A DNA stretch of 51,019 nt from Algoriphagus lutimaris. Lineage in GTDB: Bacteria > Bacteroidota > Bacteroidia > Cytophagales > Cyclobacteriaceae. Where the stretch lies: positions 1,134,035 through 1,185,053 of the forward strand of contig NZ_JAFIDJ010000002.1 of NCBI RefSeq assembly GCF_017051705.1, read 5' to 3'. Position 1 is the stretch's first letter. Every line of letters starts with the position of its first letter. Below the pieces are notes generated by a model that saw nothing but the letters and a program-made list of their open reading frames with translations, made no database searches and was not told where the DNA came from. The position numbers were made by a program, and so were the translations under genes. Below, piece by piece: positions 1 to 51,019 of the stretch.

Positions 1-3000
1 GGTGTTCACAGCCACTTATACCATCACTCAGTCCGACATGGACGCGGGTCAGGTGGACAACACTGCTACAGCGACAGGCAATGATCCTGACGATGTGGAA
101 GTGAGCGATACAGACAGTGAGACGATCACCGCAATCACTGATGCAAGAATAGCTATCATCAAAACGGCATCTGTTGATTCTGAGGATGATTGCTACGATA
201 CAGGTGATTTGATTACCTATACATTCACTGTCATTAATACAGGAAATGTAACCTTGAATAATGTTGAAGTGAATGAATTCCACTTCACTGGTACAGGTAC
301 TTTGTCAGCTATTACTTTCATAAACAGTAGCTTGAATAGTGCAGAGGGCACCCTATTACCAAATGAATCTGCGATTTATACTGCGACTTATGAGATTACA
401 TTGGATGATACCAATATCCGATACATCAATAATCAAGCAGAAGCAACTGCAGTATTTGAGGAAACTACAGTAGATGATCTATCTGGTGATTCTATTGATA
501 CTGATAACGAGACACAGGTTGATCTTTGTCATAACCCAGCCCTTTCCATTGAAAAATCAATAATTGCGGGTGATCCTTATAGTGTGGTTGGTGATGTTGT
601 AGAGTATCAATTCATCGTAACAAATACTGGAAATGTGACCTTAGATGGACCATTCACAGTAGTAGATGATAAAGTACCTGGTATCCCAGCAGCAGCAGAG
701 AATACGTTGGCGCCTAATGAGTCTTTGACTTTGACTGCTGCTTATACCATTTCTCAAGCTGATCTAACAAATGGTTCGGTTACCAATATTGCTTCGGCCA
801 TTGGATACCTCAATGAGACAGAAGTGATGTCAGACCCTGATCAGGCTACAGCTGAGGCGAGGTTTAATGATATCATTGCGATAGATGATAACGCTGGTAC
901 ATACACCATTTCTGGAGGAGTAGCATCTATCAATGCATTTGACAATGACTCTTATATAGGAGGTGCTGCAAATACAGGAAATGTTGTTCTTACTACGGTA
1001 ATTCCAGATCCTTCAGGAATATTGACAGTAGATGAAAATGGGGTCATCACTATTGCAGCAAATGCGGCTGCAGGTGATTATGAATTGACTTATAGAATTA
1101 CAGAAATCGGTAATGCAGACAATTACGATGAAGCAGTAATTAGTGCTACTGTTGAACCTGTATTATTGATAGATGAAATAGAGTCTTATTGTGAATTGGA
1201 TGCTCCATATTTAAGATGGTTGCTTGAGCCTGCCAACTTTAACTTGCAGGACCTTGCTCCAGGAAATCCAAATCCATTGACTATGATTTGGTATGATAGC
1301 AATGATCAAGAGATCATTAGATATGAGAATATTCCAATGGAAGGATACATGTTGTTCCCAGGAGCAGATACCTTGCCAGGTGGATATGGAAGCCAGTGGC
1401 CAGGATGGAGATTTGTGAACGGTATGTGGGAATCTGGAGACTTTAACTATGCTGCCGTAAGAGAACCAGGTGCGTATGTGAAATTCCAGTTGAATCCTGA
1501 AGTTAGCTCAGAAATAGCCTATCCAGGTACTACTTCAGATTGTAATCCAAATCCAAATCCTCCAATTGCAGTTGACGATGATATGACAGGAACTCCTGTG
1601 TCAAGCCAACTTGGATATTCAAACATTATCAATGTATTGGATAATGATATGTTGGGTGACTTGACAGGTCTAGATACTGATTTAGTAGATGTATTTGAGG
1701 TATCTCAGTCGAATCCTGGAGCTTTAATCCTGGATACTACGACAGGTCTAGTTAGTGTAAGTGCAGGTCTTGCTCCAGGTATTTATACACTAGAGTATAG
1801 AATATGTACTAATCCTAACCCAACTAATTGTGATACTGCAATTGTAACTGTCTTGGTTGTTCAGCCATCTGTTCAAATTGAGAAAACAGTTTTATCCAAT
1901 GACGATCAGGTCGGAGGGTTCATCACCTATAACATCAAAGTCATCAATGATGGAGATGTTGAGTTGAAAGATATTGAAGTGGTGGATGAGTTGACAGGAG
2001 ATGCTTGGACAGTTCCAACATTGGAACCAGGTACCTCTGCAAATTATGTAACTCAACTGGCGATTACTCAAGATATCATTGAGCAAGAATGTGTGACCAA
2101 TACTGCTACTGCTACTGTATACTTATCATCAGAGGTAGAAAGTATTGTGTTGGCTGAGGACTCTGATTCAGTGGCTGAATGTATGACCTTAACTCCAAGC
2201 ATCAATATCGAGAAGGTAGCTAATCCTTCTCAGGTAGAAGCTGCAGGTCAAGAGATAATCTATTCATTGACAGTAACCAATACCGGTAATGTGATTCTAT
2301 ATGATGTGATTATTTCGGATCCATTGACTAGTTTGAATTTGAATGTTGGCACCATTGCCCCAGGATTGTCTTCTACAATTAACACGCCTTATACTGTAAC
2401 CCAGGCAGATATGGATGCTGGTTCTATCTTGAACGTGGCGACAACTACTGGAACTACAATAAAAGATGAGGTGGTAGAAGATCAGGATGAGATAACAGTT
2501 GAGGTGGTTAGAATACCTAATATATCCTTGAACAAAACAGTGGATCTAGAATCTGTAGATAGGGAGGGAATTGTTCTAAACTATACTCTGGAAGTAACCA
2601 ACTCCGGTAATGTATCTTTATCAAGTGGTAATTTGGTCGATCCTAAGACTGGACTTTCCTTGTCAAATATTTCCTTGGCACCAGGAGAAATGAAGTCCTT
2701 CTCTACTTCCTATACTGTAACATTGGAAGACTTATTGAGCGGTGATCCAATCTTGAATGTTGCAACTGTTAATGCAGTGGATACTTTCTCTGGTACCACA
2801 GTTCAGGCACAAAATCAGGCGATAGTTAGTTTGAATCTGGAACCAGGAATCGAGATAGTGAAAACAGCTGATATTGAAGAGGCAACCTTCCCTGGTGAGG
2901 AAATAACTTATACATTAACTGTAACCAATACCGGTACAGCACCATTAGTAGATGTGCTAGTTTCTGATCCATTGACTGGATTTGAGGAGACCATCGGATT

Positions 3001-4135
3001 GTTATTGCCGAATGAGACTAAAGTCTTTACGACCACTTATTTGGTGACTTTGGATGATTTGACAAACAAAGAGCAAGTAAGTAATACAGCAACTGTGAAA
3101 GGTACAGCTCCAAATGGAACTGAGGTAGAGGCTATAGATTCAGTGGGTGTAGTAATGAACTTACCACCGCCACCGCCACCAGCTCCAGACCCTGAGATCA
3201 TTGCCAATGATGATGATTTTGGAACCTATTTCTTGAGCTATGGAGGTAGATTAGGAAACATCTTGGAAAACGATTTACTAGATGGTCAAAGACCTGATCC
3301 AGCAGATGTGGACTTCGAATTCACAGAATTGGATGGAGTAATCGGTTTGCTAATTGATGAAGATGGTGAATTGAGCTTGATACCAGGTGTGAATGAAGCC
3401 AGAGAATATAGATTGAAATACATCTTGAGAGAGGCTGGAAATCCAAGCAATAATGACGATGCTACGGTAGTCTTCAGATTACAAAACGATCAAGTGGATC
3501 TAAATGTGAGCAAGACTTCATTTGAAGCTGAGATCTTTGAAGGAGATGTATTCGATTACGAGATTGTGGTGACTAATGGAGATACTCCAGCATCCAATGT
3601 GATTGTAACTGATAATCTTCCAACTGGTGTGACTTACTTAAGAAATGAGGTAACGGAAAATAGTTCTGGTGCAACTGTCACTGATAATGTTTCAGGTACT
3701 GCAATTACATGGACGATTCCAGTACTAGCAGCAGATGCATCAGTAACCATTCGAGTGACGGTTAAAGCTGGAGCAGCAGGAACAATTACTAATACAGTGA
3801 TTGTAGGATCGGATGAAGATGATACTGACGAATCGAACAATCAGGATGATGATGTGAATACCATCTTGCCGTTCCACATTCCGAATGTGATCACTCCAAA
3901 CAACGATGGGGACAATGACACCTTTGTGATCCAAGGTCTAGACAAATTTGTCAGCAATGAAATCACTATCTTCAACAGATATGGTGACCATGTTCTCGAA
4001 CAGGAGAATTATAAAAACGACTGGAATGCTCCAGGGCAAGTGGCAGGAACTTACTTCTATGTGTTGACCACTGTAGATAGTAATAACAAAACGCACGAGT
4101 TCAAGGGCTGGATTCAGGTAATAAAAGAAAATTAA
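1..4135 (+). CDS. Giant DUF11-repeat adhesin, gliding-motility (T9SS type B) C-terminus; 5' partial
   Basis: The reading frame is open at the left edge, so the N-terminus and signal peptide lie outside. About 1377 residues are visible. They are mostly 100-115-residue DUF11-type beta-sandwich repeats, each with a core like YTFTVINTGNVTL and ending near VTNTATA. Cadherin-like modules (DDNAGTY...DYELTYRI) sit near residues 290-385, 515-625 and 1065-1160. A Trp-rich segment of another type lies at about 390-510. A run of prolines is near residue 1055. The last ~85 residues (VITPNNDGDNDTF, then IFNRYGDHV, then GTYFYVL) match the CHU_C gliding-motility C-terminal domain, which serves as a T9SS type B sorting signal. 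The inferred role is a secreted surface adhesin. It is followed 8 bp later by a PorP/SprF-like gene, the usual partner of such proteins. The family call is secure; the ligand is unknown. Confidence 0.9.
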   Translation, partial: VFTATYTITQSDMDAGQVDNTATATGNDPDDVEVSDTDSETITAITDARIAIIKTASVDSEDDCYDTGDLITYTFTVINTGNVTLNNVEVNEFHFTGTGTLSAITFINSSLNSAEGTLLPNESAIYTATYEITLDDTNIRYINNQAEATAVFEETTVDDLSGDSIDTDNETQVDLCHNPALSIEKSIIAGDPYSVVGDVVEYQFIVTNTGNVTLDGPFTVVDDKVPGIPAAAENTLAPNESLTLTAAYTISQADLTNGSVTNIASAIGYLNETEVMSDPDQATAEARFNDIIAIDDNAGTYTISGGVASINAFDNDSYIGGAANTGNVVLTTVIPDPSGILTVDENGVITIAANAAAGDYELTYRITEIGNADNYDEAVISATVEPVLLIDEIESYCELDAPYLRWLLEPANFNLQDLAPGNPNPLTMIWYDSNDQEIIRYENIPMEGYMLFPGADTLPGGYGSQWPGWRFVNGMWESGDFNYAAVREPGAYVKFQLNPEVSSEIAYPGTTSDCNPNPNPPIAVDDDMTGTPVSSQLGYSNIINVLDNDMLGDLTGLDTDLVDVFEVSQSNPGALILDTTTGLVSVSAGLAPGIYTLEYRICTNPNPTNCDTAIVTVLVVQPSVQIEKTVLSNDDQVGGFITYNIKVINDGDVELKDIEVVDELTGDAWTVPTLEPGTSANYVTQLAITQDIIEQECVTNTATATVYLSSEVESIVLAEDSDSVAECMTLTPSINIEKVANPSQVEAAGQEIIYSLTVTNTGNVILYDVIISDPLTSLNLNVGTIAPGLSSTINTPYTVTQADMDAGSILNVATTTGTTIKDEVVEDQDEITVEVVRIPNISLNKTVDLESVDREGIVLNYTLEVTNSGNVSLSSGNLVDPKTGLSLSNISLAPGEMKSFSTSYTVTLEDLLSGDPILNVATVNAVDTFSGTTVQAQNQAIVSLNLEPGIEIVKTADIEEATFPGEEITYTLTVTNTGTAPLVDVLVSDPLTGFEETIGLLLPNETKVFTTTYLVTLDDLTNKEQVSNTATVKGTAPNGTEVEAIDSVGVVMNLPPPPPPAPDPEIIANDDDFGTYFLSYGGRLGNILENDLLDGQRPDPADVDFEFTELDGVIGLLIDEDGELSLIPGVNEAREYRLKYILREAGNPSNNDDATVVFRLQNDQVDLNVSKTSFEAEIFEGDVFDYEIVVTNGDTPASNVIVTDNLPTGVTYLRNEVTENSSGATVTDNVSGTAITWTIPVLAADASVTIRVTVKAGAAGTITNTVIVGSDEDDTDESNNQDDDVNTILPFHIPNVITPNNDGDNDTFVIQGLDKFVSNEITIFNRYGDHVLEQENYKNDWNAPGQVAGTYFYVLTTVDSNNKTHEFKGWIQVIKEN

Positions 4136-4143
4136 GAAGCGAT

Positions 4144-5115
4144 ATGAGAACGACTTTTAGAATCATAGTAATGAGTGTTTTGTTATTCTCGGTATCCGGG
4201 ATAACAAAGGGCCAGCAGCTTCCCCAGTTCAGCCAGTATATTTTCAATGGGCTGCACATTAACCCGGGCTATGCGGGATACAAAGGGGAGCCTTATATCC
4301 AGAGCACGTACCGTAGCCAGTGGGTCAATTTTCCGGGAGCTCCGGAGACGTTCACGGTGACAGCGGATCTGTCGGCGAACGAGGGTAAGATGGGCTTTGG
4401 GGTTAGTTTTTTGAGCGACAACCTGGGACCTGCTCGTACCACTGGAGGTCTGTTGACGTATGCTTACCGTATCCAGACGGGCTCGAAGAGCTGGTTGGGT
4501 CTTGGTGTGAGCGCGGGCTTCAGCCAGTACTCGATAGACGGGGACATGCTTGATCCGAATGATTTTCCGGACAGTGAGATCCCTGGAGGCCGTGTGAACC
4601 TGATTAGTCCGAACTTGAACACGGGGCTGTTTTTCCATACGAACCGTTTTTATGCAGGTTTCAGTATGTACAACATGGTGGGCAAGAAGTCTCTGGAGCG
4701 GGAGGATGTTGCCTTGGCGTACCATGACTTCCACTACTACCTGACCGCAGGAGTGATGATTCCGTTTTCGGAGCAGGTACAGTTCAAGCCAAGCTTCCTG
4801 ATCAAGGAGGTGAAGGGAGCCCCAACGAATTATGACCTGAATGCGATGTTCCTCTTCTACGACCGAGTGTGGTTAGGCGGGAGCTATCGTAGCAACCTGA
4901 AGATCTGGAACGACAACCTGGCCGAGAACCTGAGCAACCGGAACGCGGTGGCTGCGATCATCGAGATCTTTGCCACGGACCGATTGCGTCTGGGCTATGC
5001 GTACGACCATAACCTGAACGTGCTGAGCGACTACAACAACAACTCTCATGAGCTGTCAGTAGGCTTCTATATGACCCCAAGAAAAGCAGTGATGAAAAAC
5101 CAAAGATGGTTCTGA
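4144..5115 (+). CDS. PorP/SprF-family type IX secretion membrane protein
   Basis: 323 residues, with an N-terminal signal peptide (about 1-24, cut near TKGQQ). The start of the mature part, QLPQFSQYIFNGLHINPGYAG, followed by YRSQWVNFPGAPET, is the hallmark of the PorP/SprF family. The rest alternates short beta strands typical of a 14-strand outer-membrane barrel and ends with a Phe (RWF). In gliding Bacteroidota, SprF is needed to export or attach the adhesin SprB, and such genes commonly sit directly downstream of a CHU_C-domain adhesin, as here. The next gene starts 2 bp after the stop, so the three genes are probably one transcript. Base composition from about 4190 on is visibly more GC-rich than that of the adhesin gene. 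Confidence 0.92.
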   Translation: MRTTFRIIVMSVLLFSVSGITKGQQLPQFSQYIFNGLHINPGYAGYKGEPYIQSTYRSQWVNFPGAPETFTVTADLSANEGKMGFGVSFLSDNLGPARTTGGLLTYAYRIQTGSKSWLGLGVSAGFSQYSIDGDMLDPNDFPDSEIPGGRVNLISPNLNTGLFFHTNRFYAGFSMYNMVGKKSLEREDVALAYHDFHYYLTAGVMIPFSEQVQFKPSFLIKEVKGAPTNYDLNAMFLFYDRVWLGGSYRSNLKIWNDNLAENLSNRNAVAAIIEIFATDRLRLGYAYDHNLNVLSDYNNNSHELSVGFYMTPRKAVMKNQRWF

Positions 5116-5117
5116 TT

Positions 5118-7526
5118 ATGAAAAAGACATTGACGATATTGAGTATTGCCTCGGCAATGATATTTGGCACGATAGGGACCACGGAGGCACAAAAGCGGAA
5201 GGTTCGGTATGCCGATGAGCAGATGGAGCTGATGAACTTCCAGCATGCAGTAGAAGTGTACCAAGAAGCGTACGCGAAGAAGCCGAATTACGAGACGGCG
5301 AAGAAGACCGCGCAGGCCTATGAGGTGCTGCGTGACTATGACAACACTTTTGACTGGTGGAAGACGACGGTAGGTGAATACGAGGAGGCGACACCGGGGG
5401 ATTACTTGCAACTGTTGCGCTATGCGCAGCTGACCGACCGGATGGCCGAGGCACGTGCGGTACTGGAATCGAAGGGCGTAGGAGCCGACAGCATCCAGGT
5501 TGCGGCCCTGCTGAAGCTTCAGGGGAAACGGAAGGTGAAGGTGGAAGGCGTGGAAGGTCTGAACAGTTCGGGCTCTGACTTCACGTTGGCTAAGGACAAG
5601 AACGGGAACAGGTACTTCACCTCCGACCGTGGGGGGACGTACCCGAGCAAGATGTCGGGTATTCGTATCGACGGGAGGAACAAGATCTTCAGTGAGGAGA
5701 AACAGGACTATACGGACCGGGAGTACTTCAGTGTGTACAGACAGGACGGGGACGGGAACGTGAGCGAAGTGGTATCGAACGTTCCTGACACCTATAATTT
5801 TTCGGATCCGAGCTACGCAAAGGAACAGGGACTGCTGTTCTATTCGGTGACCCGCGGGATCACCAAGGTGAGGAAGAACCGTGAGATTGTGGTACAGCCT
5901 GAGATCTACTATAGCAAGGTGAACGAGGACGGTACGCTGGAAGGGTTTACCCCGGTACCGTTCAACGACTCGATCGGCTATGCGGTGATGAATCCGTATG
6001 TGGACGAGGAGGCAAAGAGGCTGTATTTTACCTCAGACATGCCCGGAGGACTGGGCGGCACGGACCTGTATTATTCGGAATACGATGAAGATATGAACTT
6101 CGGGACACCGGTGAACCTGGGAGCGACGGTGAACACACCGGGCAACGAGTCACATGCGTTCCGTAACGGGGATAAATTTTACTTCAGTTCTACGGGCCAC
6201 CGAGGGCTTGGCGGCATGGACATCTTCATGGCGGACTACAGTGCTACGGGGATCACGAACGTGGAGAACATGGGCTCCCCTGTGAACTCGATGGCCGATG
6301 ACTTCGGCTACCGGGAAGTGGAGCAGGAAGAAGGCAGACCGGAGGTCTACCTATCCTCGAACCGAAAGGGAGGTATGGGACTGGATGACATCTACAGTGT
6401 AGAAGAGGTCTACAAGCAGTTTGTGGCGCGTGTGATCGACTGCGAGGGAGTGGTGATCAGCGACAGCTACCTGGCGACGCTTCGGGACAAGACCCATAAC
6501 GGGAACGTACAGACGACCCGTAACGGCACAGGGGAACTGACTGCCGAACTGGAGCCGGACAGCGACTTTGGAATTAAGATCAGCAAGCCGGGCTACTTCA
6601 GCATCACCGACGAGGAGATCACTACCAAAGGCTTTGATGGGGACACGCTGAAGCGTGAATACCAGCTGATCCCTATCCCATACCAGTTGCCGGTATACGT
6701 GGACATCGTGTACTACGACCTGGACAGGTATGTGATCCGTGAGGATGCCAAGCCGGTGCTGGACAAGCTGGCCGAGTTGATGGGCCGCTATCCGTTCCTA
6801 GACCTGTTGGTGGGAAGCCACACGGATTCCAGGGCGAGTGAGGAATACAACATCAAGCTGTCGAACAGCAGGGCGACTGCGGTGACCGAATACATGGCAC
6901 AGTACGAGATCCCTGCCGAGCGGATCCGTCTGGAATGGTTCGGGGAGCAGGAGCTGATCAACGACTGTGGGGACGGTGTTCCGTGTCCGGAGTCTGCCCA
7001 CCAGCTGAACCGTAGATCGGAACTGGTACTAGAGGCGTTCCCTGACCCGAGCAAGCAATATGAGATGCCTGAGGAGCTGAAGGGCAAGGACTTCTGTGAT
7101 CCGGAGGACCTGTTTAGCCAAATACAGGATGAGATTGCCCAGATCCCGACGATCTATTTTGACTTTGACAAGAGCATGCTTAGAAACGTGCACAAGAAGG
7201 AGCTGGAGCGTACGGCGATCATGCTGAAGCGCATGCCGAACCTGATGCTGTACATCGAGGGCCATACCGACCAGCGGGGAGACGATGCCTACAACCAGAA
7301 GCTGTCTGAAAGAAGGGCGGATGCGGTGAAGGCTTACCTGACCAACAGAGGGATCGAGGAGAACCGGATGGAAGAGGCCTGGTTCGGGGAGACACGTCCG
7401 GTGCAGGATTGCAGTGACGGAACCTGTACCCCTGCGATGCACCAGCTGAACAGAAGGACGGAGCTGAGGATCGGCAAGTCCCAGTTCACCTACTCAGGTA
7501 GACAGAAAAAAGTGGATGTGCTGTAA
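5118..7526 (+). CDS. OmpA-family protein with PD40 propeller and two tandem OmpA domains (PorE-like)
   Basis: I chose the ATG at 5118 (MKKTLTILSIASAM, a clear signal peptide) rather than 5106, which would overlap the previous gene; this gives 802 residues. Order: TPR-like helices (~35-120), a PD40/WD40-like propeller (~147-427) with repeated YFTSD, YFSSTGHRGLGGMDIF and YLSSNRKGGMG signatures, a small beta-sandwich (~430-517), then two OmpA peptidoglycan-binding domains. The first (~520-645) has GSHTDSRAS and NRRSEL; the second (~672-790) has EGHTDQRGDDAYN and NRRTEL. The family (PorE and relatives) anchors T9SS or gliding parts to peptidoglycan in the periplasm. Most relatives have one OmpA domain, so the doubled domain is odd. 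The gene shares its GC-rich codon use with the PorP/SprF gene. It ends at a strong terminator. Confidence 0.9.
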   Translation: MKKTLTILSIASAMIFGTIGTTEAQKRKVRYADEQMELMNFQHAVEVYQEAYAKKPNYETAKKTAQAYEVLRDYDNTFDWWKTTVGEYEEATPGDYLQLLRYAQLTDRMAEARAVLESKGVGADSIQVAALLKLQGKRKVKVEGVEGLNSSGSDFTLAKDKNGNRYFTSDRGGTYPSKMSGIRIDGRNKIFSEEKQDYTDREYFSVYRQDGDGNVSEVVSNVPDTYNFSDPSYAKEQGLLFYSVTRGITKVRKNREIVVQPEIYYSKVNEDGTLEGFTPVPFNDSIGYAVMNPYVDEEAKRLYFTSDMPGGLGGTDLYYSEYDEDMNFGTPVNLGATVNTPGNESHAFRNGDKFYFSSTGHRGLGGMDIFMADYSATGITNVENMGSPVNSMADDFGYREVEQEEGRPEVYLSSNRKGGMGLDDIYSVEEVYKQFVARVIDCEGVVISDSYLATLRDKTHNGNVQTTRNGTGELTAELEPDSDFGIKISKPGYFSITDEEITTKGFDGDTLKREYQLIPIPYQLPVYVDIVYYDLDRYVIREDAKPVLDKLAELMGRYPFLDLLVGSHTDSRASEEYNIKLSNSRATAVTEYMAQYEIPAERIRLEWFGEQELINDCGDGVPCPESAHQLNRRSELVLEAFPDPSKQYEMPEELKGKDFCDPEDLFSQIQDEIAQIPTIYFDFDKSMLRNVHKKELERTAIMLKRMPNLMLYIEGHTDQRGDDAYNQKLSERRADAVKAYLTNRGIEENRMEEAWFGETRPVQDCSDGTCTPAMHQLNRRTELRIGKSQFTYSGRQKKVDVL

Positions 7527-7542
7527 GCATAAGCAATACGCC

Positions 7543-7582
7543 AAAAAAAAATGGGTTCCTGCTAGCAGGAACCCATTTTTTA
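7543..7582. terminator. Bidirectional intrinsic terminator between OmpA-family gene and M23 gene
   Basis: A perfect inverted repeat (ATGGGTTCCTGC / GCAGGAACCCAT) around a TA centre, flanked by an A run on the left and a T run on the right. It can end transcription from both converging genes. Confidence 0.9.
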
Positions 7583-7599
7583 TAAGAAGAAATTTATGA

Positions 7600-8925
7600 T
7601 CAGTCTGTTTTGGCTTTTAAAGTAGTCTGATTTGGGTTTCCCTCAACTCCAGCTACTAATTTTGGTGTTTCTCCAGGGTAAGTAATATTGGCCAATACTT
7701 TCAACGCTTCGAATTTTGTGGATTCAAAAGCTGCTTTATTTGCAGCTAATATTGGTTCGGAAGGAGGTATTTTTTCTTTTAACCAATCTTCCTGCTTTCC
7801 ATTTTTCCAAAATCTAAAGCATAAATGTGGACCTGTAGCAAGTCCCGTACTTCCTACGTATCCAATTACCTGACCTTGTTTAATTACCGAACCTGGTTTT
7901 ACGCCTTTGGCAATCTTAGACATATGAAGGTATTGGGTAGTATAGGTGCCGTTATGCTTGATCTTTACATAATTTCCATTGGCAGAAGTATAGGTAGCAT
8001 GGGTTACTACGCCATCTCCTACAGAACGAATTTCAGTCCCCCTGCTTGCTGCATAATCCGTTCCTAAATGTGCTTTATATCTTTTTTGTACAGGATGGAA
8101 TCTTCTCAGATTATATCGAGAACTTATTCTAGTGTATTTTACCGGATCTCGGAGGAAGGCTTTCTTCAAGCTGTTTCCCTCCTGATCAAAGAAATTCATT
8201 TCCCCATTTTGCTCAAAAGGAATCGCGTGGTAAGGCTCACCTCTGTGCTCCATATATGCCAATTTGATTTCACCAGCTCCAATTACATTTCCATCAATCA
8301 TTTTGACATCAAAAACCACTTTGAATTTGTCTCCAGGTTGAAGTGCTCCAAAATCTACCGACCAGCCATATAAATCTGCAAATTGATCGACGATGTCGTA
8401 GCTAACCTCCTGCTTCAACATTTCCACAGCCAAATTACTTCTATCTTCTATTACGCCGGCTACTTCTTTTTCAACAAATTCCACTGGCTTCTCTGCCTTA
8501 TAAATATCTACTGAATCCAAGTTAAATACCACGTATTCAGCAGGGTTGGGCTCATAGATGAAAAATTGAGCTTGGGCAGAATCGGAGGGAGTTATTACAG
8601 TAAATTTTTTGTTGGTAGCAATTCCTCTAACATCGAAGACCTCTTTTGACTTTTTGGCAATCTCATCGATGATTTGATAAGGAACATTAAAGGGAGCCAA
8701 AATGGTGGCCAATGTCTGATTTTTACTGACAGTTCCTTCCACGATATTAAGACCTGTTACATTGATACCATACAAATAGACCTCATTAGAGACCTCTTCC
8801 ACAGGAACCTCTTCTGTAGGTTCTTGTTTGGTATTGGATTCAGGTGAATTACCATACTGCTGGAAAATAGCTGCTGCACCAAATGTTAAGACCACGGATG
8901 CGACAACGATCCATCTTTTGTTCAT
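7600..8925 (-). CDS. M23-family peptidoglycan endopeptidase, membrane-anchored
   Basis: 441 residues. An N-terminal hydrophobic segment (about 5-21) is a signal anchor, followed by an acidic linker. The middle is a LysM/OapA-like and beta-domain region, as in MepM-type enzymes. The M23 domain (about 285-385) has HLGTDYAA (zinc ligands His and Asp), TQYLHMS and GPHLCFRF. The usual last motif is HxH; here the second His is Cys. From memory this HxC form is common in Bacteroidota members with the RFWKNGKQ tail, and Cys could still bind zinc. The likely role is cutting peptide crosslinks during wall growth. It is divergent from aspS and has its own transcription unit, ending at the shared terminator. 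Confidence 0.88.
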   Translation of the reverse strand: MNKRWIVVASVVLTFGAAAIFQQYGNSPESNTKQEPTEEVPVEEVSNEVYLYGINVTGLNIVEGTVSKNQTLATILAPFNVPYQIIDEIAKKSKEVFDVRGIATNKKFTVITPSDSAQAQFFIYEPNPAEYVVFNLDSVDIYKAEKPVEFVEKEVAGVIEDRSNLAVEMLKQEVSYDIVDQFADLYGWSVDFGALQPGDKFKVVFDVKMIDGNVIGAGEIKLAYMEHRGEPYHAIPFEQNGEMNFFDQEGNSLKKAFLRDPVKYTRISSRYNLRRFHPVQKRYKAHLGTDYAASRGTEIRSVGDGVVTHATYTSANGNYVKIKHNGTYTTQYLHMSKIAKGVKPGSVIKQGQVIGYVGSTGLATGPHLCFRFWKNGKQEDWLKEKIPPSEPILAANKAAFESTKFEALKVLANITYPGETPKLVAGVEGNPNQTTLKAKTD

Positions 8926-9253
8926 TTAATTTGAAAGCTTATGGGATGATTGAATAACCTTAAAGCAAGGAAAAAAGAGACTTTATTCCAAGTTTTGAGG
9001 GAACTTCTGTAAGTTAAAACAAATCCAACTTTAATGCCAACGCTTAGAGGAGTTGAAAAATTTTATCAAGAAATCTGAAAGTTTTTTGGAAGGAATGGAA
9101 AAAACGCTCTTCTCAATTAAGGATAATTTAATGATTATTGTGTTTTGAAGTAAAATCTACAAAGTTTTATTCAATATGGTAAGGAATCTTAAAAAGAGGG
9201 TGGTGTTCTAGAACTCAATTCTTTATCTTTGACCTCCCAAAAAAACTAATATC
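8926..9253. promoter_or_regulatory. Divergent intergenic region between M23 gene and aspS
   Basis: 328 bp, AT-rich, no convincing ORF or RNA gene. It must hold promoters for both divergent genes. On the plus strand, TATCTTTG at 9224-9231 fits the Bacteroidota -7 element TAnnTTTG, 22 bp before the aspS ATG. No clean -33 TTTG was found at the expected spacing. I saw nothing else structured. Confidence 0.5.
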
Positions 9254-11008
9254 ATGCTGAGGACGCATACTTGTGGCGAATTACGCCTAGACCATACTGA
9301 CCAAGAAGTAACACTAGCTGGCTGGGTTCAGCGAGTTCGTAATAAAGGAGGGCTGATCTGGGTTGACTTGAGAGATAGATACGGAATTACCCAATTGATT
9401 TTTGAAGAGGAATCTTCTGAAAAGGAGTTATTGGAAAAAGCTGCCGAATTAGGAAGAGAGTTTGTCGTTCAAGCTTCAGGTAAAGTCATCGAAAGAACTT
9501 CCAAAAATGATAAAATCCCAACAGGATCCATTGAAATCAAAGTGAGCAAGTTGGAGGTTTTAAATGCCGCAAAAGTTCCCCCCTTTATTATAGAGGATGA
9601 GACCGATGGAGGAGAGGAACTTCGAATGAAATATCGATACCTTGATTTGAGAAGAAATGTGGTAAGGGAGAAGCTTCAATTGCGTCACAAAATGATGCAG
9701 GAGACCAGAAAATACATGGATGCTCAGCACTTCATGGAAGTGGAGACTCCTGTTTTAATTAAGTCCACTCCTGAAGGCGCCCGTGATTTTGTGGTGCCAA
9801 GCAGAGTGAACCCAGGAGAATTTTATGCGCTTCCTCAATCCCCTCAAACTTTTAAGCAATTATTAATGGTGTCTGGTTTTGACAGATACTTCCAAATTGT
9901 AAAATGTTTTAGGGATGAAGATTTGAGAGCAGATCGCCAACCGGAATTTACTCAGATAGATTGCGAAATGGCATTTGTCGAGCAGGAAGATATTTTGTCC
10001 ACTTTTGAAGGTCTGACCAAACATTTGTTCGCAAATGTTAAGGGAGTCGAGCTGGAGGAAGTTCAGAGAATGACTTTTGCTGAAGCCATGAAATATTATG
10101 GCAATGACAAGCCTGACCTTCGATTTGATATGAAGTTTGTAGAGTTGAATGCGGTAGCTCAAGGAAAAGGATTTGGAATTTTTGACAGTGCCGAACTAGT
10201 AGTGGGAATCTGTGCCAAAGGAGCAGTGGAGTATACCAGAAAGCAGTTGGATGCCTTGACAGAATGGGTGAAAAGACCTCAAATCGGAGCTAAAGGCCTG
10301 GTTTATGCTAAATACAACACAGATGGAACCATCAAGTCCACTGTAGATAAGTTTTATACACAAGAGGATCTTCAGGCTTGGGCCAATGAATTTGGTGCAG
10401 AACCTGGAGATTTGATGTTGATTTTAAGTGGGGATAAAGCCACAGTTAGAAAACAACTTTCTGAGCTTCGACTTAAAATGGGCGAAGATCTTGGTTTAAG
10501 AGATAGAAATGTGTTCAAGCCACTTTGGGTGGTAGATTTCCCTTTATTAGAATGGGATGAGGAAACCAAGAGATATCATGCCATGCACCATCCATTTACC
10601 TCTCCAAAAACGGAGGACATTCCTTTATTGGACTCTGACCCTGGAGCTGTACGTGCCAATGCCTATGATTTGGTAATTAATGGAGTGGAAATCGGAGGTG
10701 GATCTATTCGTATTCACGATAGGAATACACAGCAATTGATGTTCAAGCATCTTGGGTTCACTGAGGAAGAAGCACAAAAGCAGTTTGGTTTCTTAATGGA
10801 GGCTTTTGAGTATGGGGCACCACCTCATGGAGGAATCGCCTTTGGGTTTGACCGTCTTTGTGCAATTTTCGGAGGTTCTGACTCCATCAGAGATTACATT
10901 GCCTTCCCGAAAAACAATTCTGGTAGGGATGTGATGATTGATTCACCAAGTACTATTGCAGACGAGCAACTCAAAGAACTCTCCATTTTGGTCAATCTAA
11001 AAAAATAA
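9254..11008 (+). CDS. aspS: Aspartyl-tRNA synthetase
   Basis: 584 residues, full length for the bacterial-type enzyme that charges tRNA-Asp in the cytoplasm. The N-terminal OB-fold anticodon-binding domain (about 1-105) starts with [11 protein letters not shown] and contains [15 protein letters not shown]. The class II catalytic core has motif 2 ([18 protein letters not shown]), motif 3 (GIAFGFDRL) and the aspartate-binding QSPQ loop. A GAD insertion domain lies at about 285-410, typical of bacterial AspRS. The ATG follows a TATCTTTG promoter element closely. It is of some interest because two odd tRNA-like genes with a GUC (Asp) anticodon lie about 29 kb downstream. Confidence 0.97.
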
Positions 11009-11010
11009 GG

Positions 11011-11034
11011 AAAGAGGCTTCGGCCTCTTTTTTT
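11011..11034 (+). terminator. Intrinsic terminator of aspS
   Basis: AAAGAGGC-TTCG-GCCTCTTT stem-loop, with the very stable UUCG-type loop, followed by a T run, 2 bp after the aspS stop codon. Confidence 0.92.
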
Positions 11035-11119
11035 GTTTACGGTATAATTTTTTAGCAATCGGGTAGGATACCTAAGTTGGAGGAGATTATTTAGTATTCT
11101 CAATAGACTAAGCCTTTCA

Positions 11120-11452
11120 ATGATTGCTATAAGTTTTTTACAAAGACATGGTAAAGATGAAGTAATTCGCTGACTGCCTGCCCTTTCTTCTGACAAAGCT
11201 TGGGAAAAGGGATCTGTTAAAGGAATGAAGGCAAGAGGAGGATTTAGTGTAGATTTTGCGTGGGATTTTGGTAAAATAACCAACGCTACCATTCGATCTG
11301 AAGCAGGAGGTCCATGTAACGTTTTACTTCCTAATGGCGGGAATATAGTGGATGAAGATGGGCATGAGATAGTAAGAAACTCAGGAGAAAAGCCATTGGT
11401 AGTTAGCTTCCAAACAGAAAAAGTGACTACTTATTTGATGAATCTTTTGTAG
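11120..11452 (+). pseudogene. Decayed C-terminal fragment of a GH95 alpha-L-fucosidase-like gene
   Basis: Reading the frame of the 75-residue ORF at 11225-11452 backwards through an in-frame TGA (11171-11173) gives a continuous GH95-like tail. It runs MIAISFLQRHGKDEVIR, stop, LPALSSDKAWEKGSVKGM, then KARGGFSVDFAW. This fits the GH95 C-terminal pattern LLQSH...I.LLPALP..W..GSVKGL.ARGGFEVD. Upstream of about 11120 I see no GH95 homology and no start, so some 700 residues of a normal enzyme are gone. The intact family removes fucose from glycans. The remnant lies just before an amino-sugar operon, which suggests a lost glycan-degradation gene. The family call is from remembered motifs, not a search. 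Confidence 0.72.
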
Positions 11453-11576
11453 ACTGCCAACTTTAAAGCTGTCTGCAGATGAATTTTCGATCTAACAAGG
11501 ATGTCTTATATTTAAGAAAAAGCCCCTGATTATCTACTAAATCTATTTGGGAGATTGAACCGACACCCCCAACCAA

Positions 11577-12347
11577 ATGAAAGAAATTCAACAGGAGATC
11601 CATGTATTTTCTACAAGAGACTTAGCTTGGAAGGCTGCGGGAAAAGCAGTAGAGAACTGTATAGTGAATCTTCAGGATACACAAGAAGAAATCAGGATGA
11701 TTTTTGCTGCGGCCCCTTCCCAAACAGGTATGTTGGACTATTTGGCTGCCTCTTCTAACATCAAATGGGAAAAAATAGTGGCCATGCATATGGATGAATA
11801 CATCGGTCTTCCCATTGGTGCTACTCAATTTTTTTCCAAGTATTTAAAAGAGAACCTGTTCTCCAAAGTTCCTTTCAAAGAAGTGCATTTGATACAAACC
11901 CAAGGAAAGCTAGAGTTGGAGATCAAGAAGTACTCAAATTTGCTGGAGAAAGCTCCAATTGATATTGTTTGCTTGGGAATAGGGGAGAATGGACATATTG
12001 CCTTTAATGATCCTCCGGTAGCAAATTTTAAAGATCCCGCATTAATAAAAGAAGTACTATTGGATCAGGCATGTAGAACTCAGCAAGTGCACGATGGATG
12101 CTTTGAAAGCTTGGATGAAGTTCCCAAAAAGGCGCTTACTTTGACGATTCCAGCCCTGATGTCTGGAGATAATTTATTTTGTGTGGTCTTGGGTGAAAAT
12201 AAAAGTGAATCAGTGAAAAACACGTTGACAGGACCACTATCTGAAGCTTGTCCTGCCACTATCTTGAGGACGCACCCACGATGCAAATTTTATTTCGATG
12301 CTGCTGCCGTAAGTAAACTTCCACAGGCTCCCCTTAACACCAATTGA
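11577..12347 (+). CDS. nagB: Glucosamine-6-phosphate deaminase
   Basis: 256 residues, close to the family's usual length. The cytoplasmic enzyme turns glucosamine-6-phosphate into fructose-6-phosphate and ammonia. Visible motifs are MHMDEYIGL (the catalytic/base Asp region), GIGENGHIAFNDPP (the family signature with active-site His) and LTIPALMSGDN near the C-terminus. The residue equivalent to E. coli Glu148 is Asp here (FND rather than FNE). The start ATG at 11577 gives MKEIQQEIHVF. The symporter gene starts 3 bp after the stop and nagA follows, so this is an amino-sugar operon: uptake, deacetylation and deamination. A related sugar-phosphate isomerase is possible, but nagA next door supports nagB. 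Confidence 0.9.
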   Translation: MKEIQQEIHVFSTRDLAWKAAGKAVENCIVNLQDTQEEIRMIFAAAPSQTGMLDYLAASSNIKWEKIVAMHMDEYIGLPIGATQFFSKYLKENLFSKVPFKEVHLIQTQGKLELEIKKYSNLLEKAPIDIVCLGIGENGHIAFNDPPVANFKDPALIKEVLLDQACRTQQVHDGCFESLDEVPKKALTLTIPALMSGDNLFCVVLGENKSESVKNTLTGPLSEACPATILRTHPRCKFYFDAAAVSKLPQAPLNTN

Positions 12348-12350
12348 TTC

Positions 12351-13823
12351 ATGGAATTACTGGATTGGATTATTCTCGCTTTGTACTTTCTGATGCTTTT
12401 ATCCATAGGGGTATGGGCTTATTTTAAAGTGAACAATTCGGCTGATTTTTTTACCGCCGGAGGAAAATTACCTTGGTGGTTATCTGGTATTTCCCACCAT
12501 GTTTCAGGTTATAGCGGAGCAGTTTTTGTTGCCTACGCCGGCATAGCCTATACCCATGGATTTACAATTTATGTATGGTGGGCCTTTACGGTAGGTATTT
12601 CAGTTTTGGTTGCAGCGTTTTACATCGCACCTCGTTGGTCACGACTCAGAATTCTTTCGGGAATCCAATCCCCAACCGAGTACCTTTTAGTGAGATACAA
12701 TTTATCTACACAACAATTAATTGCCTGGGTTGGGACTTTGATCAAAGTATTTGACACTGGAGGAAAATTGGCAGCCATAGCCATTTTATTAAATGTATTC
12801 TCTGGTGCTTCCATCACTTTTGGAGTGCTCTTGGTAGGGTTTGTATCTCTGATTTATATTACCATTGGTGGGCTTTGGGCAGATGTTTGGAATGATTTAG
12901 GACAATTTGTAATCCAAGTATTGGCTGGGCTAACCATGTTCGTCATGATCCTTATTCAATTGGATGATGGAATAGAAGGAATAATTACATTATGGGATAG
13001 GCTACCTCAAGAAAATGCTCAGTTTTTCAATGATCCCTATACCTTGGGCTTTGCATTAGTGATGTTGGTCATCAATTTTTTTAGCTATAGTGGAGGAACT
13101 TGGAATTTAGCGACCAGATTCATTTCTACTTCCTCAGGAGCGGTAGCAAAAAAGGCGGCTATTTTATCCTCCTTATTGTATTTCATTTGGCCTTTGATAT
13201 TGTTCTATCCTATGTTTGCTGCGCCAATATTTTTTGAAGATTTGGCTGATCCGACTCTTTCTTATGGGAAATTGGTCCTAGAATTTTTACCTGCGGGGCT
13301 GGTAGGGTTGATATTAGCTTCCTTATTTGCAAATACACTGTCTATGACTGCATCAGATTCCAATACTATTTCAGCAGTCATCAGTAGAGATATACTTCCA
13401 ATATTATTTCCTCGATTTAGGCATTTATCCAAAAAGCATGGTTTGAGATTGGCCAGAATTACGACCTTTTGTTTTACCCTGTTGACCATACTTACTGCAC
13501 TGAATTCAGCTCATTTTGGAGGAGTTATCGGATTGATTATTTCTTGGTTTGCCGCCTTGCTGGGACCAATTGCTATTCCTATGATATTGGGATTATTGCC
13601 GGCATTTAAACGAAGTGATGGAAAAATTGCTGTGATTTCCATTTTGGGAGGATTGTTGACCTTTGTACTTCTCAAATTGTTCCCCATGGATTCCTTGGCA
13701 ATTTCAATTGGTGCACCTACCATCGTTTCGTTTTTACTATTTACCCTAGCTGGTTGGCTTAGTAAGAAGGAACCTTCAGTGGAGGTTGAACAACTTTTAA
13801 ATAATCTGAGTGCGAAAGATTAG
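12351..13823 (+). CDS. Sodium/solute symporter (SSS family), probable amino-sugar transporter
   Basis: 490 residues with about 13 hydrophobic segments. It starts with LLDWIILALYFLMLLSIGV, followed by the typical NSADFFTAGGKLPWWLSGIS motif of sodium:solute symporters (SSS). TM2 contains SGYSGAVFVAYAGIAY. An SMTASDSNTISAVISRDI stretch matches the conserved sodium-binding TM8 region of the family. It lies between nagB and nagA with a 3 bp gap and a close 3' junction, so the inferred substrate is N-acetylglucosamine or a related sugar. No PTS genes are seen, so a sugar kinase would have to be encoded elsewhere. Confidence 0.88.
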   Translation: MELLDWIILALYFLMLLSIGVWAYFKVNNSADFFTAGGKLPWWLSGISHHVSGYSGAVFVAYAGIAYTHGFTIYVWWAFTVGISVLVAAFYIAPRWSRLRILSGIQSPTEYLLVRYNLSTQQLIAWVGTLIKVFDTGGKLAAIAILLNVFSGASITFGVLLVGFVSLIYITIGGLWADVWNDLGQFVIQVLAGLTMFVMILIQLDDGIEGIITLWDRLPQENAQFFNDPYTLGFALVMLVINFFSYSGGTWNLATRFISTSSGAVAKKAAILSSLLYFIWPLILFYPMFAAPIFFEDLADPTLSYGKLVLEFLPAGLVGLILASLFANTLSMTASDSNTISAVISRDILPILFPRFRHLSKKHGLRLARITTFCFTLLTILTALNSAHFGGVIGLIISWFAALLGPIAIPMILGLLPAFKRSDGKIAVISILGGLLTFVLLKLFPMDSLAISIGAPTIVSFLLFTLAGWLSKKEPSVEVEQLLNNLSAKD

Positions 13824-13833
13824 AAATGATCAT

Positions 13834-14982
13834 ATGAAAAACAGCTTAGAAGGGATTCATTTTCAAACTGGGAAGCCAATTCAAGTGATCACTAGGGATG
13901 GAATTATCCAAGAAATCATGGAATTGGAATCATCAGAATCAAAAAATCTGATTGCCCCAGGTTTTGTTGACTTACAGGTAAATGGTTTTCAGGGGATAGA
14001 TTTTAATGATTCAAATCTAAAGGAGTCAGATGTTCTAAAGGTAACTAGAGCAATGTTTGAAAGTGGGGTAACTACTTATTTCCCTACTATTATCACCAAT
14101 AGCGATGATTCTATTCGAAAATCCTTAAAAACCATTTCCTTGGCTTGTGCTTCCAATGGACTGATTCAAAGTACTGTCCAGGGGATTCATTTAGAAGGTC
14201 CTTTTCTCTCTAAAGAAGAGGGGCCGAGAGGAGCTCACCCTTTAAAATATATTCAGGCTCCAAACTGGGAAAAGTTCAGTGCATGGCAAGAAGCAGCAGA
14301 AGGAAGGATCAAACTGATTACATTAGCCCCAGAATGGGAAGGGTCATTTGAATTTATTGAAAAATGTGTTGAATCGGGAGTAAATGTAGCGATTGGTCAT
14401 ACCGCAGCGAATACTACACAGATTGAAGCTGCCATCCGGGCAGGAGCAACTTTATCTACCCACCTTGGAAATGCAGCTCATCTTATGCTACCGAGACATC
14501 CTAACTATCTATGGGACCAACTGGCCTCTGAAAAACTTTGGATGAGTTTGATTGCTGATGGATTTCATCTTCCCGATACTGTCCTCAAAGTTTTTTTGAA
14601 AGTGAAGCCAAAAACCACTTTTCTTATCAGTGATGCTACAAGTTTTGCAGGGCTTCCTCCGGGAAATTATCAAAGTCCAATAGGAGGAGAAGTGGTGCTG
14701 AACAAAAATGGAAGACTTTATATGGAGAAGAATCCCGGATTGTTGGCAGGATCGGCTACTTCTTTACTTCAATGCATTAACTATTTGGTGGATCATCATC
14801 TAACTTCAGTACAAGAAGCTATTGAAATGGCTTCCGTAAGACCCATGCAATTTTTGGACAGGGGTTATTCTAGGGGATTAAGTAGTGGGAGTATAGCGGA
14901 CTTGTTAGTATTAGATTTTAATAGGGCAAATTTGGAAATCCTGCAGACGATAAAAGCGGGAGAGCTTGTTTATTCAAAGTAG
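13834..14982 (+). CDS. nagA: N-acetylglucosamine-6-phosphate deacetylase
   Basis: 382 residues from the ATG at 13834 (MKNSLEGIHF). A GTG at 13810 in the same frame would overlap the symporter gene and is less likely. It is an amidohydrolase-superfamily enzyme removing acetate from GlcNAc-6-phosphate. Motifs: APGFVDLQVNGFQGIDF at the first strand, GIHLEGPF (metal Glu), IGHTAA and STHLGNAAH (metal His residues), ADGFHLP, LISDATSFAGLPPG (catalytic Asp) and GSIADLLVLD at the C-terminal beta-sandwich. All expected catalytic residues are present. It is the last gene of the nagB-symporter-nagA operon and feeds NagB. Confidence 0.93.
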   Translation: MKNSLEGIHFQTGKPIQVITRDGIIQEIMELESSESKNLIAPGFVDLQVNGFQGIDFNDSNLKESDVLKVTRAMFESGVTTYFPTIITNSDDSIRKSLKTISLACASNGLIQSTVQGIHLEGPFLSKEEGPRGAHPLKYIQAPNWEKFSAWQEAAEGRIKLITLAPEWEGSFEFIEKCVESGVNVAIGHTAANTTQIEAAIRAGATLSTHLGNAAHLMLPRHPNYLWDQLASEKLWMSLIADGFHLPDTVLKVFLKVKPKTTFLISDATSFAGLPPGNYQSPIGGEVVLNKNGRLYMEKNPGLLAGSATSLLQCINYLVDHHLTSVQEAIEMASVRPMQFLDRGYSRGLSSGSIADLLVLDFNRANLEILQTIKAGELVYSK

Positions 14983-15000
14983 CTGGTGATTGATTGGTTT

Positions 15001-15222
15001 TTAATACGAATAATTCTTTTTCAACTCTCTCAAAATATCTTCCAATCCATTCAGCCGGATTTCATACAAGGTATGAAGCCACATTCCCAGTTTGCCTTCG
15101 GGGAATCCTTGTCCATGCATCCAGACTAAATAATGTTCTGGAATATCGCATAAGAGTCTTCCTTTATATTTGCCAAAGGGCATTTTTTTAGTAATAAGAT
15201 CAATGAGGATTTGCTTATCCAT
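15001..15222 (-). CDS. DUF3820 family protein
   Basis: 73 residues. The pattern MPFGKYKGRLLCDIPEHYL, then W..GQGFPEGKLG and an EIRLNGLEDILRELK tail, is typical of the small DUF3820 family. No catalytic motif is evident and function is unknown. It sits 21 bp downstream of the YhhN-like gene on the same strand, so both may share a transcript, and it ends tail-to-tail with nagA. Confidence 0.85.
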   Translation of the reverse strand: MDKQILIDLITKKMPFGKYKGRLLCDIPEHYLVWMHGQGFPEGKLGMWLHTLYEIRLNGLEDILRELKKNYSY

Positions 15223-15243
15223 TAGAAGTAGGTGTTGAATAAA

Positions 15244-15933
15244 TTATTGGGGTTGAATAATGAAGCTTCGAATTCCCATAATTATTAGAAGCTGACCTAC
15301 TGCATAGGTGCCCATCACTAGGATTCCTGCTTCAGGAAACTCTAGGTAAAATCGGTTAATGGCTAAGATTCCATCTGAAATAAAAAATAAAGTAGCCCCA
15401 ATCATTACTTGCCAAAAGCTTGGAGCGTAAACTTTTCCATATCTTTCCCTTGCCATAGTTACCATGGAAATAATGGCAATCACATAGATGATCACAGGGA
15501 TTTTCAATACTCCAAGATTGGGTTGAATCAAGTAATAGACAAAAGCAGCAAGGATGTAGAATGGAAGATTTAATAAAAAGGCCTTGACAAAATTCACATT
15601 GCCTATTTCTCCTGGATTTTTTTGAGCCACTTTGAATCCGATGATGTAGCAGATATGTGCCATTAAAAAGGAGCCTAGGCCAAATGCAAATAGATCCGGC
15701 CACAATAAGAGTATGTCTCCGATCCAAGAAAAGATCAAGGCTCCCATGATTGTTCTGGAAAGCAAAGTTCGGGCAATCGGTTTCGAAATAAGGTAGAAAT
15801 AGATGATTAACCCTAATATAATTAGTGGTTTAGAGAAAAAGCGTAGTTCTGACTTATTCTCTAAAAGGAAGAAAAGGTCTGCCAACGTAGCAAACAAAAA
15901 CAGGTATAACCATGCAAAATCTTTATTTCTCAA
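15244..15933 (-). CDS. YhhN family membrane protein (lysoplasmalogenase-like)
   Basis: 229 residues with about eight hydrophobic segments. Family features are the LISKPIARTLLSRTIMGALIF region, the FSWIGDILLLW motif (Asp in TM), GSFLMAHICYIIGF and GATLFFISDGILAINRF near the C-terminus. Characterised members (TMEM86B, Legionella YhhN) hydrolyse the vinyl-ether bond of lysoplasmalogen in the inner membrane. Whether this organism makes plasmalogens cannot be told from the window, so the substrate is inferred from family only. Confidence 0.86.
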   Translation of the reverse strand: MRNKDFAWLYLFLFATLADLFFLLENKSELRFFSKPLIILGLIIYFYLISKPIARTLLSRTIMGALIFSWIGDILLLWPDLFAFGLGSFLMAHICYIIGFKVAQKNPGEIGNVNFVKAFLLNLPFYILAAFVYYLIQPNLGVLKIPVIIYVIAIISMVTMARERYGKVYAPSFWQVMIGATLFFISDGILAINRFYLEFPEAGILVMGTYAVGQLLIIMGIRSFIIQPQ

Positions 15934-16267
15934 TTGGTAGGATATTTTGTGATAATTATCTGATAAAATTTATTTAACTGCGAAAGCTAGTATTCCCAAA
16001 ATCAGATTTTGGGTTTGTGAAAACTTGACAAATCTGACTTTCTGAAAGGCTTTTCAAAATTGACTCAATTTAATTTTCTATTCAATAAAGAATTGAAAGA
16101 TTATTTAGAAATAAGAAAACATTATTCGCTTTTTGATATTAATTTATTGTTAAAATTTGTGAAATTTGGAATGCGAATCTTAACAATTCCTACCCCAAAA
16201 TACCGCATTTCGATTTTACTTTTGTAAGGAATTATTTAAAACCAACTTATATCAAAACCAATTTATT
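15934..16267. promoter_or_regulatory. Divergent intergenic region upstream of the TonB receptor
   Basis: 334 bp, AT-rich, no ORF. TACTTTTG at 16217-16224 fits the Bacteroidota -7 element (TAnnTTTG), 43 bp before the TonB receptor ATG. A perfect 19-base palindrome, CCCAAAATC-A-GATTTTGGG, at 15995-16013 lies between the divergent starts and could be an operator. No RNA gene was recognised. Confidence 0.5.
15995..16013. repeat. Perfect palindrome, possible operator
   Basis: CCCAAAATC A GATTTTGGG: nine-base arms around one base, between divergent genes. It is not followed by a T run, so it is not a standard terminator. An operator role is only an inference. Confidence 0.45.
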
Positions 16268-19200
16268 ATGAGGCAAAATTTACTGAGAAATTTGTTGTCA
16301 TTACTACTCCTTTTTGTGGGTACAGGTTTAGCCTTTTCACAAGGTGTTACTACTGCCAGCATTCAGGGAAGTGTAATTGACGAAACAGGTGAGTCCCTTC
16401 CAGGGGCTAATATTGTTGCCACGCATGAACCATCAGGGACGCGTTATGGGGCAGTAAGTAACTTAGAAGGGAGATTTGTACTTCCAAATATGAGAGTCGG
16501 TGGCCCTTATACTGTAGTGGTATCATTTGTAGGTTTTGAAGAACGAACTTTTGATGGGATTGTTCTGGGCCTAGGTGCTACTTACACCTTGAATGTACAA
16601 CTATCTGACGGAATGGAATTAGATCTCGTGGAAGTGGTAGCAAGTAAAGATGCAATCATGAACTCGGATCGAACAGGTGCTTCTTTGAACTTAAACAATG
16701 ATAAAATTAATTCATTGCCTACCGTAAATAGAAGTATCAATGATTTCACCCGATTAACGCCACAATCGAATGGGACTTCTTTTGCAGGTACTTCAAGTAG
16801 GTTCAATAACTATACAATTGATGGCAATATCTATAACAATAACTTCGGTTTAGGTTCTGGCCAATTTGCTGGTTCAAACCCGATTTCATTGGATGCTATT
16901 GAGGAAGTACAAGTAAACTTGGCTCCATTTGATGTTCGCCAAGCAGGATTTACAGGAGCTTCTGTAAATGCGATTACTAAATCAGGTACCAATGATTTCT
17001 CTGGTTCTGCGTATTATTTCCTAAGAAATGACCAAATGATTGGTGATAAAGTAGGAGATACTCGTTTGAATGTAGGAGACTCTAAAAATGAAATTGCAGG
17101 TTTCAGATTAGGTGGGCCAATCCTAAAAAATAAATTATTCTTCTTCGTTTCTTATGAAAAAGAGACTGAAGCGGTACCAAGTTTTACAAAAGTTGCTTCA
17201 AGACCAGGTCTAGAGCCAGATGGTTTGACAGTTTCCAGAGTACCTGCATCCCAATTGGATTTTGTCAGAGAGAGCCTTTCTCAACTATATGGCTATGAGG
17301 CAGGTCCTTACGAGAATTATTCATTTGCTTCAGAGCAAGAGAGATTTAATGCTCGATTGGATTGGAACATCAATGACAATCACAAAGTATCATTACGATA
17401 TAACAATTACACCGCATTTACGGATGTTCCTACTAATGGTAACTCGGTAAGATACATATCTACCAGATATAGAAATACTAACAGAACTGGAATTGAAGCA
17501 ATGAATTTCAGAAATGCGAATTATACCAATGATAGAAAAGTACAGTCTTGGGTTGCAGAAGTAAACTCCAGAATCGGAGTGAATATGTCCAATCAAATCA
17601 ATGTGGGATATACTTCAATTACAGATCCAAAAAGAGGAATCCCTGGTGGACAGGCTTTTCCATTTATTGAAGTAATGGAGCCAGATGCATCAGGTAACTT
17701 ACTTTACTACATGTCTATGGGTAATGAATTATTTACCGTAGGTAACTTGTTGGAGAATAACATTTTCAATTTCACGGACAATTTCTCCATTTACAAAGGA
17801 AATCATACCTATACTTTTGGGGTGAACTTTGAATACATGACGTTCAAAAATGCCTTCAACCCAGTATTTAATGGATTTTATCGATTCAACTCCTATGATG
17901 ATTTTGTAGCCACAGTAATTAATCGTACTCCAGGTTCTTATCCAGAGGCATTTGCGAAAGGCTATGCATTAGACGGTTCAACTACTCCTCCAGTAGACAA
18001 TACCAAATTTGGTCAAATCGGTTTTTATGTTCAGGATGAATATCAAGTGACTCCAAACTTGAAAGTGACTGGTGGATTGAGAATTGATTTTCCTTTTTAC
18101 CCAATTAATATCCCTACCAATGAGTTGTTGGATGACTTAAACAAAACTTTTGAAACTCCAGACGGAACGATTACGCCAGATGTTAGTCAGTTCCCGAAAG
18201 TGAATCCTCTTTGGTCTCCAAGAGTAGGTGTGAACTGGGATGTACATGGTGACCGTACTACACAAGTGCGTGGAGGTACTGGGATATTCTCAGGAAGAAT
18301 TCCTTTTGTATGGTTATCCAATCAGGTGAACGGTTCCGGTGTTGTAAGAGGTGGACTTGGCTATGAAGGGGAAGATGTAGTAGATGCCTTAGGCCCTAAT
18401 TATGTTTTCAATCCAGACGTAACTTTTGGAAATCCAGAAAACCCTGGTCAATCTCTTTCCAATGAGCTAAACCTTACTGATAGAAATTTCAAACTTCCTC
18501 AAGTTTGGAGATCTAACCTTGCAGTAGATCAGTTATTACCTTTCGGAATCATTGGAACCCTAGAGTTTATTTATTCTAGAGATGTATCTACTCCAATTGC
18601 ATACAATCCAGTTGTAAGAACTCCAGATGGAACATTCTCAGGACCAGATCAGAGACCTTATTGGGAAGGAAGTAACTATTCCAATGATGATAATTTTAGA
18701 AATGTCTTTTATTTGACTAATGCTCAGAGAAAGGCAGATTATTATTCTATCACAGCGCAATTACAAAAACAATTTGATAATGGATTTTCAGCGATGGTAG
18801 CATATACAAGATCAAGATCTCGTGATTTGGATGCTGCCAGCGGTGCTCAAGCGATCTCACTTTGGCCTGCAACTGTTCAATCAGACAGAAATGATCCGGA
18901 ATTAAGCTTTGCGGGGTTTGATATTCCTAATAGAGTAATTGCAAACATTGCTTATCAAACAGACAATACCACGATTTCTTTATTCTATGAAGGTTCTGAC
19001 GCGGGTAGATTCTCTTATACTTACTCAGGAAACTTTGGCGATGCCTCTAACCGTTTGATGTATATACCAAACAATGCAAGTGAATTGGCATTCCAGGAAT
19101 TTACCTTAAATGGAACCACAATTACTGCTGCTGAACAAGCACAATTGTTGGATGCTTATATTGATCAGGATAAGTATTTGAGTGAAAACAGAGGGTCTAT

Positions 19201-19537
19201 TGCAGAAAGAAATGGAGCTGTAAGACCATTTGTAAATAGATTTGATTTGAGAATCACTGAAGATATCGTGTTATCAAAAGATCAAAAGAATAGACTTCAA
19301 TTATCTATTGATATTTTGAATATTGGTAACATGTTTAACTCTTCTTGGGGGATTCAGAAGTTCGCTTATCAAAATAACTTGTTGAATTATAGAGGGGTGA
19401 ACAGTGCTGGTCAACCAGAATATCGATTGAACACTATTCCTGGAACGAGTGAGTTCCCTACTGATACATTCAGAAATACTACCTCAATCGGAGATACTTG
19501 GAGAATGCAAGTAGGTGTTCGTTATATCTTTAATTAA
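16268..19537 (+). CDS. Oar-like TonB-dependent outer-membrane receptor
   Basis: 1089 residues. Signal peptide about 1-25 (cut near AFSQG). A carboxypeptidase-regulatory-like beta-sandwich (~30-115) starts ASIQGSVIDETGESLPGANI. The plug (~120-250) has the Oar-type stretches SRFNNYTIDGNIYNNNFG and NAITKSGTNDFSGSAYYFLRN. A large beta-barrel follows and ends in MQVGVRYIFN with a terminal aromatic-containing strand. Oar of Myxococcus is needed for protease and signal export; in Bacteroidota such proteins are abundant and mostly uncharacterised. No SusD partner follows, so a SusC role is unlikely. Monocistronic: promoter element upstream, terminator 21 bp downstream. Confidence 0.9.
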   Translation: MRQNLLRNLLSLLLLFVGTGLAFSQGVTTASIQGSVIDETGESLPGANIVATHEPSGTRYGAVSNLEGRFVLPNMRVGGPYTVVVSFVGFEERTFDGIVLGLGATYTLNVQLSDGMELDLVEVVASKDAIMNSDRTGASLNLNNDKINSLPTVNRSINDFTRLTPQSNGTSFAGTSSRFNNYTIDGNIYNNNFGLGSGQFAGSNPISLDAIEEVQVNLAPFDVRQAGFTGASVNAITKSGTNDFSGSAYYFLRNDQMIGDKVGDTRLNVGDSKNEIAGFRLGGPILKNKLFFFVSYEKETEAVPSFTKVASRPGLEPDGLTVSRVPASQLDFVRESLSQLYGYEAGPYENYSFASEQERFNARLDWNINDNHKVSLRYNNYTAFTDVPTNGNSVRYISTRYRNTNRTGIEAMNFRNANYTNDRKVQSWVAEVNSRIGVNMSNQINVGYTSITDPKRGIPGGQAFPFIEVMEPDASGNLLYYMSMGNELFTVGNLLENNIFNFTDNFSIYKGNHTYTFGVNFEYMTFKNAFNPVFNGFYRFNSYDDFVATVINRTPGSYPEAFAKGYALDGSTTPPVDNTKFGQIGFYVQDEYQVTPNLKVTGGLRIDFPFYPINIPTNELLDDLNKTFETPDGTITPDVSQFPKVNPLWSPRVGVNWDVHGDRTTQVRGGTGIFSGRIPFVWLSNQVNGSGVVRGGLGYEGEDVVDALGPNYVFNPDVTFGNPENPGQSLSNELNLTDRNFKLPQVWRSNLAVDQLLPFGIIGTLEFIYSRDVSTPIAYNPVVRTPDGTFSGPDQRPYWEGSNYSNDDNFRNVFYLTNAQRKADYYSITAQLQKQFDNGFSAMVAYTRSRSRDLDAASGAQAISLWPATVQSDRNDPELSFAGFDIPNRVIANIAYQTDNTTISLFYEGSDAGRFSYTYSGNFGDASNRLMYIPNNASELAFQEFTLNGTTITAAEQAQLLDAYIDQDKYLSENRGSIAERNGAVRPFVNRFDLRITEDIVLSKDQKNRLQLSIDILNIGNMFNSSWGIQKFAYQNNLLNYRGVNSAGQPEYRLNTIPGTSEFPTDTFRNTTSIGDTWRMQVGVRYIFN

Positions 19538-19558
19538 GAATTGAGAATTTGGCATAAA

Positions 19559-19590
19559 ATGCACCCATTTTTGGGTGCATTTTTTATTTT
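19559..19590 (+). terminator. Intrinsic terminator of the TonB receptor gene
   Basis: ATGCACCCA-TTTT-TGGGTGCAT hairpin followed by a T-rich tail. Confidence 0.9.
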
Positions 19591-19623
19591 TAACAATTCT
19601 AAGTTTTTAATGGTTAATCGTTT

Positions 19624-20694
19624 ATGAAAAATCTTATTGCCTTAATTTTTGCTTTTGGAATTACTTTTTCCATTCATGCACAGACGGATTCTTTGATTTT
19701 GAAGAATAAAGACGTCATTATTGGTGAGATTAAAAGTATGGATAGAGGAGTCCTTACTATTGAAACTGATTACAGTGATTCTGACTTTAAAATTTCTTGG
19801 GATGGAATTGCTCAATTGTATTCTAACACCAAATATTTGATTACCCTATCAAATGGGAAGAGGTATAATGGAAAAGTGAATAGCGTAGGAGATGGAGTAA
19901 TATCCATTGACACCTATGATCCTGATAATCTTCTTCCCCTGAGGAAAAAAAGGAGAAACACGGGTACTGAGGATATTGGAGGTGGAACAATTGAGGTAGA
20001 TATCAATGAAATAGTTTATTTAAATGCGTTAGATGAAGGTTTTTGGAGTAGACTTTCAGCCAATATTGACTTGGGATGGAGTTTGACTAAAGCCAATAAC
20101 CTAAGACAATTTAATATTCGAAGTGGATTGGGATACTTGGCAGACCGTTGGAAAGCAAATGGTTCTTACAATTCTTTAAGATCGACACAGGATGAAATTG
20201 ATCCTGTAAAAAGGACTGATGCAGATTTTAATTTTAATTTTTTCCTGCCTAAAGATTGGTATTTACTCTACAACATTACTTTTCTTTCCAATACGGAGCA
20301 GTTGATTAAACTTCGAACCGGTAATAAAATTGGTATTGGTAATTACTTGGTTCATAACAATAAGTCCTATTTTGGCTTTCAAGTAGGGGTCAACTATAAC
20401 AATGAAAGGTACTTTGATGATACTCCTTCAAGGAGAACAGGGGAAGGTTTTGTAGGAGCCGAGCTCAATATGTACGATATTGGAGACCTAAGTTTATTTT
20501 CTCAAGTAGTGGCTTATCCTAGCTTTTCTGAATCTGGAAGATTCAGAACAGATTTTAAAATGGACGTGAAATATGAATTCTTTTCTGATTTTTATGTGAA
20601 GTTAGGTACAACCATGAACTACGATAATAGACCGATTGAAGGAGCCACCACCCTCGATTATATTTTCCAAACCACCGTTGGATGGGAGTTATAA
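19624..20694 (+). CDS. DUF481-like outer-membrane barrel protein, copy 1
   Basis: 356 residues with a signal peptide (cut near IHAQT). The N-terminal part (~20-140) is an SH3/LSm-like beta region with DVIIGEIKSMDRGVLTIETDYS and a second half-repeat KRYNGKVNSVGDGVISI. The C-terminal part (~145-356) is a beta-barrel of the DUF481 type, with strands such as NIDLGWSLTKANNLRQFN and YFGFQVGVNYNNERYF and a C-terminal TTVGWEL. Function unknown; probably an outer-membrane protein. The stop overlaps the start of a paralogue by 13 bp, implying coupled translation. Confidence 0.82.
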   Translation: MKNLIALIFAFGITFSIHAQTDSLILKNKDVIIGEIKSMDRGVLTIETDYSDSDFKISWDGIAQLYSNTKYLITLSNGKRYNGKVNSVGDGVISIDTYDPDNLLPLRKKRRNTGTEDIGGGTIEVDINEIVYLNALDEGFWSRLSANIDLGWSLTKANNLRQFNIRSGLGYLADRWKANGSYNSLRSTQDEIDPVKRTDADFNFNFFLPKDWYLLYNITFLSNTEQLIKLRTGNKIGIGNYLVHNNKSYFGFQVGVNYNNERYFDDTPSRRTGEGFVGAELNMYDIGDLSLFSQVVAYPSFSESGRFRTDFKMDVKYEFFSDFYVKLGTTMNYDNRPIEGATTLDYIFQTTVGWEL

Positions 20695-21755
20695 ATTTCC
20701 TTTATAAACTGATATTACTTGGAACCCTACTGTTAGTGGGGTTTCCTCATTTAAGCCATGCTCAAAAAGATACGTTAAGGCTATCCAATGAAGATGTTTT
20801 AGTAGGAGAGATCAAATACATGGATCGGGGAATTCTTTATATTAAAACGATCTATTCCAATGCTGATATACAGGTCAAATGGAAAGAAGTAAACACCATT
20901 CACTCTGAAAATCTATTTTTGATTACGCTTGAAAATGGTGAGCGGCTTGAGGGAAACTTAAAATCATTATCCAATGACTCCTTATTGATTCATGTGATTA
21001 AACCCACAAAAAGAACATTGAGCCACATTGAATTGGATGAGTTTGAAAATTTTCAAATCAATAAAGACCAGGTAGTATTATTGAATGAAATAAATACCTC
21101 TTTTTCAAGTCGGTTTAATGGAGATATAAGTATTGGCTTCAACTTGGCAAAAGCAAACAAGCTTAGACAGTTTTCTGTCAAGTCAAATTTGGACTATTCA
21201 GGAGATATCTGGGGAGGTGCACTGAACTTAAACGCGATTAGGTCAATTCAATCTTCCACTGCTGCCATTGAGCGCTATCAAGGAAGTGGAACAATTTTAT
21301 TATTTCTTCCGAAAGATTTTTTTTTAGTAGGAGCAGTCAGTTTACTCAGCAATACGCAGCAGTTGTTGAAATTAAGGGTGAATTCTATCCTAGGAGCAGG
21401 TATGTATTTAATTCATACCAATCATTCCTATTGGAATCTACAGGTAGGGGTTAATAATAATAATGAGAGATTCCAAGGAGACTTGCCTTCTGAAAATTCA
21501 TTCGAGGCAATTGTTGGGACTGATATTAATTTTTATGATGTGGGTGTTTTTAACTTTTCAGGTTCAATAGCAGGATATAGAAGTTTTTTGGATGAGGGAA
21601 GATATCGGTCAGATGCGAGGTTTGATATTACCTATAAATTTGTGGATGATTTTTTCTTAAAATTAGGATTGGCATTCAATTATGATAGCCAACCTACAGC
21701 GGGCGCCTCGGATTTCGATTATGTGGTGCAAAGTACGCTGGGGTGGAAATTTTAG
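20682..21755 (+). CDS. DUF481-like outer-membrane barrel protein, copy 2
   Basis: 357 residues, clearly paralogous to the gene before it. Shared landmarks include EIKYMDRGILYIKTIYS, SFSSRFNGDISIGFNLAKANKLRQF, NLQVGVNNNNERF and a C-terminal QSTLGWKF. Signal peptide about 1-27. The start ATG lies inside the last codons of copy 1, giving a 13 bp overlap. The two have diverged well apart in sequence while keeping the same architecture, so the duplication is not recent. Function unknown. Confidence 0.82.
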   Translation: MGVINFLYKLILLGTLLLVGFPHLSHAQKDTLRLSNEDVLVGEIKYMDRGILYIKTIYSNADIQVKWKEVNTIHSENLFLITLENGERLEGNLKSLSNDSLLIHVIKPTKRTLSHIELDEFENFQINKDQVVLLNEINTSFSSRFNGDISIGFNLAKANKLRQFSVKSNLDYSGDIWGGALNLNAIRSIQSSTAAIERYQGSGTILLFLPKDFFLVGAVSLLSNTQQLLKLRVNSILGAGMYLIHTNHSYWNLQVGVNNNNERFQGDLPSENSFEAIVGTDINFYDVGVFNFSGSIAGYRSFLDEGRYRSDARFDITYKFVDDFFLKLGLAFNYDSQPTAGASDFDYVVQSTLGWKF

Positions 21756-21904
21756 GTTTATTAGAGAATTACAGAATAAAACATCCTCTTTTTTTTCCAT
21801 TGATAAGGAACATTTGCCACGAGTATCTTTTTTACCATTAATCAAAAATTATCAATTTACTTTTATTGTTTACAACCTTTATGTGGCATGAGGGTTTAAT
21901 CAAT

Positions 21905-22687
21905 ATGTTATATAATAAAAGATATATTCATCCGACAAGTTCTGAGTGGGTTGTGTTTATCCATGGTGCCGGAGGGTCTTCAGTGGTGTGGTATAAACAG
22001 TTGAAAGAATTCAAAGCCCATTTTAATCTACTGATGATTGATCTTCGAGGGCATGGTAAGTCCACTGATCTTTCTGAGGCAATTTGGAAAGAGGAATATA
22101 CCTTTCAGGAAATAACCATGGATATCATTGAAGTATTGGATTATCATGCTATTCCACCTGCTCATTTTGCTGGCGTTTCATTAGGGACTATTATCGCTAG
22201 AAATCTTGCGGAGTTGGAACCATCACGGGTAAAATCAATGGTGTTGGCAGGGGCTGTAACTAGGTTGAATATCCAATCTAGGGTGTTGGTATTTCTTGGC
22301 AACACATTTAAAAAAGTCATTCCTTATATGTGGCTTTATAGTTTGTTTGCATTCATTATTATGCCTAGGAAGCAGCATGAAGAATCAAGAAACTTATTTA
22401 TTAATGAGGCAAAGAAGCTTTGCCAAAAAGAGTTTATCAGGTGGTTTAAATTAACTAGAGATATCAATCCACTTTTAAAGTATTTTAAAGAGAAAACGAT
22501 CAATATTCCTACCCTTTATGTGATGGGAGATCAGGATTTGATGTTTTTAGAACCGGTGAAAAATATTGTTGAAAAGCAGAGTAATTCTATTTTGAAAATT
22601 GTGGAGAAATGTGGCCATGTAGTCAATGTAGAAAAACCAAAGCAATTTAATCAATACGCATTAACATTTATTCAAGGACAAACCTAA
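21905..22687 (+). CDS. Alpha/beta hydrolase
   Basis: 260 residues from the ATG at 21905 (MLYNKRYIHPTSSEW); upstream in-frame starts at 21881 (ATG) and 21866 (TTG) add only an unlikely extension. The fold is shown by VVFIHGAGGSSVVWYKQL (oxyanion loop), the nucleophile elbow FAGVSLG (Ser), GDQDLMFLEPV (acid Asp) and CGHVVNVEKP (catalytic His), so the triad is complete. A lid-like hydrophobic segment sits around 140-165. No signal peptide, so probably cytoplasmic. Substrate cannot be told. It lies 21 bp upstream of the efflux operon and may be co-transcribed with it. Confidence 0.88.
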   Translation: MLYNKRYIHPTSSEWVVFIHGAGGSSVVWYKQLKEFKAHFNLLMIDLRGHGKSTDLSEAIWKEEYTFQEITMDIIEVLDYHAIPPAHFAGVSLGTIIARNLAELEPSRVKSMVLAGAVTRLNIQSRVLVFLGNTFKKVIPYMWLYSLFAFIIMPRKQHEESRNLFINEAKKLCQKEFIRWFKLTRDINPLLKYFKEKTINIPTLYVMGDQDLMFLEPVKNIVEKQSNSILKIVEKCGHVVNVEKPKQFNQYALTFIQGQT

Positions 22688-22708
22688 AACGGAGTACTTT
22701 CATTATTT

Positions 22709-23791
22709 ATGAAAAACCAGACAAAGATCATCCTGATAGTTGGGATTATCCTCATTATTATCGCAGCTTTTTTATATCCAAGGCTGGACAGTCGTAAATC
22801 CAATGATGATAGCGTTGCTTCTTCTGGTGCAGGACCAGGAGCTCCTGCTAATTTACCCGTAAAAGTGATAAAGCTTCAAAGGGAGACACTCCGGAATCAA
22901 CTTTCCGTCACTGGGACTATTTTGCCAAACGAATCAGTAGATCTTAGACCAGAAGTTTCAGGATTGGTTACGAAGATCACATTCAATGAGGGACAGTATG
23001 TATCCAAGGGTACTCCGCTATTGTATTTAAATGATGATGAACTTCAGGCTCAATTTCAAAGATTACAGTACACACAAAAATTATTTGAAAGTCAAGAAAA
23101 TAGACAAAAGCAATTGCTTGCAAGAGAAGCAATTAGTCAGGAAGAATATGATATTGTTCTGAATCAGTATAATACCACCTTATCTGATTTGAAATTGGTG
23201 GAGGCTCAATTGGCAAAGACTGTTGTGAGGGCTCCATTTAATGGGATATTAGGTTTAAGACAAGTTTCTGAGGGGAGCGTGATCGGAACAGGTGATATAA
23301 TTGCCAATTTTGTAAATATTGATCCTGTTAAAATCGAGTTTTCTATTCCTGAAAGATATGCTAATCAAGTTTCTTTAGGCTCTGAAATATTTTTTACTAA
23401 CGAGTCTTCCCCTGAAGAGGTAGTCGGAAAAGTTTATGCATATGAACCACAAATTGACGCTGCTACCCGTACTTTAAAACTGAGAGCAGAAAGCCCAAAT
23501 AAAGAAAGGAAATTCTTACCAGGTATGTTTGTTAGAATTCGATTTGTTTTGGGTGAAACTGAAAATGCCTTGATGGTTCCTTCAGAATCCGTAATCCCAG
23601 AACTTCAAGGATATAAAGTTTTTGTTGTTGGTGCTGATAATAAGGCTGAAGAGCGTACTGTAGAAATCGGCACTCGTACAGACACCCATGTTCAAATCCT
23701 TAGTGGTTTAGAAGTAGGCGATCTGGTGTTTACCACAGGTGTATTACAAGCAAGACAGGGATCCCCTGTAGAGTATACTCAAATCAACTAA
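22709..23791 (+). CDS. RND efflux periplasmic adaptor (membrane fusion protein)
   Basis: 360 residues. An N-terminal TM anchor (about 7-25) is followed by a disordered linker. The lipoyl half-motif region (VDLRPEVSGLVTKITFNEG) comes next, then an alpha-helical hairpin (about 110-165), a second lipoyl half (VRAPFNGILGLRQVSEGSVI), a beta-barrel and a membrane-proximal domain (VMVPSESVIPELQGYKVFVV-like). It bridges the inner-membrane pump and the outer-membrane channel encoded by the next two genes. The pump ATG begins 1 bp after the stop codon. Exported substrate unknown. Confidence 0.93.
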   Translation: MKNQTKIILIVGIILIIIAAFLYPRLDSRKSNDDSVASSGAGPGAPANLPVKVIKLQRETLRNQLSVTGTILPNESVDLRPEVSGLVTKITFNEGQYVSKGTPLLYLNDDELQAQFQRLQYTQKLFESQENRQKQLLAREAISQEEYDIVLNQYNTTLSDLKLVEAQLAKTVVRAPFNGILGLRQVSEGSVIGTGDIIANFVNIDPVKIEFSIPERYANQVSLGSEIFFTNESSPEEVVGKVYAYEPQIDAATRTLKLRAESPNKERKFLPGMFVRIRFVLGETENALMVPSESVIPELQGYKVFVVGADNKAEERTVEIGTRTDTHVQILSGLEVGDLVFTTGVLQARQGSPVEYTQIN

Positions 23792-23792
23792 T

Positions 23793-26700
23793 ATGTCGAG
23801 CTTATCAAATGTAAGTATCAACAGGCCGGTATTGGCAATTGTGATGTCCTTGGTCATCATACTTTTTGGAGCCATAGGGATTTCTTTATTGGGGATTCGT
23901 GAATTTCCAAGTGTGGACCCGCCTGTGATTAATGTTAGGACTACCTACGTAGGAGCCAATGCCGATGTAATTGAAGCACAGATTACCGAACCATTGGAAG
24001 AAGCCATCAACGGAATCCAAGGAATCAAATCGTTGACTTCTACAAGTAATGATGGAGGAAGTAGTATCACAGTAGAGTTTGATGTGGGAGCGGATCTGGA
24101 AGCAGCTGCCAATGATGTGCGTGATAAAGTATCCGGAGCGCAAAGAAATTTACCTCCAGATGCAGAACCTCCGGTAGTTTCCAAGGCAGATGCGGATTCT
24201 CAGCCCATTGTCTTTTTGAATGTAAAAAGTGATGAACGAAGCCTTTTAGACTTATCTGATATTGCTGAAAATATTTTCAAGGAAAGACTTCAGACTATTC
24301 CAGGGGTAAGTAGAGTTCAGATTTGGGGTGAAAAAGAATATGCCATTCGTTTAAGAATGGATCCATTGAAAATGGCCTCTTATGGGGTGACTCCTCTTGA
24401 TGTACTTTCAAAAGTTCAAAGTGAAAACGTAGAACTTCCTTCAGGTAGGATTGAAGGAGAAACGATTGAACTTTCGGTGAGAACCAAAAGTAGGTTAAGT
24501 ACTCCTCAGGAATTTAATAGTTTGATCATTAAAGAAGATCAAAATAATATTGTCAGGTTTCAGGATATTGGTAAAGCAGAATTGGCTGCATTAAACGAGC
24601 GTACAGTCTTAAAACGTGATGGGGTACCAATGGTAGGGGTCGTTTTAGTTCCTCTTCCGGGTTCTAATAACATTGAAATTGTAGATGAGTTTTATAGAAG
24701 ATTAGAATTCATTAAAAAGGATCTTCCCGAAGATGTTGGCCTTGAGATCGGATTTGATTCTACTGACTATATCAGAAGCTCTATCGCAGAGGTTCAAGAG
24801 ACTATTATCACTGCGTTTATCCTCGTCGTAGCGATTATATTTCTTTTTTTAAGAGATTGGAGAACGACGTTTATCCCTGTATTGACGATTCCAATTTCCT
24901 TAATTGGAGTATTCTTTATCATGTATTTAATGGATTTCTCCATTAATGTTTTGACGCTACTTGGGATCGTGCTTTCCATTGGTTTGGTAGTTGATGATGC
25001 CATTGTGGTATTGGAAAATATATATACCAGAATTGAAAAAGGAGAGAAACCATTAGCAGCTGCTGAAAAAGGAGCGGAAGAAATTTTCTTCGCGGTTATT
25101 GCAACCACAGTTGCTTTAGCAGCGGTATTCCTTCCAGTAATTTTCTTGACAGGAACTACCGGTAGGCTTTTCCGAGAGTTTGGTATTGTGGTAGCAGGAT
25201 CTGTAATTATTTCGTCCTTCGTTGCGTTGACCATGACCCCAATGCTTAGTTCACGATTATTAAAGCGTAGGGAGACGCACAATAGATTCTACAATGCGAC
25301 TGAGCCGATTTTTGTTTGGTTGAATGATGGGTACGATAAAATGCTCAGTGCTTTCATGAAATTCCGCTGGATTTCATTCCTATTAATCGCATTTATGGGT
25401 TTTGGTATTTACTGGTTATTCAACCAAATTCCAAGTGAATTAGCGCCAGTAGAGGATAGAGGTGAAATCAGAATTCAATTGAGTGGTCCGGAAGGGGCTA
25501 CATTCAATTACATGGATCGGGTTATTGATCAGATGGTTGCTGATTTTAGAGAAAAATTCCCTCCTGAGGAAGTGACTGGACTCATATCTGTAACTTCTCC
25601 TGGATTTGGAACCGCCAGCACCAACTCCGGTTTTGTTCGATTTATTTTGACTGACTCGGAAAATAGGGAGCGAACCCAAAACGATTATTTCAATGAAATC
25701 AATGCCATGCTTAAGAACTATACTGAAGTTAGGGCATTTGCCTCCGAACCCCAATCTATCGGGAATAGGAGAGGTGGTCTTCCTGTTCAGTATGTATTGC
25801 AAGCTCCAAACATGGAAATGCTGAAAGAAGCGATTCCAACCTTTATGGAAGAAGTAGGGAAAAGCCCAATATTTATTTTCTCCGACATCAACCTTAAGTT
25901 TACCAAACCAGAATTGGAGATTGAAATAGATAGAGCAAAAGCAAGAAATATAGGTGTTTCCATACAAGAGATAGCCAGAACCTTACAGCTTTCTTACTCT
26001 GGTCAGCGTTTTGCCTATTTTATCAAGAATGGGAAACAGTACCAAGTGGTAGGAGAAATGAGGTTAGAGGACAGGAATGAGCCTATTAATCTAAGAATGC
26101 TTTATGTGCGTGCTGAAAATGGAAGCTTGGTTCAATTGGATAACTTGGTTACGGTAACAGAAAGAAGTACACCTCCTCAATTGTATCGATTCAATCGATT
26201 CGTGAGTGGTACCGTTTCTGCAAACTTAGCTCCGGGGTATACCATCGGGGATGGTTTGGAAGAAATGGATCGTATCGCTGCTGAGGTATTGGATGAATCT
26301 TTCACTACAGATGTTTCAGGGCCATCCAAAGAATTTAGGGAAAGTTCTAATAGTTTGCTATTTGCCTTCCTATTTGCACTGGTGTTAATTTATTTGGTAC
26401 TATCTGCCCAGTTTGAAAGTTTCATGGATCCTTTGACAATTATGTTTACTGTTCCGTTGGCGATTTTTGGTGCATTATTTACCCTTTGGGCAATGGGCTT
26501 TACCCTAAATATTTTCAGCCAGATCGGAATAATCATGTTAATTGGTTTGGTGACCAAAAACGGTATTCTTATCGTGGAGTTTGCAAACCAAAGGAAAGCT
26601 ACAGGAATGTCAATTAATGAAGCGATTTATGGAGCAGCAGTAGCCCGTTTCCGACCTATTTTGATGACTAGTTTATCGACTATTCTAGGGATTTTACCTA

Positions 26701-26855
26701 TTGCATTGGGGTTAGGAGCAGGAGCTGAAAGCCGTGTGCCAATGGGGGCAGCTGTAATTGGAGGATTGACATTTGCGACCATCCTTACCTTATTTGTGAT
26801 CCCAGCAATTTATACTTATCTCACTTCCAAAGAAGGAAGATTAGCCAGAATTTAA
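23793..26855 (+). CDS. RND-family multidrug efflux permease (AcrB/MexB-like, HAE1)
   Basis: 1020 residues, typical length. Twelve TM segments with two large periplasmic loops. It starts SLSNVSINRPVLAIVMSLVII. Key elements are the TM4 proton-relay acidic pair in GLVVDDAIVVLENIYTRIEKG, EFPSVDPPVINV in the first porter loop, and GLVTKNGILIVEFANQRK in TM10. It uses the proton gradient to push substrates from the periplasm or inner membrane into the adaptor-channel tunnel. The gene is joined to the TolC-like gene by a TAATG overlap of one base. Drugs versus other substrates cannot be separated by sequence alone. Confidence 0.95.
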   Translation: MSSLSNVSINRPVLAIVMSLVIILFGAIGISLLGIREFPSVDPPVINVRTTYVGANADVIEAQITEPLEEAINGIQGIKSLTSTSNDGGSSITVEFDVGADLEAAANDVRDKVSGAQRNLPPDAEPPVVSKADADSQPIVFLNVKSDERSLLDLSDIAENIFKERLQTIPGVSRVQIWGEKEYAIRLRMDPLKMASYGVTPLDVLSKVQSENVELPSGRIEGETIELSVRTKSRLSTPQEFNSLIIKEDQNNIVRFQDIGKAELAALNERTVLKRDGVPMVGVVLVPLPGSNNIEIVDEFYRRLEFIKKDLPEDVGLEIGFDSTDYIRSSIAEVQETIITAFILVVAIIFLFLRDWRTTFIPVLTIPISLIGVFFIMYLMDFSINVLTLLGIVLSIGLVVDDAIVVLENIYTRIEKGEKPLAAAEKGAEEIFFAVIATTVALAAVFLPVIFLTGTTGRLFREFGIVVAGSVIISSFVALTMTPMLSSRLLKRRETHNRFYNATEPIFVWLNDGYDKMLSAFMKFRWISFLLIAFMGFGIYWLFNQIPSELAPVEDRGEIRIQLSGPEGATFNYMDRVIDQMVADFREKFPPEEVTGLISVTSPGFGTASTNSGFVRFILTDSENRERTQNDYFNEINAMLKNYTEVRAFASEPQSIGNRRGGLPVQYVLQAPNMEMLKEAIPTFMEEVGKSPIFIFSDINLKFTKPELEIEIDRAKARNIGVSIQEIARTLQLSYSGQRFAYFIKNGKQYQVVGEMRLEDRNEPINLRMLYVRAENGSLVQLDNLVTVTERSTPPQLYRFNRFVSGTVSANLAPGYTIGDGLEEMDRIAAEVLDESFTTDVSGPSKEFRESSNSLLFAFLFALVLIYLVLSAQFESFMDPLTIMFTVPLAIFGALFTLWAMGFTLNIFSQIGIIMLIGLVTKNGILIVEFANQRKATGMSINEAIYGAAVARFRPILMTSLSTILGILPIALGLGAGAESRVPMGAAVIGGLTFATILTLFVIPAIYTYLTSKEGRLARI

Positions 26856-28201
26856 TGAAAAAATTAATTGCCACGCTCTTGATGAGCAGCTTAGGTTCCG
26901 TAATTTTTGCTCAAAGTCAAGAAGCTTTAGATCTTGAAAAAGCAATCCAAATAGGATTGGAAAAAAATCTGGATATAAAAATTGCGGTAGAGAATATCAC
27001 AATTAATGAGATCAACCAAAGAATCGGTACGGGGGATTATTTTATGCCTACGATCGATGCGACCTACGCGCGTAATTTTAGTAGAGAGGATGTAGAGCAA
27101 CGCTTTGTGAATGATCCGGAGCCCAGAACAATTGACGGAGCAAAGTCTCGCACAGAAAACTTTTCGGTAGTAGGGATTTACGGGTTTCAGCCTGAAAATA
27201 TTATCGTAATGAAAAGGCTGGGGCAATTGACTGAAATTTCTGAGTTGGATGCAAAAGTGGCAGTGGAAAACACAGTAGCCTCCATTTCAACCGCCTATTA
27301 TAGATTGGTTTTAGAACTTCAAAGGTATCAAGTGCTGGAGAGAACGTTAGAACTCAGCCAATCTAGACTGGATATCGCGGAAGCACAATATGAGTTGGGG
27401 GGTGCCGGGAAACGAGATTTCTTAACTGCAGAGGTTGATTATAATTCGGATTTGACTCTATTAGTCAATCAAGAGCAAATCATCAAAGCTGCCAGAATTA
27501 ATTTGAATGAATTAATGGCATTGGCTCCTGATACGCAATTCGCTGTGAATGATACGATCATGATAGAGGAACCTTTAAGGTTAATAGATTTGGAGGAGAA
27601 TGCATTTATTGATAATAAGCAATTATTGATTACACAAAGACAGCAGAATGTGGCTTTTCTACAGATGAAAGAGCTTCAAATGCAAAGACTTCCTCAGATA
27701 AATCTAAATGGTAGTTATGTGAATAATACTTCTAATTCAGATGCAGGTTTCTTATTGCAGAATCAAAGACAAGGCTTCAATTATGGGGGGAATATCACAC
27801 TGAATTTATTTAGTGGATTTACCTTGAACCGTAGAATTCAAAATGCAAAGGTTCAGCAAAAAGTGCAAGCCTATGCATTGGATCAATATGAGATACAATT
27901 ACAGTCTGATATTCATAGAGCATATAATACTTATGAGACAAACCGTAACTTGTTGGAGATTGAAAAAAAGAATTACGAAGTAGCCAAAGAGAGTTCTGAT
28001 ATTGCATTAGAACGATTTAGGCTAGGGATTTCTTCCTATTTAGAGTTTAGAGATGCCCAGGTAAATTTGCTTATTGCTGAGACTAGACTGATTACTTCCA
28101 TCTATAATATCAAAGAGATGGAGATTGAGTTAATGAGGCTTTCAGGGAGAATATTTTTCCAAAACAGCTATGAAGAACTCAATTTGCCAACAGAAGATTA
28201 A
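26855..28201 (+). CDS. TolC-family outer-membrane efflux channel
   Basis: 448 residues with a signal peptide (cut near IFAQS). Two internally related halves each carry long coiled-coil helices and beta strands. Examples are LDLEKAIQIGLEKNLDIKIA at the start and ALDQYEIQLQSDIHRAYNTY with ERFRLGISSYLEFRDAQVNL in the second half. The last is the standard OEP signature. It completes the tripartite RND system and overlaps the pump gene by one base. A strong terminator follows. Confidence 0.93.
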   Translation: MKKLIATLLMSSLGSVIFAQSQEALDLEKAIQIGLEKNLDIKIAVENITINEINQRIGTGDYFMPTIDATYARNFSREDVEQRFVNDPEPRTIDGAKSRTENFSVVGIYGFQPENIIVMKRLGQLTEISELDAKVAVENTVASISTAYYRLVLELQRYQVLERTLELSQSRLDIAEAQYELGGAGKRDFLTAEVDYNSDLTLLVNQEQIIKAARINLNELMALAPDTQFAVNDTIMIEEPLRLIDLEENAFIDNKQLLITQRQQNVAFLQMKELQMQRLPQINLNGSYVNNTSNSDAGFLLQNQRQGFNYGGNITLNLFSGFTLNRRIQNAKVQQKVQAYALDQYEIQLQSDIHRAYNTYETNRNLLEIEKKNYEVAKESSDIALERFRLGISSYLEFRDAQVNLLIAETRLITSIYNIKEMEIELMRLSGRIFFQNSYEELNLPTED

Positions 28202-28209
28202 AATAAATC

Positions 28210-28238
28210 GAGCCTGATTCAGTCAGGCTCATTTTTTT
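28210..28238 (+). terminator. Intrinsic terminator of the RND efflux operon
   Basis: GAGCCTGA-TTCAG-TCAGGCTC hairpin followed by A and seven T. Confidence 0.92.
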
Positions 28239-28334
28239 ATTTGCTTTTTTTAAGAATTGCCTATTTTTCTTTTGGCATAGCATTTGCCAAAATATGTTTT
28301 CGAAAATCATTTGGTCTATTAATAGACCCTTTGT

Positions 28335-29729
28335 ATGAAGAAAACAGCCATACTTCTTTTTACCATTTTAACAGTTTTGATCTTTGGGGTACAGTGTACT
28401 TTTCTGGAAAAACATTTTGGAGATAAGGGTAAACAAGAAGAGTATATACTGGATTTGCCGGGGATAAAGACACGAGGGTTTATACGTGCTGCAGTAGATA
28501 ATAATTCTACTGGGTATTATATCTATCGCGGCCGTAGAATGGGTTACGAGTATGAATTGTTGAGAGACCTGGCCAAAAGACTGGATGTTCAACTTCATCT
28601 CGTTTTGATCTCTGATATAGAAAAGGCGTTTGATTTCCTTGAAAATGGGAAAGTAGATTTGGTTGCCATGAATCTGGAAGAAAATCAAGAAAGAAATAGC
28701 AGAGCCAATTTTTCTTTGCCCTTGGGTAAAATGAGTACTGTTCTAATAGGAAGAAAATCCAGTCAAAAAATATCCTCTTGGGACCAATTACAGGGTGATA
28801 CCATTATGGTAAGGCAGGGGTCCGTTTATAAGTCTCAATTATGTACAATCAAAGATTCACTTCAAGTCCAATTCACGGTAATGGAAAAGCCGGATCATGA
28901 AGAGGCTTTAATCGATCAGGTGGTGAAGGGTGAAATTAAATGGACTGTTGCAGATCAGAATATCGCTCAGGCAAATGCCACCTATTATGAAGGGCTGGAT
29001 ATTTCTTGGAGGGTAAAAAAGGAAGGTGAAGTATCTTGGGTAGTCAGAAAAAATTCGCCTAAACTTCTTTCTTCATTGAATGACTGGCTCGAGGACAAAC
29101 AAAAACGATTTATCCCAGACCTATATGCGAAGTATTTTTTGAATTCGAAAAACAGTTATTTCCGTTCGAATAGTCCATTTTCCTCCCTTGCTGGAAACAG
29201 GATTTCTCAGTTTGATGAGATCATCCAAGATGGTGCCGAGCAATTAGGTTGGGATTGGAGGCTTCTGGCTTCGTTAGTGTACAAAGAATCCCGTTTCGAT
29301 ACCACAGCTACTTCCTATGCAGGAGCTTCGGGGTTGCTGCAACTCATGCCGGTCACATTGGAAAGATTTGGAGTCAACAATCCTCATGATCCGGTAGAGT
29401 CATTGACTGGGGGCGTTCGTTATCTTAGGTATTTGGATAAATTTTGGTTGGAAAGAGTTCCAGAAACAAATGAACGGATCAAGTTTATCCTGGCTTCTTA
29501 TAACATTGGTCACGGTCACGTAGAAGATGCTTGGAGACTTGCTATGAAATATGGAAGTAATACCCAAAGCTGGGAAGCTGTCTCAGAATTTCTGGAACTA
29601 AAATCCGATCCAAAATACTATAAGGATCCCGTAGTAAAGAGTGGATTTGCTAAAGGTCATTTGGCTGTAAACTACGTCAAAGACATCATGAGTATTTTCG
29701 ACTCTTATAAGGCCTTGGTACAACCTTAA
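28335..29729 (+). CDS. MltF-like membrane-bound lytic murein transglycosylase
   Basis: 464 residues. An N-terminal hydrophobic segment ends at Cys21 (FGVQC), a poor lipobox, so either lipoprotein or secreted. Residues ~45-265 form a periplasmic solute-binding-like domain (GFIRAAVDNNSTGYYIYRGRRMGYEYEL), the regulatory half of MltF. Residues ~290-460 are a soluble lytic transglycosylase fold: LASLVYKESRFDTTA with the catalytic Glu, then GASGLLQLMP and ILASYNIGHGHVEDA. It cuts the glycan strand of peptidoglycan to anhydro-muropeptides. The stop codon overlaps the stop of the convergent RidA-like gene within one TTAA. Family is clear; naming it mltF proper is less certain. Confidence 0.9.
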   Translation: MKKTAILLFTILTVLIFGVQCTFLEKHFGDKGKQEEYILDLPGIKTRGFIRAAVDNNSTGYYIYRGRRMGYEYELLRDLAKRLDVQLHLVLISDIEKAFDFLENGKVDLVAMNLEENQERNSRANFSLPLGKMSTVLIGRKSSQKISSWDQLQGDTIMVRQGSVYKSQLCTIKDSLQVQFTVMEKPDHEEALIDQVVKGEIKWTVADQNIAQANATYYEGLDISWRVKKEGEVSWVVRKNSPKLLSSLNDWLEDKQKRFIPDLYAKYFLNSKNSYFRSNSPFSSLAGNRISQFDEIIQDGAEQLGWDWRLLASLVYKESRFDTTATSYAGASGLLQLMPVTLERFGVNNPHDPVESLTGGVRYLRYLDKFWLERVPETNERIKFILASYNIGHGHVEDAWRLAMKYGSNTQSWEAVSEFLELKSDPKYYKDPVVKSGFAKGHLAVNYVKDIMSIFDSYKALVQP

Positions 29730-30202
29730 GCACCTTCATGTAATTCAAACATGGCCTCTACTTCTACAGGGATATTGTCGGGAAGAGACCCCATACCTAC
29801 AGCTGATCGAACACCGATTCCATTTTCTTGCCCCCATACCTCTGCGAATAGTTCACTACACCCATTGATGACATAGGGATGGCGAAGAAAATCTTCAGTA
29901 CAATTGACCATACCTAATACCTTTATCACCCGTTTTACGCGGTTTAGGGAACCTAAATTTGCCTTGATAGTGGAGAGCATTGCTAATCCGACTTGTCTTG
30001 CTGCAAGTTTTCCAGCTTCGATGTCCATATCGGCACCAATCCGTCCGATGATCAAGCTGCCATCAGTTTGTACCGTTCCATGTCCTGATAAATATAAATA
30101 TTTACCGTCTATTAGGCAGGGCTTGTATACACCCAGTGGCTTAGGTGCTGGAGGTAAAACAAGATTTAATTTTGAGAAATTACTTTCTGGGGTTTCCATC
30201 AT
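29726..30202 (-). CDS. RidA/YjgF-like protein
   Basis: 158 residues from MMETPESNF; an upstream ATG at 30232 would overlap the GntP gene by 14 bp. The YjgF/RidA-like fold is shown by PLGVYKPCLIDGKYLYLSGHG, AARQVGLAMLSTIKANLGSL, VNCTEDFLRHPYVINGCSEL and RSAVGMGSLPDNIPVEVEAMF. RidA proper deaminates reactive enamines with a conserved Arg; members of this longer subgroup are less well known. It lies directly after the GntP permease gene on the same strand, suggesting co-expression and perhaps a shared hydroxy- or amino-acid substrate, which is an inference. Confidence 0.87.
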   Translation of the reverse strand: MMETPESNFSKLNLVLPPAPKPLGVYKPCLIDGKYLYLSGHGTVQTDGSLIIGRIGADMDIEAGKLAARQVGLAMLSTIKANLGSLNRVKRVIKVLGMVNCTEDFLRHPYVINGCSELFAEVWGQENGIGVRSAVGMGSLPDNIPVEVEAMFELHEGA

Positions 30203-30218
30203 ATTATTTTCAGTGAAA

Positions 30219-31532
30219 TTAGACAAAAACATCTAAAATCAATACGCCGATTAATCCAATAATTGCGACCAAGGTTTCCATGAGAGACCAGGTTTTTATG
30301 GTGTCTTTTATGCTGACATTGAAGAATTCTTTATACATCCAAAACCCACCGTCATTGAAGTGGGAAAACATAAGGCTTCCTGCTCCAATGGAAAGTACCA
30401 ATAAGTTGGGGTCTACATTCATCGTAGTAACAAGAGGGGCTATGATTCCAGCAGTCGTCAGTCCGGCAACTGTTGCAGAACCAACACAGACCCGGATAAT
30501 GGCAGTAATGATCCATGCCAAAATCAAAGGAGGAACATCCCAGGTACTTAAACCATCCGCAATGACTTGACTGACACCAGTGTCTGTAAAAATCTGTTTC
30601 AAGGCTCCTGCTCCCGCTACAATCAATAAGATCATAGCGATGTCTTTGGTTGCAATGGTGTAGATGTCCATTAATTGGGTCATCTTAAAACCCCTTTTTA
30701 AGCCTAGTGTATACGTGGCTACTAATACTGAAATCAACATGACAATTCCAGGATTGGCAATAAAGCGAATGATGGGACCTAGGCTGCTCTCAGGTTCGAT
30801 ATTGAGGTTCAGTGCAGTGGTTCCTACTAATAAAAATACTGGTAGTAAAGCTGTGAAAAAGCTGTTAAAGGTACCAGGAAGTTCAGATTCAGGTCTGATT
30901 TCGGCCTGAAAAGTACTTAAGGGATTGGCCTGAACATTTTTTAAAGTTTTGGCAAATATAGGCCCTGCGATAATAATGGTGGGGATTGCAATTAAAAAGC
31001 CATAAAATAGGGTTAAGCCCATATTGGCGTCAAACTGGGCTACCAAAGCAGCTGGAGAGGGGTGGGGAGGTAAAAAGCCATGTGTAACAGATAATGCCGC
31101 CAATAAAGGAATTCCAACATACACAGCAGAGATTTTGTATTGGTAAGCTACCGTAAAAGCTAAAGGTACAAGTAGTACAAAGCCCACGTTATAAAACAGG
31201 GGAATACCTACTACCAGGCCGGTTATGGACATGGCCCAGGTAATATTTTTTTCTCCAAAAATGCTCATTAAGAACCCAGCGATTTTCTGGGCAGCGCCAC
31301 TTTCGGCGACCAGCTTTCCTAGCATCGCTCCCATTACAATCACGATGACTAAATCACCCAATAAATTCCCCATGCCTGATTGGATAGAGTTAGCAATTTG
31401 GTCCGCAGGAAGCCCTAAAAGTAATCCTGCCGAGATAGAGGAGATTATAAATGCTAAAAAGGGATTGAGCTTAGCCCAAACGATTAGTAAAACAAGTATT
31501 GCAATACTAAGCAGGACAAGGAAAATGGTCAT
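30219..31532 (-). CDS. GntP-family gluconate:H+ symporter
   Basis: 437 residues, normal family length, about 12 TM segments. Family signatures are AKLNPFLAFIISSISAGLLLG, GLVVGIPLFYNVGFVLLVPL, THGFLPPHPSPAALV and SHFNDGGFWMYKEFFN near the C-terminus. GntP proteins import gluconate, and some members take up D-serine, fructuronate or glycerate. The partner gene codes for a RidA-like protein, which hints at an amino or hydroxy acid rather than plain gluconate, but this is weak. No gluconate kinase is nearby. Confidence 0.92.
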   Translation of the reverse strand: MTIFLVLLSIAILVLLIVWAKLNPFLAFIISSISAGLLLGLPADQIANSIQSGMGNLLGDLVIVIVMGAMLGKLVAESGAAQKIAGFLMSIFGEKNITWAMSITGLVVGIPLFYNVGFVLLVPLAFTVAYQYKISAVYVGIPLLAALSVTHGFLPPHPSPAALVAQFDANMGLTLFYGFLIAIPTIIIAGPIFAKTLKNVQANPLSTFQAEIRPESELPGTFNSFFTALLPVFLLVGTTALNLNIEPESSLGPIIRFIANPGIVMLISVLVATYTLGLKRGFKMTQLMDIYTIATKDIAMILLIVAGAGALKQIFTDTGVSQVIADGLSTWDVPPLILAWIITAIIRVCVGSATVAGLTTAGIIAPLVTTMNVDPNLLVLSIGAGSLMFSHFNDGGFWMYKEFFNVSIKDTIKTWSLMETLVAIIGLIGVLILDVFV

Positions 31533-31612
31533 GGGTCTACAATGGGTTTAACGAACAAGATAAAAAAAATGATGGAAAGACCTTTTACCCAAACTTAATA
31601 AAGGTATTGCAT

Positions 31613-33880
31613 TTAGTTTTTGATAAGTTTAAACAAATAAGATTCATTTTTTCCAACTACTTTGATCACATAAATGCCGGGGGGAAGAGGAGAAGTGAAT
31701 TCAGTAATAATGTGATGTTTATAAATCCCTTCAAGTACCAAATTACCATAGGTATCTGTGATTAAAATAGGTGCATTCAATGCCGTAATAGGCAAGTATA
31801 AATAAGCATTTTCTGACCCTTGAATCGGATTTGGGAATAGGGAAATCTTTTCATTGGAAGAGTTTTCCAATCTAATCACTGGGCTCCAACTTGATTTTCC
31901 TTGAGGGTTGGTGTATTTGAGTTGGTAATAAACCTCCCCTAAAGGAAGAGGTAGGATATCAATGAACTCATTGGTTTGCGAAGTCATCGTGTAAAGATGT
32001 CTATGTCTTTTATTAGAGCTAGAAAACCTAAAAATTGAAATTTCGGAATGTTCTTCATCGTTTGTAAGTTCCCAACTTATTTTTGGTAGATTTTTATTCC
32101 ATTCAGCTTGAATTTTCAACCAGGTAATTGGTAGAATGCTCAATGTTCTGTAGCTGCCCACTGTAAAATTGACCCCGGACAAATCATTGATAGGAATATT
32201 TCTTCTTGCCCATAATCCGGGGTCTAATCCTGGCAGATGAGTGCCTGGAGCAGCGTATCCAGTACCCACAATTCTCAAATCATCTACTTGATCAACAATG
32301 AGTTTGTCAGCGGAAATTTTTAATTCAATTGAATTATTGGAAGCATTTAGACCCGAAAATTGGAAATAACTATAAAGTCTATATAGAATGGGGGTGGTAT
32401 CAACGTCGGAAAAGGCGGCATTATACTCTGCTCCTTTGTATTCTGTAAATGTGATTTGAAGATTACCTCCTGCTGAATTTCCAAGAAGCTGTACTTTTCT
32501 GACACCTCCTTGATAGGTGTCTTCAAAAGGAAATGTTGAATTGCCTGAGGTCAAATTTAAAGGAGTACCATAATATGTGAATTGGTTAACATGCTTCCAA
32601 GCTCCTCCAGTATAAGAAAGAGACCCTGTGAATGAAGTATTAATTGAAAAATCATTTCCCGATAAATCCAAGGTTCCGGAAATCATTTTAAGGTCATTGA
32701 GAACAGAAAGGTCTTCTTCAAATGTCACCTCCCCGGAGGCCTTATTCAATTTAAGTTCTCCTACGTTCATTGAAAACCCTGAAACAATCTGATCTTCACT
32801 TCCTGTAAATTCTATTTCAGTGTTACTCATTACAAAGGATCCGGTTCCAGATCGATCTATATCTCCAGTCAATGAAATTTCTATTGGCAGTAATAAGTCC
32901 TGTGTTCCTTGCAATTCCAAATCATGAATGAGGGTGGGCGTGGAGGAGTCAGGATAAGAGCTCGAAAGAAAAGACTGGGCCGTAGAATTATTCTTAAAAA
33001 TGATTTTGCCGTCTAGTTGAATATTGGAAGCCTCAATAAGAGGGGTTTTTCCTTCAAGGATCAAAAAGCCCCCGTCTTGGACTTCAAACAAAGAAGCACT
33101 TGCTGAACTGGATCGAAATATGATTCCATCATTACAATTGGAAATTAAAGTTCCACCGGATTCAATTACAAAGTCGCCAAATGAACCTATCCCGTTGATG
33201 GTTTCATTGTTAAATGAAAAAGTAGAGCAACTAGCTGGGAGAGTAGAATTATCAAGGGTCTGGATGACAACTCCCGACTTGATTGTGAATTTGGAGGCTT
33301 TGAAAGGTTCCTCAACTGATAATTGAATCCCAGGTCCTGGGTCGAATTCTACGGTATATCTACTATTGGTGGAAAATCCACTCCAAGCCCCTTTTGGGAT
33401 AATTATTCGTGAATTGCCTTTGAATATGATCTTACTTGCATTAGAATTTCCAATCCAGTTTTGGCTATTCCACGCTCCGGATGGAGTGCCAGGGGCAAGG
33501 CCAGAAAATGCATTCAGACTTCCATAAACTTCCAGACTAAACCCATTTAAATTTAACTTCTGACCTGCAGTGGTCTCAGAGTTTATATATACATTTTTGA
33601 CAGATTCGTTATCTAAGAGTTTTAAAGTGTGGGATTGGTCAATATAGATGTCATGGCTAGAATTAGGTTTAGTGGAAGGAGTGCTCCAAATAGAACCGTC
33701 GAAAATATTCCATGTACTTAAGTTGGAAAAATTACCTGATTGAACAGTTTTATAGGCGCCAATTTCTTGTGAGAATAGCTTGTACCATTGGGCATTAAGA
33801 AGTACAACTGCCAGAAGAAACCTGTATATTCGGCAGACTGAAAAAATCCACTTTGGATGATATGTAGCCTTTACAAACAT
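31613..33880 (-). CDS. Secreted protein with T9SS type A sorting domain
   Basis: 755 residues. A long N-region then a hydrophobic stretch (FLLAVVLLNAQWYKLFSQ) acts as signal peptide. The start of the mature protein has GNFSNLSTWNIFDGSIW and DIYIDQSHTLKL, then many short parallel-beta-like strands (VYGSLNAFSG, IIFKGNSRIIIPKG, FVIESGGTLI), which suggests a beta-solenoid. A fibronectin-like segment follows (ISWELTNDEEHSEISIFR). The last ~75 residues (ISLFPNPIQGSENAYLYLP ... PPGIYVIKVVG ... FKLIKN) are a T9SS type A C-terminal signal. Probably exported to the surface; no enzymatic motif recognised. Confidence 0.82.
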   Translation of the reverse strand: MFVKATYHPKWIFSVCRIYRFLLAVVLLNAQWYKLFSQEIGAYKTVQSGNFSNLSTWNIFDGSIWSTPSTKPNSSHDIYIDQSHTLKLLDNESVKNVYINSETTAGQKLNLNGFSLEVYGSLNAFSGLAPGTPSGAWNSQNWIGNSNASKIIFKGNSRIIIPKGAWSGFSTNSRYTVEFDPGPGIQLSVEEPFKASKFTIKSGVVIQTLDNSTLPASCSTFSFNNETINGIGSFGDFVIESGGTLISNCNDGIIFRSSSASASLFEVQDGGFLILEGKTPLIEASNIQLDGKIIFKNNSTAQSFLSSSYPDSSTPTLIHDLELQGTQDLLLPIEISLTGDIDRSGTGSFVMSNTEIEFTGSEDQIVSGFSMNVGELKLNKASGEVTFEEDLSVLNDLKMISGTLDLSGNDFSINTSFTGSLSYTGGAWKHVNQFTYYGTPLNLTSGNSTFPFEDTYQGGVRKVQLLGNSAGGNLQITFTEYKGAEYNAAFSDVDTTPILYRLYSYFQFSGLNASNNSIELKISADKLIVDQVDDLRIVGTGYAAPGTHLPGLDPGLWARRNIPINDLSGVNFTVGSYRTLSILPITWLKIQAEWNKNLPKISWELTNDEEHSEISIFRFSSSNKRHRHLYTMTSQTNEFIDILPLPLGEVYYQLKYTNPQGKSSWSPVIRLENSSNEKISLFPNPIQGSENAYLYLPITALNAPILITDTYGNLVLEGIYKHHIITEFTSPLPPGIYVIKVVGKNESYLFKLIKN

Positions 33881-33918
33881 GTATCAACTATTAAAAAAGT
33901 GTAACTAATATAATAAAA

Positions 33919-35118
33919 ATGAAATTGAAAAAGAAGTTCTTCTTCTACTTAATTCTTGGGTGTTTATTTGTGTTCGTTGGGAATTTACAAGGGATTGCTC
34001 AGCAATATCGGGTAAGTCTGCTCACTTGCGATCCGGGTGAGGAGATTTATAGTTCTTTTGGTCACAGTGCGATTCGAGTAGTTAATTTAGAAACTGGAAG
34101 GGATCAAGTTTATAATTATGGAACCTTTGATTTTAGAGCTCCCAACTTCGTATTAAAATTTGCAGGAGGTAGATTGGATTATTTTCTATCTGTTTCCACC
34201 TTCGATCGGTTTCTAGCAGAGTATAATTATTTTCAAAGATCCATGCGTGAAATGGAGTTTGATTTGAATCAGCAACAGAAGGTCGCCTTAGTTGAATTTT
34301 TAGAAATCAATTACCTTCCACAAAACAGAAGTTACCGATACGATTTTTTCTATGACAATTGTGCTACTCGGATTCGAGATGTAATAGAGACCATAGTTGG
34401 CGATCAGTTGATTTGGAATGATGAAAATCAAGAGCCTATTGAGAAGACATTCCGGCAATTGATTGATGAAAAGGTATTTTATATGCCTTGGTCTGACTTG
34501 GGGATAGATCTTGCTTTAGGATCTCGCCTCGATGTAGATGCCACTCCAAGAGAGGAGCAATTTCTTCCAGATTACATGGAACAGGCATTTTCCAGAGCTG
34601 AAATACAAGGTGATGGGCCCACACGACCTCTGGTAAAAAATGAACGAGTGATTCTTGATTTTGCTCCCAAAGAAAATTCATTGGGGTTATTTAATCCCTA
34701 CCTTCTCTTTTGGATAATCGCCATAATTTTCACCGCAACTACTTTTATTGGGTTTAGGAAGAAAAGGCTTTTTATTGGTTTTGATCTCGTCTTTTTTGGA
34801 ATCTTGGGGATTCTCGGTTTAGTCATCAGTTTACTTTGGATTGGATCGGATATTCCTTCTACCAAATGGAACTGGAATATTTTATGGGCTTTCCCTGGTC
34901 ATTTAGCTTTAATCCCAGGTTTACTTTCAAAGTCTTTGAAGCCTTGGCTCAGAAACTACCTCTTGACTGCATTGGTATTAGCAGATGCTGCAGTGGTATT
35001 TTGGATTTTAGGTTGGCAATCTTTTCATCCTAGTTTGATTCCGATTATGTTAGTCATCATATTAAGGACTAATTATCTTTATTATAATGTGGCGCGTTAT
35101 AAGATACCACTTGTCTGA
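33919..35118 (+). CDS. DUF4105 domain membrane protein
   Basis: 399 residues. A signal peptide or TM (about 7-28) is followed by a DUF4105 domain (about 32-240). The domain has YRVSLLTCDPGEEIYSSFGHSAIRV, NYGTFDF and YRYDFFYDNCATRIRD. The conserved His (FGHSA) and Cys (DNCATR) recall NlpC/P60-like papain-fold enzymes, so a periplasmic hydrolase role is possible but unproven. Residues ~255-395 form four or five TM segments. It is divergent from the T9SS cargo gene, with only 38 bp between starts. Confidence 0.85.
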   Translation: MKLKKKFFFYLILGCLFVFVGNLQGIAQQYRVSLLTCDPGEEIYSSFGHSAIRVVNLETGRDQVYNYGTFDFRAPNFVLKFAGGRLDYFLSVSTFDRFLAEYNYFQRSMREMEFDLNQQQKVALVEFLEINYLPQNRSYRYDFFYDNCATRIRDVIETIVGDQLIWNDENQEPIEKTFRQLIDEKVFYMPWSDLGIDLALGSRLDVDATPREEQFLPDYMEQAFSRAEIQGDGPTRPLVKNERVILDFAPKENSLGLFNPYLLFWIIAIIFTATTFIGFRKKRLFIGFDLVFFGILGILGLVISLLWIGSDIPSTKWNWNILWAFPGHLALIPGLLSKSLKPWLRNYLLTALVLADAAVVFWILGWQSFHPSLIPIMLVIILRTNYLYYNVARYKIPLV

Positions 35119-35179
35119 AATATTCCAGCTGGAAAACTTTTAAGGGGTTTTTTACTGTTATAGGACTTAAGATTGAGCT

Positions 35180-37222
35180 ATGGAATTTAAATTAACATCA
35201 GATTACTTACCCACAGGAGACCAACCGAAGGCAATTGAAAAGCTTACCGAAGGGGTGAATTCCGGTGAAAAGTCACAAGTGCTCTTAGGTGTAACAGGTT
35301 CAGGAAAAACATTTACGATTGCAAACCTCATTCAACAAGTACAGAAACCAACGCTTATACTTAGCCATAATAAGACCTTGGCTGCTCAGCTGTATGGTGA
35401 GTTCAAGCAGTTTTTTCCAGACAATGCAGTTGAATATTTTATTTCTTACTACGATTATTACCAGCCAGAGGCCTTTATTCCAAGCTCAGGTACTTATATA
35501 GAAAAAGATCTTTCTATAAACGATGAAATTGAAAAGCTTAGATTAAGTGCCACCTCCAGTTTACTTTCAGGAAGAAGAGATGTCATTGTCGTTGCTTCAG
35601 TGTCCTGTATTTATGGTATTGGTAATCCTGAGGAATTTGGTAAAAATGTGATTCGTCTCCAAGAAGGTGACCGCATACCGAGGAACCAATTGTTATTTAA
35701 ATTGGTAGATATTCTCTATAGTAGAACCCAGCAAGATTTGACTCATGGCACTTTTCGTGTCAAAGGTGATACGGTTGATATTTTTGTAGCCTATGCTGAT
35801 TTTGGTTATCGAATATTTTTTTGGGGTGATGAAATTGAAGCGATACAAAGAATTGATCCTGCTTCAGGGAAAAAGCTTTCTGATGAAAAAATCATTTCCA
35901 TATTTCCGGCAAATTTATTTGTGACAGGAAAAGATACCATCAATACTGCCATTCATGAAATACAACATGACATGGTGGATCAAGTGAATTTCTTTGAAAA
36001 AGAAGGGAAATTCTTAGAGGCAAAACGCCTTCAAGAACGGACAGAATTTGATTTAGAAATGATTAGGGAACTTGGCTACTGTTCTGGGGTAGAAAATTAC
36101 TCACGATATTTTGATCGAAGATTACCTGGTACAAGACCTTTCTGTTTGATCGATTATTTTCCTGATGATTTCCTGTTAGTGGTGGATGAAAGCCATGTCA
36201 CTATCCCTCAAGTAAGAGCCATGTGGGGAGGAGATAGATCCCGTAAAGTCAATCTGGTAGATTTTGGGTTCAGATTACCTTCTGCCTTGGACAATAGACC
36301 ACTAAAATTTGATGAATTTGAGGACTTGACCAATCAAATAGTTTATGTGTCTGCAACACCAGCAGATTATGAATTGTCACAAACGGAAGGTGTAGTGGTT
36401 GAACAGATCATTAGACCAACTGGGTTGTTGGATCCCACTATTGACGTAAGACCTAGCCAAAATCAAATTGATGATCTATTGGAGGAAATTGATCAGACGA
36501 TCAAAAAAGAAGCACGTGTCCTAGTTACTACTTTGACCAAAAGAATGGCTGAAGAACTTCAAAAATACCTTGAGAGGGCTGGGGTCAAATCCAGGTACAT
36601 CCATTCTGAAGTGAAAACATTGGACCGAGTTGAAATTCTAAGAGAATTGCGTCTTGGGATTTTTGATGTATTGGTAGGGGTAAATTTGCTTAGAGAAGGG
36701 CTGGATTTGCCTGAAGTATCTTTAGTCGCAATTTTGGATGCCGATAAAGAAGGTTTTTTGAGAAACGAAAGAAGTTTGGTGCAAACAATTGGTAGAGCAG
36801 CTAGAAATCAAGAGGGGCGCGTAATCATGTATGCGGATAAAATTACTCCTTCTATGCAAATGGCTATTGATGAAACTAAGAGAAGGAGAGCTATCCAGAT
36901 GGAGTATAACGAGATAAATGGAATCACTCCAACTACCGTTATAAAATCGAGGGATAAGATTATGGGTCAGACAAAAGTGGCTGATTCGAAAAAGAATGCT
37001 AAAATCTATGTAGAGCCTATGCCTGGTGAAGGGATTATGGCAGCAGATCCAGTTGTTCAATATTTAAGCAAAGACAAACTGGAAAAGTTGATCCTGCAAA
37101 CGCAAAAGCAGATGGAAAAGGCTGCAAAAGAACTAAACTTTATGGAGGCAGCCAGATTGAGAGATGAGTGGCAATCTCAAAAGAAGAGATTAGAGGAGCT
37201 ATCAAGAGGCCCGGGAATTTGA
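35180..37222 (+). CDS. uvrB: Excinuclease ABC subunit B
   Basis: 680 residues, full length. UvrB receives damaged DNA from UvrA, verifies the lesion and recruits UvrC in nucleotide excision repair. Seen: the N-terminal [15 protein letters not shown], Walker A GVTGSGKT (~38-45), the beta-hairpin region [18 protein letters not shown] that clamps DNA, helicase motif [38 protein letters not shown] and QTIGRAARN, and a C-terminal UVR domain ([18 protein letters not shown]). All helicase motifs are intact. The next gene starts 15 bp later on the same strand. Confidence 0.98.
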
Positions 37223-37237
37223 AAATTACAGAAATAA

Positions 37238-37876
37238 ATGATGACCCTTCAAGAGGTGAAAAGTCTTGCTGCAAAAGGGGAGGGCTTAAAAATAGAATTT
37301 AAAAAGAAGGCTGCTTATCCGGAAAAGATAGTCAGGGAATTTATTGCCTTAGCAAATACTGCTGGTGGGGTAGTGATGATAGGGGTAGATGATGACGGGA
37401 CCGTTTCAGGTCAGCGATTTATTGAAGAAGAAGTTTATGTGATGGAAAAAGCAATAAAGGAATTGATCTTTCCAGCTCTTCAATATGAATTGTTTGTTCT
37501 ACCCATTAATTCTAAAAAAGGAGTTGCTGTGTTTAAATTAGAGCAAAGTCAAAATCGTCCCCATTATTTAAAAATTGATAAGAAAAGACAGTCTTTTATC
37601 AGGGTGGAAGATAGAAGCGTGCAAGCGAGTATAGAAGTTTGGGAGATTTTGAAAAGGAGTAAAAATCCAAAGGATGTAGTTTTTACCTATGGTAGAAAGG
37701 AGGAGATTCTACTTAAATCTCTAGAAGAAAAACAAAGAATTTCAGTTCGGGAATTTTCTAAAATTGCCAAAATTCCAAAATTTTTAGCTTCCAAAACATT
37801 GGTGAGGTTGGTTTTGGCGAATGTATTGTTGATTCATCCACAAGAGTCTGATGATTATTTTACTTTGAAAGAGTAG
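37238..37876 (+). CDS. AlbA_2/Schlafen-type putative DNA-binding protein
   Basis: 212 residues. The first ~130 residues match the AlbA_2 (Schlafen-like) domain: GEGLKIEFKKKAAYPEKIVREFIALANTAGG, then VMIGVDDDGTVSG, and RPHYLKIDKKRQSFIRVEDRSV. The remaining part (~150-212) looks like a winged helix (ISVREFSKIAKIPKFLASKTLVRLVLANVL). Such proteins are often called transcriptional regulators, but many bacterial members have unknown roles, some in phage defence. It is 15 bp behind uvrB and may share its transcript. Its 3' end overlaps the convergent desulfhydrase-like gene by 17 bp. Confidence 0.85.
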   Translation: MMTLQEVKSLAAKGEGLKIEFKKKAAYPEKIVREFIALANTAGGVVMIGVDDDGTVSGQRFIEEEVYVMEKAIKELIFPALQYELFVLPINSKKGVAVFKLEQSQNRPHYLKIDKKRQSFIRVEDRSVQASIEVWEILKRSKNPKDVVFTYGRKEEILLKSLEEKQRISVREFSKIAKIPKFLASKTLVRLVLANVLLIHPQESDDYFTLKE

Positions 37877-38792
37877 GGAGTTTGATACCCGTTCTTTCGA
37901 TGAAACCGAGATTTCCTTGAATGCCACCAGTATGAATTATTAAGATGGAGGAGCCTTTTGGAAAGTAATTGTTTTGGATTAAATCCCAGTTAGCAAAAGC
38001 GGTCTTCCCTGTATAAATTGGATCCAAGACTATACCAAATTCCTGATAAAACATCCAAATAAAATCGATTAACCCGGGCTTGTATTTCGCATATCCCCCA
38101 AAATGGTATCGGTCAAAAATTGTAAAAGAACCTTTTGGTTCGATTTTATAAAATTTAAGTAAATTCTGAATTTCTTGATGGATAAAAGTTCCTTTGAGCG
38201 AAGAGATTCCTATTAGGGATTGTTGCTTCTTGACCGTTTCAGCCAAGCCGGCTATAGTACCTCCCGTTCCAATGGCAGAAACTATATGAGTGAAGGTTTC
38301 ATCTTCTGGTGTTAGGATTTCTTGAGTTCCTTTTATAGCAAGTTGATTTGTCCCTCCTTCTGGAACCAAATAAAAATCTCCAAACTGACGTTTCAGATCT
38401 GTTTGAAATTGCTCCTCAGTTTTTTTTCTATACTCTTCTCTCGAAACATAATGAAGATTCATTCCAAGAGATTGGGCCAATTCGAGCGTAGGGTTTAAAG
38501 GTTGAATATTTTCTCCTCTGATGACTCCAATAGCTACGAGCCCGGCTTTTTGTGCAGCAAATGCAGTAGCTGCAATATGATTTGAATAGGCACCACCAAA
38601 TGTGAGTAGGGTTTGATGATGCTTGGATAGCGCTTCTTTTATATTATATTTTAATTTAAAATATTTGTTTCCAGATACTTGGGGATGAATCAAGTCTAAT
38701 CTTTTGATGGAAAGCGTGACTCCTTTTTCCCGTAAAAGGGTGTGGTTTAGAGTCTGGTTCACAACATCGTTTGGAGTTAGCATTGGCTTCAT
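37860..38792 (-). CDS. PLP-dependent D-cysteine desulfhydrase / ACC deaminase family
   Basis: 310 residues, fold type II PLP enzyme. HPQVSGNKYFKLKYN carries the likely PLP lysine (Lys43), TFGGAYSNHIAATAFAA is the cofactor/substrate loop, and VSAIGTGGTIAGL binds the phosphate. The family includes D-cysteine desulfhydrase (DcyD) and 1-aminocyclopropane-1-carboxylate deaminase. The sequence alone does not decide, and in Bacteroidota both names are used for these proteins. No neighbouring gene in a linked pathway. The gene is convergent with the AlbA_2 gene (17 bp overlap) and divergent from the pseudouridine synthase gene. Confidence 0.87.
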   Translation of the reverse strand: MKPMLTPNDVVNQTLNHTLLREKGVTLSIKRLDLIHPQVSGNKYFKLKYNIKEALSKHHQTLLTFGGAYSNHIAATAFAAQKAGLVAIGVIRGENIQPLNPTLELAQSLGMNLHYVSREEYRKKTEEQFQTDLKRQFGDFYLVPEGGTNQLAIKGTQEILTPEDETFTHIVSAIGTGGTIAGLAETVKKQQSLIGISSLKGTFIHQEIQNLLKFYKIEPKGSFTIFDRYHFGGYAKYKPGLIDFIWMFYQEFGIVLDPIYTGKTAFANWDLIQNNYFPKGSSILIIHTGGIQGNLGFIERTGIKLPTLSK

Positions 38793-38839
38793 TTTAGAGA
38801 TATTGACAAAGTTAAGCTTGATCCTCCTATTTTTGCAGT

Positions 38840-39874
38840 ATGAATATAAATCCTGAAGACGACTTCGAAGACGAGGAGGTTGAATTGTTTGAGCATTATC
38901 GGATTATTATTGACAAGGGGCAGACCCTCACTAGGATAGATAAATTCCTAAGCGATAAGATAGCTAATGCTACAAGAAATAAAGTTCAACAAGCCATCGA
39001 TGCAGGCTCCATATTAGTCAATGGAAGTCCAACTAAGGCCAATTATAAAGTAAAGCCTTTGGATGATATTCGTGTCATGTTGGAGAAGCCTCCTAAGGAA
39101 ACAGAAGTATATTCTGAAAACATTCCTTTGGACATAATATATGAGGACCCTTATTTATTGTTGGTAAATAAGCCTCCTGGGATGGTGGTGCATCCTGCGC
39201 ATGGGAATTGGTCTGGAACCTTGGTGAATGGGCTTGTTTACTATTTTGAGAATCTTCCCGAGATGAAAGGTAATACGGGTAGACCTGGGTTGGTTCATAG
39301 GATTGACAAAGATACTTCTGGCCTTTTGGTAATAGCCAAAACAGAAGAGGCAATGACTAACCTTGCCAGCCAGTTTTTTCATCACACGATTGATAGAACA
39401 TACATTGCCTTGGTTTGGGGCGAGCCGAATGAAGATGAAGGTACGATTACGGGGAATGTAGGAAGAAGTGCAAAAAATAGGAAGGTGATGGATGTGTTCC
39501 CTGAGGGAGAGCAAGGAAAACATGCAGTAACGCATTGGAAGGTTTTGAAGCGCTTACGATACGTCACATTAATCCAATGTAATTTAGAGACGGGACGGAC
39601 ACATCAGATTAGAGCACATATGAAATATCTAGGACATCCATTGTTCAATGATGCTATGTATGGAGGAGATAAAATCCGAAAGGGTACTCAATTTTCTAAA
39701 TACAAGACCTTTGTCCAAAACTGTTTTGACTTAATGCCAAGACAAGCGCTTCATGCTCAATCTCTGGGTTTTATACATCCCATTACAAAGGAAAAGCTCC
39801 ATTTTGAGGTTCCCCTTCCTCCAGATTTTCAATCTGTTTTAGAGAAGTGGGAGTCATATGTAAATTTTGAGTGA
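38840..39874 (+). CDS. rluD: RluA/RluD-family 23S rRNA pseudouridine synthase
   Basis: 344 residues. An S4 RNA-binding domain (about 30-90) has TRIDKFLSDKIANATRNKVQQAI and VNGSPTKANYKVKPLDDI. The catalytic domain has VNKPPGMVVHPAHGN, then HRIDKDTSGLLVIAKT with the catalytic Asp (~155), and ETGRTHQIRAHMKYLGHPL. RluD converts three uridines in helix 69 of 23S rRNA. The S4 plus HRIDKDTSG arrangement suits RluD better than RluA or RluC, though the exact target is inferred. It is followed by the AT-rich spacer with the tRNA-like genes. Confidence 0.9.
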   Translation: MNINPEDDFEDEEVELFEHYRIIIDKGQTLTRIDKFLSDKIANATRNKVQQAIDAGSILVNGSPTKANYKVKPLDDIRVMLEKPPKETEVYSENIPLDIIYEDPYLLLVNKPPGMVVHPAHGNWSGTLVNGLVYYFENLPEMKGNTGRPGLVHRIDKDTSGLLVIAKTEEAMTNLASQFFHHTIDRTYIALVWGEPNEDEGTITGNVGRSAKNRKVMDVFPEGEQGKHAVTHWKVLKRLRYVTLIQCNLETGRTHQIRAHMKYLGHPLFNDAMYGGDKIRKGTQFSKYKTFVQNCFDLMPRQALHAQSLGFIHPITKEKLHFEVPLPPDFQSVLEKWESYVNFE

Positions 39875-40084
39875 TAGAAACTGATTTAAAATTCAAAAAA
39901 TGCTTTAAAATATTGCTAAAACGACAAAAAAATCAGCGTTTTTAACTAAAAATGATAATTCCACTGATAAAGATTGAAAAATCGTTAAAATTATACCTTG
40001 ATTCGCCTAATTAATTTACGAAATTATATTTTTTAATTCACATTATTAAAAATACTGTAAAAATTTGCTTTATTTTTTATATAA

Positions 40085-40117
40085 TTTGCAAAAATAAGTT
40101 GAATGTGCCTATATTTG
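40085..40117 (+). promoter_or_regulatory. Bacteroidota-type promoter of tRNA-like gene 1
   Basis: TTTG (40085-40088), 21 bp spacer, TATATTTG (40110-40117), which fits the -33 TTTG and -7 TAnnTTTG elements of the Bacteroidota housekeeping sigma factor. Transcription would begin near 40124, about 33 nt before the tRNA body. Confidence 0.6.
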
Positions 40118-40156
40118 ATTCATCAACAGAGATAAAAGATCTCTAGCGACACATAC

Positions 40157-40281
40157 TGTAGGATGTTGAAATTGGCAGACAAGCCCTCCTGTCTCGGGGG
40201 TGGAGGTCATGGGATAAAGCATTTAGCGAGCTCGTAAATTTGCCTAACTACTCCGTGGAGGTTCGAATCCTTCTCCTACAG
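40157..40281 (+). tRNA. tRNA-like gene 1, class II body with GUC anticodon and 56-nt variable region
   Basis: The cloverleaf is complete. The acceptor TGTAGGA/TCCTACA pairs in 7 of 7. The D stem is TTG/CAA with an 11-nt Leu-type loop (AAATTGGCAGA). The anticodon stem is CCCTC/GGGGG with one G-U. The anticodon loop CTGTCTC gives GTC at 40191-40193, the Asp anticodon, with U at position 37. The T arm is GGAGG-TTCGAAT-CCTTC. The discriminator is G (40281), followed by CA, with no encoded CCA. The variable region 40201-40256 is 56 nt, against about 10-24 in class II tRNAs. It has a closing stem GGAG/CTCC (40202-40205 with 40251-40254) and an inner hairpin. In the inner hairpin GC pairs with GC, and ATTTA/TAAAT closes a 9-nt loop with a UU bulge. 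Leu-type D arm, Asp-type anticodon and G73 make its charging uncertain. Promoter and terminator flank it. Confidence 0.82.
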
Positions 40282-40312
40282 CAGGTTATTTTGGGTTTAT
40301 TGTTAATTGACT

Positions 40313-40345
40313 AAAACCATGAAATTTTGTTTCATGGTTTTTTTT
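40313..40345 (+). terminator. Intrinsic terminator after tRNA-like gene 1
   Basis: AAAACCATGAAA-TTTTG-TTTCATGGTTTT hairpin merging into a T run, about 30 bp after the tRNA body. Confidence 0.88.
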
Positions 40346-40732
40346 ATGTCTATACTTTTTTTGGCATAGATTATCTTTTGTAATTAGATGTTTATACAAT
40401 AGAATGAATTGGGGATTGAACCACTCGGAGAACATTGTCAAATTCATAAAATTTCATTCGAAAAAAACTTAAAAATTTTTGATATGGTAATAAAAATGAC
40501 ATAAAAATTAAATTAATGTAAAAAATAAAATAAAATATTATCAAAATTTTAATAAACCAATGGTATTTCTAATTTTGGGCAGTCAATTAAAAGAATTGAA
40601 CAACAAAAACCCAAAAGTCTCATTAAGCATGATTGGATATTTTTTCACTTTTGCTTCATACCAGCTTGGGTCCTAATACATACAGCCGATATACCTATCT
40701 GTTCTCAAACCTATTAATACCTATTAATTTAT
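40346..40732. other. AT-rich spacer between the two tRNA-like genes
   Basis: 387 bp, very AT-rich, no ORF of substance and no coding signal in any frame. I found no clear TAnnTTTG promoter for tRNA-like gene 2. CACTTTTG at 40646-40653 is the nearest, with a wrong first base. Nothing else supported. Confidence 0.6.
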
Positions 40733-40855
40733 TGTAGGATGTTGAAATTGGCAGACAAGCCCTCCTGTCTCGGGGGTGGGGAATCCAGAATAAAGCGTAA
40801 TTCAACCGGACTATTGCCTAACTGCCTCGTGGAGGTTCGAATCCTTCTCCTACAG
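40733..40855 (+). tRNA. tRNA-like gene 2, same body as gene 1 with a different 54-nt variable region
   Basis: Acceptor, D arm, anticodon arm and T arm are identical base for base to gene 1; the first 47 and last 29 bases of the aligned unit (including a trailing GCA) match fully. The anticodon GTC is at 40767-40769. The variable region 40777-40830 is 54 nt. Its closing stem GGGG/CCTC (40778-40781 with 40825-40828) replaces an A-U pair of gene 1 by G-C and a G-C by G-U, so pairing is kept. The blocks ATAAAGC (40791-40796 region) and TTGCCTAACT (40814-40823) are shared with gene 1, but the part between them is unrelated. GC/GC plus GTA/TAT can form a small hairpin there. Flanks are unrelated to gene 1. 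It has its own terminator. Confidence 0.82.
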
Positions 40856-40858
40856 CAA

Positions 40859-40886
40859 TAAAAGCAACACATTGTGTTGCTTTTTT
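40859..40886 (+). terminator. Intrinsic terminator after tRNA-like gene 2
   Basis: AAAGCAACAC-ATT-GTGTTGCTTT hairpin with a T run, starting 3 bp after the tRNA body. Confidence 0.88.
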
Positions 40887-40956
40887 CGTTTCAGCGAAAA
40901 AGAATACATGGTAAAATATCATTCATAATGGCTATTTTAGGTCAAAATTACCTTTA

Positions 40957-43900
40957 ATGTCAGAAAAAGTACATCATACTAAATCAGCTCATCCATTTAG
41001 GAAAAAATTACTGAAATGGGTAATGATTGCTTTTTTAGGACTACTATTTTTAGAATTTATTTTCTATTTCGGTTCTAATTTGTTGCTGTCTAATTGGGCA
41101 AGAAACAAAATTAACGAATCAACTGATGATGTTTATCAGATTGAATTCAACCGAATTAATTTTTCTCTTATTCGAAGGGGCGTTTTTTTGGATGGAATAA
41201 TTATGAAGCCTGTTGAGGGTGTAGTTGCCAAACCAGGGCAGACATTATTTGCTTTTACACTGGATGAATTGGCATTTAAAGGGCTCTGGTATAGTTTTTC
41301 AGAAAATATATTTTACATAGGCAAATTGGAGTTTGACAATCCTAATATTAGTATGGATTTACCAGAGGATAGGTCTGGAAATTTGCAACAAGTGGATTCT
41401 GCAAAAATTGATAAAGAATCTCCAGTCAATGAACTGGAGGAGGAAGTGAAAAAGAGTATTGAAAATATGAAATTGAATGCGTTGGTAGTCCGAACATTGG
41501 AAATCAACCATGCTGATTTGTTTTTTCTAAATTTTTTAAGTCAAAGTTCCTTAGAAGCAAACAATACCAAATTACTTGTCAGGGACATTAATTTGACTAC
41601 ACAAGAGGAGTGGGAAACTCCTTTTAATGCAAGGGGGTTTGAATTTGATTTAGAAAATGTACTATTTCCTTTACCTGATGATGTTCATAAGATTACTGCA
41701 GATAAGGTCTTTATCAGTTCTTTGACCAATCAGGTTGACCTTCGGAATTTTGAATTGTCTGGGGATAAAAATAAGGAAAGCAAGGCCTACTACTCTGCAA
41801 AACTGAATGCGTTGCGGATAGGAAATGTAGATTTAAATCAAGCGTTCATGACCTCAAGACTTTTAATAGACGAAATTGTCATGGAGGATCCTCTTTTTAA
41901 AGTAGAGAGGGTATTTAAAGCAGATAAAGACAGTACTTCTACGGGTGATTTGAATGAGCTGATTGATGGGGTATTAGAATCAATTTATGTAAAGGAGCTT
42001 TCTATCAATGATGGCAAGTTCGTTACCTCCAATGCGATTGACACCTTAAAAAATAGAATTGACATTGAAGGTTTGGACTTTAAAATGATTGAATTCTATT
42101 TAGGAAATGATGAATCAAAAAAGCAAAACCAATTTTTTTATGGAGAAGATGCATCCATGGAAATCAGAGATGCAAGCTTGTATTTGTCAGATGAAGTTCA
42201 TTTGATCAGGGGTGAAAAAATTAGTGTTTCTTCATTCAAGGATGAAATAGAGATTGATAATGTCAGTTTTCAGCCAAGGGAAGGGGCTCTTCAGGAAAAA
42301 GACCCAGACCAAATCATACGAATTTTTCTGCCTAAAGTAGCCTTGACCAAAGCAAACCTGAAATTATTATATAATGAAAGGAAGTTTGAAATGGATGAAT
42401 TGATGCTCAATTCTCCTCAAGTGGAATTCGTAGAACTTCGGAAAAAGAAAAACCAACCCTCCCAAAACGTTACTATAAAGGATTTATTGGAAGGGTACCT
42501 TACTGATGTGAAAATAGGAAAGCTTGATTTAAATGATGGGGAGGTTCAATTTAAAAATGAAGCTGGAGAAAGAACTAATGATATTGGGTTTGAAAGGTTT
42601 AGTCTAGAATTAGATGAGGTGTTTTTTCAACCTAATTCTACCAAATCAATCAGTGAATTCCTATTTGCAAAAGATGTGGTCCTTAGTTTGGAGAAATATC
42701 GTTTAAAACTTCGGGATAATCTTCATGAGTTTAAAGCTGATCATGTGACCATTGATTCAAAAGACTCTCTTTTGTCTATCAATGGCTTAAGTATTAGTCC
42801 TGAAAACCCGAATCAAGTCCAGCAAGTATTGGACGACTATGGCAAAAGCGTGATTCTTGATATTCGAATTCCTGAGTTTAGGGCTGAAGGTTTTAATATG
42901 AGAGCTGCATTCGAGGAGGAAAAGTTAATAATTCAACAAATTTTGATTCCTGAACCTGAACTGTTCATGTCCAGGTTTAGAAAAAAGCGGAGCTCAAATT
43001 CATCAGCCTCTTTAGAGTCCAGCGTTGAAATCAAGAACTTACTCACTTCATATTTTAATGTAATAGAAATTGATTCTCTGAGCTTTTCAGAAGGAATAAT
43101 AAAATATGAGAATTTCTCTGGTCCTAAGGATATTGCTTTTCAGGAGGACAATTTATCCTTAAAACTGAAAGGATTTTATGTGGATAATACTGGATATGAA
43201 AGAGAAGGCGATAGAACTTTTTTCTCTGAAGAAATCGATCTTAGGTTAAAAAATTATGCTTTTGATCTTGCCGGAGGAAATTATCGAGCCACCACCAATA
43301 ATTTAAGTTTCAACTCAATTGACCAATCAATCATTATTGATAGTTTAAAGCTGGTCCCCGGTCCGGACTTGGAAAATAAGCTTGCTCTTTCTTTAGACTT
43401 GCCTCAAGTGACATTCAATGGGGTGGATATTGAATCATTCCTTTTTGAAAATGTTCTTGATCTGAATAAATTAAAGGTGATGGGAGGGAGAATCAATATT
43501 GAAATTGATAAAGATTATGAACAGCAAGAGAAAGAGGAAAATGAGCAGAAAAAATCTCTACCAAAATCGATTGAATTGATTAAAATCGATTCAATTGAAG
43601 CAGTAAATTCCACATTGGGAATCAATTTTCGTTCTGGAACCAATGAAGCTCAGTCCATTCAAACAAATTTTGATCTAGGTATTCTTGGATTCAATTTTGA
43701 TTCTACAGCGAATACCAAAGAAGATTTATCTGGCCTTTTTTCCGAAATAAACTTATCACTTCAGGATTTTTCTTTTGCGCTACCAGATAGTATTCATACG
43801 ATCCAGTTTTCTAGTGTCAACGTGGATAATTCAGTAGATGCAACTATTTTTTCCAATTTTCAAGTAATTCCAAAGAGTACAACGATTGGTCCTGGATCCC

Positions 43901-45309
43901 CCATTGTTTCTGCAAGAATTGAACGTCTATCTCTTCAAAATAATACCTTAAAAGAAATCCAGGAGACCGGGATTTTTGACATGACTAAACTATCATTGGT
44001 AAATCCAGTAATTGACATTTACTTGGATTCTGCAGAAAAAGTAGTAAAGCCTAAACCTGCTAAACCAAAAAATAAAGAGGGGTTAATTCAAACAGTTCTT
44101 TTGCAGGATATTCTTGTTCAAAATGGCAAATTTACGCTATACAACAAGGAAATAGGTCCCATTGAACACTTGGCTTTTGATGGAGTAAATGTAGAATTAG
44201 CGGAACTGAACTTTAATTTGATAGGAAAGGATCAAAAGATAAATCCACAGTTTCTACTAGAAAAAGACCATAGTTTATCGTTGACAAACTACGTGTATTA
44301 TAGTTCCGATAGTCTCAATAGAATTGACATCGGAAAGCTTAGTTTGCTGGATGATGATCTAATAGTGGAGGATATCAAAATGGGGCCGACTATTGGGAGG
44401 TATAATTATTTAAACCAACAAGGTTTCCAATCTGATGCGATCGATGCAGAAGTAAAGAAGGTCACCTTATTGAATATTGATTTTAACGAGTATTTTCTGA
44501 ATAGCAAATTAAAAGCCCAAGGTTTAATTTTGGATAGCTTGAGCTTAGATGTGTTTAGAGATAAGCGTTTGCCCTTAAAGGAAGGTGTCTACAAACCTAT
44601 GCCGCAAGCTTTGATGAGAAATTCACCCATTGATTTGGAGGTTGATTCAGTGAAAGTGAACGGTGGTCTAATTAGGTATGAAGAGTTTGGCCCCAAGTCC
44701 ATGCTACCTGGGATGATTTCTTTTAATCAAGTTGATGCAAAATTGGCCCCTTTTATTTTAAGGAGGAGTGAGCAGGATTATCCGGTTAAGAATACGAAAT
44801 TACATGTTACCAGCAAATTGATGGGGCAAGGGGATGTTCAGTTAGATGCAACATTATTTTATGAAGATCCCTATCCAATGGAAGTAGATATCTCATTGGG
44901 AGAATTAGATTTGACGACTTTAAATAATATGCTTACAAGAGGAGTATTTGTCAGGGTATTATATGGTAGAGTCACAGATGGGAAATGGAATTTTAAGGTA
45001 AATGACGATGTGGCAAGAGGGAAGATGAATTTTCATTATGAGGATTTGAAGGTTGAATTTTTGGATAGTTTGACCTTGGAGCGTGGCACAGGGAAGCTCA
45101 ACTTAATGACCTTTATTGCAAACACGATAACCAAGAATTCTAATCCTCGAAAATTTTTCAATAAACGAGTGACGGCCACAATTTATAATGAGCGGGATAA
45201 ATCCAAATTCATTTTTGGAGGATGGTGGAGAGCCACATTTAGTGGACTAAAAGGAAGTCTAGGTTTGGGGCAGGCAAAGGAGCCAAAGCGAAGGGAAGAA
45301 GAAGAGTAA
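40957..45309 (+). CDS. Giant AsmA-like repeat protein with one N-terminal TM
   Basis: 1450 residues. A short basic N-terminus and one TM (about 20-43) are followed by a long all-beta periplasmic part. AsmA-type features are the NKINESTDDVYQIEFNRINF opening (compare DUF748/AsmA proteins) and the C-terminal GQGDVQLDATLFYEDPYPMEVDISLGELDLTTLNNMLTRGVFVRVLYG stretch, given here in outline only. A unit of the form 'V..L.L.DG...F.NE......I.F..........' recurs at least five times, for example SINDGKFVTSNA, DLNDGEVQFKNEAG, SFSEGIIKYENFSG, LVQNGKFTLYNKEIG and KVNGGLIRYEEFG. AsmA-family proteins are thought to bridge the periplasm and help carry lipids to the outer membrane; applying that here is an inference. 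Stands alone, with a terminator after it. Confidence 0.75.
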   Translation: MSEKVHHTKSAHPFRKKLLKWVMIAFLGLLFLEFIFYFGSNLLLSNWARNKINESTDDVYQIEFNRINFSLIRRGVFLDGIIMKPVEGVVAKPGQTLFAFTLDELAFKGLWYSFSENIFYIGKLEFDNPNISMDLPEDRSGNLQQVDSAKIDKESPVNELEEEVKKSIENMKLNALVVRTLEINHADLFFLNFLSQSSLEANNTKLLVRDINLTTQEEWETPFNARGFEFDLENVLFPLPDDVHKITADKVFISSLTNQVDLRNFELSGDKNKESKAYYSAKLNALRIGNVDLNQAFMTSRLLIDEIVMEDPLFKVERVFKADKDSTSTGDLNELIDGVLESIYVKELSINDGKFVTSNAIDTLKNRIDIEGLDFKMIEFYLGNDESKKQNQFFYGEDASMEIRDASLYLSDEVHLIRGEKISVSSFKDEIEIDNVSFQPREGALQEKDPDQIIRIFLPKVALTKANLKLLYNERKFEMDELMLNSPQVEFVELRKKKNQPSQNVTIKDLLEGYLTDVKIGKLDLNDGEVQFKNEAGERTNDIGFERFSLELDEVFFQPNSTKSISEFLFAKDVVLSLEKYRLKLRDNLHEFKADHVTIDSKDSLLSINGLSISPENPNQVQQVLDDYGKSVILDIRIPEFRAEGFNMRAAFEEEKLIIQQILIPEPELFMSRFRKKRSSNSSASLESSVEIKNLLTSYFNVIEIDSLSFSEGIIKYENFSGPKDIAFQEDNLSLKLKGFYVDNTGYEREGDRTFFSEEIDLRLKNYAFDLAGGNYRATTNNLSFNSIDQSIIIDSLKLVPGPDLENKLALSLDLPQVTFNGVDIESFLFENVLDLNKLKVMGGRINIEIDKDYEQQEKEENEQKKSLPKSIELIKIDSIEAVNSTLGINFRSGTNEAQSIQTNFDLGILGFNFDSTANTKEDLSGLFSEINLSLQDFSFALPDSIHTIQFSSVNVDNSVDATIFSNFQVIPKSTTIGPGSPIVSARIERLSLQNNTLKEIQETGIFDMTKLSLVNPVIDIYLDSAEKVVKPKPAKPKNKEGLIQTVLLQDILVQNGKFTLYNKEIGPIEHLAFDGVNVELAELNFNLIGKDQKINPQFLLEKDHSLSLTNYVYYSSDSLNRIDIGKLSLLDDDLIVEDIKMGPTIGRYNYLNQQGFQSDAIDAEVKKVTLLNIDFNEYFLNSKLKAQGLILDSLSLDVFRDKRLPLKEGVYKPMPQALMRNSPIDLEVDSVKVNGGLIRYEEFGPKSMLPGMISFNQVDAKLAPFILRRSEQDYPVKNTKLHVTSKLMGQGDVQLDATLFYEDPYPMEVDISLGELDLTTLNNMLTRGVFVRVLYGRVTDGKWNFKVNDDVARGKMNFHYEDLKVEFLDSLTLERGTGKLNLMTFIANTITKNSNPRKFFNKRVTATIYNERDKSKFIFGGWWRATFSGLKGSLGLGQAKEPKRREEEE

Positions 45310-45325
45310 AATCTGCGTTCGAGTC

Positions 45326-45369
45326 AAAAAAATCCCCCTTTGATCAAGTAGATCAAAGGGGGATTTTTT
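45326..45369. terminator. Bidirectional intrinsic terminator
   Basis: A long stem AATCCCCCTTTGATC / GATCAAAGGGGGATT with an AAGTA loop, flanked by A and T runs. It separates the convergent AsmA-like and giant repeat genes. Confidence 0.93.
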
Positions 45370-45376
45370 AAAGGGA

Positions 45377-48300
45377 TTATTTCCTTATTAATTTGAGTTG
45401 TTCACTTTGATCTCCCCAAATAAGTTGGACGATATGCATTCCAGAGATGGCTGTTTCCAAATAGGAATTTACAGCCTGGTTTACCTCTTCGACAGAATTA
45501 GCAGAATAACTAACATTAATTCCTCTTACATCTGAAATCCTAACGATGATTGGTTCATCTTGGTAATTGGACGGATTGATTAAACCAACTGTAACGTTCG
45601 ATCTAAGTTCACTAGGGTTAGGATAAATGATCCAATTGGACTCACCTTTCAAACTTGGAACCTGAATAGCTCTAGTGACACTATAAGTAAACGTGTCTTC
45701 AAAATCCACTTGCTTCAATCGATAGAAAATATTTCCTCCATAAGCTGGGAGTTGAGTATCTGTAAAGGTATAATCAGTTTGGCTATCCTTATATCCTTGA
45801 CCTGCTACTTCTCCTATTTTTTCCCAATTGTCGGCGTTTCCTATGGATCTTTCTATTTCGAATCTGGCATTTGCCCATTCCTTAGAGGTTGCCCAAGATA
45901 ATTGGCCATTACGATTGACTTCATCAAACTTCGCTTCAAAATAGAGGTACTCAACTTGGAGGATTTTGAAGTTGAGATAAGTAATATAGACTACTCCTGA
46001 TCCTCCATTTCCTCCTCCCAAAGTGCCTGCGCCACCACCTGAACCAGTAAAAATAGTTCCATCGCTACCTGGTCCATTATCTGCAGCTGTTCCACCGAGA
46101 ATTACACCATTTACCTCACCACCAAGACCTGGAGTATTTGGTTCTCCATTAAAATTAAATCCAATTCCTCCTCCACCGGCACCATAACCTTGAGTAACTC
46201 CACCCAATACAAAAGAGCTGCCTTCTCCTCCATCTCCAGCTTTAGACTGACCTACACCAGCTCCACCTCCGGGACCACCTGATAGGCCAGCTCCGCCACC
46301 TCCACCGCCTCCCCGGGCATGGTTTGATTGCTGGCCTCTACCGCCATTACCTCCACTATTTCCTTGCCCAGGTATACCGGCTCCACCAATACCTGGAGTA
46401 TCTAGGGCTTGATCACTGTATGCACCACCTCCTCCGGATGCCCCATCAGCTCCATTCAAATTATTAAAAGATCCTCCTCCCCCGCCACCAAGGGCAGTAA
46501 GGCTTATTGAAATTGGACCATTTGGATCCGAAATAGATGAAGTTACTGTAGTGCTTCCTCCATTTCCTCCTTTTACATTGACTGTGGATGCTCCATTTCC
46601 ACCTTGTCCTACTTGGATATTTATTGAGTTGCCTGAAGATATGCCATATGGGTCTGTACTTGTGACTGTGGTTGAGTTAATACCACCGCCACCGCCTCCA
46701 CCGGCAGTAGGCCCCATTCCACCACCTCCGCCACCTCCAACGGCAAAAATTGAAAACTCAACCAAACCTTCAGGTATTTCCCAACTATCATTACAATTGA
46801 ACCTAATAACAGTTTCTCCTGACTTTGCACCATCATCTATGATCTCAAAACAATCATTATCATTTGGATCAGGACAAGAATATGAAATTATCACTTCTCC
46901 ATTAGTACCAGGACCTCCTCCACCAGTAACATAAATTAGACTTGTTGATAAAGGATCTGGGTCAGAGGAATCTCTCGTTATATAGGTGTCTCTTTCCGCA
47001 CCTGTACCCCCTCCCTCACCAATAAAAATACCTAAGACTTCCCCTGGAGTTACTGGAATTGTAACTAAATCCGTTTGGCCAGAAGTTCCTCCCCCAGTAG
47101 CTTGTATAGTGATTTCATAAATTCCTGCAGGCACATAAAAAGTCCCATCTTGATCAAATGTTGCCCCACAGACACTGAAATAAGCAACATTATTTTGAGT
47201 CAAGGGGATATCACATACGTCAGTAACTTTTTGAATGGACTTGACTGTGATTGTATAAACATCTACGTCAAGATTTGTCAATGGGATGGTTGGAAATACT
47301 CCTCTTCCGTCTGTTACAGAAAATGGAGCCGAAGTTTCTTCGGTAGGAGGTGGAGTTCCATCATCGAGCTCATAAGTAACTATATATTGACCATTTGGAA
47401 GTGTAGTTGGGTTTCCATTTATTATAATCCTTGCTTGACCACCTGTAGTAGTTGCAGAAACAGCTGAAATAGAAGTCAATTGATAGGTTGGCGTGACATC
47501 AATTGTTCCTGTTGCTTCTAATCCGCTTATACAGTTTCCATTTAATGGAATGGAATAAGAATATAAACCAGGTACAGCTCCAGTAACATCGCCTGAAAAT
47601 TCAATTAATCCGGTTGAGGCGTCAAAGTTAGCTGAAACTCCTAATGGTAAACCTGTTGGAGTACCTATTGAAGTAACTCCAGTCGTAGGTTGAGTAAAAG
47701 TTTGGAGAATTGGCGAGCTGATACAAACAGATGGGAAAGAATTAGAAGTAGGTCCTACTGTTGCCAAGGCTTCCACGTCTGTGGTAGAGGAGGCAGGAGA
47801 AGCTGCACTACATCCGGTACTACCATTTGAGTAACTTACCTCTACTGTTTTTGATCCGTCAGAAAGCCAAATTATACTCACTGTATGATCAGAGGAGCTT
47901 ATTCCACCCGCGGTAATTGTGTAATCAGTTCCTGCAACTCCAGGAATACTCCAAGTGTAATTTGCTTGACCAGATTGGGTAGTGTAAGTTACTTCTTCTA
48001 TTTCAGCACAAATTTCTATTCCAGGGGAACTTGTAAATGTAGGAACCGGTAAAGGATCAACTTTGACAATATACGTAGCAAACGGACCTGAACATCCATT
48101 TGCAAGAGGAGTTATGGTATAGGTTACTGTACCTTGGGAACTTCCAGAATTAATAATTGTCTCTACTGGAATAGGTCCCGTTCCACTTGTTGCAAACCCA
48201 CTAACATCAGAAGAACCAGAAGCGGTCCAAGAAAATGTGGTGTTTAAAACGTCAGAGGTTAAGTCAACCTGAGAAGTATTTTCGCCTGAACAAATCGTTT

Positions 48301-51019
48301 GTTCAAGTATTGTGTTGGTTACTGTAGGAGTGGGATTTACATAAATGGTATAGTCCAAAGGAGGCCCAGAACATCCATTTGAAATTGGTGTAATTTCAAA
48401 AGTAACAAATCCCTGAGTAGGTCCAGTTGTGCTAATTGTTTGGGGTAATAGAGCCCCTGTACCACTTGGTGCAAACCCAGAAACTCCGCTAGATGAAGTA
48501 ACTATCCAATCAAAAGTTGTCCCATTAACTGAAGATGTAAAATCAACTTGTGTACTGGTACCTCCAGAACAAATGGTTTGATCCGTATTGGTATTGGTAA
48601 CTGTGGGGATTGGATTAACCTGTACCGTGTATGTAGCAATAGGTCCATTACAACTATTGGCAGTTGGAGTAATTTCATAGGTCACTGTGCCAGGGCTATC
48701 TCCAGAGTTCGAAATTGTTTGAACTGGAATTGGACCAGTTCCACTAGCCGCAAATCCAGATATTCCGTTTGTTGCAGAAGCTGTCCAAGAAAAAGTTGTT
48801 CCAGCTACAGTAGAATTAAGGTCCACTTGAGTGGTGTTATCTCCAGAACAGATGGTTTGAGTTAATGAGGTATTTGAAACTTCAGGAAGTGGGTCTACAT
48901 ATACAGTATAGTTTATTGCAGGGCCCACACATCCATTTGCAGATGGAGTGATTGTAAATACAACTGAGCCTTGTGTTTGCTCAGAATTTGATAATGTTTG
49001 GATAGGGATATTTCCGGCTCCACTTGTAGAATGGCCAGTTATTCCAGCTGAAGCAGTGGCAGTCCAAGAGAATGTGGTTCCTGATACGGCTGAAGTCAAA
49101 ATAACTTCTGAAATATTTTCACCATAGCAAATAGTTTGTTCTAAGTTCGTATTTGTTACGGTTGGAATGGGATTCACTGTTATTGGTCCTGAAACAGAAG
49201 ATATATCATCTGGACCACAATCACTTTGGACAACCACAAAGTAATAATATGTTCCTAATACCGCTGGAGGAGTAAATGTTTCAGAATTTGTACCTATTGC
49301 AGTAATATTTCCAGTGGTTGTGGAGTTTTGATCATTTTGATACCATTGATAACTTAAGGTGCCTGTACCAGTTGCAGTTATAGATAATGGGTTTAAGTTG
49401 GATCCATCACAAACTGTCTGTGCATTTAGATCTTCATCAGTGATTTCTGTCAATGGGGTCACTATAAATGCACCCGAAACTGATGTCGGTACAGTACCGC
49501 AGTTACTTGAGGCTGTTGCATAATAATACAATGTTCCAACAGCAGAGGAAGAAGGAGTAAAGTTGGGATCTGTTGCGCCTGGAATTAAAGTTCCTCCTGA
49601 GTTGGATGGAGCAGTATTACTATACCATTGGTAACTAACATCCCCCTCTCCTGAAGCCAAAATATTTAGATCGGGAAAAGAGCCTCCTTGACAAGTTGTT
49701 TCTTCGGCAGTAGATGGATTAATATCAATAACTGTGATCGGTGGATTTACTCGATATTCACCCGAGAGTTCAGACACAACGGTTCCACAAAAACCTGTAA
49801 CAACAACATAGTAGTAGTTAATTCCTTCTGGTGTAGATGGAGGGGTAAAAGAACTGGATGTCGCACCTGGAACTATTGTTCCAGGATTAGCGGCAATATC
49901 AGAATTATCTGGTTTTGCATACCATTGGTAGGTTAGGTCTCCTCCAACGGCATTAATTGTGAGTGGAATATCAAAACCATCTCCAAAGCATTCCACATCT
50001 CCTGTAGTATCCGGCTGAACGGTAATGGCAGTAATTGGATTTACAGTAACAGTCAAAGTAAAGTCAGGCCCTTGGCATCCTCCAGAAGTTGGAGTTACCG
50101 TATAGGTAGCAGTCTGAGGAGTGTTTGTGGGATTGGTAAGAGTTCCAGTGATTGAATTTCCACTATCGTCTGAGCCACCAGTTAATCCACCTGTTACAGA
50201 GCTCAGTACCCAATCATAAGTGGTTCCAGCAGGCACGATTCCGTCTACTCCATCAGTTGGGGTAAGAGAAAAAGAGTCTCCGGTACAAATGTCCAAAGTT
50301 AGGTCATCGATGGTTGCGATAGGATCAACAGTTACGGTCACCGTAAAATCGGGCCCCACACATCCATTGGAGGTTGGTGTAACGGTATAAGTAGCTGTTT
50401 GAGAAGAGCTGGTAGTATTTGTTAAGGTTCCTGAAATGTTGTTTCCACTACCTGAAACACCACCTGTCAAACCAGCAGAAATCACAGGGGCATCCCATGA
50501 ATAAGTAGTGCCGGCTGGAATAATGCCATCAATACCATCTGTAGGTGTTACTGTGAATAAATCCCCGCTACAAACAGTTTCGGTCATGTCTGTAACATCG
50601 GCTTTTGGACTTACTGTCACAGTAACCGTGAAAGTTTCATCGGAGCAAGTTCCTGAACTAGGAGTTACCTCGTAAGTAGCCGTCTGTGTGGAATTTGTTG
50701 GGTTTGTTAATGTGCCAGTAATAGAGTTTCCGCTTCCTGCAGTACCACCAGTAAGACCACCAGTTACTGTAGGAGCTCCCCATATATAAGTAGTTCCAGC
50801 TGGGACAATACCATTGGTTCCATTGATGGGAGTAATGTTAAAGTTTTCTTCACTACAAACATTCTCTGTGATATCGGAGATATTAGGCCCGGGATTTACA
50901 GTAACAGTCAAAGTAAAGTCAGGCCCTTGGCATCCTCCAGAAGTTGGAGTTACCGTATAGGTAGCAGTCTGAGGAGTGTTTGTGGGATTGGTAAGAGTTC
51001 CAGTGATTGAATTTCCACT
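45377..51019 (-). CDS. Giant PKD/Ig-like repeat protein with glycine-rich region and T9SS type A signal; 5' partial
   Basis: The frame is open to the right edge (the last 36 codons continue the repeat), so the N-terminus is outside; about 1880 residues are visible. Order from the N side: three or more 95-residue repeats (GIVPAGTTY.W, GSGNSITGTLTNPTN, TATYTVTPTSGGC, FTLTVTVNP); three Ig-like units with YQWY and YYYV cores; about five 92-residue PKD-like units (TICSGDNTTQV, GTTFSWTAS, GTGPIPVQTISNSG, TYTVQVNP). After a unique stretch come two glycine-rich modules, one mild (about 46880-47160) and one extreme (about 45965-46790). Last is a linker (ARFEIERSIGNADNWEKIGEV, then FYRLKQVDFEDTF) and a type A sorting domain (WIIYPNPSELRSNVTV ... 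LKLIRK). Likely a secreted surface adhesin; ligand unknown. Confidence 0.88.
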   Translation of the reverse strand, partial: SGNSITGTLTNPTNTPQTATYTVTPTSGGCQGPDFTLTVTVNPGPNISDITENVCSEENFNITPINGTNGIVPAGTTYIWGAPTVTGGLTGGTAGSGNSITGTLTNPTNSTQTATYEVTPSSGTCSDETFTVTVTVSPKADVTDMTETVCSGDLFTVTPTDGIDGIIPAGTTYSWDAPVISAGLTGGVSGSGNNISGTLTNTTSSSQTATYTVTPTSNGCVGPDFTVTVTVDPIATIDDLTLDICTGDSFSLTPTDGVDGIVPAGTTYDWVLSSVTGGLTGGSDDSGNSITGTLTNPTNTPQTATYTVTPTSGGCQGPDFTLTVTVNPITAITVQPDTTGDVECFGDGFDIPLTINAVGGDLTYQWYAKPDNSDIAANPGTIVPGATSSSFTPPSTPEGINYYYVVVTGFCGTVVSELSGEYRVNPPITVIDINPSTAEETTCQGGSFPDLNILASGEGDVSYQWYSNTAPSNSGGTLIPGATDPNFTPSSSAVGTLYYYATASSNCGTVPTSVSGAFIVTPLTEITDEDLNAQTVCDGSNLNPLSITATGTGTLSYQWYQNDQNSTTTGNITAIGTNSETFTPPAVLGTYYYFVVVQSDCGPDDISSVSGPITVNPIPTVTNTNLEQTICYGENISEVILTSAVSGTTFSWTATASAGITGHSTSGAGNIPIQTLSNSEQTQGSVVFTITPSANGCVGPAINYTVYVDPLPEVSNTSLTQTICSGDNTTQVDLNSTVAGTTFSWTASATNGISGFAASGTGPIPVQTISNSGDSPGTVTYEITPTANSCNGPIATYTVQVNPIPTVTNTNTDQTICSGGTSTQVDFTSSVNGTTFDWIVTSSSGVSGFAPSGTGALLPQTISTTGPTQGFVTFEITPISNGCSGPPLDYTIYVNPTPTVTNTILEQTICSGENTSQVDLTSDVLNTTFSWTASGSSDVSGFATSGTGPIPVETIINSGSSQGTVTYTITPLANGCSGPFATYIVKVDPLPVPTFTSSPGIEICAEIEEVTYTTQSGQANYTWSIPGVAGTDYTITAGGISSSDHTVSIIWLSDGSKTVEVSYSNGSTGCSAASPASSTTDVEALATVGPTSNSFPSVCISSPILQTFTQPTTGVTSIGTPTGLPLGVSANFDASTGLIEFSGDVTGAVPGLYSYSIPLNGNCISGLEATGTIDVTPTYQLTSISAVSATTTGGQARIIINGNPTTLPNGQYIVTYELDDGTPPPTEETSAPFSVTDGRGVFPTIPLTNLDVDVYTITVKSIQKVTDVCDIPLTQNNVAYFSVCGATFDQDGTFYVPAGIYEITIQATGGGTSGQTDLVTIPVTPGEVLGIFIGEGGGTGAERDTYITRDSSDPDPLSTSLIYVTGGGGPGTNGEVIISYSCPDPNDNDCFEIIDDGAKSGETVIRFNCNDSWEIPEGLVEFSIFAVGGGGGGGMGPTAGGGGGGGINSTTVTSTDPYGISSGNSINIQVGQGGNGASTVNVKGGNGGSTTVTSSISDPNGPISISLTALGGGGGGSFNNLNGADGASGGGGAYSDQALDTPGIGGAGIPGQGNSGGNGGRGQQSNHARGGGGGGGAGLSGGPGGGAGVGQSKAGDGGEGSSFVLGGVTQGYGAGGGGIGFNFNGEPNTPGLGGEVNGVILGGTAADNGPGSDGTIFTGSGGGAGTLGGGNGGSGVVYITYLNFKILQVEYLYFEAKFDEVNRNGQLSWATSKEWANARFEIERSIGNADNWEKIGEVAGQGYKDSQTDYTFTDTQLPAYGGNIFYRLKQVDFEDTFTYSVTRAIQVPSLKGESNWIIYPNPSELRSNVTVGLINPSNYQDEPIIVRISDVRGINVSYSANSVEEVNQAVNSYLETAISGMHIVQLIWGDQSEQLKLIRK
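50037..50164. repeat. 128-bp exact direct repeat, copy 1 (partner at 50892-51019)
   Basis: By eye these 128 bases are identical to 50892-51019, exactly 855 bp away, that is three 285-bp (95-codon) repeat units. Neighbouring units differ at many bases. The match stops at the window edge, so the true repeat may be longer. Confidence 0.88.
50892..51019. repeat. 128-bp exact direct repeat, copy 2 (partner at 50037-50164)
   Basis: Second copy of the exact repeat inside the giant T9SS cargo gene, running to the end of the window. Confidence 0.88.

Follow-up and report, generated by a model that had tools for sequence, protein, structure and literature searches.

Two unannotated tRNA-like genes on the plus strand of the window (the whole stretch of 51,019 nucleotides from Algoriphagus lutimaris that was analysed) are, as is well supported by their homologues, members of a widespread family of tRNA-derived RNAs that combine a regular 7/5 cloverleaf with a large V-arm domain. 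Judged from its sequences, the RNA is likely not an ordinary decoder, and we see about an even chance that it acts as a non-decoding carrier or charge reporter in a module linked to an AsnC-like regulator. The features of the locus are as follows.

40085..40117, plus strand: candidate promoter of copy 1 (TTTG, 21 nt, TATATTTG), from sequence
40157..40281, plus strand: tRNA-like RNA copy 1 (type A insert), U1 to G73, CCA not encoded, from sequence, BLAST and covariation
40189..40195, plus strand: anticodon loop CUGUCUC of copy 1 (G34, U35, C36, pyrimidine 37), a 7-nt loop fixed by stem covariation
40201..40256, plus strand: V region of copy 1, 56 nt, from sequence and alignment
40313..40341, plus strand: intrinsic-terminator-like site after copy 1, from a terminator scan
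40733..40855, plus strand: tRNA-like RNA copy 2 (type B insert), U1 to G73, from sequence and BLAST
40765..40771, plus strand: anticodon loop CUGUCUC of copy 2, from sequence and the loop tally
40777..40830, plus strand: V region of copy 2, 54 nt, from sequence and alignment
40860..40884, plus strand: intrinsic-terminator-like site after copy 2, from a terminator scan

The earlier note on this DNA had described two cloverleaves with identical acceptor, D, anticodon and T arms and with V regions of 56 and 54 nt, and all of this was confirmed from the sequence. The compensation that it had seen in the V stem is real as well (GGAG/CTCC versus GGGG/CCTC, with one A-U to G-C change and one G.U). 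On one side the gene pair is flanked by a pseudouridine synthase gene (38840-39874, PF00849), and on the other by a reading frame of 1450 aa (40957-45309) with no Pfam match at E<=0.001. ARAGORN reported no tRNA in the window, Rfam gave no match there at the gathering score, and a permissive Rfam scan of 40050-40960 produced nothing near that score. Within its own genome, BLAST matched exactly these two copies; the genome also has 39 ordinary tRNA matches and a separate tmRNA, and the tRNAs fetched from it include four tRNA-Leu, three tRNA-Ser and two tRNA-Asp(GTC) genes. The single-sequence folding energies of copies 1 and 2 are not unusual (z of -0.02 and 0.55, respectively).

When copy 1 was used as the BLAST query, matches were obtained in 123 of the 148 genomes of the same family, the weak ones among which may include ordinary tRNA-Leu. 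An exact 38-base core was present in at least 118 stretches (one genome per species), and the titles of those fetched are all Bacteroidota. A covariance model built from 39 sequences scored most family members, which are longer than 105 nt, at 75-147 bits, and the ordinary tRNA-Leu matches inspected at no more than about 64 bits. At E<=1e-15, 39 of 395 genomes sampled from the phylum Bacteroidota carried the RNA, a tally made with stricter filters that lose weak matches, and the carriers fall into seven families (f1, f11, f13, f23, f24, f27 and f67). The corresponding tally for the order, counted by hand, is about 212 of 291 genomes; at E<=1e-3, ordinary tRNA-Leu inflates the numbers (278 of 291 for the order and 363 of 395 for the phylum). 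Below the 1e-15 cut-off, the RNA is also present in genomes G498, as a form of 197 nt, and G159, as one of 78 nt whose V loop is short. This covariance model search of Bacteroidota genomes, of the kind that the earlier note had proposed, recovered family members in several lineages of the phylum, and it excludes that homologues are confined to the present locus. Two to seven copies, always on one strand, occur in 43 of the 99 bacterial loci of two fetched sets, and copies 1 and 2 represent two paralogue types that lie side by side in many Algoriphagus loci. In total, 317 distinct bacterial sequences were collected and 315 were parsed, two degenerate L169 copies being unparsed; locus L227, a tRNA-Leu, was dropped before the counts. 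No BLAST match was obtained in plasmids or INPHARED phages, and no description of the RNA family was found in the open-access PMC literature, judged on titles and the starts of abstracts.

The 7-bp acceptor, D, 5-bp anticodon and 5-bp T stems covary, with 97-100% of cells paired per helix (35 sequences), and 99.0% of cells pair over the acceptor, D, anticodon, V and T helices of 35 diverse sequences. As many as 17 of 24 pairs change on both sides in the 35-sequence alignment and 14 in a 39-sequence alignment, which was reached by none of 500 shuffles; in the 39-sequence alignment, 46 of 500 shuffles attained the value of one measure, that of further pair types. Disruption of the stems in relatives, which the earlier note had named as an outcome that would speak against a functional structure, is thereby excluded.

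Across the parsed bacterial sequences, the V region spans 39-123 nt (leaving out an L317 copy that holds a run of N and would read 134 nt), and it is 7 nt long in one copy (L226). It is built of the V stem, an optional extra hairpin, a 3-bp helix, an internal loop NANAAA/CUAA and a hairpin, P2. Copy 1 combines its V stem with a UGG/CUA 3-bp helix, a GAUAAA/CUAA internal loop and a P2 hairpin with a palindromic GAGCUC loop, and copy 2 has a V stem, a CAG/CUG 3-bp helix, an AAUAAA/CUAA internal loop and a P2 region. The 3-bp helix pairs in 269 of 339 cells in bacteria (113 distinct combinations, leaving out two sequences without CUAA/CCAA and four without NANAAA) versus a shuffled maximum of 229, a comparison in which the position of NANAAA was picked for best pairing, which favours the helix and is corrected only in part by the shuffled-partner control. 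P2 is variable: drawn in one register, it pairs in 61% of cells (39-sequence alignment), and its size runs from a few base pairs capped by a tetraloop in L200, L224 and L228 to extended forms containing the motif GGGUNGACCAC. This motif occurs in 117 distinct V regions of bacteria and phages together, copies holding N being left out of the counts, and its N is U, A or C, never G. The earlier claim of a conserved scaffold with a changing insert stands for the scaffold and needs correction for the insert, which does not change freely: inserts are kept by paralogue type and share the V core of the family; a hypervariable programmable insert was rejected on the same ground.

Some unusual members were also observed. 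Locus L226 in genome G159 contains, at 4837-4914 on the minus strand, a 78-nt member with a 7-nt V loop and the anticodon loop CUAUCUC, followed by a terminator-like hairpin, so that the giant V arm can be absent while the loop and acceptor identity stay. In L169, two tandem copies (1674-1807 and 1854-1987, minus strand) have the 5' part of the anticodon arm replaced by a hairpin, CCCGATAGCTATCGGG, which is also seen inside V arms elsewhere, e.g. in L109. This hairpin is perhaps a mobile palindrome inserting into the RNA genes, and the L169 copies are probable pseudogenes.

Several other structural candidates were tried and rejected. Anti-Shine-Dalgarno mimicry by the CCUCC in the anticodon arm fails since this stretch is not conserved (CCGUC in f67, CUAGC in L226), and inspection by eye gave no covariation for a pairing between the anticodon loop and the V-arm GGGA stretch. 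A tmRNA consists of a tRNA domain without an anticodon arm plus a tag reading frame; here a full anticodon arm is present, the score is 10.9 bits versus a gathering score of 47, and the genome has its separate tmRNA. An assignment to tRNA-Sec or allo-tRNA was discarded as well, the stems being 7/5 in 35 aligned sequences with no extended acceptor branch.

The acceptor end of the 315 parsed distinct bacterial sequences has U1, G2 and C71 in 315/315 and U3, A72 and G73 in 314/315 each. In the anticodon loop, U35, C36 and C38 are each present in 315/315, U33 in 282 and G34 in 288, and position 37 is U in 303, C in 11 and G in one, i.e. a pyrimidine in 314. The whole loop CUGUCUC was found in 235 of them, and this loop conservation is somewhat overstated because most sequences were found with patterns or models favouring the common loop. 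Positions 33 and 34 differ even between copies of one array (L171, L173, L317). A further 68 distinct phage sequences agree, but the viral patterns fixed UCUC, so the phage loop is not independent. Ordinary decoding tRNAs keep U33 and a purine at position 37 in their 7-nt anticodon loop. This rule of decoding elongator tRNAs does not hold in the RNA family, and the variable positions 33 and 34 together with pyrimidine 37 make ordinary decoding unlikely: constraint on codon reading looks weak here, while the acceptor end and positions 35, 36 and 38 are held fixed.

Compared by eye with the tRNA-Leu genes of its own genome, the RNA has a class II body with a leucine-type D arm and V-arm spacing. 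Leucine identity in bacteria rests on A73, A20a, a large V region and tertiary interactions, and E. coli LeuRS has an antideterminant in the G73 of tRNA-Ser (excerpt of PMC9976931). With G73 in place of A73 in 314/315, the body looks re-specified away from leucine identity and tRNA-Leu-like otherwise. Charging with leucine or serine was set aside since A73 is lost and SerRS uses C72 (Table 1 in the same excerpt of PMC9976931), where the RNA has A72. For aspartate, that excerpt lists G73, G34, U35, C36 and C38 as strong identity elements, with G2-C71 minor, and it describes G1-C72 as helping AspRS (PMC9976931). In the family, G73, U35, C36 and C38 are invariant or nearly so and G34 reaches only 288/315; the class I V loop and G1-C72 of tRNA-Asp are absent (U1 in 315, A72 in 314, and a V region of at least 39 nt in all but one sequence). 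The RNA instead has the U1-A72 pair of the GatCAB substrates tRNA-Asn/Gln, and bacterial GatCAB recognises this pair in tRNA-Asn (excerpt of PMC4206432).

These positions could also be read as those of a specialised decoding tRNA, i.e. a class II isoacceptor of tRNA-Asp (GUC), derived from tRNA-Leu, that serves special conditions and is carried by phages like other tRNAs. The loop CUGUCUC differs from the CUGUCAC of the organism's own tRNA-Asp solely at position 37, the aspartate determinants are present, phage copies often lie in tRNA arrays, and ARAGORN assigns tRNA-Asp GTC to seven short forms from phages and tRNA-Asp ATC to the bacterial form of 78 nt. We nevertheless consider this explanation unlikely, given that position 37 is a pyrimidine in all but one of the sequences and that positions 33 and 34 vary even within arrays. 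Moreover, U or C at position 34 (14/315) would read Glu codons, and both the own genome, with its two ordinary tRNA-Asp genes, and several phage arrays (L276, L288, L369 and L376, one each) hold an ordinary tRNA-Asp.

Clustering of the neighbouring proteins revealed one gene that recurs in distant families, and no other neighbour in the protein clusters printed is as widely recurrent there. An HTH and an Lrp/AsnC ligand domain were found in two of these proteins (from L236 and the own locus L246). The best NCBIfam model of the L236 representative is AsnC (NF008384, E 3.1e-52, 176.5 bits, below the equivalog cut-off of 227), and its best match among solved structures is AsnC (PDB 2cg4) at E 3.7e-36, versus E 3.7e-13 for Lrp (2gqq). 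AsnC of E. coli activates asnA and responds to asparagine (excerpt of PMC4482635). According to a profile search, the regulator lies beside the RNA in 57 of the 99 fetched bacterial loci, every time upstream and divergent, with 44-304 bp between its open frame and the RNA, and it is present in 24 of 40 loci fetched without regard to neighbours. Among 395 genomes, 39 have both RNA and regulator, none the RNA only, five the regulator only and 351 neither (Fisher p 8e-49, with genomes counted as independent despite shared ancestry). The two are divergent and within 500 bp of each other in 29 of the 39 RNA-bearing genomes; in the other 10, including that of A. lutimaris, both are present but apart, and the own regulator lies at G000:C1:360864-361328 in locus L246, which holds no RNA. 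Two of the five regulator-only genomes are G498 and G159 with their RNA forms below the cut-off. In the remaining three (G412, G757 and G528), ordinary tRNA-Leu was all that two models recovered, and the result was the same in G163, a genome outside the 395-genome set that has the regulator without the RNA. Since every sampled RNA-bearing genome has an AsnC-like regulator, the RNA may have a job outside decoding. In locus L249 of G159, the usual RNA place upstream of the AsnC-like gene holds another structured-looking stretch with a strong hairpin.

Viral contigs, at least 82 of them, also carry full-length copies, either within tRNA arrays or, it appears, on their own. The exact core occurs on 22 viral contigs, 21 of which have full-length RNA, and a looser pattern yielded at least 61 further full-length copies among 69 new viral loci. 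ARAGORN finds one or more tRNAs in all 21 fetched stretches of the first viral set (up to 25 in L276) and none in 13 of the 27 examined in the second set, these stretches being parts of contigs. Seven proteins from six loci matched PHROGs (e.g. terminase, PhoH, thymidylate synthase and DNA ligase), so these six viral loci look like phages, and the remaining ones rely on IMG/VR. No AsnC-like gene was detected in the 21 viral stretches searched. Viral copies of 92-106 nt with V arms near normal class II size were observed in L344, L339, L386, L350, L366, L393, L337, L390 and L367; apart from L386, ARAGORN named seven of these eight short forms tRNA-Asp(GTC) and missed L367. With these short viral forms, the RNA type may extend beyond Bacteroidota. 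Other viral copies (L285, L279, L272, L276, L290 and L377) have an extra D-loop hairpin plus a giant V arm, and a tmRNA is also encoded in the stretches L279, L376, L341, L369 and L390.

A 6-nt palindrome directly follows the V-arm motif in 38 of 42 distinct phage segments (shuffled mean 10.3, maximum 18), and could allow dimers in phage segments only, as bacterial inserts show no enrichment (7 of 49, shuffled mean 10.5). This pattern bears on another explanation, in which the RNA is a tRNA-mimicking regulatory RNA that stays uncharged and uses its V arm and UCYC loop to bind a protein or an RNA as part of an AsnC-linked stress or amino-acid response. The V-arm core conserved with GGGUNGACCAC in both bacteria and phages, the covarying 3-bp helix, the dimer contacts suggested by the phage palindromes and the link to the AsnC-like regulator would all suit such a role. 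We still hold it to be improbable: strong conservation is seen at identity positions of the acceptor and anticodon, which a mimic that is never charged could do without, minimal forms end in short tetraloops, the V loop of L226 is reduced to 7 nt, and the palindromes are a feature that bacteria do not share.

The number of viral contigs with full-length copies, and the 13 of 27 viral stretches in which ARAGORN finds no other tRNA, might instead point to an RNA of phage-host conflict, a decoy or a replacement for a tRNA attacked by defence nucleases, which hosts would keep and phages would copy. This is very unlikely in our view, as co-occurrence with a chromosomal regulator of amino-acid type suggests a housekeeping role and, among the clusters printed, no other neighbour recurs as widely in distant families.

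The candidate promoter of copy 1, TTTG-N21-TATATTTG, is what we take to be a Bacteroidota-type -33/-7 promoter pattern. It is overlapped by a sigma-70-like match, TTGCAA-18-TATATT, at 40086-40115, and the region contains 11 sigma-70-like matches versus 5.2 expected. The pattern TTTG-N17-22-TANNTTTG was found no more than 140 nt upstream in 50 of 98 related loci, with a resampled mean of 0.84 and a maximum of 4. Two terminator-like sites lie in 39900-41000 (0.6 expected), and the last copy is followed by such a site in 64 of 99 related loci (mean 3.0, maximum 7 by resampling). The proposal of functional, structured tRNA-like genes thus gains support from widespread homologues, covarying stems, and promoter and terminator patterns at related loci. 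That they are functionless pseudogenes or repeats is hardly credible: ARAGORN and Rfam miss them and a repeat hairpin has replaced the 5' anticodon strand in the two L169 copies, but helix covariation, invariant loop positions, promoter and terminator patterns and the regulator link speak strongly against it.

For the preferred reading, that of a non-decoding carrier or charge reporter in an AsnC-linked module, a full route through AspRS and GatCAB can be drawn, which is more doubtful and offered tentatively: a dedicated non-decoding tRNA would be charged with Asp and amidated to Asn, and a back-to-back AsnC-type sensor would set its supply. The transcript would be matured and CCA-tailed like a tRNA and charged by AspRS, and some lineages with U34 or C34 might use GluRS. 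The U1-A72 pair would then let GatCAB amidate the attached amino acid, leaving asparagine on a carrier that would not feed the ribosome at Asp codons. The AsnC-like protein would set the RNA dose by asparagine, as E. coli AsnC does for asnA; the V arm may dock a partner or keep the RNA off the ribosome; and phages would bring a copy to keep the RNA function running during infection. That the RNA is charged with Asp and then amidated is a guess, though a coherent one that can be tested. Against it, the strong aspartate determinant G34 is absent in 27/315 and G1-C72, helpful to AspRS, is replaced by U1-A72. Most sequences keep U33-G34-U35-C36 and so might still read Asp codons, and a supply of asparagine alone would hardly explain why phages carry the RNA.

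If GatCAB serves the RNA, RNA-bearing genomes with AsnRS and GlnRS should keep GatCAB. In the single genome examined, G417 (RNA-bearing, 70% of the main contig read), this held for the two subunits sought, GatA and GatB both exceeding their NCBIfam cut-offs. The tRNA-Asn of G417 starts with U1-A72, and the genome has three PF00152-class and two full-size PF00749-class synthetase genes, among which we infer AsnRS and GlnRS from length. Two of its proteins exceed the cut-off for glutamine-hydrolysing asparagine synthase, the top model of one being another amidotransferase. In 18 of 547 genera, including Bacteroidetes, AsnRS, GlnRS and GatCAB are present and asparagine synthetase is absent (excerpt of PMC4206432). 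Across 40 genomes, three PF00152-class genes are present in 36, four in G176, G631 and G423, and two in G420, with no clear difference between RNA-bearing and RNA-free genomes. The number of PF00749-class matches per genome is two to four where the RNA is present (22 genomes) and one or two where it is absent (18 genomes). One of the two PF00749 genes is short in G176, G674 and G739, leaving a single full-size gene, so GlnRS may be missing there and GatCAB, if present, may be needed for glutamine. A GluQRS-like gene (E<=1e-10) occurs in 8 of the 22 RNA-bearing versus none of the 18 RNA-free genomes; in four of these eight the gene was checked, and GluQRS models scored highest, at values below the cut-off. 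GluQRS acts on the queuosine of tRNA-Asp. The own genome has such a gene (truncated GluRS) in L457 at 345-1235 on the minus strand (G000:C1). A dedicated extra synthetase paralogue was rejected, there being none for PF00152 and, for PF00749, only the GluQRS-like genes in a minority.

Here, then, is a tRNA-derived RNA in seven sampled Bacteroidota families, in most sampled genomes of the order (hand count) and on many viral contigs, which ARAGORN and Rfam miss. If it does not decode, it is one of the few tRNAs kept for another purpose, and the partner regulator, the promoter and terminator patterns, related lineages without the RNA and the phage copies provide genetic handles. It bears on tRNA-dependent amino-acid synthesis and the persistence of GatCAB in organisms with AsnRS and GlnRS, as well as on tRNA identity change and what phages take from the translation kit. 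Should the AspRS-GatCAB reading be true, it would represent a tRNA-dependent biosynthetic and sensing module that is conserved in several Bacteroidota lineages and adopted by phages.

Among known systems, bacterial tRNA-Leu, especially the own tRNA-Leu(GAG), shares by eye the D arm (GAAANTGGNAGAC), the T arm and the two-nucleotide spacer between V stem and T stem, and the covariance models cross-match ordinary tRNA-Leu at up to about 64 bits in the matches inspected. Unlike tRNA-Leu, the RNA has G73 rather than A73, a U1-A72 pair, the loop NNUCYC and a V region of 39-123 nt with its own core. With bacterial tRNA-Asp it has in common G73, G2-C71, U35, C36, C38 and usually G34, but it differs in its class II body, the lack of G1-C72, pyrimidine 37 and the variable positions 33 and 34. 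The U1-A72 pair is that of tRNA-Asn in the GatCAB route of Bdellovibrio, Deinococcus and Thermus (excerpt of PMC4206432). Whereas tRNA-Asn decodes, the RNA has an Asp-type, probably non-decoding loop and an AsnC-like neighbour of its own. A long V arm and unusual anticodon use are shared with tRNA-Sec, selC* tRNA-Cys and allo-tRNAs, but tRNA-Sec has a 13-bp acceptor branch, and selC* tRNA-Cys and allo-tRNAs share the longer acceptor stem (excerpt of PMC7609411). The RNA, unlike tRNA-Sec and the allo-tRNAs, is 7/5 and has far longer V arms. The acceptor/T forms of tRNA-Sec, selC* tRNA-Cys and allo-tRNAs are 8/4 and 9/3. The asnC and asnA genes of E. coli are arranged divergently. As in that system, an AsnC-type regulator adjoins the unit that it presumably controls; unlike there, the neighbour is an RNA gene and not an asparagine synthetase.
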